From: Eggerthellaceae bacterium
GTDB taxonomy: Bacteria; Actinomycetota; Coriobacteriia; Coriobacteriales; Eggerthellaceae
Direction: 5' to 3'
Length of the DNA stretch: 64,000 bases
Assembly: GCA_022791455.1 (NCBI GenBank)
Contig: JAAVZC010000014.1
Location: 145,119 to 209,118 of the forward strand
The notes under the pieces: generated by a model
Databases searched by the model: none
Told to the model about the DNA's origin: nothing
What the model saw: only the letters and a program-made list of their open reading frames with translations
Shown: piece by piece, positions 1 to 64,000 of the stretch
How the letters are laid out: the number at the start of each line of letters is the position of its first letter
Numbering within the stretch: the stretch's first letter is position 1
Translations under genes and position numbers: made by a program

Positions 1-275
1 ATGGTGCCCAGGTTCTTGTCCAGGTCTTCCTTGCTCATACCGATGCCGTTGTCAGACACGGTGACGGTGCGGGCGTTGGTGTCGTAGGAGACGGTGATGG
101 ACAGGTCGGCGCGGTTGATGGACACGGACTCGTCGGTGAGGCTGCGGAAGTAGAGCTTGTCCACCGCATCGGAGGCGTTGGAGATGAGCTCGCGCAGGAA
201 GATTTCGCGATTGGTGTAGATGGAGTTGATCATGAGATCCAGCAGTTTCTGGCTCTCGGTTTTGAACTTGCGCAT
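1..275 (-). CDS. htpG: Molecular chaperone HtpG (Hsp90), N-terminal part, truncated by window start
   Basis: Reverse complement reads [43 protein letters not shown]..., the classic Hsp90 N-terminal signature; ATG at 275. Confidence 0.95.
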
Positions 276-397
276 AGGGCCTTCTTTCGTTCGCGTGAGG
301 GGGAAGGAGCGTCTGCCACCAGTCTGACCGGGGAAAACTGGCGCCGCAAGCACCACGAAGCCGTTGCGGCGCAATCGTTTCCTCATCTCCAGAGAAG

Positions 398-424
398 TTA
401 GCAGTCTCCTTCGTTGAGTGCTAA
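398..424. promoter_or_regulatory. CIRCE element (HrcA operator) upstream of htpG
   Basis: TTAGCAGTC-N9-GAGTGCTAA; one mismatch to the CIRCE consensus TTAGCACTC-N9-GAGTGCTAA. Confidence 0.87.
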
Positions 425-526
425 TCGCATATTCTAACCAGAAGGAAACCTGAGTCAAGCACTATAAGATTTTTCCATAGAAGGTAAAGCTGCCAATGAG
501 TTGCGAATCGAGATGGGGCTTTCGAG

Positions 527-1354
527 CTACAGGAACTCGCGCACCTGGCGTTTGCTCTCTAGGAATTCCGGCGTGAGGGCGAAGTCGGGGGTGCGGGGAG
601 TCGGACCGGGGATGGGGATGTTTGCGGCTATGCGGCCTTCCGCCAGCACCAGCACGCGGCTGGAGAGCAGCACCGCCTCGTCGATGTCGTGGGTGACGAA
701 GAGCACCGAGAGTCCCAGCTGCCGTTGCATTTCCAGGAACCACGCGTGCAGATCCGCCTTGGTGATGGCGTCGAGGGCGGAAAAGGGCTCGTCCAGCAAC
801 ATGACGTCGCGGGAGAACAGGTAGGTGCGGGCGAGCGCCGCCCGTTGGCGCATACCGCCGGAGAGCTGCGTCGGCCAGAGATTCGCCGCTTCGGCCAGGC
901 CGAACGCCGGCAGCAGCGCCTCCGCCTCTGCGCGGGCCGCCGCTCGCGACGCACCGCGCAGCCGCAGCGGCAGGCCCACGTTGTCCGCCACCCGCAGGTT
1001 CTCTAGCAGCAGGTCCTTCTGCATCATGTAGCTCACGTGGCCGGTGGTGGCCGTGACGTTTTCCCCGTTCAGCAGCACGCGGCCGGCATCGGGAGCCAGC
1101 AGACCGGAGATCACGTTGAACAGCGTGGTCTTGCCGCCGCCGCTGGCACCCAGGATGCTCACCAGCTCTCCGCAGCGCAATTCCAGCGACACACCGCGCA
1201 ACACCGGACGGCCATCGAAGGCCACGGCCACGTTCTCAACGGCGAGAACCGGGGCGTCGCCACCCCGGCCTTCGCCGCGCCCGAACTGCTCGTTTCCGCC
1301 CTCGGCCATGCTACTTCTCCGCCGGCTCCGGCGCCGCCAGCACTTCGCCGGCAC
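527..1354 (-). CDS. ABC transporter ATP-binding protein (thiamine precursor/NMT1-type uptake)
   Basis: Walker A GASGGGKTT, signature LSGGMRQR, Walker B VMLLDEPFSALD; operon with substrate-binding protein and permease. Confidence 0.92.
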   Translation of the reverse strand: MPAKCWRRRSRRRSSMAEGGNEQFGRGEGRGGDAPVLAVENVAVAFDGRPVLRGVSLELRCGELVSILGASGGGKTTLFNVISGLLAPDAGRVLLNGENVTATTGHVSYMMQKDLLLENLRVADNVGLPLRLRGASRAAARAEAEALLPAFGLAEAANLWPTQLSGGMRQRAALARTYLFSRDVMLLDEPFSALDAITKADLHAWFLEMQRQLGLSVLFVTHDIDEAVLLSSRVLVLAEGRIAANIPIPGPTPRTPDFALTPEFLESKRQVREFL

Positions 1355-2456
1355 GATCGCCCAACAGGTAGTTGTTCGTGAAGCCAGCCCCAGGGTTCAG
1401 TGACCCATCTACCAGCTGATTGTCCAGCAGCCACTGGTAAAACGCGCTCCAACGGGCCCCGTCGATCACGCCCCATTCCACCGCTTCCGCCTGATACTGG
1501 TTAGCCAGGAACCGCTGCGACGCGCGAATGAGATCCGCCGAACCGGCCAGCTCCGGCACCTGCTTCATGAGAATGCTCGCCGCTCCGTCCGGGTCGGCAA
1601 TGGCGTATTCGTAGCCCTGGCGAAGCGCGGTCAGGAACTTCTCGGCCACGTCCGGATGCTCCTCCAGGAACTGGTCATTCGCAATAATCACCGGCGTGTA
1701 GTAGTCGAACACCGGGTCGATGTCGGCGAAGGTGAAGTAGTCAGTGGCCAGGCCCGCCACATCGCAGGCGGTCTTGCCCCAGCCCTCGAACACCCAGATG
1801 GCGTCTACCTGGCCGGACTGGAGCGCCGACACCTCATCGGTCACCGTGGAGGGAACCAGCTGCACCTGGGAGAAATCGCCGCCGTCAGCTTCCACCACCT
1901 GCTGCACCGTGGCCAGTTCCACCGGCAAATCCCAGGTAGCGTACTTGTGGCCCGCCATGCCGGCCGGCTGGTCCATCCCCTCGCCCGCGCGAGAAACGAT
2001 GCCCGACGTGTTGTGCTGGATGACCGCCGCCACCGCCGTGATGGGCATGGGATCCTCCCCCGCCAACGCCGGCGCCATGGTGTCCTGGAAGCTGACGCCG
2101 AACTGCGCCTGCCCCGAAGCCACCAGCGGCTCGGCTGCGCCATCCGGCGGCTGCACCACTTCCACCTCCAGCCCCTGGGCCGCGAAATATCCCTGGTCAA
2201 TGGCCACGTACAGACCGGTATGGTTGGTGTTGGGGGTCCAGTCCAACGCGAAGGTGATCTTGGTGGGATCATCGCCCGCGCTCGCGTCGGCCGCTTCGTC
2301 GGCGGCGTTTTCGGCCGGTGCCGTCGCACCGTCGCCCGTCCCCGTGTCCGTTTCGCCAGCACCGTTTCCGCAACCCGCCAGCCCCAACGCCAGCAGCATG
2401 CCCAGAAGCGCTGCCGCGAAAACTGCGCGGCCGCCCCTCTTCCCTATCCGTTTCAT
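1311..2456 (-). CDS. ABC transporter substrate-binding lipoprotein, NMT1/THI5-like
   Basis: Lipobox LAGCG; ITFALDWTPNTNHTGLYVAIDQGYF typical of NMT1/THI5-like proteins. Confidence 0.92.
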   Translation of the reverse strand: MKRIGKRGGRAVFAAALLGMLLALGLAGCGNGAGETDTGTGDGATAPAENAADEAADASAGDDPTKITFALDWTPNTNHTGLYVAIDQGYFAAQGLEVEVVQPPDGAAEPLVASGQAQFGVSFQDTMAPALAGEDPMPITAVAAVIQHNTSGIVSRAGEGMDQPAGMAGHKYATWDLPVELATVQQVVEADGGDFSQVQLVPSTVTDEVSALQSGQVDAIWVFEGWGKTACDVAGLATDYFTFADIDPVFDYYTPVIIANDQFLEEHPDVAEKFLTALRQGYEYAIADPDGAASILMKQVPELAGSADLIRASQRFLANQYQAEAVEWGVIDGARWSAFYQWLLDNQLVDGSLNPGAGFTNNYLLGDRAGEVLAAPEPAEK

Positions 2457-3227
2457 CTATTTCTCCTGTTCAGAGCGCGCGTGACGCCACGGCATCGCCC
2501 GCCGCTCCGCCACGCTCACCACAATCATCAACAACAGCGACACCGCCGAGACCACGAAGATCACAGCGAACATTTTGTCGAAGGCAAACGCCTTCTGGAC
2601 GCGGGTCATGTACACACCCAGGCCGCTGAAACCGCCCAGCCACTCGCTGATGACGGCCCCCACCACGGCATAGGCCACCGCAATGCGCAGGCCCGAGAAG
2701 AACTCCGGCAGCGCCCCGGGAATCTTCACGAAGCGGAAAATTTGCCAGCGGCTGGCCCCCATGGAGCGCATCAGGTTCACCTCGTCGGCGTCCACCGATT
2801 GGAACCCCTGCAGCAGCCCCACCGCAATGGGGAAGAAGGTGACCAGAGCTACCAGCACAATCTTCGGCGCAATGTCGTAGCCCAGCCACAGCACCAGCAG
2901 CGGCGCGATGGCCACCACCGGCACCGTTTGGCTGAGCACCAGCAACGGGTAGATGGCGCGGCGCAGCACGGCGAAGGCGTCCATGACCACCGCCACCGCG
3001 AACCCCACGGCCACGCCTACCGCCAGCCCAATAGCCGCCTCCTGCAGCGTCACCAGCGTATGGCCCCACAGCAGCGCGCCGTCTTCCGGAAACACCGCCA
3101 GCACATCCGCCGGCGAGGGCAACATGTACCCCGGCACCGCCCCGCTGGCCGCCAGCCCCTGCCAAAGCGCCAAAAGCACCAACAGGGCCAAGGCGGCCGG
3201 AAGGTATTTCTTCGCGAATTCCCTCAT
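2457..3227 (-). CDS. ABC transporter permease
   Basis: Hydrophobic BPD-type permease sequence; same operon. Confidence 0.92.
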   Translation of the reverse strand: MREFAKKYLPAALALLVLLALWQGLAASGAVPGYMLPSPADVLAVFPEDGALLWGHTLVTLQEAAIGLAVGVAVGFAVAVVMDAFAVLRRAIYPLLVLSQTVPVVAIAPLLVLWLGYDIAPKIVLVALVTFFPIAVGLLQGFQSVDADEVNLMRSMGASRWQIFRFVKIPGALPEFFSGLRIAVAYAVVGAVISEWLGGFSGLGVYMTRVQKAFAFDKMFAVIFVVSAVSLLLMIVVSVAERRAMPWRHARSEQEK

Positions 3228-3233
3228 CGAACG

Positions 3234-3536
3234 TTATTCCGCGTGATGTTTCGTCACCTTGCGGTCGATCGAGAGGATCTCCCCTTCCGGCTTCCACTCC
3301 ACCTTGATGTAGGCGCTCACCTTCGGCGCGCCGGCGCGAATGGCCACGTGCTGGCACTCTTTCAGCACGTCCATCAACTGGTCGTAGTCGTCGCCCTCGA
3401 TGGTGGTCTCGAACGGCCCCACGTAGTAGGGCAGGCCCGTGGACTTGATGTAGTCGATGACCTCGTCAACGATGCGCACTACTTCCTCGTCGTCCAAGGT
3501 GGCAGGCAGTACTTGGATGGCTACACTTGCTTGCAT
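3234..3536 (-). CDS. MTH1187/YkoF-like thiamine-binding protein
   Basis: MQASVAIQVLPATL...YYVGPFETTIEGDDYDQLMDVLKECQ; directly downstream of TPP riboswitch. Start placed at internal Met of the 3234..3563 ORF. Confidence 0.8.
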   Translation of the reverse strand: MQASVAIQVLPATLDDEEVVRIVDEVIDYIKSTGLPYYVGPFETTIEGDDYDQLMDVLKECQHVAIRAGAPKVSAYIKVEWKPEGEILSIDRKVTKHHAE

Positions 3537-3560
3537 GACACTCCTTACAGTCGGCGAAAA

Positions 3561-3598
3561 CAAAAGCCCCGCCTGCGGAATGCAAGCGGGGCTTTGGC
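3561..3598 (-). terminator. Intrinsic terminator in the riboswitch leader
   Basis: Minus strand AAAGCCCCGCTTGCATTCCGCAGGCGGGGCTTTTGTTTT between the TPP aptamer and the first gene. Confidence 0.8.
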
Positions 3599-3613
3599 GT
3601 CAACCGGTATCAC

Positions 3614-3702
3614 GCTAAAGTTCCTACGCTGGCATTACCCAGATCAGGTTCGCGGGTCGCAGGAAAAACCTGCCTCTCAGCCCTTCAATTCGGGCTCCCC
3701 GT
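3614..3702 (-). promoter_or_regulatory. TPP riboswitch (THI element)
   Basis: Minus strand GGGGAGCCCG...GGGCTGAGAGG...GACCCGCGAACCTGATCTGGGTAATGCCAGCGTAGGAA; conserved thi-box blocks. Confidence 0.96.
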
Positions 3703-3825
3703 AAGCGAGGCTCATTGTGAAGGAAGCACCTCGCCCGGTCAAGCAACAGCTGGCGTACGGAGCTCCAGGGCGAAAAGAAAGTCAAAACCAACCAAACCAC
3801 ATATCGTTCCGCGACGCGGCGGTAT

Positions 3826-4314
3826 CTACAACCGCAACGAAATGAACATACGGCTCTGGCCAGGAACCTCTCGGAAGCCGTATTTCGCGTAGAAGCTGCG
3901 CGCCTTGTCGTCGACGGGGTCCACCAGAAGCGCCTTCGCCCCAATCTGCTGGGAAACCACCACTGCACGGCGGATTGCGTCCCCCAGCAGCGATGACCCC
4001 AATCCATGGCCCTGGAAGCGCTCGTCAACGCCGAGCATTCCCAGCAGCACGGCAGGAATCTTCTCGGGCGCGTTACGGCGAAGCCAGCCACCTTCCACTT
4101 CATCGCGCACCACCGCGTGGGCGCTCAGGGAATAGAGCCCCGCCACATGCTCCTCGCAGCACACCACGTAGACGACAGCGGTGCCATGCTTTTCCGCAGA
4201 CTTGGCCCGCCTGCGCGCCCACTCGTCAACAACGGGAACGCCGCAACAAAAATCTTCGAGCGCATCTCCCTCCCCCACTTTTCGAGGAGGCTCGAAAGCG
4301 GGCCTCACTCCCAA
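3826..4314 (-). CDS. GNAT acetyltransferase toxin (TacT-like)
   Basis: GNAT fold motifs (AVVRDEVEGGW, LGMLGVDERFQGHGLGSSLLGDAIRRAV, FYAKYGFRE); overlaps an upstream DUF1778 ORF. Confidence 0.85.
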   Translation of the reverse strand: MGVRPAFEPPRKVGEGDALEDFCCGVPVVDEWARRRAKSAEKHGTAVVYVVCCEEHVAGLYSLSAHAVVRDEVEGGWLRRNAPEKIPAVLLGMLGVDERFQGHGLGSSLLGDAIRRAVVVSQQIGAKALLVDPVDDKARSFYAKYGFREVPGQSRMFISLRL

Positions 4315-4571
4315 ACCGCCTTCTGGGCCACAAGCTTCCTCGCGGCCTCGGGCATCGGCTCCTCGATTGCCGCGGCGAACCGAGCGAAGTCGCCAGAGGC
4401 GAGGCGCGTGGTGGTCTCCTGTTCTATGTCGTAGCGGGCCGCCTCAAGGAGGTGGTCAAGGGCCCACTGGGTGAGCGTCTGCCCTCGCAACGAGGCCGCT
4501 CGCTCCACCTCGTCGCGCTGGGCAGAAGTCATGCGCATATCGAAACGGCAGTCTTTCACAGCTGTTGCCAT
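4305..4571 (-). CDS. DUF1778 (TacA-like) antitoxin
   Basis: DMRMTSAQRDEVERAASLRGQTLTQWALDHLLEAA is RHH/DUF1778-like; overlaps the GNAT ORF by 10 bp. Confidence 0.85.
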   Translation of the reverse strand: MATAVKDCRFDMRMTSAQRDEVERAASLRGQTLTQWALDHLLEAARYDIEQETTTRLASGDFARFAAAIEEPMPEAARKLVAQKAVWE

Positions 4572-4602
4572 CGGATCCCTCGCTTTCTATCTGAGGGAAT
4601 AT

Positions 4603-4623
4603 TGTACGGAATATTTACGTACA
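4603..4623. promoter_or_regulatory. Candidate antitoxin operator
   Basis: TGTACG-N9-CGTACA inverted repeat just upstream of the antitoxin start. Confidence 0.45.
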
Positions 4624-4674
4624 TATCAATAGAATGCCAAAAGAGTTGAGCAGCCGACACGGCCCCACCAAAAA

Positions 4675-4706
4675 CAGAGCGAGCCCCCGGGGGGACGGGG
4701 GCTCTG
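4675..4706 (-). terminator. Intrinsic terminator downstream of NrfD-like gene
   Basis: GAGCCCCCggggggacGGGGGCTC hairpin; minus strand continues into a T run. Confidence 0.6.
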
Positions 4707-4767
4707 ATGAAATGGAGGAGATGTTTAAGTTGGGGGCCGTCCTCGATCCTGGCCGCTTCCGCCCATT

Positions 4768-4806
4768 GTCATCCTGAGCGGAGGCGAAGCCGGAGTCGAA
4801 GGATCT
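4768..4806. repeat. Palindromic repeat, CTCAGGATGAC family
   Basis: GTCATCCTGAGCGGAGGCGAAGCCGGAGTCGAAGGATCT. Confidence 0.8.
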
Positions 4807-4821
4807 TCGCAGCCCGGGAGG

Positions 4822-6099
4822 CTACTCCTGGCCCTGAGGCTTCAGGGGCAGGAACTTGAGTCCTAGGAAGAAGACCAGGAAGCCGAGGGCCACGACGCCC
4901 AGGGTCACGCCGAACTCGAGGGCGGTGGGCCAGTAGACCATGCCCTGGTAGGCCTGGGCCAGATTGCCCTCCCAGTTGGTGACGGTGAAGGGGGTGAGGG
5001 CAGAGGCGTAGTCCAGATTGGCGATCTGGAAGCCGCCAACCAGGAGCTGCACGCGCTTGCAGAAGATGGCGGCGATGGCCAGGATGCCGGCCACGGCCAG
5101 GAGCGGGGTCGTGCGCAGCTGCGGGACCACGCAGAGCACGACGGCGACGACGCTCAAGATGATCTCACCCCAGAAGAAGGGCGCGAGCGGGCCGGAGACC
5201 AGCATGTCCACGACCGCGAGGCCGGAGCCCGCCGGGAACGCCTCGGTCAGCAGGTCGCAGCCGAAGAAGTACAGGTCCACCAGCAGGAACACGGCCAGCA
5301 GCTTGGCGAGCTTCACCAGGTAGGCCTGGTCGAGCTTCAGGTAGCCGGCGGCGCGCAGGGCGATGACGGTGGCCATCACGAGGCCGGTGCCGCAGACGAG
5401 CGCGGAGCTCACGAACCAGGGCGCCAGCAGGGCGGTGTGCCACATCTCGTGGGACTGCTGCAGGCCGAAGATCCAGGCGGTGACGGAGTGCACCATGACG
5501 GCGGTGACGAGCGCGATCACGGAGATCACGCGCAGGGCCACGGCCGATACCTTCCCCTTCTCGTGCTGGACCTGCGCCCACAGGTACACGCAGCTGAGCA
5601 CCAGGTACACCATCAGCACGATGATGTCCCACATGAGCGGCGATCCGAGGTTCGAGTACGCGAACAGCTCCCACACCCGGGCCGGCTGCCCGAGGTCAAC
5701 GACCACCATGCCGATGGCCGCAACGGTCGCCGCGATGGAGGTCATGACGGCCACCTTGGAGATGCCGCCGAATCCCTGGATGCCGAACGCTTTCGGCACA
5801 GAGCTGATGATCAGGCCGCCGGCGCTAAGGCCGACGAAGAACATGAAGGACGTGATGTACAGGCCCCAGGAGTCCAGGTTGCGCATGGCGGTCTGCACCA
5901 TGCCGCCGGAGAGCTGCATGCCCCACAGCACGATGCCGATGATGGCGATCACCGCCGACACGCCAATGGCGATGGTCAGCCCCTTGCCGCCCTTGACGGC
6001 TACCTTGGCGCCCGCCGCCTCGCGGGCCTTGCCCCTGGCCGGCGCGGCCGCGGGGGCGAAGTCGTCGTCGATGACGCCGACGTTGTCAATATTAGTCAT
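4822..6099 (-). CDS. NrfD/PsrC-family membrane anchor subunit
   Basis: Polytopic hydrophobic protein with NrfD-type sequence (GLSAGGLIISSVPKAFG...); last gene of Mo-oxidoreductase operon. Confidence 0.88.
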   Translation of the reverse strand: MTNIDNVGVIDDDFAPAAAPARGKAREAAGAKVAVKGGKGLTIAIGVSAVIAIIGIVLWGMQLSGGMVQTAMRNLDSWGLYITSFMFFVGLSAGGLIISSVPKAFGIQGFGGISKVAVMTSIAATVAAIGMVVVDLGQPARVWELFAYSNLGSPLMWDIIVLMVYLVLSCVYLWAQVQHEKGKVSAVALRVISVIALVTAVMVHSVTAWIFGLQQSHEMWHTALLAPWFVSSALVCGTGLVMATVIALRAAGYLKLDQAYLVKLAKLLAVFLLVDLYFFGCDLLTEAFPAGSGLAVVDMLVSGPLAPFFWGEIILSVVAVVLCVVPQLRTTPLLAVAGILAIAAIFCKRVQLLVGGFQIANLDYASALTPFTVTNWEGNLAQAYQGMVYWPTALEFGVTLGVVALGFLVFFLGLKFLPLKPQGQE

Positions 6100-6142
6100 A
6101 GGAGTTTCTCCTTAAGGATCGAGAGGGGGTTTACCCCAGGTA

Positions 6143-6222
6143 GTCATCCTGAGCGCAAGCGAAGGATCTTTGCAATCGCGGAGATCCTTCGGCTTCGCGC
6201 CACGCGCTCCACTCAGGATGAC
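6143..6222. repeat. Paired inverted copies of the CTCAGGATGAC repeat
   Basis: GTCATCCTGAGCGCAAGCGAAGGATCT...AGATCCTTCGGCTTCGCGCC...CTCAGGATGAC. Confidence 0.85.
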
Positions 6223-6234
6223 AACAAAGGCAAG

Positions 6235-6855
6235 CTACTGAATGTAGTAGACGGAGGGGTTCGTTCCCTCGTCCGCTAGCAACTGTCGGCAGTTCTTGTC
6301 GCGAATCAGCTTGGAGACCTCCGACTCGGGATCGTCAAAGTCTCCCCAGAAGCGAGCGCGTCCGGGACAGGCCCACACGCATTCCGGCTCTTCCCCTTTC
6401 GCAATGCGGTGCCAGCACATGGTGCATTTCTCCACCGTATGCTTTTGATGACTCGGAGCATCTGCGGCTCCAAGCGCGACGCTCAGCATAAACTGCGGCT
6501 CTTCCCAATTGAAGGAGCGTACGCCGGTGTAGGGGCAGGCGCTCATGCACATGCGGCATCCGATGCACTTGTCGGCGTCCTGGCGCACGATGCCCGTATC
6601 GGCATCCTTGTAAGTGGCACCCACGGGGCACACCTTCACGCAAGCGGGATTTTCGCAGTGCTGGCAATTCACCGGAACGTAAGAGATCGTCGAATTCGGA
6701 AACTCTCCCGCCGGAATGTCCACCCAATCGCCTCCGTCGGTCAAAATGCGGTTCCACCACATATCATCCGGAAGGTTGTTCTCGATTTTGCAGGCCACAG
6801 AACAGGTGTGGCAGCCAATACATCTATTTTGGTCGATTACGAAACCATATCGCAT
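6235..6855 (-). CDS. DmsB/NrfC-type 4Fe-4S ferredoxin subunit
   Basis: CIGCHTCSVACK, CQHCENPACVKVCPVGA, CIGCRMCMSACPY clusters; ATG at 6855 with AGGAGG upstream. Confidence 0.92.
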   Translation of the reverse strand: MRYGFVIDQNRCIGCHTCSVACKIENNLPDDMWWNRILTDGGDWVDIPAGEFPNSTISYVPVNCQHCENPACVKVCPVGATYKDADTGIVRQDADKCIGCRMCMSACPYTGVRSFNWEEPQFMLSVALGAADAPSHQKHTVEKCTMCWHRIAKGEEPECVWACPGRARFWGDFDDPESEVSKLIRDKNCRQLLADEGTNPSVYYIQ

Positions 6856-6865
6856 GATTTCCTCC

Positions 6866-9339
6866 TTATCGCCGCTTCGCATCTACACGAGCATCGGAGT
6901 AGCTTGCGGCTACAGCCCACTCGTCGTGCAGTGGGTAGGTCAGCTCTTGATATCCACCCTCTATGAACTGATCGCGTTGCCAGCCCTTGGGCATTCTGCT
7001 CATGCCCGTCGGCAGGCTGGGATCAATAACGCACTTGACTACCATCTTGCCTCGGTCGTTGAACACTTCGACAATGTCGCCGTCTACGATTCCCCTCTCT
7101 TTGGCGTCCTGTGCGCTAATCTTGAAAATGGGCTCCGGATCCAGCTCGCGCAGAAGCGGCGAGTTGAACCACTGGGAGTGAGTCCTCCAGCGGGTATGCT
7201 CCTGGATGAACACAATCGGGAACTTCTTCGCTGCCTCGCTGTTTTCGCTCACCTCTGTCGATTCCTGGTAGTAAACGAGGTGCTCTTTCGCGAAACGCTC
7301 TTCCGTAGGCTGGCCGTATATGAGGCGCGGAGCGGGTAGCTCGGTATAGAGCTGCGCGCGCCCGGTCACTGTCGGGAACTGCGTGCGGCCAACAATGCCG
7401 GCCTTGCCCGGTATGGGAGTAAGCTCGATGTACTGCTCCTCGCGCAGGCGATCCAAGCTCACGCCAGCGGCCTCAACGGAGGGGCCGGACAGGAGCATCC
7501 GCGCATATTCCTCGAAGCCGTATTCAGCCGGGAACGCGTCCTCGTGGCCCATCGCTCGGCCAATCAGGCCGGCAATTTCAACGTCGCTTTTCGCCTCGTA
7601 CAGGGGATCGATGACTTGGTCCTGGTGGACGATATACGGGAAGTTATGGGCCTTGCGGAAATCTTCCACCTCGTAGAACGAGGCAACGGGCAGCACCATG
7701 TCGGCATAACGTGCCGTATCTGTCATCTCCATATCAAGCACCACATGGAAATCCAGGTTCGGGACAATGTCGTCGAAATAGCCGTTCGAAGCACCCCAGT
7801 TGCTTGCGGGATTGGAGATCGCCGTCAGCATCGCCTTGACCGGGAAAGGACCGCCCTCCCACTCCTGCTTCGCCACAACCTCATGGAACAGAGTCCAGGG
7901 AATGTTAGAGACCATGCCCTTAAATCCAGGGGCCGCCCAAAGCCCAGGGATGTTTAGGGAAAGGTTGGTGTTGAGGTAGATGCCCGTAAAGCCAGCGCCA
8001 TCTCGACCCAGCTGGCCTGCGAGCGCCATAAGAATGGCAATTGCCCAACAAGACTGATAGCCGTTATCGTAGTGGTCCATTCCGAACGAAATATTCACCG
8101 ACACAGCGCGAGAGTTGGCAAACAAGTTCGCGAGCTCGATAATGGTTTCCTTCGGTACCCCCGTCACCGTGACTGCCTCATCGACCGAGTACTCCATCAG
8201 CCGGTTCTTAAGCAGCGAGTACGAGGTGTCGACCTCCACGCCATTGACCTCGAAAGATCCCTCCAGCGCCGGATCGACTGCTTCGTCGAAGAGCACAGCC
8301 GAGTTGCTGGCCGCGTCCCACACGTAGAACTCATCAATGGGTTCTTGGGTTTCAGGATCTACCGGCACTTCCTCGAAATCGCTCTTGCGCAGCAACAGAC
8401 CGGTGTCGCGGCGTACGAGAAGCGGTGCGGTTGTGCGGTTACGGATGAAGTCGTCGTTCTGCAGGTTGTTCTCAACGATATAGCGCGCCATCGCGAGGGC
8501 CAGATACCCGTCGGTGGTCGGCTTGATCGGGACATAGACATCGGACTTGTGGGCAGTCGCACTCTTGATCGGATCAATTGTGAGCACTTGCGTCCCCTGC
8601 TCTTTCGCATGCTGAATCCAGCGCCAATTCTGAGGTGCGCTATGCACCGGATTGCTGCCCCAGATCACAACATGAGACGAGTCCAGAACGCTCTTTGCCT
8701 CATTTGCGAAGTACATCAGGCCGGTTCCCAAAACGCGGTCGATGCCATAGCCGGTCGCAAGGTCCACGATGCCGGCAGGAGACGTTACTCCCATCACATT
8801 GCCCAAACGAGCGAAGATGCCCGTGGCGCCGTGCATTTCACCGTAGTTTCCCGTACCCAGCGTAAATGCAACCGCCGTCGGGCCATAGGTCTCAATGGTC
8901 TCTTTGAAATGGTCGGCTATCTCGGAAATCGCGTCGTCCCAAGAAATCCGCTCCCATTCGCCTGCTCCGCGCTCGGTACCGTCCACGCGGCGCATCGGGT
9001 ACTTAATTCGCTCCGATCCATAGATGCGGTGCATATAGGACATGCCGCGCAAGCAGCTCCCTCGATAGAGATCTTGGCTGTACTCGGCGGGCTCCAGACG
9101 GACGATTTTTCCATCGCGAACGTGGGCTGCATATCGGCACGACTGCATGCAGTTCGACCGGCACACGCCATAACCCACGGTCTCCTCCGCTTGAGCACCC
9201 TGGGCAATTGCGCCCTGGGCTCCAACGGTCAGAGACAATCCCGATGCCCCGGCGATTGCACCGGCAACAGCGGCGGTGCCCTTTAGGAAGGATCTACGAG
9301 AGACCCCCCCCCATGCGTGATTTTAGAAGATTGTGACAT
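6866..9339 (-). CDS. DMSO reductase-family molybdopterin oxidoreductase with Tat signal; N-terminus out of frame at a G9 tract
   Basis: Main frame 6866..9238 carries CRSNCMQSC Fe-S motif and MGD-binding motifs. Upstream ATG at 9339 (RBS AGGAGG) reads MSQSSKITHGGG and only joins SRRSFLKGTAAVAGAIAGASG if the G9 run changes by +1/-2. Confidence 0.85.
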
Positions 9340-9448
9340 CTCTCATCCTCCTGTTTCCCGTCCCCTCGGGCGAATCCTCTTGCGGCCGCCCCGGAAACGG
9401 GCTCTCTCAACAGACTTGCGAATCGGCCGGATTCAACATGGGCACAGT

Positions 9449-9478
9449 CTGTCATACGCTGTCATACACTGTCAACCC
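9449..9478. repeat. 10-bp phased direct repeats CTGTCATACG/CTGTCATACA/CTGTCAACCC
   Basis: Three consecutive 10-bp units in the promoter region of the Mo-oxidoreductase operon. Confidence 0.7.
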
Positions 9479-9777
9479 CTAATGTAGGACAAACTATGAC
9501 AAAAGCTATTCTATTTTGAGGATAGAAGCGTTGCATGCCGCTTTGCCTGCAGCTGCCAGGGTGCCGCCTCCGGACGAGGACCGAAAAGGCGGCCGTCCCC
9601 CACAAAGACGAGGCTAACTTTGGGGCTCGGCGGGGTTTTCGATCCCGCAACGCAGACCGGGGACCGAAAAAGGGGTCGTCCCCCACAAGACCGCGGGGGA
9701 CGACGGGGTTTTTGATCCCCGGCGCCTGGTGCCTGTGGGGATCGGTGGGGTTTTCGGTCCTTACGGGCCGAGGCGCC

Positions 9778-11361
9778 CTAGCGTTTCAGGGCGCCGAAGA
9801 TGCCGCGGATTAGTTGGCGGGAGGCTTCGCGGCCGATTTGGCCGATGACGGAGTTCACCGTCTTGGCCGCCTGCTCCGCTTTCTTTTGCTCCGCCTTCGC
9901 CTGGCGCTCCGCTTCTTTTTCGGCCGCTTTTGCTGCTGCGGCGGCGGCCCGTTCCGCTTCTTTCTCGGCCGCTTTCTGGGCTTTCGCCTCTTCGGCGGCC
10001 TTCTGCTTCTCGAACGCGGCCCGTTCCGCTTCCAGCGCCGCCCGTTCCTTCGCCAGGGCGTCCGCCTCTTCCGCCTCTGCCTTCTGCGCGGCAATCATCT
10101 CGTAGGCGCTTTCGCGATCCTCCGCGGTGCCGTACTTCTCCATCAACGCCGACTGCGCCGCCACTACCTGCTCGATCACCTCCGGCGTCGCCGCGCCCAT
10201 GCTGCATTCCGGCGTGACCACCATCGCGCGCTCCACCATGGTCGGACGGCCGTCTTCGTCCAAAAACGACACGAGCGCCTCGCCCGTGCCCACTTCCAGC
10301 AGCGCCTCGGCACTGTCAAACGCCGGGTTCTCCCGAAACGCCGCCGCGGCCGCCTTCACCGCCTTCTGCTCGGCCGGCGTGTAGGCGCGCAGTCCGTGCT
10401 GAACGCGGTTCGAAAGCTGCGCCAGCACCTCGTCGGGAATGTCGGAGGGCGACTGCGTGATGAAGTAAATGCCCACGCCCTTCGAGCGAATGAGCTTCAC
10501 CACCTGCACGATCTTGTCCTGCAGCTCCTTCGGGCAATTGTCGAACAGCAGGTGCGCCTCGTCGAAGAAGAACACGAACTTAGGCTTGTCCGGGTCGCCC
10601 ACTTCCGGCAGGGTTTCGTAGAGCTCCGAGAGCATCCACAGCAAGAACATGGCGTAAATCTGCGGGCTGGAGATCAGCTTCGCGGCGTTCAAAATGTTCA
10701 CGTAGCCGGCGCCGTTGGCGTCCACCGCCATCCAATCCGCTAGCTCCAAGTCCGGTTCGCCGAAGAAGAGGGCGCCCCCCTGGTCCTCCACCGCGATGAG
10801 CGCCCGCAGAATGGCGGAAATGGACTGGCTGGACATGCGGCCGTATTCCATCTCGTACTCTTTCGCGTGCTCGGAGGCGTAGGTGAGCATGGCGCGCAGG
10901 TCCTTGAGGTCGATGAGCAGCATGCCGTTGGCGTCGGCGATACGGAACACGATGTTGAGCACTCCTTGTTGCACGTCGGTCAGCTGCAGCAGTTGCCCCA
11001 GCATCACCGGGCCCATGTCGGAGACCGTGATGCGCACCGGGATGCCGTTTCCGCCGGTCATGTCCCACAGGCGCACGGGGCAGGCGGCAGGGGTCCAGTT
11101 GCTAATGCCCATCTTCGCCATGCGCTCCGCCACCTTCTCGGTAGCTTCGCCCGGCTGGGCCATGCCAGTTACGTCGCCTTTTACGTCGGCCAAAAACACG
11201 GGCACGCCTGCCTGGGAGAACCCTTCAGCGAGCGTCTTCAACGTGACCGTTTTGCCTGTGCCGGTGGCGCCGGCCACCAGCCCGTGGCGGTTCGCCTTGT
11301 CCAGCAAGAGGTAGCAGGGGTTGTCGCCTTTGGCGACGAAGATGCGCGATCCGTCCAACAT
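9778..11361 (-). CDS. HerA-like ATPase / DUF853 family
   Basis: GLVAGATGTGKTVTLKTLAEGFS Walker A; FVFFFDEAHLLFDN Walker B; long Ala/Lys/Glu-rich coiled C-terminus. Confidence 0.88.
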   Translation of the reverse strand: MLDGSRIFVAKGDNPCYLLLDKANRHGLVAGATGTGKTVTLKTLAEGFSQAGVPVFLADVKGDVTGMAQPGEATEKVAERMAKMGISNWTPAACPVRLWDMTGGNGIPVRITVSDMGPVMLGQLLQLTDVQQGVLNIVFRIADANGMLLIDLKDLRAMLTYASEHAKEYEMEYGRMSSQSISAILRALIAVEDQGGALFFGEPDLELADWMAVDANGAGYVNILNAAKLISSPQIYAMFLLWMLSELYETLPEVGDPDKPKFVFFFDEAHLLFDNCPKELQDKIVQVVKLIRSKGVGIYFITQSPSDIPDEVLAQLSNRVQHGLRAYTPAEQKAVKAAAAAFRENPAFDSAEALLEVGTGEALVSFLDEDGRPTMVERAMVVTPECSMGAATPEVIEQVVAAQSALMEKYGTAEDRESAYEMIAAQKAEAEEADALAKERAALEAERAAFEKQKAAEEAKAQKAAEKEAERAAAAAAKAAEKEAERQAKAEQKKAEQAAKTVNSVIGQIGREASRQLIRGIFGALKR

Positions 11362-11478
11362 GGGGACTCCTCACCGTTGGGGTTTATTCACCGAGCAAAA
11401 CTATAGCTGCCCGCGAAAGTGAAGCCGCGAACCGTTGGCCAACCGCTATCGACGAGAACGCGAGGTGGGAGCGCTGGG

Positions 11479-12309
11479 CTAGACCGTTACCAATTGCTGC
11501 TGATAGGCCACGAAGGCCGCAGCGCCGTGGCCTTCGCGCGCCAGCACCTCTTGGAACCCACGGCGGGGAATGCCGTAAGTGTTGCTTTCCTGCGAAACGT
11601 GCATGGCCACCACGGTTTCCAGGCCAGAATGCAGAAGCGTCGCCAGCTCTGCCTGCGCTTGGTCGTTGGAGAGGTGGCCGCGGTCGGAAGCGATGCGCTG
11701 CTGCAAGTAGTAGGGGTAGCCACAGGTCTTCAGCATCCCCGGGTCGTGGTTCGATTCCAGCGCCAGCAGCCGCACGCCCGACAGCGCCTCGTGGGCGGCT
11801 GGCGGCACATGGCCGCTGTCGGTGAGGTAGCCCAGCGCATCCCCCTCGCATTCCACGCGGAAACCGAAGGATGCAGCCGCATCGTGTGAGGTGGCGAAAG
11901 GGTGCACCTGCATGCCGGCGAGCGAGAGCGCCTCCTCCGCCGCCAGCGGGCGCACCTCGCAAAGCCCCGCCTCGCGCGCCTGCTGAATGGGGTCGCTCTC
12001 CCCCACCGTGGCAGGGTGGGCGTACAGGGGCATATGCACGCCCTCCTTCGCCAGGCCGCGCAGCACCACGCCCAGGCACTTCGTGTGGTCGGAATGGGCA
12101 TGAGTGATAACCAGGCCGCGCAGGCGATGGATATCGAAACCGGCCTCGGTGGCGCGGCCGAGGAAATCGCGCTTGCACAGACCGCAGTCGATGGCGAAGC
12201 CCTCCCCGGTAAGGGAGTCCTCCACAATGGCAGCGTTCCCCTTGCTGCCGCTGGCCAGCACATGCAATTTCAAACGACCCACATCAACCTCCTGAAACGT
12301 GCCGACCAT
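11479..12309 (-). CDS. MBL-fold metallo-hydrolase (YycJ/WalJ-like)
   Basis: LKLHVLASGSKGNAAIV...FAIDCGLCKRDFLGR...VITHAHSDHTKCLG; HxHxDH motif. Confidence 0.9.
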   Translation of the reverse strand: MVGTFQEVDVGRLKLHVLASGSKGNAAIVEDSLTGEGFAIDCGLCKRDFLGRATEAGFDIHRLRGLVITHAHSDHTKCLGVVLRGLAKEGVHMPLYAHPATVGESDPIQQAREAGLCEVRPLAAEEALSLAGMQVHPFATSHDAAASFGFRVECEGDALGYLTDSGHVPPAAHEALSGVRLLALESNHDPGMLKTCGYPYYLQQRIASDRGHLSNDQAQAELATLLHSGLETVVAMHVSQESNTYGIPRRGFQEVLAREGHGAAAFVAYQQQLVTV

Positions 12310-12436
12310 GGTACCAGTTCGCCCGCCCCCGCCGCACGACGCCCCCGTGGAGTGTTGATGGAGGATGCGGCAAAATTAGTTTAGTTGCTAAAATAAATTG
12401 GAAAGACGACGAGAGCGCACGAGCGAAAGCAGACTA

Positions 12437-12865
12437 ATGAGCAACTTCTTTAACAACCTTGGCCACAAGCTGGCTACTTTCATGATGGGGCGCAACGGCG
12501 TGGACACGCTGGCCCAATGGTCAATAGGCGCCGGCATCGTGTTCATGATCTTGGACTTCCTGTTCGGCCCGCTTATGGGCAACGGGTTCTTCTCCCTCAT
12601 CGCCATGGCCTTCCTGCTGTACGCGTGCTTCCGCATGTACTCGAAGAACATTGCCAGCCGCGCGTTGGAGAACGCGAAACTCCAGGCGTTCATCCGCGGG
12701 CCCCAAGCCAAAATGCGCACCCTTTCCGCCCACTTCAAGAACCGCAAGACCACCAAGTACTTCAAGTGCGCGCAGTGCGGCCAATCGCTTTCCGTGCCGA
12801 AAGGCAAGGGCACGCTGCAGGTGACCTGCCCCAAGTGCGGCGCGAAGACGAAGATCAAGTCCTAG
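12437..12865 (+). CDS. Small membrane protein with C-terminal zinc ribbon
   Basis: Two TM segments followed by CAQCGQ...CPKCGAKTKIK. Confidence 0.75.
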   Translation: MSNFFNNLGHKLATFMMGRNGVDTLAQWSIGAGIVFMILDFLFGPLMGNGFFSLIAMAFLLYACFRMYSKNIASRALENAKLQAFIRGPQAKMRTLSAHFKNRKTTKYFKCAQCGQSLSVPKGKGTLQVTCPKCGAKTKIKS

Positions 12866-12868
12866 GTC

Positions 12869-13693
12869 ATGTTCGGATACGTTGTCGCCAGCCTTTCCGC
12901 GCTTTCCGATGAAGAGAAGGCGCGCTACCAGGCCGTTTACTGCGGGCTGTGCCACGAGCTGCGCGATCGCTACAACCAGGTGAGCCGCTTGACCCTCACC
13001 TACGACCTCACCTTCTACATCTTGCTGGCGAACTCGCTAAACGAGCCGCTGGAGGCCACGGGCGAGAACCACTGCGTCATGCATCCCGGCGGGGGCCGCA
13101 CTTTCGCCCGCAGCCGCTGGAGCGAGTACGCCGCCGACCTCACGGTGGCGCTGGCCTACCACAAGTGCCTGGACGACATCGCCGACGACCACAGCCTGAA
13201 GGCCCGCGCTAGCGCAGCGGTGCTGAAGGGCGCCTACCACCAGGCCCAAGCGCGCATTCCCGACGAGTGCGCCGCCATCGAGGCAGCCATGGCCCGCATC
13301 TCCCAGCTGGAAGCCGGTGGCGCCGACACGCCCCCGGACGCCGCCGCCCACGAGTTCGGCCAGCTGCTGGGCCAGCTGTTCGCCGCGGGCCAGGGCTTCT
13401 GGGAAGAGGACATGCGACAGCTGGGCTATCACCTGGGCCGCTTTGTTTACCTTATGGATGCAGCTGTGGACTACGCCGACGATGCCGCGTCGGGCAGCTA
13501 CAATCCGTTAGTATATTCAGAATTCGAGCCGCAAGAGATGCGCACGCTTCTGGCAGGCATTGCCGGTCAAGCCGCCCGCGTTTTCGAGCGACTCCCCCTC
13601 GAACAGGACGTTCACCTCATGCAAAGCGTCCTGTACTCCGGGGTTTGGCAGCAATTCAACAAACTCTACGCCCCGAAAGAGAGCCATGACTGA
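12869..13693 (+). CDS. DUF5685 family protein
   Basis: MFGYVVASLSALSDEEKARYQAVYCGLCHELRDRYNQVSRLTLTYDLTFY; typical of this uncharacterised family. Confidence 0.8.
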   Translation: MFGYVVASLSALSDEEKARYQAVYCGLCHELRDRYNQVSRLTLTYDLTFYILLANSLNEPLEATGENHCVMHPGGGRTFARSRWSEYAADLTVALAYHKCLDDIADDHSLKARASAAVLKGAYHQAQARIPDECAAIEAAMARISQLEAGGADTPPDAAAHEFGQLLGQLFAAGQGFWEEDMRQLGYHLGRFVYLMDAAVDYADDAASGSYNPLVYSEFEPQEMRTLLAGIAGQAARVFERLPLEQDVHLMQSVLYSGVWQQFNKLYAPKESHD

Positions 13694-14459
13694 AGACCCC
13701 TATGAAATACTCGGCGTGAGCAAAGATGCCTCGGAAGAGGAGATCAAGAAGGCCTACCGGCGCAAGGCGCGGGAGAATCATCCGGACCTGAACCCGGACG
13801 ATCCCACCGCGGCCGAGCGCATGAACAAGGTGAACGAGGCCTACGACCGCATCACCAACCCGGAGAAGTACGCGCGGGAAGACGCCCGCCGCCGCGGCTA
13901 CGGCGCCCCCTATACGCCCGGCTACGGCAACCCTTACGGCGGCGGCCAGCCCGGTTCCGGCAATCCGTACGGGAGTCCTTACGGCAACCCATACGGCAGC
14001 GGTCCTCAATATGTGTATGTGAACTGGGAAGACATCTTCGGTGGAGCGGCCGCGCAGGCACCGACGGTCATTCATCCGGAAGTGTCCGCCACCGACTCGG
14101 CCGAGGTGCGCTCCGCCATTTCCTACATCAACAACCGGAACTACCGCGCCGCCGTGAGCATTTTGGACGCGCTGTCCGCCAGCGAGCGCAACGCCCGCTG
14201 GTATTATCTGAGCGCCATCGCCAACCACGGCGCCGGCAACAGCGCGGCGGCCTTGGAGCGCATTCGCCGCGCCCGCAAGATGGATCCGCAGAACGCCGAC
14301 TACGCTGCCGCCGAGCGCACCTTCGCCCGCGGCGCCCAGACCTACCAACAACAAGGCGAGACCCGCGGCTTCTCCATGGGCGGCATCGACCCCGCCACGC
14401 TGTGCTGCTGTTGTCTCTGCGGCCCCAGCCTCTGCCAACCATTCTTGTTCTGCTTGTAG
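13686..14459 (+). CDS. J-domain protein with cysteine-cluster tail
   Basis: DPYEILGVSKDASEEEIKKAYRRKARENHPDLNPDD J-domain; C-terminus TLCCCCLCGPSLCQPFLFCL. Confidence 0.9.
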   Translation: MTEDPYEILGVSKDASEEEIKKAYRRKARENHPDLNPDDPTAAERMNKVNEAYDRITNPEKYAREDARRRGYGAPYTPGYGNPYGGGQPGSGNPYGSPYGNPYGSGPQYVYVNWEDIFGGAAAQAPTVIHPEVSATDSAEVRSAISYINNRNYRAAVSILDALSASERNARWYYLSAIANHGAGNSAAALERIRRARKMDPQNADYAAAERTFARGAQTYQQQGETRGFSMGGIDPATLCCCCLCGPSLCQPFLFCL

Positions 14460-14475
14460 CAAGAAGGGGAATGCA

Positions 14476-14504
14476 CGAAAACGGGGGCCGAAGCCCCCGT
14501 TTTG
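14476..14504. terminator. Terminator between J-domain gene and mscS-like gene
   Basis: AACGGGGGCcgaaGCCCCCGTTTTG hairpin. Confidence 0.75.
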
Positions 14505-14535
14505 CTTAGAACCTCCGATAGCCGCCTCGCAGCGG

Positions 14536-15681
14536 CTACTTCGCGTCCTCGTCTTTCTTGTGGGTACGGTTTTTGCGGGCGAAGAGGCTGCGTAGGACGT
14601 GATGCTGCGAGCGATGCTTTCGTGCGGCCTTGGCGAATTTCTCGGCCTTCTTGGCCTTGCGGGCCTTGGCGGGTTTCTTCGGCTTCGCGGACTTCTCCCC
14701 TGCATCCGGCGCCTCTGGTTGCGCGCCCGTCCCTTCCGTCTTCGCGGCGTCCGCCTTTACCGGCTCCATTTTGCCCGTCGTTTCCAGTAGCGCCGCCGAG
14801 GCCAATTCCTCGTGTACCGCCTTCAGCGCCTTAGGCGCGGGCTCGTCGGAAGCTTCCGCCTTTTTGGTTTCTGCCGCATCCATCATCTGCTCGATGGGGT
14901 GGGCGTGGGCGTAAGGGGCAATGGCGCGAATGGCGGCGTCCTTCGCGTCGTCGATGCGGGCGGAGTCGGAAATGGTGAAGAACAGATCGCCCACGTAGCC
15001 GTACTCGTTCACCGCTGTGAACTGCAGCTGCGGGCCCTTCTTGATCTTCGACACGCGGCTGACCGCCTTCGCCGCGGCGTCCTCCATGTGATGGGCCACC
15101 CAGGAGAGCCGCTCCTCGTTGTAGGTGACCACCACGGGCACGTTCACCTCGGTGATGGGGTCCAGGTGGATGATGGCGTTGCTGTTCAGCATGGAATTCG
15201 GAATGACAATGCGGTCGCCGTCGCTGTCCACCAGGTGTGTGTAGCGCAGCGTGACGTCGGTGACGCGGCCGGTGATGCCCGTTAGCGTGCCCAGCCGGAT
15301 GTTGTCCCCCGGCTTCACAATGCGGGCCACGCTCACCTGGAAACCGCCGATGAGATTCGACACCGTGTCCTGCATGCCCAGCGAAACCGCGATGCCGCCA
15401 ACGCCCAAGGCCGCGATGATGGCACTCACGTCAACGTTGAAGCAGATGGACAGGATGCAGCTGATGCCGATGATCCACACAAAAGCGCGAATGAGGTTCA
15501 CGAAGATGGAGCTGGACGGCAGCAGAGTGGTCTTATTCAACAGCTTGCGCGTAGCCACTACCAGAATGCGGCAAATGACGATGGTGATAGCCAGAATAAC
15601 CAGCACGCCAACCGCCGTGCCGAACCAGTCGGACCGCACGAACTTCTCGAATATGTTGAACTCTTGCTCCATGGCTTTCAT
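14536..15681 (-). CDS. MscS-family mechanosensitive channel
   Basis: SAIIAALGVGGIAVSLGMQDTVSNLIGGFQV...VKPGDNIRLGTLTGITGRVTDVTLRYTHL; Ala/Lys-rich C-terminal tail. Confidence 0.93.
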   Translation of the reverse strand: MKAMEQEFNIFEKFVRSDWFGTAVGVLVILAITIVICRILVVATRKLLNKTTLLPSSSIFVNLIRAFVWIIGISCILSICFNVDVSAIIAALGVGGIAVSLGMQDTVSNLIGGFQVSVARIVKPGDNIRLGTLTGITGRVTDVTLRYTHLVDSDGDRIVIPNSMLNSNAIIHLDPITEVNVPVVVTYNEERLSWVAHHMEDAAAKAVSRVSKIKKGPQLQFTAVNEYGYVGDLFFTISDSARIDDAKDAAIRAIAPYAHAHPIEQMMDAAETKKAEASDEPAPKALKAVHEELASAALLETTGKMEPVKADAAKTEGTGAQPEAPDAGEKSAKPKKPAKARKAKKAEKFAKAARKHRSQHHVLRSLFARKNRTHKKDEDAK

Positions 15682-15825
15682 TATAGCGAGCCGCCTTCAG
15701 GGGAAGCGCCCCGTTTTCACACCGACAACAGTTCGCTGGCAAATGCGCACGTTGGCGGCGCGGCGGCCGGGTTGGCGGCATCATGGGTCCATCGAACAGC
15801 GAAGCACGCAGCGAGAGGAGACCCC

Positions 15826-16161
15826 ATGAGCAAGACAGAAGAGAATTTCGCGAAACGCGACCCGTTGGCGGCCGAGGAGCCAGACGTGCTGGAGTCCTCC
15901 GCGAGCGACCCGGAGTTCCCCGCCATGCAAGAATTCGAAGTGGATCGCGGCGGCCCGAAAGGCTCCACACGCAAGCATCCGGGGCTTTTGTGGGTGGTCA
16001 TCGCGCTCGTGGCCATTGCGGCACTCTGCGCAGCGTTCGCCGCCGCCGGCGATTGGTTCACGCCCAACCAAGCGGAAAAGGCGGCCCAGACCGAATTCGA
16101 GGAGCAAACGGTTCCCGAAGACCTGGGTGCCAACGAAGACCCCGAGGCTATGGCGAAGTAA
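15826..16161 (+). CDS. Hypothetical single-TM protein
   Basis: MSKTEENFAKRDP... one hydrophobic segment (LLWVVIALVAIAALCAAFAAAG); GAGAGGAG RBS. Confidence 0.65.
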   Translation: MSKTEENFAKRDPLAAEEPDVLESSASDPEFPAMQEFEVDRGGPKGSTRKHPGLLWVVIALVAIAALCAAFAAAGDWFTPNQAEKAAQTEFEEQTVPEDLGANEDPEAMAK

Positions 16162-16185
16162 TCCCACCGCCTTCGCACGGTTTCG

Positions 16186-16405
16186 TGCCATTCGGTGGCT
16201 TTTTGTGCCAGGCTCTGACCTGCGATGTTGGAAGTAATACCAGGTCAAATAGGCAGTTTTTCATGTCAGGAAAACGCGCCGAATGGTAGCCGCTCTGCCA
16301 TTCGGCGCGTTTTCTTGCCAGCCTCTGGCCTGCGGTGATGCGAGTATCACCAGCTCAAATGGGGATTTTTTCATGTCACAAAACGACGCCGAATGGCACG
16401 ACCAC
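16186..16405. repeat. 110-bp tandem duplication
   Basis: Two gapless units offset by exactly 110 bp: TGCCATTCGG...TTTTTCATGTCA...GCCGAATGG. Confidence 0.85.
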
Positions 16406-16962
16406 TACCATTCGAGGGGCATTTCCACCTCGAACGAGGGGGGCTGCCAGGCCACCACTTCCCCGGCAGCCAGGCTGGCGGGCACATCTATCAGCCGCTG
16501 ATTAGCGGAGCCGCGGTACAGCAGCCCGAGCGACTTCTTGTCCTTCTCGAAGCGACCATCCACCAGCACGTCCAGCTGCGCCAGCAGCTCCCCCACCGCC
16601 GGCCGCTCGGCCGTCAGCGCCTGCAGCTGCTCGAAGGTGTAACCGGAATAGGACCACAGGTTGTAGCCCTCTTCCCGAAGTTGCGCCGCCAACGCCGCCA
16701 GCGCTTCCGGCTGCTCGAAGGGCTCGCCACCGGAAAGGGTCACGGAGCGCACCAGCCCGTTCCCGTGAATCTGATCCAGAATCTGCTGCAGCGTCATTTC
16801 CGTGCCGCCCTCGTCCGGCCAGCTCTTCGCGTTGTGGCACCCTTCGCAATGATGCGAGCACCCTTGCACAAATAGCGCATAGCGCAGCCCCGGCCCGTCC
16901 ACAATGGAGTCCTGGGCCGTTCCGAACACGCGCACAATCATCTGGCTCTGATCTTCAGTCAT
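16405..16962 (-). CDS. nrdG: Anaerobic ribonucleotide reductase activating protein
   Basis: Radical SAM CSHHCEGCHN; DGPGLRYALFVQGC; near nrdD. Confidence 0.93.
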   Translation of the reverse strand: MTEDQSQMIVRVFGTAQDSIVDGPGLRYALFVQGCSHHCEGCHNAKSWPDEGGTEMTLQQILDQIHGNGLVRSVTLSGGEPFEQPEALAALAAQLREEGYNLWSYSGYTFEQLQALTAERPAVGELLAQLDVLVDGRFEKDKKSLGLLYRGSANQRLIDVPASLAAGEVVAWQPPSFEVEMPLEW

Positions 16963-17202
16963 GGCAATCCCAAATTTCCGTAAGGTTTACAGCCCACCTA
17001 TTGTAAGGCCAACCATCGCCCCCGCCCCCAACCGCCAAAAAATCCACGCGCGCGCCATCCCCCTCCCCCGTTTTCTTCGGCCGTTATCAATCGTTGCTTG
17101 AAGCAACGGGCGGTTGACCCTATCATGAAGTTCACTTCAGGCAAGCAATTGACCTGCGAAAACTTCCGCAACCCTGCGCCCGACCGCAACGAAGGAGAAC
17201 TC

Positions 17203-17574
17203 ATGATTGGCGACAACATCCGAGCCCTGCGCGAAGACGCCGGCCTCTCCCAAACCCAACTCGCCGAGAAACTTCACGTCGTGCGCCAAACCGTCTCGAA
17301 GTGGGAACAAGGTAAGTCAGTCCCCGACGCCCAGATGTGCAAGGCCATCGCGAATGCCCTCTCCATCCCCGTGGCAGATCTCTTCTCGGAAAAAGAGACT
17401 GCCCGAGATCATGACGACATGATCATTCAGCTAGGACTCATCAACGAGAAGCTGCAGCAGCAAAACGAGAGCCGATCCGCTTGGGAAGGAGTCATTTCCC
17501 GAACTATCGCCGTTTTTCTCTCGATGCCTCTCGTGGCTTGGCTTCTCGCTGCGTTCACTTCGTGCACTCAGTAG
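17203..17574 (+). CDS. XRE-family HTH regulator with TM tail
   Basis: IGDNIRALREDAGLSQTQLAEKLHVVRQTVSKWEQGKSVPD; GAAGGAGAA RBS. Confidence 0.9.
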   Translation: MIGDNIRALREDAGLSQTQLAEKLHVVRQTVSKWEQGKSVPDAQMCKAIANALSIPVADLFSEKETARDHDDMIIQLGLINEKLQQQNESRSAWEGVISRTIAVFLSMPLVAWLLAAFTSCTQ

Positions 17575-17605
17575 CCGCGCACGAAAGCCGTGCGCTACAT
17601 GCAAA

Positions 17606-17636
17606 AAGAGAGCCGCTCGGGGGCGGCTCTCTTGAT
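17606..17636. terminator. Bidirectional terminator
   Basis: GAGAGCCGCtcggggGCGGCTCTC hairpin between convergent genes. Confidence 0.75.
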
Positions 17637-17659
17637 GGTTGGTGGTTGCTGACCGGCGG

Positions 17660-20014
17660 CTACTCGGCGGGGGTGATGTCGTGCTTTACTCGGTCGGCTT
17701 CTTCGGCGCGCTTGGCGTCGTTGAAGCGGTCGAGGGTGCCTACCAGGTAGCCAGTGATGCGGCGGATGCGCTCGAAGGGCTGGTTATGGGCGTCCTCGGA
17801 GCGACCGCACTTGGGGCACACGTCCTCGATGATGCCGTTGTAGCCGCAGACCGGGTCGCGGTCCACCGGGTGGTTCACGGAGCCGTAGCCCATGCCGCAG
17901 TCCTTCATGTAGCGGATAACCGCCTCGAAGGCCTCCAAGTTCTCCGTCGGGTCGCCGTCCAGCTCGATGTAGCTGATGTGACCGCCGTTGGTGAGGGCAT
18001 GGTAGGGCGCCTCGGTGGCCACCTTGTCGAAGGCGGAGATGTTGTAGTACACCGGCACGTGGAAGCCGTTGGTGTAGTAGTCGCGATCGGTCACGCCGGG
18101 GATGGAGCCGTAACGGGCGCGGTCCATGCGCACAAAGCGGCCAGACAGGCCCTCGGCGGGCGTAGCAATGAGGGTGTAGTTCATGCCGCGCTCGCGGGAG
18201 ACGCGGTCGCAGTAGCTGCGCATGTGGCCCACAATCTCCAGGCCCAGGCGCTGCGCCTCGGCGCTCTCGCCGTGATGCTTGCCGGTGAGGGCCACCAGGC
18301 ACTCCGCCAGGCCGATGAAACCAGTGGTCAGCGTGCCGTTCTTCAGCACTTCACGCTGCTCGTCGGTGTTCTTCAGGTTCTCGGAGCCAATCCACACGCC
18401 CTGGCCCATGAGGAACGGAGCATTGTACACCTTCTTGCGCGCCTGAATCTCGAAGCGCTCGTCCAGCTGACCGGTCACCAGCGCCAGCTTGGAATCAAGC
18501 AGGTCGAAGAACAGATCCAGGTCGCCCTTGGCGCGGATGGCCAGACGCGGCAGGTTGATGGAGGTGAAGGACAGGTTGCCGCGGCCAGGAGTGACTTCCT
18601 TGCTGGGGTCGAACACGTTGCCCATCACGCGGGTGCGGCAGCCCATGTAGGCGATCTCGGTCTCCGGGGTGCCCTTGTAGTACTGGGCGTTGAACGGCGC
18701 GTCCAGGAAGCTGAAGTTGGGGAACAGGCGCTTGGCGGAGCAGCGCATGGCCAGCTTGAACAGGTCGTAGTTCGGATCCTCCGGGTTGTAGTTCACGCCT
18801 TCCTTCACGCGGAAAATCTGCACGGGGAAGATGGGGGTCTCGCCGCCGCCCAGGCCGCTTTCCGTGGCCAGCAGCATGTTCTTGATGACCATGCGGCCCT
18901 CGGAGGAGGTGTCCATGCCGTAGTTCACCGAGCTGAAGGGCGTCTGGGCGCCGGCGCGGGAGTGCATGGTGTTCAGGTTGTGCACCAGCGCCTCCATGGC
19001 CTGGAAGGTGGAGCGGTCGGTGTCGCGCTCGGCGTTCTTGTGGGTGTAGCGCAGGATGGTGTCGCACACGGCGTCCTCCACGCCCGCCTCCATGAGGCCC
19101 GCCTTCACGCAGTCGTCGAACTCGGGATCGCGGTCCAGGCAGGCGATGCGGCCGGTTTCCGCCTCTACGTCGGCCAGCAGCTTCTCGGTGAAGGAGCGCT
19201 CGTCGGCGATGTCGGTCAGCAGGTCGATGGCCTCGGCCAGGTGCTTCTTGAACAGGCGATGGTAGGTCTTGCGCACGCCCTCGGCCAGGCCGTAATCGAA
19301 GTCGCACACCGACTGGCCGCCGTGCTGGTCGTTCTGGTTGGACTGGATGGCGATGCAAGCGAGGGCCGCGTAGCTGGAGATGTCGTTGGGCTCGCGCAGC
19401 ACGCCGTGGCCGGTGGAGAAGCCGCCCTTGAAGAGCTTGCGCAGCTCAATCTGGCAGCAGGTGGTGGTGAGGGTGTAGAAGTCCATGTCGTGGATGTGGA
19501 TGTCGCCTTCGCGATGGGCGCGGGCGTACTTCGGGTCGATCACGCACATCTCGTAGAACTGCTTGGCGGATTCCGAGCCGTACTTGAGCATGGTGCCCAT
19601 GGCGGTGTCGGCGTCGATGTTGGCGTTCTCGCGCTTCATGTCGGAGTCGGCCGCCTTGGAGAAGGTGATGTCCTTCAGCGTCTTGATGAGGCGGGAGTTC
19701 ACGTCGCGCACGCGGTTGCGCTCGGCGCGATAGAGGATGTAGGCCTTGGCGGTCTGCACGAAGCCGGCCTCGATGAGGGTCTCTTCCACCAGGTCCTGCA
19801 CGCCCTCAACGGTGGGGATGCCCTCGATGGCGCCAGCGTTCAGCTTCTCCACCACGGTGCGGGCGATCTCCTCGGCGGTGGCGCGATCCTGCATAGCGGC
19901 ACAGGCAGCGAACGCCTTCTCGACCGCATCCGTAATCTTCTCCGGATGGAAAGCCGTTGTGCGTCCGTCCCGTTTGATAATCATCTCCACCATTGCCCGC
20001 ATGTCCTTCCTCAT
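17660..20014 (-). CDS. nrdD: Anaerobic ribonucleoside-triphosphate reductase
   Basis: N-terminal ATP-cone (IIKRDGRTTAFHPEKITDAVEKAF); C-terminal Zn motif VCPKCG and glycyl-radical context RRITGYLVGTLDRFN. Confidence 0.95.
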   Translation of the reverse strand: MRKDMRAMVEMIIKRDGRTTAFHPEKITDAVEKAFAACAAMQDRATAEEIARTVVEKLNAGAIEGIPTVEGVQDLVEETLIEAGFVQTAKAYILYRAERNRVRDVNSRLIKTLKDITFSKAADSDMKRENANIDADTAMGTMLKYGSESAKQFYEMCVIDPKYARAHREGDIHIHDMDFYTLTTTCCQIELRKLFKGGFSTGHGVLREPNDISSYAALACIAIQSNQNDQHGGQSVCDFDYGLAEGVRKTYHRLFKKHLAEAIDLLTDIADERSFTEKLLADVEAETGRIACLDRDPEFDDCVKAGLMEAGVEDAVCDTILRYTHKNAERDTDRSTFQAMEALVHNLNTMHSRAGAQTPFSSVNYGMDTSSEGRMVIKNMLLATESGLGGGETPIFPVQIFRVKEGVNYNPEDPNYDLFKLAMRCSAKRLFPNFSFLDAPFNAQYYKGTPETEIAYMGCRTRVMGNVFDPSKEVTPGRGNLSFTSINLPRLAIRAKGDLDLFFDLLDSKLALVTGQLDERFEIQARKKVYNAPFLMGQGVWIGSENLKNTDEQREVLKNGTLTTGFIGLAECLVALTGKHHGESAEAQRLGLEIVGHMRSYCDRVSRERGMNYTLIATPAEGLSGRFVRMDRARYGSIPGVTDRDYYTNGFHVPVYYNISAFDKVATEAPYHALTNGGHISYIELDGDPTENLEAFEAVIRYMKDCGMGYGSVNHPVDRDPVCGYNGIIEDVCPKCGRSEDAHNQPFERIRRITGYLVGTLDRFNDAKRAEEADRVKHDITPAE

Positions 20015-20157
20015 AGCGCGTCTTACGTTAAAGAGGGGCGCGACCTATCCTTCAATCGCGCCCCAACATATATGGTCTTGAGCAAACATTTGAACTGACT
20101 TCCACCTTTACGGGTTTTATCAGTTCACACGGGAAACCTACGATTTTCACTCACAGG

Positions 20158-20189
20158 TTTTCCACAGAGAATATACCAACTTATACACA
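20158..20189. promoter_or_regulatory. Two candidate DnaA boxes upstream of nrdD
   Basis: TTTTCCACA (20158-20166) and TTATACACA (20181-20189) match TTWTNCACA. Confidence 0.45.
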
Positions 20190-20232
20190 ACATGTTGTGT
20201 TGGCCTCTCTGTTTTGCGCGTACATATAGTAC
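20185..20232. promoter_or_regulatory. Candidate NrdR box pair
   Basis: ACACAACATGTTGTGT (perfect palindrome) and CGCGTACATATAGTAC, 16 bp apart, resembling acaCwAtATaTwGtgt. Confidence 0.75.
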
Positions 20233-20312
20233 ATCACAGCCACACGAACACAAGGGAACAAATTGTGTTTTTCGGGAACGGAAAAGAACAGAAAAGATTT
20301 TGGTTTGCCGCA

Positions 20313-20355
20313 AGATCCTTCGACTCCGCGGCTGCGCCGCTCCGCTCAGGATGAC
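20313..20355. repeat. Palindromic repeat, ATCCTTCG...CTCAGGATGAC family
   Basis: AGATCCTTCGACTCCGCGGCTGCGCCGCTCCGCTCAGGATGAC. Confidence 0.85.
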
Positions 20356-20363
20356 AAGGGGTA

Positions 20364-20490
20364 GCGGCCGCGCCGGACGGAGGGTGGAGCGAGGTTAAGC
20401 CAAAGGAGGGAGGAGATCCACTCGGGCGAAGCCCGAGTTAGCTCCGACCGACGACGCATCGAGCGGAATCCCTCCGGCCGGCGCGGCCGC
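20364..20490. repeat. Long nested inverted-repeat structure
   Basis: 21-bp arms with one mismatch (20364-20384 / 20470-20490) enclosing ACTCGGGCgaaGCCCGAGT. Confidence 0.75.
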
Positions 20491-20497
20491 GGACAGG

Positions 20498-23400
20498 TCA
20501 GTCCTCCAGCAGGTCGGTGAGGAGTTCGGGGGTTAGGGTGGTGAGGGCGTCGCCTGTGGTGGCGCCGATGAGGGAGTCCGCCAGTTCCGCCTTCATTTGC
20601 TGCAGCCGCATCATGCGCGCCTCGATAGTGCCGGCGGCAACCACTTGGCACACGTTCACCACGCTGCGTTGGCCGATGCGGTGGGCGCGGTCGCTCGCCT
20701 GCGCCTGGGCCGAGGCGTTCCACCAGGGATCGGCGTGGATCACCTGGGTGGCGGCGGCCAGGTTCAGCCCCACCCCGCCCGCTTTCAGCGAGATGAGGAA
20801 CACCGGCACCTCGTCGCGGTTGAAGGCCTCTACCAGTTCGGCGCGCTGCTTCTTCGGCGTGGAACCGGTGATGATGTAGAACGGAGCGCCCTTCGCGCGC
20901 AGGTCTTCCGCCAGCCGATCGAGGAAGCTGGTGAACTGGGAAAACACAAGCGTTTTCTGGCCGGCGTCCACCGCGGCGCCGATGCGCTCCAGGATGGCCG
21001 CGCGCTTGGCGGAGGCGCCGTAGTAGTTCTCGAACACGAGCGCCGGGTCGAGCGCAATCTGCCGCAGCCGCGTGAGCTCCGCCAGCACTTCCACTGTTTT
21101 GAATTCGCCGCCGTCGAGCCCCTTCACCTCGTAGCCGTAGCGGCGGGCTTTGCGCGTGTTCTTCTGCAGGTTCAGCCGCTCCCGCAGGCTCTGCTCAGCG
21201 GCGGCGTAGAGCTTCCGCTGCTCCCCTTCCAGCGCCACTTCCAGCACCGTTTCCAGTTTCGGCGGCAGCTCGCGCAGGACGTCGCGTTTGCGACGACGCA
21301 GCACGAAGGGCTCCACGCGCGCGGAAAGGCGGGCGAGCGCGTCCTCGTCGCCGCCGATGATGGGGGCCTCGAAGCGCTCGCGGAAGCGCATGGAGGTGCC
21401 CAGGAAGCCGGGCATGAGGAAGTCGAAGATGGACCAGAGTTCGGCGGGGCGATTCTCCACCGGTGTGCCGGTAAGGGCTAGGCGGCGTGGCGCTTGCAGA
21501 CGTCGGACGGCACGGCTGGTCTTGGTGGCGGCGTTCTTTATATAGTGGGCCTCGTCCAGGATGACGGCGAAAAGCGGCTTCGCCTCCCAGGCCTGAGCGT
21601 CGGCGCGCAGCAGGTCGTAAGAGGTGACGAGCACCTGGGCGTCGGCGCTGCTGCGGATGGCCTCCCGCTGGGCCGGCGTGCCCACCGCCGCTTCCACCCG
21701 CATTTCCGGGGCGAAGCGTGCGAACTCCGCCGTCCAGTTGTAAACCAAGCTGGCAGGACACACGATAAGGGTGGGATATCCTTCGACTTCGGGCTGCGCC
21801 CTTCGCTCAGGATGACAATGGGAAAAGAGGCCAGAGGGGTCGAGGGCGGGAGAATAGAGCGCCGCAAGCAGGGCGATTACTTGGAGGGTTTTACCGAGGC
21901 CCATTTCGTCGGCCAGGATGCCGCCGAAGCCCATCGCCCAGAGCGTTTGCAGCCAGCGGAAGCCGGCTTCCTGGTAGGGACGCAGCACGCCGCGCAGGTT
22001 CGACGGCAGCGGCAGCAGCTCCCCTTCCGCAGGCGCGCGGAAGTGGCCGATATAGTCCGCGAAGCCCTGTTCGCGATAAACGCCGTCCAGTTCTTGATCC
22101 AAGTAGAATGCCTGGTAGGTGGGCAGTTCCACCCGGCCTTCGCGCACATCTTCCATCGACAGGCCCAAATCGGCCACCAGCTGCGCCAGCCCGCGGTCCT
22201 CGAAGTTCTCCAGGCTCACGAAGCTGCCGTCGCTTAAACGGTGGAACCGGCGGTGGCGGCGATAGCTCTCCAACAGCGCGAACATTTCCGGCACCGACAC
22301 ATCATCGGAGGAAACGTCAAGCGCCACCAAATCGCCCGCCAGCGACAGCCCCAGCTGCAGCCGCGGCGGCCGGGGGCGGATAAGGCGGTCGAAGGCAGGC
22401 GTGGTGTACACCTCTCCCAGCGCACGGAACTGCGCAAGGCCGTGAATCAGCAGGTCGGCCGCGATGTTTTCGGACGACAGCGGCAGCACGCCGGTGGGCG
22501 GGAAGTAGTCCAGCAGCAACTGCAAGGCGCGCGCCTCACCTGCCCGGTTACGGTAGAAGCGCTGCCCCTCCACTACCGGCGGCGCGTCGGCAATGCCTGC
22601 CACCACCGCCTGGCCCGGCGGCGCCTCCTCGGCCGCCGCCACCAGCCCTTCCGGCGCAATGGCCAGCAGCACCACGTTCTCGCCGTAAAGGGCCTGGGCA
22701 TCCACCTGGATGGCCCCGTCCACCACATCGAACGAGAATTGCAGGAGCAGCGGATCGGGGCGGAAACGACGCAGCGACTCCGGCGGCCGCACCGCCAGCT
22801 CCCGCTCCAACGCCGGCAGCAGCGTGGCGCCGAACAGGAAGGCGTCGTCGCGGGCCACCACCAAATGGCCGCCGTTGTCCTTCAGCGCTTGGAGCATGTG
22901 CACCAGCGGCGCCGATTCCGGCGGCATCAGATAGAACCCGTCCTCCAGCAGCAGCGCGCAGCCGATACCGGAGATACAGCCTTCGAACTCCTCCAGAGCA
23001 GTGATTTCGAAATCGCCGTCCGCCTCGCGGATCTCCAGAAAGTCGGCAGGCGCCGCTTCGCGCACCTCCACCGTGGAGCGGCGGGGGCGGGAATAATCTT
23101 CGCAATCGAGATCGATATGGCGGCCCACCTGGGACTTCAGGAACCCCACCAGCTGATCGGGGGAAAGGGGCATCAGTCGCTTGGCGCCGGGAAGCGACTG
23201 CCCGCTCCCACGACGGCGGGCGACGGCAAATGCGGGCGCCCCTTCTTCGCCATCGTCGAAGGGAAGGGGGTCTCCCAGCGAACTGCCCTGCCCGAGCGTT
23301 GCCAACAGCCACTGCACCAGAGGACGGCTGGCCTGGTCAAACGCCTCCAGCCCGTGGGTGAACGCCAGTCCTTTGCCGTAGGCGAATCGCTCGCCGGCCG

Positions 23401-23605
23401 CCACGCGCTGAGCGAGCTGCCGCGGCGCCTTCACCACGTAAGAATTCTTCCCGTCGCTCACCGCCAACCGCAGCGAAAACTCGCCGCAGTCCAGCACGAG
23501 CGTCGGGCACAGCGACACTAAACCTGGCGTTTGCTGCTGCAGTTCCTCGGCGCTGGCCATCAGCCGTTGGAGCGCCGGCGTGGTTCCCCGCTCGATCATG
23601 GGCAA
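20498..23605 (-). CDS. SNF2-family DEAD/DEAH helicase
   Basis: GILADEMGLGKTLQVI, FAVILDEAHYIKN, LTGTPVENRPAELWSIFDFLMPGFLG, VIHADPWWNASAQAQASDRAHRIGQ. Confidence 0.94.
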   Translation of the reverse strand: MPMIERGTTPALQRLMASAEELQQQTPGLVSLCPTLVLDCGEFSLRLAVSDGKNSYVVKAPRQLAQRVAAGERFAYGKGLAFTHGLEAFDQASRPLVQWLLATLGQGSSLGDPLPFDDGEEGAPAFAVARRRGSGQSLPGAKRLMPLSPDQLVGFLKSQVGRHIDLDCEDYSRPRRSTVEVREAAPADFLEIREADGDFEITALEEFEGCISGIGCALLLEDGFYLMPPESAPLVHMLQALKDNGGHLVVARDDAFLFGATLLPALERELAVRPPESLRRFRPDPLLLQFSFDVVDGAIQVDAQALYGENVVLLAIAPEGLVAAAEEAPPGQAVVAGIADAPPVVEGQRFYRNRAGEARALQLLLDYFPPTGVLPLSSENIAADLLIHGLAQFRALGEVYTTPAFDRLIRPRPPRLQLGLSLAGDLVALDVSSDDVSVPEMFALLESYRRHRRFHRLSDGSFVSLENFEDRGLAQLVADLGLSMEDVREGRVELPTYQAFYLDQELDGVYREQGFADYIGHFRAPAEGELLPLPSNLRGVLRPYQEAGFRWLQTLWAMGFGGILADEMGLGKTLQVIALLAALYSPALDPSGLFSHCHPERRAQPEVEGYPTLIVCPASLVYNWTAEFARFAPEMRVEAAVGTPAQREAIRSSADAQVLVTSYDLLRADAQAWEAKPLFAVILDEAHYIKNAATKTSRAVRRLQAPRRLALTGTPVENRPAELWSIFDFLMPGFLGTSMRFRERFEAPIIGGDEDALARLSARVEPFVLRRRKRDVLRELPPKLETVLEVALEGEQRKLYAAAEQSLRERLNLQKNTRKARRYGYEVKGLDGGEFKTVEVLAELTRLRQIALDPALVFENYYGASAKRAAILERIGAAVDAGQKTLVFSQFTSFLDRLAEDLRAKGAPFYIITGSTPKKQRAELVEAFNRDEVPVFLISLKAGGVGLNLAAATQVIHADPWWNASAQAQASDRAHRIGQRSVVNVCQVVAAGTIEARMMRLQQMKAELADSLIGATTGDALTTLTPELLTDLLED
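21778..21816. repeat. Palindromic repeat copy inside helicase CDS
   Basis: ATCCTTCGACTTCGGGCTGCGCCCTTCGCTCAGGATGAC, translated as CHPERRAQPEVEGY. Confidence 0.85.
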
Positions 23606-23611
23606 CGGCCG

Positions 23612-23920
23612 CTAGACGACGGTGCCGTACACCTGGCCCCAAGCGTGGCCGGCAAGGGCGGAATTCAGCTGGGTGCACAGGCGGTCGCGGGTGTAGTTGC
23701 CCGGCGGCAGCAATCGCACGATGCGCAGCAGGTCCTCCGGCAAGTCCGCCGCTTCCGCCGCCAGAACCACGTCCAGCCGTCGCACTTCGGGCGGGTTCAC
23801 CATGGCGGCGATGATCTCCTCTTTCGTGTCGCCCACTTCGTACAGCCCGTCCACAATGCTTTGAAGGGCTCCGTAGTAGGGGCTGCGCTCGTAGTTGGTG
23901 CCGGAATGATCGCGGGCCAT
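23612..23920 (-). CDS. Conserved hypothetical protein
   Basis: Compact ORF between helicase and methyltransferase genes on the same strand. Confidence 0.7.
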   Translation of the reverse strand: MARDHSGTNYERSPYYGALQSIVDGLYEVGDTKEEIIAAMVNPPEVRRLDVVLAAEAADLPEDLLRIVRLLPPGNYTRDRLCTQLNSALAGHAWGQVYGTVV

Positions 23921-23922
23921 GG

Positions 23923-25161
23923 CTACTCGCCTTCCGTTACCGTGATGGCCTCGGCGGGGGTATCCGACGGCTTGGGCTCGAGCCCCGCGAATTCGCCGGC
24001 CAGCGCCACGGTCAGGGGTTTTTCGTCATCGTCTTCCACCACGATGTCCGGGGACGCCGCCGTGCGCTTCCCCAGCGCCGCATCGATGCTCGCACGCCCC
24101 TTCGCCATCAGACGCGCGAAGGCGTCATCGTCGAGGGAGGAGTCAACCTCGCCATTCGGCGCACACGGGATCTCTCCACTCCGGCCTTCGGCCTCCGGTC
24201 GAGATGACGTGGGGGATTCGGAAAGAAGCTGGTCAAGAGGCGGCTCCGTCCCTTCTTCCTCGTCGGCCACGGTGCGGCCAACCACGGACATGTCGGCTAC
24301 GGTGGCGGCCAGGGCGCCGGTGTAGGCGGGCGCGGAATTGCCGCCGGCGCGCAGGAACTGCACCCCTGCCTGCTGCAGCGCCAGTGCGGCGTCCACCATG
24401 GCATCGGGGCAATAATAGGGGTTCTCGGGGGTCGGCTTCATCTGGGCCGCATCGCGCTGCCGCACGTCCAGCTGCACCATGAGCGGCAAGTCGCACAGCT
24501 CCACCGCCTCGCGCGCCAGGGCCACAGCCTCCTCCGGCGCCGCCTCGGTAGCGAAGCCGGCAACGCTCGCCTGCAGGTCGGCCATCACTTCCAGCGCCTC
24601 CGCCAACCGACCGCGACCATCGGCCAGAAGCCCCTCGCCGTCCACCTTCACCACGGCAATCACCGGCGCGCTCGTCACCAGGCGAATGCCCATGAGCGCG
24701 CACTTCAAATCGGCCACGCTTTCGAAGGAATCCAGCAGAATGGCGTCGATCTCTTGCTCTTTGAGCAGCTTCGCCGCACGGGTGTACTGGGCGCGGTTCT
24801 CCTTCAGCGACGCCGCGTTCCACGGGTCAAGCGGCAACCCGCACGGCGCCAGCGGGGCAATCACATGCTGCGGCTTGAACCCGCGCACAATGGACAGCGC
24901 CGCCTTCGCCAGCGCTTCGCCCTCCCCTTCCATGCCCGTTTTCGCCAGGCGAATGGGGGTGAGCCCACCGGTCAGCGCGCAGAGGGCCTGCGGGCCGGCC
25001 GTCACTTCCAGCTGATAGGCGTCCTCCACCGTTTCCGGCTCCAAAAGCAACGCCAGCTGCTGAGCGCGGGCATCTTCCAGCCCAATGCGTCGCAGCGCCG
25101 CGGCGGGCGGAGCGGACAGCACCAGCACGTCTTGATGAAAGCGAAGTTGAATGTCGGGCAT
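23923..25161 (-). CDS. Homocysteine S-methyltransferase-like protein
   Basis: QEIDAILLDSFESVADLKCAL, CGLPLDPWNAASLKENRAQYTRAAKLL resemble MetH/BHMT domains. Start placed at MPDIQLRF (25161). Confidence 0.6.
   Translation of the reverse strand: MPDIQLRFHQDVLVLSAPPAAALRRIGLEDARAQQLALLLEPETVEDAYQLEVTAGPQALCALTGGLTPIRLAKTGMEGEGEALAKAALSIVRGFKPQHVIAPLAPCGLPLDPWNAASLKENRAQYTRAAKLLKEQEIDAILLDSFESVADLKCALMGIRLVTSAPVIAVVKVDGEGLLADGRGRLAEALEVMADLQASVAGFATEAAPEEAVALAREAVELCDLPLMVQLDVRQRDAAQMKPTPENPYYCPDAMVDAALALQQAGVQFLRAGGNSAPAYTGALAATVADMSVVGRTVADEEEGTEPPLDQLLSESPTSSRPEAEGRSGEIPCAPNGEVDSSLDDDAFARLMAKGRASIDAALGKRTAASPDIVVEDDDEKPLTVALAGEFAGLEPKPSDTPAEAITVTEGE
24168..24208. repeat. Palindromic repeat, GATCTCTCC...GTCGAGATGAC family, inside CDS
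   Basis: GGATCTCTCCACTCCGGCCTTCGGCCTCCGGTCGAGATGAC, translated as TSSRPEAEGRSGEIP. Confidence 0.85.
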
Positions 25162-25459
25162 GGGGCCTCCCCTTTCCGGCGCGCCCGGATGCGAACGCGC
25201 GCGGGAGACCACAGCCGGCCTCCCTTTCGTAGTCGTCTCATGATAGCGCAACCGGCGCCGAACAGCTGAGGCCGTAGATGCGAGGTTGAAATAGGATTCT
25301 CCCGCGTTTCTGAAGCAAATCTGGGGCAAATCTTAGGAAATCCTGAAGATAGTTAACCTCATTTAACAGAGCGCTTTTACTGGGGAAATACCGTTTACCT
25401 TGCAGAACATGCCGTTCCTTGGCAGTTTGTCAATATCTCTTTAGAAAGAATAATGCCTT

Positions 25460-25592
25460 CTGTAATATATATTGCGTCGTTGCGATCCCCCCTCAAACGC
25501 AACGAGCTGCTTTTAAGCAGTACGCAGCCCAAGAGGCTGCGACCCTCCTCTTTAGCCCGGCGCACCCCCCCTCAAGCGCCGGGCTCTTCTTT
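25460..25592 (+). ncRNA. 6C RNA candidate
   Basis: Hairpins TCGTTGCG-atccccccucaaa-CGCAACGA and AGCCCGGCGC-accccccuca-GCGCCGGGCU (terminator with U-rich tail), each with a >=6-C loop, plus CGCAGCC/GGCTGCG hairpin; promoter-like TTGTCA-N17-ATAATG upstream. Confidence 0.75.
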
Positions 25593-25631
25593 TGCCCTCG
25601 TGCGCCAATGCCGGCATCGGACAGCCCGATG

Positions 25632-25928
25632 CCAAAAGGGGCTTGTGTCCAACGCGAACTTCGGAAAAACTCACGTTTTTGGCCAGGCGCGGTGGATGAG
25701 GCGGGGTTTTTGATCCCGCATCTGACCTGGGGAAACGTTCATTATCCCAGGTCAAAGCCCTAGTTTCCCACTGCCAAAAAAGGCCCCTCGTCCACCGCCG
25801 AGTGGCCCCAACGGTGGACGAAAGGCCCTTTTGGATCCGCGCCACAGAAAAAGCCGGCGCCCGAAGGCACCGGCTTTCAAGAGAGGGCTGCTAGGGCTAT
25901 GAGACGTTAGGTGTGTCCCTTTGTCTCA
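25632..25928. repeat. ~297-bp structured direct repeat, copy A
   Basis: Gapless match to 36672..36968 at offset 11,040; includes a 73-bp identical block (25823-25895) and a 28-bp identical block (25901-25928). Confidence 0.93.
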
Positions 25929-25932
25929 CGGC

Positions 25933-27396
25933 CTATCCCTCGCCGAAACCCACGAGCGAACCAAGATCCTCTGCATCCCCTTGCGCAATAAGGTTCAGCA
26001 GCTCTTGGCGGGAATGGATGTCCATCTTCTTGTAGATGCGCATGCGGTGGGCGTTTATGGTACCCGGCGAAATGCACAGCTTCTCTCCAATGTAACCAGC
26101 ATCGTGGCCGCAGGAGATCATGTAGGCAATCTCGACCTGCCGCGGAGTTAGACCGAACTGAGCAAACACCGTATCGCAGCGCTCTCTGAACGTGGCGCGC
26201 CGCTCAGTCTCAGGCACGGCCCATAGCTTTGAGAAGTTCTCCGTCGTGAGAACAGTGTTGCACAGCGCCACCAAAGACAACGCCAGTACCGAGCACAACG
26301 CCACCATAGCCATGGGCTCATCGAACAAGGAAGGCAACAGCCCGTAAGCCACCATGCTCCCTAGCACCCCCGATGCCGCAATAAGGCTGCGACCAAAACC
26401 GAAGGTGCTCACTGGCGACAGCTTCTGAACATAGCAAAGATGCCCCATGATGATCCACAGAATCAGCTCGAAGCAGGTGTAGCCAGTTTTGACCAGTGCG
26501 GCAGGGGCAAAGCTGGAGTTCCCGAAAAGCGGTAGCAGCAATATGCCTCCAATCATCGCCACCAGCGTGGGACGAAACAGCAGATTTATATCAAGGGTCT
26601 GGCGCTTGTTCGTCGCCACCAGAAACACAATTATGATAAGAGAAGTGGCGATGAGAACAGTAATGGCGTACCCGTCGGAAGACCCGGCCATATGCCCAGG
26701 CCGAATATCTCGCGTGATCCCCGCCACAAAACCGAACAGCAGCACCCCCACCGCCACCCTCGCGACACTACGGAGGTTTTCCTGCTTCCGGAAGCTGCGA
26801 TAGCCACCAACCTCCACCCGCGCATCGGCGTTTCGGCAGAGCCATGCGGACACAAATGGCAGCACAACAGCAAACGCGTACTGCGCCGCAGAGGGAGTGG
26901 CAGCCAAGAGGGCATACATGACAACGCCGAGAAAGTAGGAGAAGCAGGACTCCGTCACCAACCGATTCAGCGGCAGCTTCGCAAATGAGAGGCCCCAACA
27001 GACCAGAAGGAGTGCCGACCCCACACCCGTCAGCACCGAGGACGAAAGCATCAGGGCAAACGCCTGCCAGCTGCCCGGCGCAGCCAGTGCCATCACCGGC
27101 AGAAGCGCACTGCCTGCAATCATAAATCCCGGCCCAACGAATATGCCGTAAGACTTTGCAAACAGGCGCTCGAACGCCCGACGAAGGCCTCCGATGATGG
27201 CCAGCGTTACCGCAAGCGCCCCCGCACTCCACAAATAAACATTCGCTTCCACTGCGCCCGGCATAGCTTCGGGAATATGGAACAGAGAAATGCTAAAGAA
27301 GCAGATGTAGGCCCATGCGCGATTGCAGGCAAAGCCGCTAATGCGCGCCAAGGACAGCTCGTCAAGCGAAATCGAATGAGTGTCGACCGTGATCAT
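25933..27396 (-). CDS. Membrane-embedded LuxR-type HTH regulator (module 1)
   Basis: Many predicted TM segments, then C-terminal LuxR HTH FGLTPRQVEIAYMISCGHDAGYIGEKLCISPGTINAHRMRIYKKMDIHSRQELLNLI. Confidence 0.9.
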   Translation of the reverse strand: MITVDTHSISLDELSLARISGFACNRAWAYICFFSISLFHIPEAMPGAVEANVYLWSAGALAVTLAIIGGLRRAFERLFAKSYGIFVGPGFMIAGSALLPVMALAAPGSWQAFALMLSSSVLTGVGSALLLVCWGLSFAKLPLNRLVTESCFSYFLGVVMYALLAATPSAAQYAFAVVLPFVSAWLCRNADARVEVGGYRSFRKQENLRSVARVAVGVLLFGFVAGITRDIRPGHMAGSSDGYAITVLIATSLIIIVFLVATNKRQTLDINLLFRPTLVAMIGGILLLPLFGNSSFAPAALVKTGYTCFELILWIIMGHLCYVQKLSPVSTFGFGRSLIAASGVLGSMVAYGLLPSLFDEPMAMVALCSVLALSLVALCNTVLTTENFSKLWAVPETERRATFRERCDTVFAQFGLTPRQVEIAYMISCGHDAGYIGEKLCISPGTINAHRMRIYKKMDIHSRQELLNLIAQGDAEDLGSLVGFGEG

Positions 27397-27614
27397 TCCC
27401 CGCCCCTCTCCCTCAATGATGAGCACCCCTCTTATATTTCATTCATAGTAGAGCCAAAGGGAAATCATGTAAATTAATAAGTTGCTTATGACGTGATTGA
27501 CCAGGTTATATACCCGCTTCCGATTTTCAATACCCCTCGCAGGATGAGAGGATTCATGGCCAGAAGGAGCACCTTGGAACTCCTTCTGGCCCAACTAATC
27601 GGAAGGAGAGAGGT

Positions 27615-30533
27615 ATGGGAATGGGAAAGGCCGCACTCGTAACGCGGCGCACATTTACTAAGCTGGCAGCAGCCACCGCTGCTGTCGCCGGCTTGGCATC
27701 GCTTCCTGCTAAAGCGTTGGCAGAACAGAAGGAGCCGCAATCCAGCGGAACCGACGTACGACACATTCGCACCGCATGTCGGGGATGCGGCAAGATGGAA
27801 TGCGGCGTATGGGTGACCGTAGAAAACGGTCGCGCCGTGAAGATCGAAGGGGACGAGTCGGCGTTTCAATCGCGCGGCAATTGCTGCACAAAGTCGCAAG
27901 CTTCCATTGAGGCAGCTTATCATCCGGATCGCCTGCGCTACCCCATGAAGCGCACCAACCCAAAAACAGACGACGATCCCGGCTGGGTACGCATTTCCTG
28001 GGAGGAGGCCTTCAAGACCACTGTCGAAAAGGCCAAGGAGGTGCAGGCGCGCTTCGGCGGCCCGTCCATCGCCGGCATCACTGGCACCTCGCGCGTATGG
28101 CCCATGGCCGGCACCGCCGGTTGGGTGCGCATGTGGGGCTCCCCCAACGGCATTCAGGCCTGGCAGGTATGCAAGGGCCCGCGCCACTTCACCGGCAACC
28201 TGGTGTCACAATTCGCCCACGCCTGGGTAGCCACGGTGGATCGCCCGCGAGTGTACACCGCTTGGGGCGGATCAACCGAAATCTCAAACTACGATGACTC
28301 CTGCCGCACCAGCGTAGAATGCACTAACGAGGCGGACGTAACCATCATCGTAGACCCGCGCGTGACAAATCTGGGGAAGGAAGCCGACTACCACCTGGCA
28401 CTACGTCCCGGCACCGACGGCGCCATGGCCATGGGATGGGCCCATATCGTTGTGGATCACGAGCTGTACGACGAGCTGTACGTGAAAAAGTGGACCGATG
28501 CGCCCTTCTTGGTAGTTGAGGACATGGAGCCCACCGGCTACGACACCGTTTCCACCAACGGCGACCCCTTCCATCTGCAAACACGCATGCTGAAAGCGTC
28601 AGACTTGGCCGAAGACGGCAATCCGAAGCATTTCCTAGTCTGGGACAACCTTGGCAACAGGCTAACCTACTTCGACGTGGAAACAGGCTTGTGGGAAGGT
28701 GAAGAGTGGAGCAAGCCCACTGAGGGATTTGTTCCTCAGCAAAAGTTTGCCGAAGGAGTGGCTCCCGGCTGGTGCCCAAACCCCACCCCCTTCAACCCGC
28801 TGATCGACCCAGCCCTTTATGGCGAGTTCCCCGTAACCCTAAAAGATGGAACCGTGCATACGGCCCGCCCGGTATGGGAGTTTTACGTGGAGTCGCTGGC
28901 GGAATACACCCCCGAGCACACTGCGGAGATCACCGGGGTCGATGCAGCCCTCATCGAAGAAGCGGCACTGGCCTGGGCCACCCGCATTGACCCGGAAACC
29001 GGCTACGGCAACGGCGGCCTTCGTTACATGCTGGCCATCGAGCACAACGGCCATGCCGTACAAACTTGCCGGACACTTGATACGTTGGTTCAGATCACTG
29101 GCAACATGGATACCCCGGGCGGCAACCGTGGCTCCACCCGCTCGCCCGTCGAGGGCGGCCATGCCGGCTTCGGCTCGAACGCCCCCGGCTGCCCGCCCAT
29201 GTCGAATGAAGACCGTCTTTCGCGCCTTGGATCCGAACAGTTTCCCCTCTTGCGCTGGTTCAACTCCTGGGCCGATGCCAATAGTGTGTGGCAGGCCATG
29301 ACCACGGGCGAACCCTACCCGGTAGTTATGGCCATGAACTCCTCCGGCGACTTCATGTGCCAAGGCAACACCGCATACAACTGGGCGGCCCTCCAAGGCC
29401 TGGACTTCATCTTCGAAGCGAATCTATGGCAGCCTCCTTCGGCTGGTGTTGCCGACATCCTCGTCCCAGCGAAACACTGGCTGGAAATTCCCGGCTGCCC
29501 CCGCGCATCCCAAGGGTCGCACGGAGCCATGGGCGCAAACGTAAACTGCATCGAACCTCTGGGCGAGTGCATCTTCGACCCCATGATCTTGGTCAACTTC
29601 CACAAGTACGCCGGCATCCCCTACTGGCCGCAGAAGCCGGATTGCCCCTACCCTACCGAGCAAGACTTGCTGAACGATGGCGTGAAGTTCTTCCGCGACT
29701 CTTGGGACGAATACGTCCAGGAGTTCCAGGAGAATGGCTGGTGGGACGTAAAGGTAGTGGAACCGGAGTTATGGGGCACCTATCGCCGCTACGAGACCGG
29801 CGCCCTGCGCTCCCGCAACGCTGGCGGCATTTTGGGCACCAAGGGCGATTTCAAGCCTGGCTTCTACACTCCCACCATGAAGGTTGAGCTGTGGTCCACC
29901 CTCATGGAGTCCTACCACCCTGGCGAAGGGTGGGAGCTGCCCAGCTACGACGAGCCGCCTCACTCCCCCGTAAGCGATCCGAAGATGTACGCGGAATATC
30001 CGCTGGTCATCACCACTGGCCGCCGCATTCCTGTGTACTTCCACAGCGAACATCGGCAGCTGCCTTGGTGTCGCGAGCAATGGCCCGCACCTCGCGTGGA
30101 GATCCACCCCGCCACGGCTGCCGAACATGGCATTGAACAGGGCGACTGGGTATGGATCGAGACCCCATACGGAAAGATCCGTCAAACCGCCGACCTGTAT
30201 ATGGGCATCGACCCCGGCACCATCAATTGCGAGCATCAGTGGTGGTTCCCCGAGCTAAAGCAAGCCAGCAAGGGTCACGAGCTTTGCGGCGTGAACCACC
30301 TTGTAGACCGCAACGCCCAGTGCCCCCACTGTGGCTGCGGCAATATGCGCGCCTATCTGGGAAAGATCTACAAAGCCACGCCCGAGAACAGCCCCTTTGG
30401 CAACCCGGTTCCTTGCGGCAATGACGGCACTGAAATCATCACCTCCGCCGATGATCCGCGCCTAAAGGAATGGGCCGCCGCCATTGAAGACATTTCACGC
30501 AACCCCGAGAAGTGGGAGGAGTACGCCCGATGA
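27615..30533 (+). CDS. Tat-exported molybdopterin oxidoreductase, transhydroxylase/catechol-dehydroxylase-like (module 1)
   Basis: TRRTFTKLAAATAAVAG Tat signal; CRGCGKMECGVWVTVENGRAVKIEGDESAFQSRGNCCTKSQ; PVYFHSEHRQLPWCRE. Confidence 0.88.
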   Translation: MGMGKAALVTRRTFTKLAAATAAVAGLASLPAKALAEQKEPQSSGTDVRHIRTACRGCGKMECGVWVTVENGRAVKIEGDESAFQSRGNCCTKSQASIEAAYHPDRLRYPMKRTNPKTDDDPGWVRISWEEAFKTTVEKAKEVQARFGGPSIAGITGTSRVWPMAGTAGWVRMWGSPNGIQAWQVCKGPRHFTGNLVSQFAHAWVATVDRPRVYTAWGGSTEISNYDDSCRTSVECTNEADVTIIVDPRVTNLGKEADYHLALRPGTDGAMAMGWAHIVVDHELYDELYVKKWTDAPFLVVEDMEPTGYDTVSTNGDPFHLQTRMLKASDLAEDGNPKHFLVWDNLGNRLTYFDVETGLWEGEEWSKPTEGFVPQQKFAEGVAPGWCPNPTPFNPLIDPALYGEFPVTLKDGTVHTARPVWEFYVESLAEYTPEHTAEITGVDAALIEEAALAWATRIDPETGYGNGGLRYMLAIEHNGHAVQTCRTLDTLVQITGNMDTPGGNRGSTRSPVEGGHAGFGSNAPGCPPMSNEDRLSRLGSEQFPLLRWFNSWADANSVWQAMTTGEPYPVVMAMNSSGDFMCQGNTAYNWAALQGLDFIFEANLWQPPSAGVADILVPAKHWLEIPGCPRASQGSHGAMGANVNCIEPLGECIFDPMILVNFHKYAGIPYWPQKPDCPYPTEQDLLNDGVKFFRDSWDEYVQEFQENGWWDVKVVEPELWGTYRRYETGALRSRNAGGILGTKGDFKPGFYTPTMKVELWSTLMESYHPGEGWELPSYDEPPHSPVSDPKMYAEYPLVITTGRRIPVYFHSEHRQLPWCREQWPAPRVEIHPATAAEHGIEQGDWVWIETPYGKIRQTADLYMGIDPGTINCEHQWWFPELKQASKGHELCGVNHLVDRNAQCPHCGCGNMRAYLGKIYKATPENSPFGNPVPCGNDGTEIITSADDPRLKEWAAAIEDISRNPEKWEEYAR

Positions 30534-31201
30534 CGCAGTATTCAATTGTGACCGACCTCAACAAGTGCGTCGGATGCCTGGGCTGTTCGGTAGCCTGTAA
30601 AGTGGTCAACAATGTGCCCATCGGCAGCTTCTGGAATAAGGTGCTGCGCATTGGGCCGAACCCCGCAGCCGGTGGGACCGACTTTCCCAACGTGGAAATG
30701 TACTTTCTACCCATGCAGTGCCAGCACTGCGAAAACCCTGCCTGCGTCGACGTGTGTCCCACCGAAGCCAGCCATAAGCTGACGGACGGCACCGTGCAAA
30801 TTGACAAGGAGAAGTGCATTGGATGCCAGTTCTGCGCCATGGCCTGTCCCTACGGCGTTCGCTATCTGAACGAAGAGGAGCGCGTGGTGGAGAAGTGCAC
30901 CCTGTGCGAGCAGAAGATAAGTCAGGGAGAGCTGCCCCAGTGCGTGGCCCAATGTGGCGGCCGAGCACGTTTCTTCGGCGATCTGGAAGCGGGGCTGGAC
31001 ACGTTTGTGGCCCCCAGCGTGACCGCCAACAATAGCGACCGCTCCTATGAGGGCCTCGCAGCCGCCCGCATCACCCTGCGGGAATGCATCGAGCGGCAAT
31101 ATTCCCGCGACTACAGCGAAAGCGATGTGCACTACCTGCCCAACGTGGGCAACGATCCCTCTTTCATCTACATCCTGAGAGACACCGCATGGCGCAGCTA
31201 G
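30530..31201 (+). CDS. DmsB-type 4Fe-4S subunit (module 1)
   Basis: CVGCLGCSVACK, CQHCENPACVDVCPTEA, CIGCQFCAMACPYGVRY. Confidence 0.93.
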   Translation: MTQYSIVTDLNKCVGCLGCSVACKVVNNVPIGSFWNKVLRIGPNPAAGGTDFPNVEMYFLPMQCQHCENPACVDVCPTEASHKLTDGTVQIDKEKCIGCQFCAMACPYGVRYLNEEERVVEKCTLCEQKISQGELPQCVAQCGGRARFFGDLEAGLDTFVAPSVTANNSDRSYEGLAAARITLRECIERQYSRDYSESDVHYLPNVGNDPSFIYILRDTAWRS

Positions 31202-31316
31202 AAGTTTAGCTCGAGCAGCCCTCCCATCCCCTGCTTTGCCCATCCGGCCTTCGGCCGCCCCAAACCCCCTGCATAACGGCCGAATGTCGGATGGGCAAAG
31301 CAGAGGTGCGCCAGAG

Positions 31317-31360
31317 AGCGCCGGCAGCTTCGCTCATCGAAGCTGCCGGCGCCGTTCGTA
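31317..31360. terminator. Convergent terminator hairpin
   Basis: GCGCCGGCAGCTTCGctcatCGAAGCTGCCGGCGC. Confidence 0.7.
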
Positions 31361-31370
31361 CTCGGCGCGC

Positions 31371-32756
31371 TTATCGCACTCGCAGCTCCTCTTCCATCAA
31401 GTCCAGAAGTTGTTGCTTCGAATGAACGTTGCACTTCTTGTATATGTGGTTCATGTGGGTGGTCACCGTGCTGTGGGCCACACAGAGTTCCTCATGAATA
31501 CGCAAAGAGGTGCGGCCCTTCGCCAACAGTTTCAAAATCTCTGTCTCGCGTGCCGTCAGCAAGTAGCGTTGCGCCACCAGATCGGCCGCCTCGTCCAAGG
31601 GGAACGACGCAGTGGGCGCTGCGTTTTTCTCCAAACCCTTCTGAGTAACCGTATAGGCAAGCATCAGCACCGCCTGGCAAGCAACAACGACAGCGCTCAT
31701 TGCCAGCGAATCGGCGCCGACGGGAAAGCCCGCAAACAACTGTCCCATTGCCACGGCGACACCAGTCCCCAAGAGTACCCCCAGTGTGCGCCCGATGTTC
31801 GCGATAAGGTACAAGCGCGTGGCGGAAAGCCGAAAGTTCTGGCTCATGGAGAAAACCAGAAACAACATGAACATCTCCCACAGCGTAAAGGAAACCGAAA
31901 CGCGCACGCCAGCAATGCCTGGACTGGGAGTCCAGACCACGAGCACCACCATAACCACCAGCACCAATATCGGCAGCAGCAGCAAGGGAACCGCCACCTT
32001 CGTGTCTCGCTCAGCTATTGCGACGGCCAGCTGCTGCCTGTTGGAGAAAAGGAACAACAGCAACATTGCTACCGAGATAGCCAAAAGCCACGGAGATGTG
32101 GCCAAATCGCGGTCGGCCGTCGTTTGGGAGAGGGCACACAGCATACCGATGGAGGCTCCGAATACAAACCAGGTGACTCCCAGCCCCGAGAGCAATCGGT
32201 AGTCGCCCTCCGGCTCGCCGCCCGCCACATTGCCAAATGCCAAAATCAGCCCCGCACCCGCTGGTGCCACCAGCAAAAGAACCGTCTCGGCGACATCGGG
32301 CAAAAGGTGCAGCCCCAGCGAGAGAAGCAGAATCACGGCAACGGAGCACAAGGCGAAGACCGAGAATCGCCCAAGAGGGCAGCGGCGCAGCTTCACCACC
32401 CAAAGCACATCGGCCATCGCAGTGCCCAGGCCGCTGGCAACACCAGAAAACAGAGCCCAACCGAACGATCCCGCGCCACCTAGTACCGGCGGCAGCACGC
32501 ATAAAGTCATCATGAGACCCGAAACCACAAGGGCGGCGCAGAATCGACGATTATCCTGAAAGCAATTGCCCCGCTTGTTTACCAGAACCAGAAGAGCGAT
32601 GAGCGCTACCGCCAACGTAGCAAGCGAGCTATAGCGCACCAAGGGGAATAGCCCTCCCGCAACAGCACCCGCCGAATACTGCACGCCGACAAACAGCGCC
32701 AGGAACTTCCACGCCTGATAAAGCGCAAATCCACAGACGAGCGCAATATCACGCAT
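31371..32756 (-). CDS. Membrane-embedded LuxR-type HTH regulator (module 2)
   Basis: Multi-TM N-terminus; LTARETEILKLLAKGRTSLRIHEELCVAHSTVTTHMNHIYKKCNVHSKQQLLDLM. Confidence 0.9.
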   Translation of the reverse strand: MRDIALVCGFALYQAWKFLALFVGVQYSAGAVAGGLFPLVRYSSLATLAVALIALLVLVNKRGNCFQDNRRFCAALVVSGLMMTLCVLPPVLGGAGSFGWALFSGVASGLGTAMADVLWVVKLRRCPLGRFSVFALCSVAVILLLSLGLHLLPDVAETVLLLVAPAGAGLILAFGNVAGGEPEGDYRLLSGLGVTWFVFGASIGMLCALSQTTADRDLATSPWLLAISVAMLLLFLFSNRQQLAVAIAERDTKVAVPLLLLPILVLVVMVVLVVWTPSPGIAGVRVSVSFTLWEMFMLFLVFSMSQNFRLSATRLYLIANIGRTLGVLLGTGVAVAMGQLFAGFPVGADSLAMSAVVVACQAVLMLAYTVTQKGLEKNAAPTASFPLDEAADLVAQRYLLTARETEILKLLAKGRTSLRIHEELCVAHSTVTTHMNHIYKKCNVHSKQQLLDLMEEELRVR

Positions 32757-32991
32757 GGCCTCCCCTCCCCTTGAGCATTTCGTGGTCGCATTATACGCCC
32801 AGCCACGTTCGGGCAAATCCCCTGGGCGTGTTCCGCAAAACATTAGCCAAATTCTCACACTTTTTGTAGGACATTTCCCAAAAATACTATGTTTCTTTGT
32901 ATAGCTTCGAACTGGCCTTTCCTATTCTTTCGCCCCGAAGGACACCCCTTCCCCGTTCTGGAAAACCAGCGGGACATAAGAGAGGAGAGGC

Positions 32992-35862
32992 ATGAGTATT
33001 CAAGGCATTATGACTCGTCGCACCTTTGTGGCGGTCGCTGCTGCCACCGCCACTGCCGCCAGCATGGCGACAGCAGTCGGCCCGGCAAAGGCGCTTGCGG
33101 AAGCGTCGCCGGCCCCGGCCGCCGGCGAGAACCTGAAGCGGATACGCACCTGCTGTCGCGCCTGCGGAAAAATGGAGTGCGGTGTATGGGTGACAGTGAA
33201 AGAGGGGCGCGCCATTCGCGTGGAGGGCGATGAGTCATCGTTTCAATCGATGGCGAACTGTTGCTCGAAGTCGAAGGCGTCCATTCAGGCCGCCTACCAC
33301 CCGGATCGCCTGCGTTACCCCATGAAGCGCACCACGCCAAAGGGAGAAGATCCCGGCTGGCAGCGCATCAGCTGGGATGAGGCAATGGCCATGATCGGAA
33401 AGGCATTTCCGGAGCTAACCGAGAAGTACGGCAGCCAGTCGCTGTTCGCCATGGTGGGCACCAGTCGCGTGTGGTCCATGGCCGGCGCTTTGGGATTGCG
33501 GCAACTGCTGGGCACCCCCAACAACATTGCGGCATTCCAGATCTGCAAGGGTCCGCGCCATATGGCTACCAAGATCATGAGCGAGATGGCATTTTCCTGG
33601 CAAGCGGTAGTCGAGCATCCGCGCGTTTACGTGCAATGGGGCGGCGCGTCGGAGATTTCAAACTACGACGACTCCGGCCGCATGACTGTGGACGTGGCCA
33701 AGAGCGCCGACTTCCACATTGTGGTGGACCCGCGCACTACCAACCTCAGCACGAACGCCGACATCCACTTGCCCCTGCGGCCCGGCACCGACGGCGCCAT
33801 GGCACTGGCTTGGCTCAACGTCATCATCGACGAAAACCTCTACGATGACCTGTACGTCAAGCGCTGGACCAACGGTCCATTCCTGGTGGTAGAGGGCTTG
33901 GAGCCAGACGGCTTCGAGGCCCCCACCAACTTCATTGGCAGCTATCAAATGAAGACGCGCCTCTTGAAGGAAAGCGACGTGCTGGACAACGGCAGCCCCT
34001 ACCGCTTCATGGTTTGGGACAACTTGGCCGGCCGTCTTACCTACTTCGACGCCACCCCCAACATTGGCCTTTGGGAAGGCGAAGAATGGAAGGAACCCGA
34101 ATGGGTTGAGCAAACTCAAAACATCGCCCCCGGCACTGCGGCGGGTCGCCTGACGGTGCCCAGCGCCTTCGACCCGGAGAAAGACCCGGCCCTGTACGGA
34201 GAATTTGAGGTGACGCTGAAGGACGGCCGCACCGTGAAGGCAGTGCCGTCTTGGCAGAAGCTAGCCGAGCGCTGCGCGGAGTACTCCCCCGAAGTAGTGG
34301 CGGACATCTGCGAAGTGCCCGCGGAAGACATCACCCGCGCCGCGCGCATTTATGGCACGCGACTGGACCCCACCACCGGCTACGGCAACGGCGGAATCCA
34401 ATATATGCTGGCCATCGAGCACGGCTGCAATGCCATCCAAAACGTTCGCGCACTAGCTCTTCTGGCCGACTGCACCGGCAACTTCGACACCCCCGGCGGC
34501 ATGCGCGGCCCCACACAGGCGGTGCTTGACGGCGATCCGGCACTGCGCTCCTGGGCCATGCCCTTCCCGGACAACGAATTCTGCGACAAGATCATCGGCG
34601 GCGAAGAGATGCCGTTGCTGAAATGGTGGCGCTTTTGGGGTCATGCGCCGGCCGTCTACGAGGCCATGGAAACAGGTAACCCCTACCCGGTAGTGGGCGG
34701 CATAAACCAGTCCGGCGACATGCTGAACCAAGGCAACACCTCCCGCAACTGGGAATGCATGAAAAACCTGCAGTTCTTCGTGCAGATCGACCTGTGGAAT
34801 GTGCCCACTTCCGATATGGCCGACATTCTGTTGCCTTGCACCCATTGGCTAGAGATTGACGCGCCGCGCGGCTCGCAGGGCTCCCATGGCGCCATTGGGG
34901 CAACGTGCAAGACCATCAACGCTCCCGGCGAAGCGAAATACGACCCCGACATCGTGATCGACATGTATCGGGCGCTGGGCAAACCCTGGAGTCCCGATCC
35001 GAAAAACCCCTGGCCCGACAGCGCCTGGGAATTGGACATGTGCTGCTCGATGATTGGCAAAACCTGGGCGGAATACTCTGCGGAATTCCAAGAGAGCGGA
35101 TGGCAGGACTGCAAGGCCCTCTATCCCTACAACTGGGGAACCTACCGTCGATACGAAACCGGCGCGCTGCGAGCCATGCAAGGCCTGGAGCCCATTCCGC
35201 ATGAAATGCTGACGCCCGGGTTCAACACCCCCACGATGAAAGAGGAGGTGTGGTCAACAGTGATTGAGTCCTATCATCCCGACCAGGGGTTGGAGTTGCC
35301 CGATTGGACCGAGCCGCCGCGCACTGATCGTTCGCGCCCGGATTTAGCGGAGGAGTATCCGCTGCTAGCCACTACCGGCCGCCGCATTCCGGTGTACTTC
35401 CACAGCGAACACCGGCAATTGCCCTGGTGTCGTGAGCTCTGGCCGGTTCCCCGTATGGAAATCCATCCCGCAGACGCCGAGAAGCTAGGTATCAAGCAAG
35501 GCGATTGGTGCTGGATTGAAACGGAGTTCGGCAAAATTCGCGAAACCGCCGACCTGTACTATGGCATTCCCGAAGGCACAATTAACTTGGAGCATCAGTG
35601 GTGGTACCCCGAAATTAACCGCCCCGGTCGTGGATTCCAGTTTTCCGCAGCCAATCAGCTCATTTGCAAAGACGATGTGGATCCCTTGTGCGGGTCGTCG
35701 AACCTGCGCGCCTATATGGTGAAAGTCTACAAGGCCACGCCGGAAAACAGCCCCTACGGCAACCCATGCCCCAGTTTGGAAGACGGCACCGAAATTATTA
35801 GCGATGCGTCCGACCCGCGCCTGAAGGAATGGCTTCCCGTTTACGAAGGGAGGGAGGAATAA
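32992..35862 (+). CDS. Tat-exported molybdopterin oxidoreductase (module 2)
   Basis: MTRRTFVAVAAATATAAS; CRACGKMECGVWVTVKEGRAIRVEGDESSFQSMANCCSKSK; HSEHRQLPWCREL. Confidence 0.9.
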   Translation: MSIQGIMTRRTFVAVAAATATAASMATAVGPAKALAEASPAPAAGENLKRIRTCCRACGKMECGVWVTVKEGRAIRVEGDESSFQSMANCCSKSKASIQAAYHPDRLRYPMKRTTPKGEDPGWQRISWDEAMAMIGKAFPELTEKYGSQSLFAMVGTSRVWSMAGALGLRQLLGTPNNIAAFQICKGPRHMATKIMSEMAFSWQAVVEHPRVYVQWGGASEISNYDDSGRMTVDVAKSADFHIVVDPRTTNLSTNADIHLPLRPGTDGAMALAWLNVIIDENLYDDLYVKRWTNGPFLVVEGLEPDGFEAPTNFIGSYQMKTRLLKESDVLDNGSPYRFMVWDNLAGRLTYFDATPNIGLWEGEEWKEPEWVEQTQNIAPGTAAGRLTVPSAFDPEKDPALYGEFEVTLKDGRTVKAVPSWQKLAERCAEYSPEVVADICEVPAEDITRAARIYGTRLDPTTGYGNGGIQYMLAIEHGCNAIQNVRALALLADCTGNFDTPGGMRGPTQAVLDGDPALRSWAMPFPDNEFCDKIIGGEEMPLLKWWRFWGHAPAVYEAMETGNPYPVVGGINQSGDMLNQGNTSRNWECMKNLQFFVQIDLWNVPTSDMADILLPCTHWLEIDAPRGSQGSHGAIGATCKTINAPGEAKYDPDIVIDMYRALGKPWSPDPKNPWPDSAWELDMCCSMIGKTWAEYSAEFQESGWQDCKALYPYNWGTYRRYETGALRAMQGLEPIPHEMLTPGFNTPTMKEEVWSTVIESYHPDQGLELPDWTEPPRTDRSRPDLAEEYPLLATTGRRIPVYFHSEHRQLPWCRELWPVPRMEIHPADAEKLGIKQGDWCWIETEFGKIRETADLYYGIPEGTINLEHQWWYPEINRPGRGFQFSAANQLICKDDVDPLCGSSNLRAYMVKVYKATPENSPYGNPCPSLEDGTEIISDASDPRLKEWLPVYEGREE

Positions 35863-36474
35863 ATGACTCAATACATGATTGTCACCGACCTGAATCGCTG
35901 CGTGGGATGCCTGGCCTGCTCCATCGGATGCAAAATGGTGAACGAGGTGCCCATCGGCAGCTTCTGGAACAAGACGCTGCGCATTGGGCCGAATCCACGC
36001 CAAGAGGGTGCAGCCCCCAACCAGATGGACATGTACTTCCTCACGGTGGCCTGTCAACACTGCAAGAATCCCGCCTGCGTGGAAGTGTGCCCCACCGAGG
36101 CATCGTGCAAGCTGGAAGATGGCTCGGTGCAGGTAGATAAAGAGAAATGCATCGGCTGCCAATTCTGCGCCATGGCCTGCCCCTACGGGGTGCGCTATCT
36201 GAATGAGGAAGAACGCGTGGTGGAGAAGTGCACGTTGTGCGACCAGCGCGTAGCTCAAGGAGAATTGCCCATCTGCGTGGACACCTGCGTGGGCTTCGCC
36301 CGCTGGTTCGGCGACATCGATAGCCAGCCGCTGGAGGAGTTCCGAGGAGCTCTGGGGAAGAAGCTAGGCGAGACGGTGGAACCCTTCGATGATTCGCAGA
36401 TCCATCACTTGCCAGATGTAGGCAACGATCCCAGCTGCCTATTCATCCTGCGCGACATGCAATGGCAAGGATAG
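35863..36474 (+). CDS. DmsB-type 4Fe-4S subunit (module 2)
   Basis: CVGCLACSIGCK, CQHCKNPACVEVCPTEA, CIGCQFCAMACPYGVRY. Confidence 0.93.
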   Translation: MTQYMIVTDLNRCVGCLACSIGCKMVNEVPIGSFWNKTLRIGPNPRQEGAAPNQMDMYFLTVACQHCKNPACVEVCPTEASCKLEDGSVQVDKEKCIGCQFCAMACPYGVRYLNEEERVVEKCTLCDQRVAQGELPICVDTCVGFARWFGDIDSQPLEEFRGALGKKLGETVEPFDDSQIHHLPDVGNDPSCLFILRDMQWQG

Positions 36475-36507
36475 ACGCCGAGCTGAATACGGTGAGCTAA
36501 AACCGCA

Positions 36508-36550
36508 ATGAGGGCGCCTTACCCCAACCGTCGATAAGGCGCCTTTTTCG
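36508..36550 (+). terminator. Intrinsic terminator after module 2
   Basis: AGGGCGCCTTAccccaaccgtcgaTAAGGCGCCTTTTT. Confidence 0.8.
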
Positions 36551-36671
36551 CACCGCGACGCAAAGAAAGCCGTCCGGTTACTTCGCTGCCGCGCCGAAGG
36601 CTCCGACGTCCCCTCCTTGCGGCAGGATTCTACCACGAAGCCCTTCCGCGCAGTCTCGCCGCACCTGGTGC

Positions 36672-36968
36672 AAAAAAGCGGCTTGTGTCCAACGCGAACT
36701 TCGGAAAACCTCACATTTTTGGCCACACGCGGTGGACACGACGGGGTTTTTGATCCCGCATCTGACCTGGGAATACGTCTATTTCCCCAGGTCAGATGCC
36801 AAGTTTCCCAGTGCCAAAAAAGGGCCCTTGTCCACCGTTGAGCCGCTTCGGCGGTGGACAAGAGGCCCTTTTGGATCCGCGCCACAGAAAAAGCCGGCGC
36901 CCGAAGGCACCGGCTTTCAAGAGAGGGCTGCTAGGACAGTGAGACGTTAGGTGTGTCCCTTTGTCTCA
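36672..36968. repeat. ~297-bp structured direct repeat, copy B
   Basis: Gapless match to 25632..25928. Confidence 0.93.
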
Positions 36969-37622
36969 TTAACCCTGCCAGGTCATGTCGCGGAGGATGT
37001 AGGAGCAGCTGGGATTGTTGCCCACGTTGTGCAGGTGATACACCTGGTCCTCCGTGAAGGGGCGCACGCATTCCAGCATGGATACGCGGGCGTTGTGCAC
37101 GTCGTCGTACTCGGCTTCGTACTCCAGCACGCGGCCGGGGGCCACGAAGGAGTCCCAACCGGCCTCCAGGTCGCCGAAGAAGCGGGCGCGGGCGCCGCAC
37201 TGGGCCACACACTGGGGCAGCTCGCCCTGAGAAGTCTTCTGCTCGCAGAGGGTGCATTTCTCCACCACGCGCTCCTCCTCATTGAGGTAGCGAACCCCGT
37301 AGGGGCAGGCCATCGCGCAGAACTGGCAGCCGATGCACTTCTCCTTGTCGATCTGCACGGTGCCGTCGGCCAGTTTGTGGCTGGCCTCGGTGGGGCACAC
37401 ACTCACGCACGGGGCGTCGGCACAGTGCTGGCAGGTGATGGGGAGGAAGCACATCTCCACGTCCGGCACAACAGCGCCTTCGTACTTCGGGTTCGGCCCC
37501 ACGCGCAGCACTTTGTTCCAGAAGTTGCCGATGGGCACTTCGTTCACCGCCTTGCAGGCAACCGAGCAGGAAAGGCAGCCGACACATTTATTAAGGTCGG
37601 TGATGATAGCGTATTGAGTCAT
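36969..37622 (-). CDS. DmsB-type 4Fe-4S subunit (module 3)
   Basis: CVGCLSCSVACK, CQHCADAPCVSVCPTEA, CIGCQFCAMACPYGVRY. Confidence 0.93.
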   Translation of the reverse strand: MTQYAIITDLNKCVGCLSCSVACKAVNEVPIGNFWNKVLRVGPNPKYEGAVVPDVEMCFLPITCQHCADAPCVSVCPTEASHKLADGTVQIDKEKCIGCQFCAMACPYGVRYLNEEERVVEKCTLCEQKTSQGELPQCVAQCGARARFFGDLEAGWDSFVAPGRVLEYEAEYDDVHNARVSMLECVRPFTEDQVYHLHNVGNNPSCSYILRDMTWQG

Positions 37623-37625
37623 GGG

Positions 37626-40601
37626 TTAGTCCCTTCCCTCGTAGGTGGGCAGCCATTCCTTCAGACGCGGGTCGGAGGCATCGGAGATGCAGGGAGTGCC
37701 GTCCACGTCGCAGGGGCAGGGGTTGCCGAACGGGCTGTTCTCAGGAGTGGCCTTGTAAATCTTGACCGGGTAAGCGCGCAGCTGCGAGGAGCCGGTGTAG
37801 GGGTCCTGCGCCTCCTTGTCCACCAGGGCGTTGATGGTCACCAAATCCCAGCCGTGGGTGGGAGCGGACATTTCCGGCAGCCACCAGTTGTGCTCGGCGT
37901 TGATGACGCCCGGCTTGATGCCGTGGTAGAGGTCCGCCACCTGGCGCACCTTGCCGTCCTTCGACTCGATCCACACCCAGTCGCCTTGGCTGATGCCCAG
38001 CTTCTCGGCGTCCACGGGGTTGATTTCCACGCGCGGGGACGGCCACTGCTCGCGGCACCAGGGCAGCTGACGGTGCTCGGAATGGAAGTACACCGGGTTG
38101 CGGCGGCCAGTAGTCATGTTGAAGGGGTACTCCTCCATGAGCTCCGGCGTGGACACCGGCGACAGCGGCGGCTCCTTGTACTCGGGGAAGCAGATCTCGG
38201 AAGGCGTGTGGTCCTTCAGGCGCTCCGGCAGGCCCTTCGTTTCCGGGGAAAGATAGGTCTCCATGATGGTGGACCAGATCTCCATCTTCATGCACGGAAC
38301 GGACATGCCGGGCATGTGGTCGCCTTCGACGTACTGCATGCCGTCCACCTGGCGCAGCTCGCCGGTCTCATAGCGGTGGTAGGTGCCCCACACCTCGGGG
38401 TACTCGTCCTTGGCGCGCCACCAGCCGTGCTCGGCGAACTTGGCGAGGTACTCCTCGGCGGTCATGCCGGTGCCCTTCACGCAGTAGTCCATGTAGCGGG
38501 AAACGGGGCCCCAAGCGTCGCCGGTCTCCGGGTTGTAGAGCGGCTTGCCGGCCTCCTTGTACCACAGAGCGGCGGCTTCCAGCTCGAACTTGGTCTCACC
38601 CGGAGGCGCGATGCAGTTCACGTTGGCGCCGTAGGCACCGTGCGAACCCTGGGAGATGCGGGCGAAGCCGGGGATCTCCATCCAGTGCTGGGCGGGCAGC
38701 TTGATGTCGGCCATCTCGGTCATGGGATGGTGCCACAGGTCCTGGTCCACGAAGAAGTCCATAGACTTCAGCGCCTCCCAGCCGTAGGTGGCGTTGGACT
38801 GGTTCATGAAGTCGCCGGTGACGGCGATGCAGCCGCGGATGGGGTACGGCTTGCCCTCAATGGCCGCCACCCAGCAGCTCTTGGCGTCGGTGCGGGCGGT
38901 CCAGCGGGTCAGCGGGAACTCCTCGGCGCAGGCGATGTTGGCCTTCTTGTCGAACTGCTCCACGAACTCGCCAGTGGAGGGGGCGGGCTTCTTCTCGTTG
39001 TTAGCGGGCACCGCTACGCCACCGGCGTCGATGGGCACACGAGTCATGCCGCGGTTTCCGGCCGGGGAATCGTAAGCGCCCACCATAGCGGACAGAATGC
39101 CCAGCGCGCGGAAGTTCTGCAGGGAGTTGCCGCACTGCTCCGGCGCCAGCTGGTAGTGCAGGCCGCCGTTGGCGAAGCGGGGGTCGAAGCGCTGGCTGGC
39201 CCAGGCCTCCACCGCCTCCTCGATGAGCGCCGGGTCCACGTCGCAGATCTCGCCGGTGTACTCGGGGGTGTACTTCTCCACCACGTCGTCCCAGAACTTC
39301 TTCCAGACGCTCTTCACCTTCACGGTGCGGCCGTCCTTCAGCGTGACCTCGCCCTCGTACCACAGCTCCGGCTCGCGCTCGATCTCGAACTGGGTGGGGT
39401 CCGGGATGCGGCCGGACACGTCGCCGTCGCTCCCGTCGCCGCGGATGTCGCCGGAGGGGCGCACGTAGTCGGTGAAGGTGGTGGGCTTGTGGTGCTCCTT
39501 CTCCCCTTCCCAAAGGCCGATGTTCTCATCGGCGTCGAAGTAGGTCATGCAGTTGTTCAGGCTGTCCCACACCATGAAGCGGCTCACGCTGCCGCCCTCT
39601 ACCAAATCGCATTCGCGCAGCAGGCGGGTCTTCACGTTCAGGCCGTTGCCCTTGGTGAACTTGCCGGTGAAGAAGGGCTGGTCGTTGATGTCCAGCTCCT
39701 CGCAGTAGAGGTAGGGGCCGTTGGTCCAGCGGGTGCAGAAGGTGTGGTCCTCCCAGCCGTTCTTCATCACCAGGTGAGTCCAGCCCAGCGCCATGGCGCC
39801 ATCGGTGCCGGGGCGCAGCGCCAGGTGGATGTCTGCCTCGTGGCCCTCGTTGTTCAGGCGCGGATCGATGAGGATGTACTTCTCGCACCGGGCGATGGTC
39901 TCGGAGATGGTGCGGCAGGTGTCGTCGTAGTTGGAGAGCGACGGGCTGGTGCCCCACTGCACGTACACCTTCGGGAAGCCCACGGTCTCGTTGAAGAAGA
40001 TGCCGTTCTCGAGGGTAAGCGAGCCGGCGTCGCGGCGGATGCCCTTGCAGATCTGCGCTGCCCCGTGGCCGTTCACGCCACCGCCGTAGAGCTGTGCCAG
40101 ACGGCCGGCGCCCATGCCCCAGAAGCGGGAGGTGCCGGTCATGGTCATGATGGTCTCGCCGCCCCAGCGGTCCGCCAGTTCGGTGAACTTGTCGTGGGCC
40201 ATAGAGATGGCTTCGTCCCAGGTGATGCGCACCCAGCCGGGATCCTCGCCCTTGGGGTTGGTGCGCTTCATGGGGTAGAGCACACGGTCGGGGTGATAAG
40301 CGGCCTGGATGGAGGCCTGCGATTTGGTGCAGCAGTTGCCGTTGGACTGGTAGGCGGACTCGTCGCCCTCCACCAAAACGGCGCGGCCGTTCTTCACGGT
40401 CACCCACACGCCGCACTCCATCTTGCCGCATCCGCGGCAGGCGGTGCGCACGCGCTTTACTTCGCCGGCGTTCTCGGCCGCCTCGCCCGCGATGGCCCGG
40501 CCCGGCTGGATGCCCGCCGCTCCCGCCAATGCGGCGGTGCCGGCTACGGCCGCCGACAGCTTCAGAAAGCTCCGGCGCGTGGTATTGAGTTGAACTCCCA
40601 T
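37626..40601 (-). CDS. Tat-exported molybdopterin oxidoreductase (module 3)
   Basis: MGVQLNTTRRSFLKLSAAVAGTAAL; CRGCGKMECGVWVTVKNGRAVLVEGDESAYQSNGNCCTKSQ; start 40601 with AGGAG RBS. Confidence 0.9.
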   Translation of the reverse strand: MGVQLNTTRRSFLKLSAAVAGTAALAGAAGIQPGRAIAGEAAENAGEVKRVRTACRGCGKMECGVWVTVKNGRAVLVEGDESAYQSNGNCCTKSQASIQAAYHPDRVLYPMKRTNPKGEDPGWVRITWDEAISMAHDKFTELADRWGGETIMTMTGTSRFWGMGAGRLAQLYGGGVNGHGAAQICKGIRRDAGSLTLENGIFFNETVGFPKVYVQWGTSPSLSNYDDTCRTISETIARCEKYILIDPRLNNEGHEADIHLALRPGTDGAMALGWTHLVMKNGWEDHTFCTRWTNGPYLYCEELDINDQPFFTGKFTKGNGLNVKTRLLRECDLVEGGSVSRFMVWDSLNNCMTYFDADENIGLWEGEKEHHKPTTFTDYVRPSGDIRGDGSDGDVSGRIPDPTQFEIEREPELWYEGEVTLKDGRTVKVKSVWKKFWDDVVEKYTPEYTGEICDVDPALIEEAVEAWASQRFDPRFANGGLHYQLAPEQCGNSLQNFRALGILSAMVGAYDSPAGNRGMTRVPIDAGGVAVPANNEKKPAPSTGEFVEQFDKKANIACAEEFPLTRWTARTDAKSCWVAAIEGKPYPIRGCIAVTGDFMNQSNATYGWEALKSMDFFVDQDLWHHPMTEMADIKLPAQHWMEIPGFARISQGSHGAYGANVNCIAPPGETKFELEAAALWYKEAGKPLYNPETGDAWGPVSRYMDYCVKGTGMTAEEYLAKFAEHGWWRAKDEYPEVWGTYHRYETGELRQVDGMQYVEGDHMPGMSVPCMKMEIWSTIMETYLSPETKGLPERLKDHTPSEICFPEYKEPPLSPVSTPELMEEYPFNMTTGRRNPVYFHSEHRQLPWCREQWPSPRVEINPVDAEKLGISQGDWVWIESKDGKVRQVADLYHGIKPGVINAEHNWWLPEMSAPTHGWDLVTINALVDKEAQDPYTGSSQLRAYPVKIYKATPENSPFGNPCPCDVDGTPCISDASDPRLKEWLPTYEGRD

Positions 40602-40865
40602 TCCCACTCCTCTCGTTTTCGGATGGCGCCTTCCCTTCAGCGCCGTCCTCAACTTTAGGAAGGGGGCGGGGCTCCGCCAATCGACCCGCAGGGGGAAATA
40701 GCCCCCGACAGCAGCCTTTCACGGGATGAATTATTCGCCGAGCGCCTTCATACTCCCGTATGATTTTTCTGCGTTTGCCCAGTTCAAGCGATGCGGTGCC
40801 GTAACTTCTTTCCCCAAGCGTCGCTCCATCGGGTATAGTTGACCTCATCACTTAGAGGGGGCGCT

Positions 40866-42524
40866 ATGACGAGGGACAATCTGAGGAGCATTGTCGCTAA
40901 TACCAGCGAGGCAATTCCCGGCATGGCGATTGCCGTCACGGGCGTCTCTTTGGCTATCTACGCGTTCGAGGCGAATCGCATGGCCTCGTTCTTGAGCGTG
41001 CCCGGGGCGTCCGCCGCCAATACCGCTTCGCTCTTTGTGGCTGTTCTGCTGTTGGCGGGGCTCGCTCTTTGCTACCGGGCGCGGCCGTCGCTTCGCATCC
41101 ACCGCAACCCCTTTTTCGGATTCCTCATCGCCGGGCTGCTTTCCGTCAGCTTGCTGTGCGCGTCGGGAACCATTACCGCACCGTCCAGCCAGCTTTCCGC
41201 CCTGGCCCTCATGGTCAGTTCCATCACGAAATCGTTGCTCTTGATATGCTGGGTCGAGGTGCTGTGTACGTTCAGCGGCCGGCAATGCGCCACCATCCTG
41301 GCGCTCGCCATCGGGACAACCGGGGTGCTCAACGGCTTTTCGGCGCTAGTGAAACCGGATGCCGTTACCGTGCTCGTAGCCATGGTGCCGCTGCTTTCGG
41401 CCGCGTGCCTGTACTGGTTCAAGGACAAACAGGAGTCGTTCGACCTCTCCCCTCGCCCGCTGTCGCTTCGAGACGGTCGCGCCCGCAAGGACATTCTCAA
41501 GGCGCCGCAGCCCTATTTCCGTGGACGCTTCCTGGTGTTTCTGGCGCCGCTCCCCTTCTACACCTTTGCCTTCGGTTTCATTCACTACGCTTGGATCCCC
41601 TTCCAGGACGGCGGCGGGGCTTCCATGACCATCCAGATGTCGGCGGCTGCTGGCACCGTATTGGCTGCTTTGTTTTTGATGCTGTTGATTGCATATTTCT
41701 GGGGACCGAAGAAGACCGAGCTATACAGCTTGTTCATTTTGTTCCTCGTAGGCATCGCGCTATATGTGAGCACTATGTTCCAGGGAATGCTACCGGGCAT
41801 GTACGTAGTGCCGCTGAACATTGCCCAGAAAATGACGCTCTTTTTGGTGATGATGGCGCCGTTCTTGGTGCCAGCGCGGCGCTCCTCCCTCTCGGTGGCG
41901 GCCGTGGCTTCGGCGCTGTACACCTTAGGACGGGGAGCCTCTTCGCTTGCCGCCGCGGTTTCAGACCCTTCCATTTATTCCATCGGGGTTCTGGGCGCCA
42001 TCTTGGTAGCAGCAGTCTTCATCATTGCCGGCGTGATGATCAACGGGAATGTGGCGCCAAGCGGCGAGAGCGCTGCGAACGCGAAGGGCGATGCGCGGGC
42101 GGCGGGCGCGGTACGACTGCGGAAGTCGGCCATTGCCCCAAGCGAAAGCCTCACAAGCCCCGGTGGAAGCCTGCGGGAAACGGGGACGGCGAAAGCGGCA
42201 AGGCCCGATGGGGCTGCAGGCACGACAACCCGCTCAGTCCCCGATGCGGAGAGGGCTGCGAGTGCACCAGCGCACCCGACCCCCGATACAATTTCCGAAG
42301 AGGAGCGCACCCTTGCTGCCTGCGACCGGTTGGCCCGCAGCCACGGCCTCACCAATCGCGAGCGGGAAATCCTGTACCTGCTGGCCCAGGGGCTGAACGC
42401 CGGCGCCATCGCCGAGGAGTTGACGGTAAGCACCTCCACCGTGAAGACCCACATGCGCAACGTCTACGCCAAGCTGGAAGTGCACACTCAAAACGAACTG
42501 CTCCTCCTGGTACATCGAGGCTAA
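40866..42524 (+). CDS. Membrane-embedded LuxR-type HTH regulator (module 3)
   Basis: Multi-TM N-terminus, low-complexity linker, LTNREREILYLLAQGLNAGAIAEELTVSTSTVKTHMRNVYAKLEVHTQNELLLLV. Confidence 0.92.
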   Translation: MTRDNLRSIVANTSEAIPGMAIAVTGVSLAIYAFEANRMASFLSVPGASAANTASLFVAVLLLAGLALCYRARPSLRIHRNPFFGFLIAGLLSVSLLCASGTITAPSSQLSALALMVSSITKSLLLICWVEVLCTFSGRQCATILALAIGTTGVLNGFSALVKPDAVTVLVAMVPLLSAACLYWFKDKQESFDLSPRPLSLRDGRARKDILKAPQPYFRGRFLVFLAPLPFYTFAFGFIHYAWIPFQDGGGASMTIQMSAAAGTVLAALFLMLLIAYFWGPKKTELYSLFILFLVGIALYVSTMFQGMLPGMYVVPLNIAQKMTLFLVMMAPFLVPARRSSLSVAAVASALYTLGRGASSLAAAVSDPSIYSIGVLGAILVAAVFIIAGVMINGNVAPSGESAANAKGDARAAGAVRLRKSAIAPSESLTSPGGSLRETGTAKAARPDGAAGTTTRSVPDAERAASAPAHPTPDTISEEERTLAACDRLARSHGLTNREREILYLLAQGLNAGAIAEELTVSTSTVKTHMRNVYAKLEVHTQNELLLLVHRG

Positions 42525-42727
42525 AGCCGCTTCAAGCTGTCGTTCCGGACAAAGCGCCCGAACTTCTTGCATGCGCCAGACTAAGTGCATGGTTTTTTCG
42601 CCACGAACGGCAATCAATCCCCGTTTCCCACTATCCGGAAAGGCCCGTCATTGCTTTCGGAAAAAGCCTGTTTTATAATTCGGAAAAAGATAGAAATTGC
42701 TGATAAAATCAGAATTGAGGGATTATT

Positions 42728-44038
42728 ATGGACAGCCATAATCTAACGCCTCTGGGATATCTCCCTCGCATCGCAGACGAGCAAATTGATCGGTACCTCA
42801 AAATCTTCGGAGCAGTTGAAATTGCAGGAACGAAGTGGTGCGGCAAAACATGGTCCGCGCTTGCGCACGGCAAAAGCGTCAGCTATGTCGACGACAACTT
42901 CGCACTGGCCAAAGCAGACCCCGCCATCATGACTAAAGGCGAAGCCCCTCATGTCATCGACGAATGGCAGCTCGTTCCCTCCATTTGGGATGCGGTGCGG
43001 CGCCGCGCGGACGAGAGCCGCAACCTGCGCGGCGGATGGATTCTCACAGGATCGTCAACGCCCTTCGGCGAAAAGGACGACGCTCCCAGGCACAGCGGCG
43101 CCGGCCGGATAGGACGCATCCGCATGTACCCCATGACGCTGCAGGAATCGGGTGACTCCGAGGCATCCGTCTCGCTGAGAGGGCTGTTCCAGGGGACCTT
43201 CGAACCCGCCCAGATCAGCCTGGAAGCAAAAGACGCAGCAGCCTTGGTGGAACTAACATGCCGCGGCGGATGGCCCGAGGCAATTAACCTCTCCTCAAAG
43301 GAGGCCCAGGTCATCGCCCGAGAATACCTGCGTGTTCTCTTTTCGGAAACTCCAAAAAAGCATCGACTAGACGGGGGATCCCTCTCGAGGCTCGTTTCTT
43401 CCCTCTCACGCACCGTCGGGCAATCGGCAACGCAGAAGGTTCTGTTCCGTGACATGAGCGGCATTCCCGTCGAGCAATTGTCGAGTACCCACAAGGCCCT
43501 CCTTTCAAGATACCTTCAGTTCCTGAAGAGCATTTACCTTCTGGAGGAAATTCCCGGATGGGTTCCGCCGCATCGCTCCCCCAAGCGCTTGTCCATCAAG
43601 CCAAAGCGATACCTGGCCGACCCTTCGCTTGCCATCGCGCAGCTGGGTTTAGGCGCGGGGTCCCTTCTGACGGACTGGCAGACATACGGCATGATGTTTG
43701 AGAACCTGTGCATTCGCGACCTGCTCGTGTACGCATCCGCGCTCGAGGATATCGGTTATGAGCCCGTGCGGTACTATCGCGACGATTCCGGCCTTGAAGT
43801 TGATGCGATTATCGAATTGTCCGACGGGCGTTGGGCCGCAATAGAATGTAAGTTGAGCGAGGACAAGGTTCCGGAAGGTGTGGCCAACCTGAAGCGCCTG
43901 CGCGAAAAGCTGTGCAGCAATCCGAAGGCGAAGGTGCGGCCCCCCGAATTTATGGCCGTGCTGGTGGGGCTGAGCGCCTACGCCCGAGAGGCGGAGGAAG
44001 GCATCTACGTCATCCCCATCCGAGCCCTGGGAGCATAG
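42728..44038 (+). CDS. AAA ATPase with DUF4143 domain
   Basis: GAVEIAGTKWCGKTWSALA; DEWQLVPSIWDAVR; C-terminal DUF4143 nuclease-like ...EVDAIIELSDGRWAAIECKLSE. Confidence 0.88.
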   Translation: MDSHNLTPLGYLPRIADEQIDRYLKIFGAVEIAGTKWCGKTWSALAHGKSVSYVDDNFALAKADPAIMTKGEAPHVIDEWQLVPSIWDAVRRRADESRNLRGGWILTGSSTPFGEKDDAPRHSGAGRIGRIRMYPMTLQESGDSEASVSLRGLFQGTFEPAQISLEAKDAAALVELTCRGGWPEAINLSSKEAQVIAREYLRVLFSETPKKHRLDGGSLSRLVSSLSRTVGQSATQKVLFRDMSGIPVEQLSSTHKALLSRYLQFLKSIYLLEEIPGWVPPHRSPKRLSIKPKRYLADPSLAIAQLGLGAGSLLTDWQTYGMMFENLCIRDLLVYASALEDIGYEPVRYYRDDSGLEVDAIIELSDGRWAAIECKLSEDKVPEGVANLKRLREKLCSNPKAKVRPPEFMAVLVGLSAYAREAEEGIYVIPIRALGA

Positions 44039-44045
44039 GAGACTC

Positions 44046-44246
44046 ATGAACGATGCAGAGAAGCTGGCGCGGCTTGAGGCGCTGATTGCGGAGACGCGGG
44101 ATGAGCGGGCGCTGGTGGTTGAGCGGATGGAGAAACTGAAGGCGCAGGGGAAAACGAAGAGCGCCACCTTCCAGCAATTGCTTGCGCGGAAGATGACGCT
44201 CGATGCGTTCATGCGGGCGTTCGAGGCCCACGGGTTGGTGCAATAG
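44046..44246 (+). CDS. Small hypothetical coiled-coil protein
   Basis: MNDAEKLARLEALIAETRDERALVVERMEKLKAQGK; starts 8 bp after the DUF4143 gene. Confidence 0.55.
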   Translation: MNDAEKLARLEALIAETRDERALVVERMEKLKAQGKTKSATFQQLLARKMTLDAFMRAFEAHGLVQ

Positions 44247-46577
44247 CTACACCGTGGTGGTGCCTTCGGGGCCCGTGGGAGCGGTGCCGTCTTGGCCGGT
44301 GGCGTTCTCGTCCCTGCCTTGGCCGCGGCCGCCGCGACCTTCGAACTCCTGGCCGTCGGGCGCGGTCTGGCCATCGGTGTTGCCACCAGGGCCCATGCCA
44401 CCGCGACCGCCCATGCCGCCCATGCCGCCGGCGCCCTGGGTAGCGGTGGTGGAGACCGTCACTTCAGTGGACTGACCGCCCGAAACGGTACCGCCCTTGC
44501 CGTCTTCACCGGCGCCGGAAATCGTGCCGCCCACCACGATAGACACCGTGTCGCCTTCGGAAAGGTCGCCGCTGGCGATCACCACGTTCTGGAACGGATT
44601 CTGCGCCGTCATGGAAGCAACCACCTGGCCACTGCCGTTCACCACGGCAATCGTCTGACCAGCGTTTCCGCTCACGTTCGCCATGGCGAAGGGCGCGCTG
44701 CCCCCGCTGAACCCTGCGGCCATGCCCGCCGGCCCCGCCGCAATCACAGCACCGCCGTTGAAAGTGGCCGCCAGCTCGTAGTCGATGGCGCCATTGCCGC
44801 TGTTGGTGGGGCCGGTCACGTAAAGCGCGCCGCCATTGATCTCGATGTTCCCGTTGGAATCGATGCCGTCGCCTTCGCCCTTCACGATCACGATGCCGCC
44901 GTTGATCTGGATGAGGCAGTCCTCGCTGACATCGCCCATGCCGCCGCCGAAACCGCCCATGTCGCCCTTGCCGCCAAATCCGCCCTGGGGCGCCTGACCG
45001 CCATCGGAGGTGTCGGGCAGCTGGCCATCCTGGGGCGCCTCGGGCATTTCGCCGTCGAAACCGCCTTCTGGCATTTGGGGCATCTCGCCCTCGTCAAAGC
45101 CACCCTCCGGCATCTGGGGGCGTTGACCGTCGCCTTTGCCCCAGCCCTGCGACTCGCCGTCGCCCATGTCGGGACGCTGGCCGCGACCGCGCTGCATGCC
45201 CGTGTCACCTTCGGCTGCATCAGCTACCTGCCCCTCAGACGGGGCGGAGAAGTTTCCCCGGTTCTCCCCTTCCGGGGCTGCAGAACCGGCGTCTTCCTGG
45301 TTGGTGCCACGCTGGCCCTGCGCGGAGGCATCGGCTGTGGTGGTTTCTGCGTCGCCGGTGTAGGGCTCGGCCACCGCCGCGTTGATGGCATCATCGCTGG
45401 CCACCAGGTTGCTGTAGCCGCCGTTCACAATAACCTCTTGCGACTCGTAGCCCTCCACGCAGGACTCCACGTTGATGGTGCCGTCATCGATCACCAGCTC
45501 GAATTCCGTGTGGAAGGCGTCGTCGCCGGCGTTCACCGTAATGTCGCCGCCGCCGATCAGGCCGTCGCTTTCGCTGTGGAAGGCGTCGTCGGCCGCAATC
45601 ACGTTCACCGTGCCGCCCATGATGCGGAAGTACCACTGGGCGTCCACGCCGTCGTCGCCGGCGTTCACCGTCAGCGTGCCGCCGTCGATGGAGACAAAGC
45701 CGCGGGAGGTGTCCTCATCGTTGGTGGACTTCAGGCCGTCGCCCGCCGCCGTCACCGTCACATCGCCATCGGCCATCTTCACAGCGTCCTTGCCCTTGAT
45801 GCCGTGGTCGGCCGCCGTCACCACCAGCGTGCCGCCGCCAATAACCAGCTCGTCCTTGCAGGTGATGCCGTTCTTGTAGTCGCCCGTGATGTTCAGCGTA
45901 CCCTTGCCGTTCAGCGTCAGGTCGTCTTTGGAGAACACCGTGGCATCCGGCTCGTCCTCACCCTCTTCCAGCACGAATTCGCTGCCGCTCGTTAGGGTGT
46001 TCTGCGTGCCCTCGGCGGTGGTGATGAACGTTTTGTCGGCGGTCTTCACCCAGATGGCCGGGCCGGTGGCGTTGCTGAGGCTCGCGCCCGCCAGCACCAG
46101 CTGCACCTTGTCGGAATCTTTGTTGGCCTCGACCACAATCTGACCCTGCGCCAGCGTGCCGGAGAACACGTACACGCCCTCTTGGGAAACGGTGAACGTG
46201 CCGCTGGCCTGGTCGTAGGCAACGCCCTCGCCGTCAATGGCGCCGGTGGAAAGATCCACTTTCACGGCAGTTGCCTCGTCGTAGGTGCCGGCCAGGTCAC
46301 GGTCGGAATACTCGAAGTCCATGCCGGCCACGTTGGCGCGCACGTCGCTGTTGGCAGTGCTAGAGCTGCTGCCGTTGCCCTCGGAAGGCTGCGTCTGCGC
46401 GGATTCGGCCGCGGCATCGGCCCCCTGCCCCGTCTGCGGCGTGGTGGAGGCGCACCCGGCCATGCCCAGCGTCAGCGCCCCGGCCAGCACACCAGCCAGC
46501 ACCGCACGACGCCCGGCCTGAGAAAAGCTCAGACCCCGTCGGAATTTCTGCATCGTGTTCAGTTCGTTCATATTCAA
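44247..46577 (-). CDS. Carbohydrate-binding-domain (DUF4353-like) lipoprotein
   Basis: Lipobox GMAGC; repeated ITVNAGDDAFHTE / GGTLVVTAADHGIKGKDAV beta-helix-type repeats; Gly/Met/Gln-rich low-complexity segments. Confidence 0.82.
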   Translation of the reverse strand: MNMNELNTMQKFRRGLSFSQAGRRAVLAGVLAGALTLGMAGCASTTPQTGQGADAAAESAQTQPSEGNGSSSSTANSDVRANVAGMDFEYSDRDLAGTYDEATAVKVDLSTGAIDGEGVAYDQASGTFTVSQEGVYVFSGTLAQGQIVVEANKDSDKVQLVLAGASLSNATGPAIWVKTADKTFITTAEGTQNTLTSGSEFVLEEGEDEPDATVFSKDDLTLNGKGTLNITGDYKNGITCKDELVIGGGTLVVTAADHGIKGKDAVKMADGDVTVTAAGDGLKSTNDEDTSRGFVSIDGGTLTVNAGDDGVDAQWYFRIMGGTVNVIAADDAFHSESDGLIGGGDITVNAGDDAFHTEFELVIDDGTINVESCVEGYESQEVIVNGGYSNLVASDDAINAAVAEPYTGDAETTTADASAQGQRGTNQEDAGSAAPEGENRGNFSAPSEGQVADAAEGDTGMQRGRGQRPDMGDGESQGWGKGDGQRPQMPEGGFDEGEMPQMPEGGFDGEMPEAPQDGQLPDTSDGGQAPQGGFGGKGDMGGFGGGMGDVSEDCLIQINGGIVIVKGEGDGIDSNGNIEINGGALYVTGPTNSGNGAIDYELAATFNGGAVIAAGPAGMAAGFSGGSAPFAMANVSGNAGQTIAVVNGSGQVVASMTAQNPFQNVVIASGDLSEGDTVSIVVGGTISGAGEDGKGGTVSGGQSTEVTVSTTATQGAGGMGGMGGRGGMGPGGNTDGQTAPDGQEFEGRGGRGQGRDENATGQDGTAPTGPEGTTTV

Positions 46578-46620
46578 TGACCTTCTTCTTTCGTTCTTGA
46601 ATCACTTTGTTCTTCTCGCG

Positions 46621-46713
46621 TTGTCATCCTGAGCGAGCGGAGCGAGTCGAAGGATCTCGCCCGGCTGCGGAGATCCTTCGACTCCGCGCTTCGCGCTCCG
46701 CTCAGGATGACAA
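46621..46713. repeat. Paired inverted copies of the CTCAGGATGAC palindromic repeat
   Basis: TTGTCATCCTGAGCG...CGAAGGATCTC-gcccggctgcg-GAGATCCTTCG...CGCTCAGGATGACAA. Confidence 0.88.
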
Positions 46714-46728
46714 CGGATGGTTCGGGAG

Positions 46729-47424
46729 CTACAACGTGTCGCGGCCTTGCGGGGGCAGGCCGAGCGATATCTTCAGGTTGCCGTTCAGGCAGCGCAGCTC
46801 GTCGATCATGGACTTCTCCAGATGCGGCTCCCTCAAGCGCATCAGGTAACTCAGCTGGAACAGGCTGCCCATGTTGGTGGTGGTCACTTCCGTCAGCTCG
46901 TACGTGGCGGCGTAGCGTTTCAGCACCTCGTCGAACACGCCGTCGTATTCCAGATCCTCAGGAATCGTCACCTTCAGCAGCTTCGCCGGCTCGCGCGGGG
47001 TGCCGAAGGGCGACACCACGTACACGAAGTTCGCAATGGCCACGATCACCGTGAAGATGAAGCCCAGAAGCAGGTACCCCATGCCGGTGGCAAGGCCGAT
47101 GGCCATGGCCAGAAACACCGTGCCGATGTCCTTCGCCGAACCGGGAATGGAGCGGAAGCGCACCAGGTTGAACACGCCCATGACGGCGATTCCGGCGCCC
47201 AAGTTGCCGTTGACCAGGGTGATCACCATCTGCACGATGAGCGGCAGCAGCGCCAACGTGACCACGAAGTTCTTCGAGTAGCTGTGGCGGAACATGTAGA
47301 TGCCCGCCACCGCCAGGCCCATAAGCAGCGAGGCCAGGCTGCACAGCAAAAAGCTGCCAGTGGACACCGCCGAGACCAGCGAATCAGCCGTGCCGTAAAC
47401 GGAAGTGAAAGCGCTCTCAAGCAC
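46729..47424 (-). CDS. DUF4956 domain membrane protein
   Basis: GAGIAVMGVFNLVRFRSIPGSAKDIGTVFLAMAIGLATGMGYL typical of DUF4956. Confidence 0.88.
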   Translation of the reverse strand: MLESAFTSVYGTADSLVSAVSTGSFLLCSLASLLMGLAVAGIYMFRHSYSKNFVVTLALLPLIVQMVITLVNGNLGAGIAVMGVFNLVRFRSIPGSAKDIGTVFLAMAIGLATGMGYLLLGFIFTVIVAIANFVYVVSPFGTPREPAKLLKVTIPEDLEYDGVFDEVLKRYAATYELTEVTTTNMGSLFQLSYLMRLREPHLEKSMIDELRCLNGNLKISLGLPPQGRDTL

Positions 47425-48565
47425 AACGCTCTCCTTTCTTTCGGTAGTTGTTGCTCTTTACGTCATCTCGACCGAAGGCCCGAAGGGATTCCCCCTCCAC
47501 GTCATCTCGACCGAAGGCCCGAAGGGCCGCAGTGGAGAGATCCCGTGCGCGCCGAAGGCGGGAGGGGACGTCGCTTCCTCGGCCATCCGACACGGGATCT
47601 CTCGACTCCGCGCTCCGCGCTCCGCTCGAGATGACGGAGGTGGGGACGTTGCGCAGGGTCGACTGCGCATGCTGCGGACTGCGAGCGGAGAAGCCGACCC
47701 CTTCCCCGTTCGCAGACTGCCCAAACACGCATTCCAGTCCCGGAGCCTGACCGGCCGCGAATGCGGTCATTTGGTAGGCGGTGCCGTATTTGGAAAACGA
47801 CGTCGGGTAGATGTCGTGTTTGGCGAGAAGGGAGGCGAACGCCACCGGCAAAGGGCCGGCGTTCTTCAGCTCCATGATGGCCGTAGACGCCGGAAGAATG
47901 GGCGTCCAGGCTGAGGCGGCGCGCAAATTCATGTAGCACAGGTTGTCGTCGAAGGTGACGCGCAGCTGGGCGTAGGGGCTTTCTTCGGGCGTGCTCTCCA
48001 CCGGCGCCCAGGCAGTGCGCTCGCAGCGAATGGCCATAGCAGGAGCCATGTCCTCGTAGCGGCGCAGCATGGCGAAAATTTCGCGGGCAATCTGGCGGTT
48101 CAAGGGCGAAGCGGCCAGCTGGTTAGCCTCGTCGAAAGCGGTCGGATAGGCCGCCACCGCCTCTTCGTAGGGCACTCCGTCCAAAAACGCGAACAACGCC
48201 GCCAGCGATAGCCCGATGCGCCGCTTGTAAACCACGCGCTTGAACTTCTTCTTGATTTCGAAGAACACCAGGTGCGCGCCGTCTTCCGGCGCCACCACGC
48301 CAGCGATGCACGCGCGAAGCAACGCCTCTCCCGCCTCTTCGCCATAGGCCCGCGCCCGCAGCTTCTCCTTGTACTTGGGCTTCTCGAGGGAGCGAGAAAT
48401 CAGCCCCCATGAGGGAGTGTCCCAATAGATAGAAGTGATGCGCGAACGGCCATAAGCGTCCGGCTGCAGCACATCGAAGAAAAAGCCCTCCACCGCGTTT
48501 CGCTGGGTGGGGTTCACCTTGTATTTTTTCTCGATGCGCTTGAAGACCTCGTTGTAGGCGGCCAC
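47417..48565 (-). CDS. VTC-domain polyphosphate polymerase-like protein
   Basis: FKRIEKKYKVNPTQRNAVEGFF...ITSIYWDTPSWGLISRSLEKPKYKEKLRARAYG, VFFEIKKKFKRVVYKRR; C-terminal ~90 aa are repeat-derived. Confidence 0.85.
   Translation of the reverse strand: MAAYNEVFKRIEKKYKVNPTQRNAVEGFFFDVLQPDAYGRSRITSIYWDTPSWGLISRSLEKPKYKEKLRARAYGEEAGEALLRACIAGVVAPEDGAHLVFFEIKKKFKRVVYKRRIGLSLAALFAFLDGVPYEEAVAAYPTAFDEANQLAASPLNRQIAREIFAMLRRYEDMAPAMAIRCERTAWAPVESTPEESPYAQLRVTFDDNLCYMNLRAASAWTPILPASTAIMELKNAGPLPVAFASLLAKHDIYPTSFSKYGTAYQMTAFAAGQAPGLECVFGQSANGEGVGFSARSPQHAQSTLRNVPTSVISSGARSAESRDPVSDGRGSDVPSRLRRARDLSTAALRAFGRDDVEGESLRAFGRDDVKSNNYRKKGERCA
47462..47635. repeat. Cluster of CTCGAGATGAC-type palindromic repeats inside the VTC CDS 3' end
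   Basis: Two direct CGTCATCTCGACCGAAGGCCCGAAGGG units plus an inverted GGGATCTCTCGACTCCGCG...GCTCGAGATGAC copy. Confidence 0.85.
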
Positions 48566-48724
48566 GGGGTGTCCTCTCTGTAGAGCCCAGCTCCCCAGAA
48601 CGACCGCGTGCCGATACAGGATGGTTAGGAAGGTATGCGGTCATCCTGGGGAGCAAAATCGACCCACGGGCCGACTCTGCAAGCAGGATAAACGGACACC
48701 CTTAAAGCAACCTGAAATGCCGGG

Positions 48725-50038
48725 CTACTCTTCCGGCGAGTCTTCCCCGGCTTCCAGTTCTTTCGCCTGCGCTTCCTCCAGCGCGGCGAACTTCTCGCGC
48801 ATGGTGGGGTTGTTGCGGGTGAGGCGCTTGATGGTGAGGTCTTGGGCCTTGTTGTTGGCCAGGCGCAGGTTGTTCTCGCTGGAGAGCAGCGCCTCCTTCG
48901 TCTTCTGCAGGTGGGTGATGGTCTTGTCGATCTCCTCGATGGCGGTGGCGAACTTGCGGCTGGCAATGTCGTAATTGCGGCCGAACTTCGCCTTGAAGTC
49001 TTCCATCTGCTCCTCGAAGTGGGTGATGTCGATGTTCTGCGCCCGCACTTGGGCCAGCTCCGCCTTGTAGGTTTGGGCGGAAAGCGCGGCATTGCGCAGG
49101 ATGGAGATGATGGGGATGAAGAACTGCGGGCGGATGACGTACATCTTCGGATACCGGTAGCCCATGTCCACGATGCCCTCGTTGTACAGCTCGCTCTCCG
49201 GCTCCAGCAGACTCACCAGCACCGCGTACTCACAGCCCTTTTTGCGGCGGTCGGCGTCCAGCTTCTTCAGGAACTCCTCGTTCTTGTGGCGGTTCACGGA
49301 TTCGTCCGACTCGTTCTTCATCTCGAACATGATGGAGACCACTTCCAGGCCCTCGTCATCGGTTTCGCGGAAGATGTAGTCGCCCTTGGTGCCGTCTGCC
49401 ACCTCGTTGTCCTTCTCGAAGTAGGCCTTGGGGAAGGCGGCGGCGCGCAGGCGGTTGAACTCCGTTTCGCAGTGCTGCTCCAGGCTCTCGCCCACCATCT
49501 TGGTGGACAGGCGCGCCTTCATATCCTTCACGCGGGCGATTTCCTCGTCTTTGAGCGCCAGCATTTCGTCACGGGCGCGCAGCTCGGTGGCCAGCTTCTC
49601 GCGGGCGAGCGCTTCGGCCTGCTGTTTTTCCGCCTGCACCAGCTTGACTTGAGAAGCCAGCGCGTCGCGCTCTTTCTCCAGCGCCGCACGCACATCGCGC
49701 ACCGCCAACTCTTGCTGAGTTTGCGCCTGGGCCAATTGGGCCGCCAAAGCGTCTCGCTCCTTTTCCACAGAAGCGCGCGCCTCCTGAACAGCGAGCTTTT
49801 TCTCGGCCTGCGCCTGCTTTTCCGCTGCCGCTGCCGCTTCTTCCAGCTTTGCGATGCGCGCCGCATCCTGCGACTTCGCCAGCGCAATGGCTTGGTCGCG
49901 CTGAGTGGTCAGCAGCTGCTCCCGTTCCGCCACTGCCTTCTTGAATTCCGCGTCCCTCACCTGCTGCAGCAACGCCGCATAATCCGATTCGTCAACCGAA
50001 AAAACCTCCCCACAATGGGGACACTTGATCTCGTTCAT
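48725..50038 (-). CDS. DUF2130 domain-containing protein
   Basis: [29 protein letters not shown]...coiled coil...[37 protein letters not shown]. Confidence 0.9.
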
Positions 50039-50220
50039 CGCTTCTCCTCGCTAGCAGCCAGCCGCATGCGCGCGGCATCGTTGTTAACTGAGAAGTGTAG
50101 CGTTCCGCGAAGCTATAACCTGTCCCAAAAGAAGGGCGGTCGTGAATTTTTCTCCTCATAAACAAAAAGCCGCAGAGCAGCGGGCCTGCGGCTTTGGCTT
50201 GCTTGGCTGGAAGCGCTGCG

Positions 50221-50973
50221 CTACGGGCGCGACAGGCCGTCGACCGGCAGCACGGCGCCGGAGATGTAGCTGGCCATGTCGGAAGCCAGGAACAGATAGG
50301 CGCTGGCGATGTCTTCCGGCTCGCCCATGCGGCCCAGCGGAATGGAGGCGATGAGCGGCTTAATCATAGAATCCGGCAGCGCGTCCACCATGTCGGTGTG
50401 GGTGATGCCCGGCGCCACCGCGTTCACGCGAATGCGATGCCCTGCCAGCTCGCGGGCCAGCGAAAGGGTGAGGCCGTTCACCGCGAACTTCGAGGTGGGA
50501 TACGCGCAACCGGAGGGCTGGGCGTGCTTGCCCACCATGGAGCTGGTGTTGATGATGGCGCCGCCGTCGCCCTGCTCGATCATGATGCGAGCCGCTGCCT
50601 GGCTGCACACGAACACGGCGGTCACGTTCAGGTCCATCACCTTCTGGAACTCGTCCACCGTGTAATCCACCAACGCGGTGCGGGAGCTGACGCCGGCGTT
50701 GTTGCACAGCACGTCCAGGCGGCCAAAGCGCGCCACCACGGCGTCGAACGCCTCCTTCACCGAATCGGCATCGGTGAGGTTGGGGCAGATGCCCATCACG
50801 TTGTCGGTCAGGCCCTCTTCGGCCAACTTGGCGATGGCCTGGTCAACGGTCTCTTTGCGCGAGCCGGCCAGAGCCACCTTCGCGCCGTTCTTCAAGAAAT
50901 CCCGCACAATAGCGTAGCCGATGCCGCGCGTACCGCCGGTCACAATGGCAACTTTGCCTTCGACGATTCCCAT
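50221..50973 (-). CDS. SDR-family oxidoreductase (BaiA/FabG-like)
   Basis: KVAIVTGGTRGIGYAI, NNAG, YPTSK catalytic motif, C-terminal VDGLSRP. Confidence 0.9.
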   Translation of the reverse strand: MGIVEGKVAIVTGGTRGIGYAIVRDFLKNGAKVALAGSRKETVDQAIAKLAEEGLTDNVMGICPNLTDADSVKEAFDAVVARFGRLDVLCNNAGVSSRTALVDYTVDEFQKVMDLNVTAVFVCSQAAARIMIEQGDGGAIINTSSMVGKHAQPSGCAYPTSKFAVNGLTLSLARELAGHRIRVNAVAPGITHTDMVDALPDSMIKPLIASIPLGRMGEPEDIASAYLFLASDMASYISGAVLPVDGLSRP

Positions 50974-51102
50974 GGAATGTCCTTTCTGCTGAGGAGTAGT
51001 TGCACCAATTATGGGCCAGCGCCTGTTGCCATCCTGTTTCGGGAACCCAACCGTTGCCCAATCCGCCCGCCGCAGGCCGCCTCGTCACAGCTTGCTCATG
51101 CA

Positions 51103-52659
51103 TCAGGCCAGGGGCAGTTTTACGGTGAAGGTGGTGCCTTTGGGGTTGGTGCTGGTTACGGCGATGGTGCCGTTGTGGGCCCGCACGATGTCTTGGGCGA
51201 TGGCGAGCCCCAGGCCGAAGCCGCCCTTGGAGGGGACATCGGCGCTACCGCCTGCCAGCGCCTTCGTGCGCGATTTGTCCACGCGGTAGAAGCGGTCGAA
51301 CAGCCGCGGCAAATCCTCAGGCGGGATGGCCGGCCCGCTGTTGCGCACGGAAAGCACGGCGAAGGAACCCTCCCGGACGAGCGAGACGTTGATGAAGGGA
51401 GCGTCCTCGCCCTGAGGTTCCGCGTATTTGCAGGCGTTGTCGAGGAGGATGGCGGCCAGGCGCTTGAGGCGGGCTTCGTCGCCGGTCACCTGCAGGCCCT
51501 CTTCCGCCTCCGACTCCAAGGAAATGCCCCGCTCGAAGGCAACTGCTTCGAACTGCAGCACCTCCCCTTCCGCTAGGTCGGAGAAGTCCACGCGCGTCTC
51601 GGCCGCGCCCAGCGCCGGCGCCTGCTTCGGCCGCGCCAGCTCCAGCATGTCGTTCACCAACCCCTGCATGCGCTCCGCTTCAACCTCGGTGCTCTCCACC
51701 CATTGTGCCTGGTCGGCAACGGTTTCCTGCGGGCGCGATTTCAGAATGGAGAGGTTCGCCAGCATCACCGTGAGCGGAGTCTTCAGCTCGTGAGAAGCGT
51801 CGGCAATGAACTGCTGCTGCTGGCTCCAAGCCTGCTGCACCGGCCGCAGTGCCCAGCGGGCGAAGAAGATGCTGGCCACCAAAAACACCATCAGCACCAG
51901 CAACCCCACTCCGGTCAGGGTAAGGGCCAGCGCTTCCCAGGAAGAGGCGTTGCTTGCGTCGGCGAAGGCCACGATCGTGCCGCCAGACACCGGATGGGCG
52001 CAGTAGAACAGCCCAAGTCCCGCCAGCTGCCCACACGCACGATCGACCGCCGCACTTGCGCCGGCGGCTGCGTCATCAAGCGCATCGAGCCGCCCGCCAT
52101 CCTTCAAGTCTGTAAGGGCCTCCCCCAGCACATCGGCGGAAATAGACGCGGTGGATCCGGAAAGCGCCACAGCAACCTGACCGTCGTCGTACGCCAGGTA
52201 CACGGCCACCGGAATGGTGACGCCCTCCCGATGCATACCGCCAATCTGGGGCGGAAGAGGGTGTTCCCCCTCTTCGTCCTCCGCCTCGGCGTCCGGACTC
52301 GCGGGCTCCTGCCCACTTTCGGCGTCAACATCGCCTTCGCCAAGGGCGTCCTCAAGCGCCGGCCAGCCAAACGAGTCCTCGGCGTCCTCCTCTTCCAGCC
52401 CGCGCATCGCAAGGCCGTCGCCAAAATCGTGATCGCCACCAAAGCGCCACGGGCCGCGCTCCGGCTTCATAGCCGCGTCCACCGCCAGCTGCAGCTGCTC
52501 GTACACATGCTCCACGCTTTGGCGATAATCCAGGTAGCAGATGGTGGCGAAGGTGGCCACCACTACCAGCGTGATAGCAGTCATGCTGGCCACCACGAAC
52601 TTCAGCCGCAGCGCGCGAATCACGTCGCCGGGGGCGCCCACCGGCCGCTTCCTACTCAT
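51103..52659 (-). CDS. Sensor histidine kinase
   Basis: QQQFIADASHELKTPLTVMLANLSILKS H-box; LLDNACKYAEPQ N-box; GGFGLGLAIAQDIVRAHNG. Confidence 0.94.
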   Translation of the reverse strand: MSRKRPVGAPGDVIRALRLKFVVASMTAITLVVVATFATICYLDYRQSVEHVYEQLQLAVDAAMKPERGPWRFGGDHDFGDGLAMRGLEEEDAEDSFGWPALEDALGEGDVDAESGQEPASPDAEAEDEEGEHPLPPQIGGMHREGVTIPVAVYLAYDDGQVAVALSGSTASISADVLGEALTDLKDGGRLDALDDAAAGASAAVDRACGQLAGLGLFYCAHPVSGGTIVAFADASNASSWEALALTLTGVGLLVLMVFLVASIFFARWALRPVQQAWSQQQQFIADASHELKTPLTVMLANLSILKSRPQETVADQAQWVESTEVEAERMQGLVNDMLELARPKQAPALGAAETRVDFSDLAEGEVLQFEAVAFERGISLESEAEEGLQVTGDEARLKRLAAILLDNACKYAEPQGEDAPFINVSLVREGSFAVLSVRNSGPAIPPEDLPRLFDRFYRVDKSRTKALAGGSADVPSKGGFGLGLAIAQDIVRAHNGTIAVTSTNPKGTTFTVKLPLA

Positions 52660-53329
52660 CGGGCATCACTAGGCGATAGCCCACCTTCCGCACGTTCTCC
52701 AGCTTCACCGTCGAGCCCACGTGCTTCATTTTCTTCCGCAGAAACGAGATGAACGCCTCGATGTTGTTCTCCCCCACATCGCTCTCGATGCCCCAAGCGC
52801 GGCTCATCAGCTGCTCTTTCGAGATGATCTGCCGCGGGTTCTCCATAAGGATGCGGGCAATGGCGAACTCCTTCTCGGAAAGGCCGATGGCCTTGGCACC
52901 GCAGCGCAATTCGCGACTGTCCAGGTCAAGCGCCAAATCGCCCAAACTGAGCCGCTCGAACACCACCTCGCCTTGACGGCGGGTAAGCGCGCGCAAGTGA
53001 GCCATCAGCTCGGCCGGCGAGAAGGGCTTGGTCATGTAATCGTCGGCGCCAGAGTCGAGCCCGGTTATCTTGTCCGGCACGGCATCGCGCGCGGTCAGCA
53101 GCAGCACCGGCGTAGAAACCCCGGCGCGGCGCAGCTGGCGCGCCACCTCGAAGCCATCCATGCCGGGCAGCATCACGTCCAGCACCACCACGTCGTAGTA
53201 GCCCGATTCCGCCCACGACAGCCCGTCGGTGCCCGAGTGCACCACGTCCACCTCGTACCCGTTGTCCTGCAGAATCTTCTGCAAGGCGCGGGCCAGGCTC
53301 ACGTCGTCTTCCACAATCAAAATGGGCAT
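52652..53329 (-). CDS. OmpR-family response regulator
   Basis: MPILIVEDDVSLARAL...DVVVLDVMLPGMDGFEVARQLR; winged-helix C-terminus. Confidence 0.95.
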   Translation of the reverse strand: MPILIVEDDVSLARALQKILQDNGYEVDVVHSGTDGLSWAESGYYDVVVLDVMLPGMDGFEVARQLRRAGVSTPVLLLTARDAVPDKITGLDSGADDYMTKPFSPAELMAHLRALTRRQGEVVFERLSLGDLALDLDSRELRCGAKAIGLSEKEFAIARILMENPRQIISKEQLMSRAWGIESDVGENNIEAFISFLRKKMKHVGSTVKLENVRKVGYRLVMPDE

Positions 53330-53424
53330 GCGGGCTCCTCTACGCAAAGTTACGTGCCCCCATTCTACCCGCAACCCTGAAACGATGCTTAAATTGACCG
53401 CATACGAACGGATGACGTTGGGGA

Positions 53425-53458
53425 AATGAAAAAGCGGTAGTAGCAGCTACCGCTTTTC
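53425..53458. terminator. Intrinsic terminator hairpin
   Basis: AAAAGCGGTAGtagcaGCTACCGCTTTT. Confidence 0.7.
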
Positions 53459-53556
53459 GTAAAGTAAACCCGCGCCGCCCGCGGAGGTGAACGCTTCCGG
53501 GCTTTGCTGGCACCCCGAATTATAGGAGATCCGCACCCCTCGGAAAAGAGCCGCCC

Positions 53557-54741
53557 CTACAGCGCGCTGCGGTAGATAGCGGCGGCGTCTTCCATGGTCA
53601 GGCGCTTGAAGCTGCCGAAGGGATTGCCTTTGTTCAGCGCCAGGGTGGGCAGCATGTCGGCAATGGCCTCTTCCAGACGCTCTTCGTCGAAGCCCAGCTC
53701 GGCGAGCGTGGTGGGCATGCCCAGCGATGCGAAGAAGCTGCGGGTCTCATCGATGGCGGAAAGCGCGTCCGATTCCACATCTCCGCTGGTCACCAGGCCG
53801 AACACTTCGCGGCCATAGAAGGCGAAGCGGGCCGGATTCTCGCCGTGCACGTATTCCATCCACGCGGGGAACATCACCGCCAGGCCGGCACCGTGGGTGA
53901 TGGAGGTGTCGAACGCGGACAGCTCGTGCTCCAGCCCGTGGGTGGCCCAATCCTCGTGGCGCCCCACGCCCGCCAGCCCCTGGTGGCAAAGCATGCCGGC
54001 CCACATGATGTTGGCGCGGGCGTCGTAGTTCTCCGGGTCCACCAGCACGCGCGGCGCTTCGGCCCGGATGGTCTTCATGAGCGACAGGTTCAGGTTGTCC
54101 GTCACCGGCACCGAGCCCATGTCGTCGAAGAAACGCTCCAGCAGGTGGCAGAACATGTCGGTGAGGCCGGCCGCCGTTTGGAAGGTGGGCAGCGTGAAGG
54201 TGAGTTCCGGGTTCAGGAAGGCCAGCTTCGGCCGCTGAGCGTCGTTGCCGTAGCCGGTCTTGCGCCCCAGCTCGTCGTTGGAGACCACGGCGTTTTTCGA
54301 GGCCTCGCTGCCGGCCGCCGGAATGGTGAGCACCACCGCAATGGGCAGCACGTCTTCAGTTTGGCGCTTCGTTTCGAAGAACTCCCACACGTCGCAGTCC
54401 GCCTTCGCGCCCACGGCGATGGCCTTCGCGGAATCGATCACCGAGCCGCCGCCCACGGCGAGCACCCAGTCCACCCCTTCCGCCTTGCAAAGCGCCACGC
54501 CTTCGCGCACCAGACCAATCTCCGGGTTCGGCCGCACACCGCCCAGCTCCACCCAGCTGATGCCGGCCGCCTCCAGGCTGGCACGGATGCGCCCCAGAAG
54601 GCCGCTCTCCTCGGCACTGCGACCGCCAAAGTGCAGCAGCACCTTCTCCGCACCGCACGCGCGCAGCTTCGCACCCACTTGCTCTTCCACGCCGCGTCCG
54701 AACACGAAACGAGTGGGCGACACGAACTCAAAATTCTCCAT
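53557..54741 (-). CDS. Iron-containing alcohol dehydrogenase
   Basis: MENFEFVSPTRFVFGRGVEEQVGAKLR; VLAVGGGSVIDSAKAIA; HGLEHELSAFDTSITHGAGLAVMFPAWM. Confidence 0.93.
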   Translation of the reverse strand: MENFEFVSPTRFVFGRGVEEQVGAKLRACGAEKVLLHFGGRSAEESGLLGRIRASLEAAGISWVELGGVRPNPEIGLVREGVALCKAEGVDWVLAVGGGSVIDSAKAIAVGAKADCDVWEFFETKRQTEDVLPIAVVLTIPAAGSEASKNAVVSNDELGRKTGYGNDAQRPKLAFLNPELTFTLPTFQTAAGLTDMFCHLLERFFDDMGSVPVTDNLNLSLMKTIRAEAPRVLVDPENYDARANIMWAGMLCHQGLAGVGRHEDWATHGLEHELSAFDTSITHGAGLAVMFPAWMEYVHGENPARFAFYGREVFGLVTSGDVESDALSAIDETRSFFASLGMPTTLAELGFDEERLEEAIADMLPTLALNKGNPFGSFKRLTMEDAAAIYRSAL

Positions 54742-55116
54742 GGGGATCCTCTCTATATATATGTAGGGCGCCACCGCTGGGCGCCTCGTACGCATGAGGG
54801 CAATTGTAGCATCGGGGGCCCGCGTTCCCTTAAGGTTTCTCAAGGTTTGCGCCATGAAGGCGAAAGCCAGCCGAAACCGCTGCGGCAATTATTCGCATCA
54901 CATGAATTTTCGAAAAGATTTCCCAGGTAGCGCGCAGTTTACGAATATTTCCGAAAACGTACGCAGCGGTGGCACTTCCCACGCTTTGGCGGCGCGAAAC
55001 CAACGGAGTCCACCATTTTCTCGCAAAGGCTTCATGATTGAGTCGTGGGCAGAAACGACCCGCTGCGCGCCGACCGCGCACCCACTTCATCAAAGTAAGG
55101 AATTTGGTGATCAGAA

Positions 55117-55935
55117 ATGAGAATTCGCAACTTGACCATCGCCGCGCTTTCCGCCGCTATGGCCCTTACCATCGCCGGATGCGCCTCGAACCCCACCGTC
55201 AACGATGAGGCCGCGAACGGCCAGCAGGCCACCTCGCAGGAGCAAGCCGCCGAAGCCACCGATGCCACAACCGACCAGGCGTCTGCGCCTGCCCGTACTC
55301 CCGAAGAGGAGCTGGCAGACCCCGCCGACCTGACCATCGTCGACTACGGCTGGTTCCCGGCCGAGAACGGCATGGTTGACTTCGCCGTTGAGGTGCAGAA
55401 CACCAACGACACCATGGAAGCCGTTTCGCCGGTTATCCACGCCGTGGCCAAGGACGCTGACGGCAATGTAATGTTCGAGAAGGACGTGGACGTGCCGGCC
55501 GTGCTTCCGGACTCCACCTATTACTTCTCGATGGTCACCGGTGGTGACTCGGGATTCATGATGACCGGCCAGACCGAAGCGGCCCAGCCGGATTCGATGG
55601 AGTTCACCATTGAGACCGCCGACGACGCGTGGCAGCAGACGGACGTGACCGTGGGCGACATTTACCAGATTAACGACGGCGGCGTTTCCGACACCGACTT
55701 CGGCGCCAAGGAATTCACCGGCACCGTGACCGCCTCTGACGAGGTGGCAGGCTCCGACCAGAGCCGCGTTGACGTGATCTTGTTCGACAGCGACGGCAAC
55801 ATCGAGGGCGGCTTCTTCAAGATTGTCGAGACCACCCCTGGTCAGGCCGTTGACTACGACGTGTACGCCATGGGCGCGCCGGACTTCGCCAGCTACCAGG
55901 TGTACGCCTCCCCGTGGCTTGACGACGCCGAGTAA
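55117..55935 (+). CDS. Secreted lipoprotein, DUF5067-like
   Basis: Lipobox LTIAGCAS; acidic extracellular domain. Confidence 0.7.
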   Translation: MRIRNLTIAALSAAMALTIAGCASNPTVNDEAANGQQATSQEQAAEATDATTDQASAPARTPEEELADPADLTIVDYGWFPAENGMVDFAVEVQNTNDTMEAVSPVIHAVAKDADGNVMFEKDVDVPAVLPDSTYYFSMVTGGDSGFMMTGQTEAAQPDSMEFTIETADDAWQQTDVTVGDIYQINDGGVSDTDFGAKEFTGTVTASDEVAGSDQSRVDVILFDSDGNIEGGFFKIVETTPGQAVDYDVYAMGAPDFASYQVYASPWLDDAE

Positions 55936-55975
55936 CCCGCAACACAACTGATCACCGCATTCCTTATGCGGCAGC

Positions 55976-56004
55976 CAAGAGCCCCGGGAAACCGGGGCTC
56001 TTTA
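55976..56004. terminator. Bidirectional terminator
   Basis: AGAGCCCCGGgaaaCCGGGGCTCT. Confidence 0.75.
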
Positions 56005-56733
56005 CGTTGCGGGATGAAGCCCCTGCTCAGTTGCGAGCCAAGAAACCGGCTGGTCGAAGGGATCGAGAACGTCAAGCGCGGCGAGGTTGGGCAGCAGGAA
56101 AGCCTCGCGCACAAGGCCGAGCGCGATACCGGGGAATTGCGCGAGGAAGCGGTCGTAGTACCCGCCGCCATAACCGATGCGGAAGCCAGCGCGGTCGAAA
56201 GCGAGTCCCGGCACCAGGGCCAGAACGGGGGAAGATCCTTCGCTGCGCTCAGGATGACGAGGCTGGTAGCAATCGGCCGGCCGACACGGGATCTCTCCAC
56301 TCCGCGCTTCGCGCTCCGGTCGAGATGACGTAGTGGGAGCAGGTGCGAACAGCGATGGATGGGTGGCGGGGCTCACGAGGGTTTTGGCGGAAGGGACGGG
56401 TTCGGGGATGCCGAAGGTGGCGGGGTGGAGGTCGTCTAGGCTGTCGATGCGGTGCCATTCCATGAGGCGCGTGCCCGGCACGCAACGAGGAACCGCCACC
56501 AGCTTTCCGCAGCCGAGCGCCGCGCGAATAAGGGCACGCGTATCCACCTCAGCACCCACCGACACATACGCGAAAACAGCAGTCGCATCGCGAAAAAGCG
56601 GGCTCTCCACAACATGCCGGGCAATGGCAGCGTCCGCAGCTGCACGCTCTTCAGGCGCTATGAGCCCACGCCGCTCAAGCAGCTCCTTTCGCAGCGCCGC
56701 TTTGCGTTGCGCAATGTTATCGGCATCGGTCAT
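56002..56733 (-). CDS. 5-formyltetrahydrofolate cyclo-ligase family protein
   Basis: RKELLERRGLIAPEERAAADAAI; LVPGLAFDRAGFRIGYGGGYYDRFL; repeat-derived insertion in the middle. Confidence 0.9.
   Translation of the reverse strand: MTDADNIAQRKAALRKELLERRGLIAPEERAAADAAIARHVVESPLFRDATAVFAYVSVGAEVDTRALIRAALGCGKLVAVPRCVPGTRLMEWHRIDSLDDLHPATFGIPEPVPSAKTLVSPATHPSLFAPAPTTSSRPEREARSGEIPCRPADCYQPRHPERSEGSSPVLALVPGLAFDRAGFRIGYGGGYYDRFLAQFPGIALGLVREAFLLPNLAALDVLDPFDQPVSWLATEQGLHPAT
56233..56329. repeat. Two palindromic repeat copies, one of each subtype, inside 5-FCL CDS
   Basis: AGATCCTTCGCTGCGCTCAGGATGAC followed by GGGATCTCTCCACTCCGCGCTTCGCGCTCCGGTCGAGATGAC. Confidence 0.88.
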
Positions 56734-56767
56734 GCGCCCTCCTTCCCTTCCCGCCCATTATGCACAA

Positions 56768-56813
56768 AAAAGTCCCCCGATGCCGACGAAGAGGAAATGG
56801 CATCGGGGGACAA
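56768..56813. terminator. Strong hairpin terminator
   Basis: GTCCCCCGATGCC-N14-GGCATCGGGGGAC. Confidence 0.65.
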
Positions 56814-56877
56814 AAGGCAACGCGCAGGCCCATGCTACCGGGAGTAGGCCCGCACCCACCGAGAGTGGGTCGCAAGA

Positions 56878-56918
56878 AGATCCTTCGACTCCGGGCTCCG
56901 CCCTCCGCTCAGGATGAC
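56878..56918. repeat. Palindromic repeat, CTCAGGATGAC family
   Basis: AGATCCTTCGACTCCGGGCTCCGCCCTCCGCTCAGGATGAC. Confidence 0.85.
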
Positions 56919-57135
56919 AATGGGGCGAAAAGGGAGCCAGACAACAACGTCAACCAACCAGCGGGGTGGGGCGGCCCTCACAAAGCGAGTTCCGCACGAC
57001 GCGAAAGTGCCAGTGGCACTTTCGCCAAAGCAGGACTGTCTGAGCGACTGAGGGTTGCCCCGCCCCGCTCCCCCGCGAGGAGCGCCCAGCGTGGCTGGAA
57101 ACCGCTCCTCCCGGGCCGCCGCCGGACAACCAAGA

Positions 57136-58272
57136 CTAGGCGGACGGGACTTCTAGGGCTTCTTCGTCGATCATGACCACGGCGGGTTCGTCGGCGTTGA
57201 TGCCGGTCTTCGCTTTCGCCTTCGCGCCGGCAAAGACCGGGAAGGTGATGGCCTTGGTGGGGCAGACGTCGGCGCAATTGCGGCAGCGGCTGCAGTCGGC
57301 TAGGGTGCGCTCACCGTAGTCGATGTGGCGGATGTTGATGTCGCACTCGCACACCTGCGCGCAGCGGCTGCAGGGCACGCCCTGGGAGGTTTCCAGGCAC
57401 TTGGAGTCGTCGATCACCGGCACGAAGGTCTTGCTGAAGCGACCCACCAGGTTCATGAGAGCGGAGAGCGGGCAGAAACGGGTGCACCATTTCCGCAGGA
57501 AAACCAGCTCGATGATGAGCAGCGCGGGCACCAGGATGACGGCGATGGTCATGTCGCCGGCGGCGAAGAGGCGCCACACCACCAGCACGGTGGCGAAGGT
57601 GAGGCCAACGGGGCAGACCAGGCAGAATACCGGAAAGCCGAAGATGGCGGTGGAGAGCAGCGCGCCGCCCAGCACGTAGTGGCGCGAGTCGAGGGCAGCG
57701 TGCGGCTGCTTGCAGGAGGAGCAGGTGGCGCAGCCGGAAGAGGAGCAGCCGGTGAGGGCCTTCTTCTCGTCGGCCGTCAGCGGCTGTGCGGCGGAAGATC
57801 CTTCGCTACGCTCAGGATGACGAGAGGGGGCGGAAAGCGACTGCGCGGCGGCCTTCGATTCCGCAATCTCGTACTTGGCGATGTCGACCATCTTATCGTG
57901 GTTGGCGGCGGCCAGCTCGCGGCGCTTCGCAGGCGTGCGCAGGTAGTCGCGCAGGCGGGTGATGAGCATGCTGGGGCACAGCCACGCGCAGAAGGCGCGG
58001 CCCACCAGGAAGATGAGCAGGGCCATGATGACCAGGCTCACGACGGCGCGGGGCACCATGGTCTTGGTGGCGATCATCGTGCCCAGGGCGCCAAGGGGAC
58101 ACAGGGCGGAAATGGACTCCCAGCCGAATCCGGACATGGTGCCGGTGGAGACGCCCAGGATGAGGCCGGCGGCCATGACGACGAACACGACAGCGGCGAT
58201 GGTGGTGCGCAGCTTCTGGGTGCGCAGCTTCTCGGAGAGGTCTCCGGTGGTCTTCTTTGCTTCAGCGGCCAT
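57136..58272 (-). CDS. NapH-like 4Fe-4S membrane protein
   Basis: Multi-TM with FCAWLCPSMLITRLRDYLRTPAKRREL, FCLVCPVGLTF, CSRCAQVCECDI, CSRCRNCADVCPTKAITFP. Confidence 0.85.
   Translation of the reverse strand: MAAEAKKTTGDLSEKLRTQKLRTTIAAVVFVVMAAGLILGVSTGTMSGFGWESISALCPLGALGTMIATKTMVPRAVVSLVIMALLIFLVGRAFCAWLCPSMLITRLRDYLRTPAKRRELAAANHDKMVDIAKYEIAESKAAAQSLSAPSRHPERSEGSSAAQPLTADEKKALTGCSSSGCATCSSCKQPHAALDSRHYVLGGALLSTAIFGFPVFCLVCPVGLTFATVLVVWRLFAAGDMTIAVILVPALLIIELVFLRKWCTRFCPLSALMNLVGRFSKTFVPVIDDSKCLETSQGVPCSRCAQVCECDINIRHIDYGERTLADCSRCRNCADVCPTKAITFPVFAGAKAKAKTGINADEPAVVMIDEEALEVPSA
57795..57821. repeat. Palindromic repeat copy inside NapH-like CDS
   Basis: AAGATCCTTCGCTACGCTCAGGATGAC, translated as RHPERSEGSS. 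Confidence 0.85.
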
Positions 58273-58281
58273 GGATACCTC

Positions 58282-58944
58282 CTAGTTGTACGCGCTGATG
58301 GGCTCGACAATGATGGCGCGGCGCTTGGCGCCGGTGGTGGCCAGCGAGCCGGCCTTCATGGAAACGCAGGAAAACTCGCAGGCGCCGCAGCCGTTGCACT
58401 TGTCCTCGATGACGTAGGGGTGCGGGTTGATGGAGACGTCGGTGAGCTCGATGGCGCCATAGGGGCAGGCGTCGTAGCACTCGCGGCAGCCGGTGTCGCG
58501 GTAAGCGAGGCAGGTGGAGGTGTCGATAACAGCACGGCCGATGATAGTGCTCTCGGCGGTAGCGCCGGCGGGCAGCACGAGGGCTTCTGTGGGGCACACT
58601 TCCACGCACTTGGGCACGCCGCCGTTTTCGGCCTGGCAGAAATCGCAGTACTCGGTTTCGAAATCCAGCATGGGAGAACGCATTCCCAGCAGGCCATCCT
58701 CGATTTTGGCGGGCACGATCACCTTGCGCGGGCAGGCCTCGTAGCAGCGCTCGCAGCGAATGCAGGCGCTCACCAGATGCGCCTCGTCCTGCCCTCCCGG
58801 CGGGCGGTTCAGCGGCGTATGGCCCGCGTAACGCATGGCCCCCAACCCCAAAAGGGCAGCCGTCGAGCCCACGCCAATCAGCAGCGACCGGCGCGAAACG
58901 CTCATGGGCTCTTTTTCCCTCTTCTCTTCCTTCTTGTCTGCCAT
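58282..58944 (-). CDS. NapG-like Tat-exported 4Fe-4S ferredoxin
   Basis: MSVSRRSLLIGVGSTAALLG Tat signal; CIRCERCYEACPRKVI, CVEVCPTEAL, CRECYDACPYGAIEL, CNGCGACEFSC. Confidence 0.88.
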   Translation of the reverse strand: MADKKEEKREKEPMSVSRRSLLIGVGSTAALLGLGAMRYAGHTPLNRPPGGQDEAHLVSACIRCERCYEACPRKVIVPAKIEDGLLGMRSPMLDFETEYCDFCQAENGGVPKCVEVCPTEALVLPAGATAESTIIGRAVIDTSTCLAYRDTGCRECYDACPYGAIELTDVSINPHPYVIEDKCNGCGACEFSCVSMKAGSLATTGAKRRAIIVEPISAYN

Positions 58945-59027
58945 TCCGTTCTCCTCTTCTTTCGGGTGACAGGTTTCCCAGAACGAAGCAACCGTTGGAG
59001 GGGGGAGTTGCTCCGTTCTGGGAAACT

Positions 59028-59093
59028 TGAAAAAACAAGGGTGCTTGGCACATTGCGAAGAGCGAAGCATTTTGCATTCAAGCACCCTTGTTC
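59028..59093 (-). terminator. Intercistronic terminator-like hairpin
   Basis: Minus strand AACAAGGGTGCTTG...CAAGCACCCTTGTTTTTTC: 14-bp perfect stem plus T run, inside the operon. Confidence 0.65.
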
Positions 59094-59149
59094 AGTTTTC
59101 AATCAGGCGGCGAAGCTCACCACAGCTTCGCCGCCTTCAGTTCTTCTTC

Positions 59150-60046
59150 CTAGAAGAAAGGCAGCGCGTGGACGGCCACCATGTAGAGCAGGGCGCGCCA
59201 GATGAAGCTGCCCACCACGGCGCAGGCCAGGCCAAGAGCGCCGAAGCTGACGAACTTGCTGGCAGCGGCGCCGCGCATGGCCAGGAAGGCCAGCACGACG
59301 GGCACCACCACGCCCACCAGCTGCACGCCGCCCCAGTAGGCCAGAGCGTTGGAGCCGGTCAGGATGGAGCCCACCACCGAGTCGGTGTCGATCATGCCAA
59401 CGTCGGGCAGGGTGGGATCGAAGTAGTAGGTCACCTCGGTGAACATGCCGCCCATGTTGTTGATAAGCACGGCGTAGATCACCAGCACCACCAGCTGCAC
59501 GAGGCCAGCCACCAGGGCCACCTTGGCGGTGAGGCCCAGGGCGTCGTCGCACTTCACGGCGCCAGCGACGACCATGGCCACCAGACCGCCCAGGAAGCAG
59601 GCGTTCACCACGTAATAGACCGGCAGCATAACGGTGTCCCAAACGGGCAGGGCGCTCATGAGGTAGGAGTCGCCGGTCACCGCGCACAGGGCCAGGCCCA
59701 CGATGATGGCCACAACGCCCACCCACTTGGGGGCGACGCCTTCCTCGGAGCGGCGCATGAGGAAGAAGTAGAGCACCAGCACCACCGCGAAGACGATGCA
59801 GCCGATGAACTCAAGCGTGATGCCCGAGGTGATGTGGCCGAAGCCGTTGAAGATGCGCTCCCAGTGCTCCAGGTGCAGGAACACCGAGATGCCACCTACC
59901 ACCAGAGCCGCAGCCGCCACGATGAGGGAGGGCAGCTGCATCTGCTTGCCGCGACCAAGGACGGTCAGCAGGCCCTGCAGGGCAAGGGTGCCGCCGGCAA
60001 CGCAGAGGAAGAACGTAAACAGAATAAGAGGCCATTGCAGTTCCAT
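59150..60046 (-). CDS. DmsC-type membrane anchor
   Basis: MELQWPLILFTFFLCVAGGTLALQGLL...ISVFLHLEHWERIFNGFGHITSGITLEFIG. Confidence 0.9.
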   Translation of the reverse strand: MELQWPLILFTFFLCVAGGTLALQGLLTVLGRGKQMQLPSLIVAAAALVVGGISVFLHLEHWERIFNGFGHITSGITLEFIGCIVFAVVLVLYFFLMRRSEEGVAPKWVGVVAIIVGLALCAVTGDSYLMSALPVWDTVMLPVYYVVNACFLGGLVAMVVAGAVKCDDALGLTAKVALVAGLVQLVVLVIYAVLINNMGGMFTEVTYYFDPTLPDVGMIDTDSVVGSILTGSNALAYWGGVQLVGVVVPVVLAFLAMRGAAASKFVSFGALGLACAVVGSFIWRALLYMVAVHALPFF

Positions 60047-60049
60047 GAG

Positions 60050-60709
60050 TTACGCCCTCCACTTTCTGCCCTCGCGCAGGATGTACATCAGCTTGGGGGC
60101 GTTTCCGGTGTCGGTGAGGTGATGGATGTCATCGTTGGTGTAGGCCTCGATGTAGTCCTTCATCTTCACGCGAGTCTTGGTCATTTCGTCGTACTGGCAG
60201 CCGGGGCTGTCGGGATGGGCCGGGCCCTCGAAGTTGTCGACGCCCTGGTCCAGGTCGCCGAAGAAGCGGGCACGGGCGCCGCACTGGGCCACGCACTGGG
60301 GCAGTTCGCCCTGGCTGATGCGCTGCTCGCAGAGGGTGCACTTCTCCACAACCTTCTCGGTCTCGTTGAGGTAGCGCACGCCGTAGGGGCAGGCCATGGC
60401 GCAGAACTGGCAGCCGATGCACTTCTCTTTGTCCACCTGAATGGTGCCGTCCTCGGCAATGTGCGAGGCCTCAGTGGGGCACACGCGCACGCACTCGGGG
60501 TTCTCGCAGTGCTGGCACTGAACGGGAAGGAAGTACATTTCCACATCCGGGAAGTGGCCAGAGCCACCCTCGGTGGGGTGCGGACCAATGCGCAGGGTCT
60601 TGATCCAGAAGTTGCCCACGTCAACGCCGTTGATGGCCTTGCAAGCAACCGTGCAGGCCAGACAGCCGGTGCAGCGGTTGAGGTCGGTAACAATCGCGTA
60701 GTTTGCCAT
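60050..60709 (-). CDS. DmsB-type 4Fe-4S subunit
   Basis: CTGCLACTVACK, CQHCENPECVRVCPTEA, CIGCQFCAMACPYGVRY. Confidence 0.94.
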   Translation of the reverse strand: MANYAIVTDLNRCTGCLACTVACKAINGVDVGNFWIKTLRIGPHPTEGGSGHFPDVEMYFLPVQCQHCENPECVRVCPTEASHIAEDGTIQVDKEKCIGCQFCAMACPYGVRYLNETEKVVEKCTLCEQRISQGELPQCVAQCGARARFFGDLDQGVDNFEGPAHPDSPGCQYDEMTKTRVKMKDYIEAYTNDDIHHLTDTGNAPKLMYILREGRKWRA

Positions 60710-60725
60710 TTTTCCCTCCTTTCAG

Positions 60726-63700
60726 TTATTCGTCGATCTTCACGAGCGAACGGGTCTGCAGGCCCTTGGCGTTGCGGTCGTGGAAGGTCAGTTCAATCTT
60801 GGTGTCGTCCAGGCGCGGGTCGTTGGCCATCCATTCCTTCAGACGCGGGTCGTCGGCGTTGGTGATGGCCTCGTTGCCCCACGGGTCGCACGGCACGGGG
60901 TTGTTGAACGGCGAGTTCTCCGGCGTGGCCTTGTAGATGACCACGGGGTTGCCGCGCAGCTGCGAGGCGCCGCACACCCAGCACTGGGCGTACTTGTCCA
61001 TGGTGGAGTTGATGCCCACCAGCTCGAAGCCGTGCGCAGCGTGGTCCATTTCCGGATACCACCAGGCATGGTTGGCGTTGGCGGTGCCGGGCTTGATGCC
61101 GTAGTACAGGTCGACCACTTCGCGGATGGCGCCGAACGGGGTGCGCACCCAAATCCAGTCGCCCTGCTCCAGGCCCAGGCGAGCGGCGTCTTCGGGGTTG
61201 ATCTCGAAGCGCGGGGACGGCCACAGCTCGCGGCACCAGGGAAGCTGCCTGTGCTCGGAGTGGAAGTACACCGGCTGGCGGGAGCCAGAAGTGCAGATGA
61301 AGGTGTTGTCCGGGTACTGCTTCACCATTTCCTTGTACACCTCGAGGTTGTCCTCGGTGCCGTCGTAGGACTTGTTGATGTAGTTCTCGGAGGTCAGCTT
61401 CGCGGAATCCACCAGGCTAGCATCGTAGAGCTCGGGCGCCTGAACGCGGGAGTTCTTCGCCTCGAACCAGCAGGGGAACTTATCGATGTCGGGGATGGAG
61501 CCGTCATAGGCGGCACGATCCGGCGAGCACACGGCAGCGAAGGTCTCGGTCTCGTCGCCGATGTAGGACTCGGCGATGGTGGACCAGATTTCCACCTTGG
61601 ACGTGGGCAGGGTGAAGCCGCACTTCTCGTCGTAGGCGGCGTACAGGTTGTAGCCGGCCTGCTGGCGACGGTAGCCCATCTCCCAGCGGCGATAGGTGCC
61701 CCAGCGCTCGGGATGCCACTTGCGGCAGTCGAACCAGCCCTCTTCCTGGAACTTCGCGGCGTACTGCGGGAAGTCCGGGCCATCCGGGAACTCTTCGATC
61801 TTCCACCAGTCGGTAGCGTCCTTGAGCACGCGGTACTCCTGCTCTTCGTAAGTGACGTCGCCGCCCATCTGCACGAAGTTGTTGTAGTCCAGGTTGTTCC
61901 ACTCGTCGTACTCGGGGTCGCGGTTGTTCCACACCACGCCCATGGCCTTGTACAGGCAGATAACCGATACCGGGTCGAAGGTGACGTCGCCGATGGGCTG
62001 CACGCAGCGCTGGCCGGCGCCGAAGATGCCGCCCGCGCCCTGGGACACACGGCCGGTGTTGGTCTCCAGCCAGTGGGTGCAGGGGAAGACGATGTCGGCG
62101 CAGCCGTTGTTGGGGCAGGACCACAGGTTGAAGTCCACCCAGAAGTCCAGCTTGGTCAGGGCCTCCCAGGCCTCCAGCAGGTTCGACTCGTTCATGAAGT
62201 CGCCGGACATGCATACGCCGCCATGGATCTGGTAGGGGGTGTCGATGCCGTTGATGGAGTCCCAAATGGTGGCGGAGTCAGCCCAAGAGTTCCAGTAGCG
62301 CAGCAGCGGGAAGCGCTCGGCAGAAATCTGCTTGGCGTTCTTCTCGAACGGGGTGGTCTTGCCGGGCCAGGTCTTGGTGGGCTTGTAGGCGCCACCCTTG
62401 CGCTCGGCGATCCACCAGGCCTCGTCGTGCGTGGGCACGTGGTTGCCGTAGCGCTCGGCCAGCGGGGACTTCTCGTCGATCAGGTACTGAACGAAGTTCT
62501 GGATCAGCGGAATCTGGTCCTCGATGGACAGGTCGCGCGGGGTGTTGCCCAGCTCCATGGTGCCAACGCCCACGCCCCACTTGTACGCCGGGTGGGTTTC
62601 CCACTCGTCGTCGGTGACGGAGAAGTCGGTCACCAGCATGTTGGCGCGGCCGGCGCAACCGTCAACTTCGGCCTTGGAGGAGCCGCGGTTGCCGGCGGGC
62701 TCGTCGGAGTTGCCGGTGATGCAGGCAATAATCTGCAGCGCGCGGGTGTTCTGCACCGCGTGACCGGTCTGGTCGGGAGCCAACTGGTAGTGGATGCCGC
62801 CGTTGCCGTGCAGCGGGTTCAGGCGGGTGGTGTAGGCGCGAACCGCTTCTTCAATCTTGTCGGCGGGCACCTCGGTCACCTCGGACACGTAGTCCAGGGT
62901 GTACTTGGACAGGTGATCGGTCCAGGCTTCCCAAACGGTGGGAGCCTCGATGGTCTTGCCGCTCTTCAGCTTCACAGACACGCCGCCCGGGAACAGAGCC
63001 GGGTTCTTCGGTAGGCCCATGGGGTTGGACTTAGCGCCCTTGGCGTTGTCCTCGCCCACCCAGTAGGCGTCGTAGGTGGGGTCGGCCGGGTCGGAGAACT
63101 TGGAGGGGTCCGGCAGCCACGCATCGGCGATGATGGGCTTGTAGGGATGCTCCACCCACACACCGGTCGTGGGGATCTTGTGCTTCTCGCCTTCCCACTG
63201 GCAGGCCTCAGCGTCCCAGTAGGTGGGCTTGTTGTTGTTCTCGTCCCAGACGATGAAGCGACGGTAGGAGTGCTCTTCGTCGGCCGGCTCCCAGTACTGG
63301 GAAACCCACTCGCGGTCGAGGTCGGCCTCGGTGAGGATACGGCTGGTCATGTACATACCGCCGTTGCCCTCCTGGAAGTAACCCTTGTAGGTCTTGCCGT
63401 CGGCTTCCGGGTTCCACAGGAACGGAGCGTTGGTCCAGCGGCGCACGAAGGCGTCGTCGTAGGCCTCGTTGTCGCAGATCCACTTCAGCCAGCCCAGCGA
63501 CAGGCACAGGTCGGTGCCGACACGCAGCGGCAGCCAGATGTCGGCTTCCTTTCCCAGCGGGGTCATGCGGGGGTCGACCAGGATGTGCTTGTAAGAGCGC
63601 TGCGAGCAGTCCACAACGGTACGGTTGGTGGAGTCGTAGTTAGAGTACTCGGCCGCGGTGCCCCACTGCACATATACCAGCGGGCCCTGCTCCACTTCCA

Positions 63701-64000
63701 TCCAGGGGGAGCCCTTCTCGTCGGTCAGCACGCCGCCGAAGTGACGGGGACCCTTGCAGATCTCGTAGGCAAGGTGAGCGTTGGGGGTGGGGAAGATGGA
63801 CTTCAGGGTGCCGTAAGGCGGCTGGGCCCACACGCGAGAGGTGCCGCCCATGGAGAAGTTCGCTTCTCCGCCGTACTTCTCGACGATTTCCTTGAACTTG
63901 GCGCCCGCCTCGTCGAAGCCCTCGGCCAGCGAGATGCGCACCCAGCCGGGATCGTCCTCGCCCTTGGGGTTGGTGCGCTTCATGACGTAGCGCAGGCGGT
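60726..64000 (-). CDS. Molybdopterin oxidoreductase catalytic subunit, N-terminus beyond window
   Basis: Same family as modules 1-3 (ICKGPRHFGG, PVYFHSEHRQLPWCREL). The listed Met (MKRTNPKGED) aligns with an internal position of the paralogues, so the gene continues past 64000. Confidence 0.9.
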   Translation of the reverse strand, partial: RLRYVMKRTNPKGEDDPGWVRISLAEGFDEAGAKFKEIVEKYGGEANFSMGGTSRVWAQPPYGTLKSIFPTPNAHLAYEICKGPRHFGGVLTDEKGSPWMEVEQGPLVYVQWGTAAEYSNYDSTNRTVVDCSQRSYKHILVDPRMTPLGKEADIWLPLRVGTDLCLSLGWLKWICDNEAYDDAFVRRWTNAPFLWNPEADGKTYKGYFQEGNGGMYMTSRILTEADLDREWVSQYWEPADEEHSYRRFIVWDENNNKPTYWDAEACQWEGEKHKIPTTGVWVEHPYKPIIADAWLPDPSKFSDPADPTYDAYWVGEDNAKGAKSNPMGLPKNPALFPGGVSVKLKSGKTIEAPTVWEAWTDHLSKYTLDYVSEVTEVPADKIEEAVRAYTTRLNPLHGNGGIHYQLAPDQTGHAVQNTRALQIIACITGNSDEPAGNRGSSKAEVDGCAGRANMLVTDFSVTDDEWETHPAYKWGVGVGTMELGNTPRDLSIEDQIPLIQNFVQYLIDEKSPLAERYGNHVPTHDEAWWIAERKGGAYKPTKTWPGKTTPFEKNAKQISAERFPLLRYWNSWADSATIWDSINGIDTPYQIHGGVCMSGDFMNESNLLEAWEALTKLDFWVDFNLWSCPNNGCADIVFPCTHWLETNTGRVSQGAGGIFGAGQRCVQPIGDVTFDPVSVICLYKAMGVVWNNRDPEYDEWNNLDYNNFVQMGGDVTYEEQEYRVLKDATDWWKIEEFPDGPDFPQYAAKFQEEGWFDCRKWHPERWGTYRRWEMGYRRQQAGYNLYAAYDEKCGFTLPTSKVEIWSTIAESYIGDETETFAAVCSPDRAAYDGSIPDIDKFPCWFEAKNSRVQAPELYDASLVDSAKLTSENYINKSYDGTEDNLEVYKEMVKQYPDNTFICTSGSRQPVYFHSEHRQLPWCRELWPSPRFEINPEDAARLGLEQGDWIWVRTPFGAIREVVDLYYGIKPGTANANHAWWYPEMDHAAHGFELVGINSTMDKYAQCWVCGASQLRGNPVVIYKATPENSPFNNPVPCDPWGNEAITNADDPRLKEWMANDPRLDDTKIELTFHDRNAKGLQTRSLVKIDE

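Follow-up and report, generated by a model that had tools for sequence, protein, structure and literature searches.

A nine-guanine tract between the start codon and the Tat signal of an Eggerthellaceae molybdopterin oxidoreductase gene: probable slipped-strand phase variation

The window, a 64 kb stretch of DNA from an Eggerthellaceae bacterium, carries on its minus strand an operon for a molybdopterin oxidoreductase. The gene of the catalytic subunit (6866 to 9301, minus strand) has an intact reading frame, matches PF04879, PF00384 and PF01568, and is 70–73% identical to its orthologues. The gene of a 4Fe-4S electron-transfer subunit (6235 to 6882, minus strand) starts within the end of the catalytic gene, with an overlap of 17 nt that makes translational coupling of the two possible, and the gene of a NrfD/PsrC-type membrane subunit lies downstream in the operon (4822 to 6099, minus strand). 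Pfam and NCBIfam matches to the Fe4S4, molybdopterin and dinucleotide-binding domains, together with the Fe-S and NrfD partners, identify a three-subunit enzyme of the DMSO-reductase superfamily; its solved structural relatives include DMSO reductase family type II enzymes and ethylbenzene dehydrogenase. Upstream lies a conserved promoter-like element, TTGACA-N13-TATGACA (9450 to 9475, minus strand), which is common to related reductase genes.

The 5' end of the catalytic gene is interrupted by a homopolymer. A Shine-Dalgarno sequence, AGGAGG (9352-9347, minus strand), with a counterpart in the orthologues, precedes the ATG at 9339-9337 by 7 nt, and nine consecutive Gs (minus strand 9312-9304; C9 on the plus strand) stand between this ATG and the twin-arginine motif SRRSFLK (9281 to 9301, minus strand). 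On re-reading of the window, the sequence, coordinates and frames given in the earlier note proved to be exact. The 810-codon enzyme ORF, including the Tat motif, is intact but lies in a different frame from the conserved start: translation from ATG 9339 reads MSQSSKITHGGGSLVDPS-stop (9283 to 9339, minus strand), 18 residues that end at a TAA at 9285-9283. In the enzyme frame, the sequence 5' of the Tat motif runs to a TAA at 9325-9323 and contains no start codon. The homopolymer, whose length lies in the hypermutable range, is thus within the coding region, and a change of one unit decides whether the start is in frame with an ORF that is itself intact; start and Tat ORF are joined only if the number of Gs is 1 mod 3. 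In this assembly the start is not joined in frame to the Tat signal, whereas in the orthologues it is.

Two other start codons were considered and rejected. The internal TTG at 9238, named earlier as a possible native start, is indeed the earliest start codon that the open frame offers, but no Shine-Dalgarno sequence is visible upstream of it and it lies 3' of the Tat motif. The ATG at 9346 directly abuts the ribosome-binding site, and its frame closes within a few codons.

Orthologues of ~70% identity, from Adlercreutzia and related genomes, have the ribosome-binding site, the ATG and a similar N-terminus in frame, with the twin arginine ~13 codons after the start. The sampled orthologues in other Eggerthellaceae are without a long G tract, and a more distant one (L012, 35% identity) has G6 at the equivalent position. 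Because the orthologues share the start region, in frame and without the tract, this conservation marks ATG 9339 as the correct start, in agreement with the earlier view that it is the sole good one, and the tract as specific to the lineage. It plausibly arose in the window's lineage from the Gly-Gly codons that often precede the twin arginine. The contig carrying the closest orthologue (L036, G109:C142; 73% identity) stops right at the Tat-signal codons, and contig ends at long G tracts are a frequent occurrence.

The tract is the single run of at least eight Gs in the window, and the next-longest G or C run of at least seven is one C7 at 25565. Since base composition makes G8 runs unsurprising (5.8 matches expected against 2 found, both overlapping in this one tract), the tract is remarkable for its location and not for its mere existence. 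The number of G tracts of at least nine varied among twelve relatives from 1 (G134) to 109 (G062) per genome. When those of G061 and G007 were surveyed, many were intergenic or in frame, so that long G tracts alone constitute no evidence of switching. By a rough estimate, the number of Tat-adjacent tracts across the family is also close to that expected from uniform scatter, and for this reason the case for enrichment rests on comparison within genes. Poly-G in Gly/Ala-rich signal peptides may reflect simple tolerance. Switching is supported by the contrast within genes, the broken frames and a difference in length between species.

Recurrence of the layout was surveyed by pattern searches in 140 family genomes, with each species represented by a single genome, and by protein searches. 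In three related genomes, other Mo-oxidoreductase genes carry G9 to G11 tracts within the codons of the Tat signal; one is in frame (L030 in G002, G10), and the rest are out of frame (L155 in G002, L057 in G061 and L058 in G064, each G9, and L060 in G064, G11). For each of the Tat tracts, the frame is continuous at lengths of 1 mod 3, which encode Gly-Gly-Gly and then Ala or Val. Among 62 unique enzymes, five tracts of at least eight Gs were located in 18.2 kb of N-terminal region versus none in 141.7 kb of enzyme body, three of the five having been sampled because of the tract and two (L030 and L155) having come from protein searches. A G12 before an RRWFLK-like motif (L055) was rejected, as no ORF follows it.

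Two of these genes could be compared between species. Longer loci for the genes of L057 and L060, namely L149 and L150, are orthologues (94% identical in amino acids, 91% in nucleotides) that have the tract in common, out of frame in each species but differing in length (9 G versus 11 G). The pair has diverged with a dN/dS of 0.138 at a dS of 0.23. This ratio shows purifying selection, like that on a gene in use, even though the gene is OFF in both assemblies.

A pattern search of the window's own genome (G000) revealed eight tracts of at least nine Gs, four in genes and four apparently intergenic. All four in-gene tracts break the frame, all have a length of 9, and all are one base short of the frame. 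Besides the oxidoreductase gene, they affect hsdM, a type I restriction-modification methylase gene (C7:153255-153263, L074:5256-5264, minus strand; frame break near codon 446), the gene of an MBOAT O-acyltransferase (C10:352132-352140, L076:5133-5141; frame break in the N-terminal part) and that of a surface protein that exceeds 1,800 aa and contains Listeria-Bacteroides repeats (C11:46472-46480, L077:5473-5481, minus strand; tract in the Sec signal peptide, out of frame). Phase variation is well known in all three classes, restriction-modification methylases, O-acyltransferases and surface proteins. At the exact G8 tracts of this genome, no clear break of a gene's frame was seen. A search for MutS1 gave no match in the three genomes of the window's genus, and the same search matched in 11 of 14 control genomes.

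We consider slipped-strand, translational phase variation of the Mo-oxidoreductase gene to be the most likely reading of these data, and hold it as probable. The 5' end of this gene, which encodes a Tat-exported molybdopterin oxidoreductase, would contain in the G9 a hypermutable simple-sequence tract. Replication slippage would add or remove single Gs, probably uncorrected in a lineage that apparently is without MutS. With a tract length of 1 mod 3, start, Tat signal and enzyme would be read continuously (ON). The present length would stop translation after 18 codons without producing a Tat-bearing enzyme (OFF), and the coupled Fe-S subunit may decrease as well. Cells would in this way randomly toggle a respiratory module. 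Slippage in living cells, its reversibility, its polarity and its adaptive value are all inferred from the DNA. G tracts longer than 7 count as hypermutable, and Campylobacter jejuni, which lacks mismatch repair, shows very high poly-G switching, at rates of 4e-4 to 4e-3 (PMC4235727). Mycobacteria have NucS in place of MutS and leave indels of 1–2 nt unrepaired (PMC11551767), and mycobacterial genes are reversibly silenced by homopolymer frameshifts (PMC10159617).

The earlier note had proposed slipped-strand ON/OFF control of "export or expression". The slipped-strand part has in part gained ground, through the recurrence of the layout, the 9 G and 11 G orthologues, the three further frame-breaking tracts and the absence of a MutS1 match. 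Of the two targets, expression is retained and export is not, because the OFF state yields an 18-aa peptide and enzyme synthesis itself would be lost.

The main caution concerns the uniformity of the in-gene tracts of this genome, since systematic undercalling could give the same picture of length 9, one base short, in all four. A one-base sequencing or assembly error would mean that the real tract is in frame and the gene encodes an ordinary Tat-exported oxidoreductase, with a tract that could still be unstable. Illumina sequencing is error-prone at poly-G of 8 or more (PMC4235727). However, none of the ~45 other ORFs in the window shows signs of a frame break, the same assembly contains 10- and 11-G tracts elsewhere, and the layout also appears in independently assembled genomes of other species, where the tracts deviate to either side (9 and 11). 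We regard this explanation as unlikely overall, although it ranks next after phase variation. That the gene is an early pseudogene, with a fixed loss of function after chance expansion of a Gly-Gly codon pair, would agree with the broken frame and with the absence of a long tract from the other sampled orthologues; it is improbable given the 810 intact codons, the intact downstream Fe-S/NrfD operon, and the low dN/dS of L149 and L150 despite a shared tract that is OFF in both species. Constant low expression from unswitched DNA, with slippage during transcription or a shift of ribosomes between frames at the G-run, is conceivable on a 9-nt homopolymer with the downstream frame kept, but it is very improbable. 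Poly-G is not a usual slippage substrate, and in contrast to a conserved recoding site the tracts differ among enzymes and species in length (9 to 11) and in position (preceding the signal or within it).

Phase variation of the oxidoreductase gene would have close counterparts elsewhere. Neisseria hpuAB and hmbR and the polyG loci of Campylobacter likewise have a G-tract of at least 7 in the 5' coding part, a start out of frame and a length in the hypermutable class (PMC4235727, PMC1097732). Their targets are surface antigens or receptors, whereas here the putative switch would act on a respiratory Mo-enzyme that bears a Tat signal, in a gut actinobacterium. The glpK gene of Mycobacterium tuberculosis offers a metabolic gene that is reversibly silenced by homopolymer frameshifts in an actinobacterium without MutS/L (PMC10159617); it differs in having a C-run, in encoding a cytoplasmic kinase and in having been shown experimentally, as opposed to a G-run in a signal peptide. 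Within the family, the capsule of Eggerthella lenta displays reversible, heritable heterogeneity (PMC13174815), although there the mechanism is a megabase-scale inversion rather than slipped-strand change and the target is the capsule.

Poly-G was also observed in the spacer of the reductase promoter, TTGAC-N13-TATGACA, of a paralogous reductase gene in other species. The spacer is 12 instead of 13 with a G10 at L008:2810-2845, 11 instead of 13 with a G9 at both L010:2621 and L011:1530, and 12 instead of 13 with an interrupted tract, GGAGGGGGG, at L009:2682. These spacers are candidates for phase variation of promoter strength. Those of L008, L010 and L011 resemble the homopolymer in the Neisseria porA promoter (PMC1097732), a likeness limited to the paralogous gene in other species, as the window tract is coding.

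The open-access literature yielded no account of slipped-strand variation affecting Tat-exported respiratory enzymes or occurring in Eggerthellaceae, most subscription journals being outside the scope of the search; the mechanism is already known, and the target and lineage are apparently undescribed. As a tentative generalization, to which we give somewhat less than even credence, some Eggerthellaceae without MutS may control their large repertoires of respiratory Mo-reductases by poly-G contingency switches, located in the codons of Tat signals as well as in a conserved promoter spacer. Clonal gut populations would then be mosaics of anaerobic respiration capacities. Gut Eggerthellaceae convert drugs, polyphenols and steroids, partly via Mo-reductases of this DMSO-reductase superfamily. 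If these enzymes flip by tract slippage, the presence of a gene would be no predictor of activity, strain stocks with near-identical genomes could differ in phenotype and would require tract genotyping, and slipped-strand switching would reach beyond surface antigens into respiration.

The apparently intergenic tracts of the window's genome are G10 to G11 in length and are situated at C7:34142, C8:66291, C11:63167 and C15:101048. The last of these is followed, ~200 bp downstream, by a membrane-protein ORF with the N-terminus MTTVICLLLVVFFLAMNAFFVVAEF.
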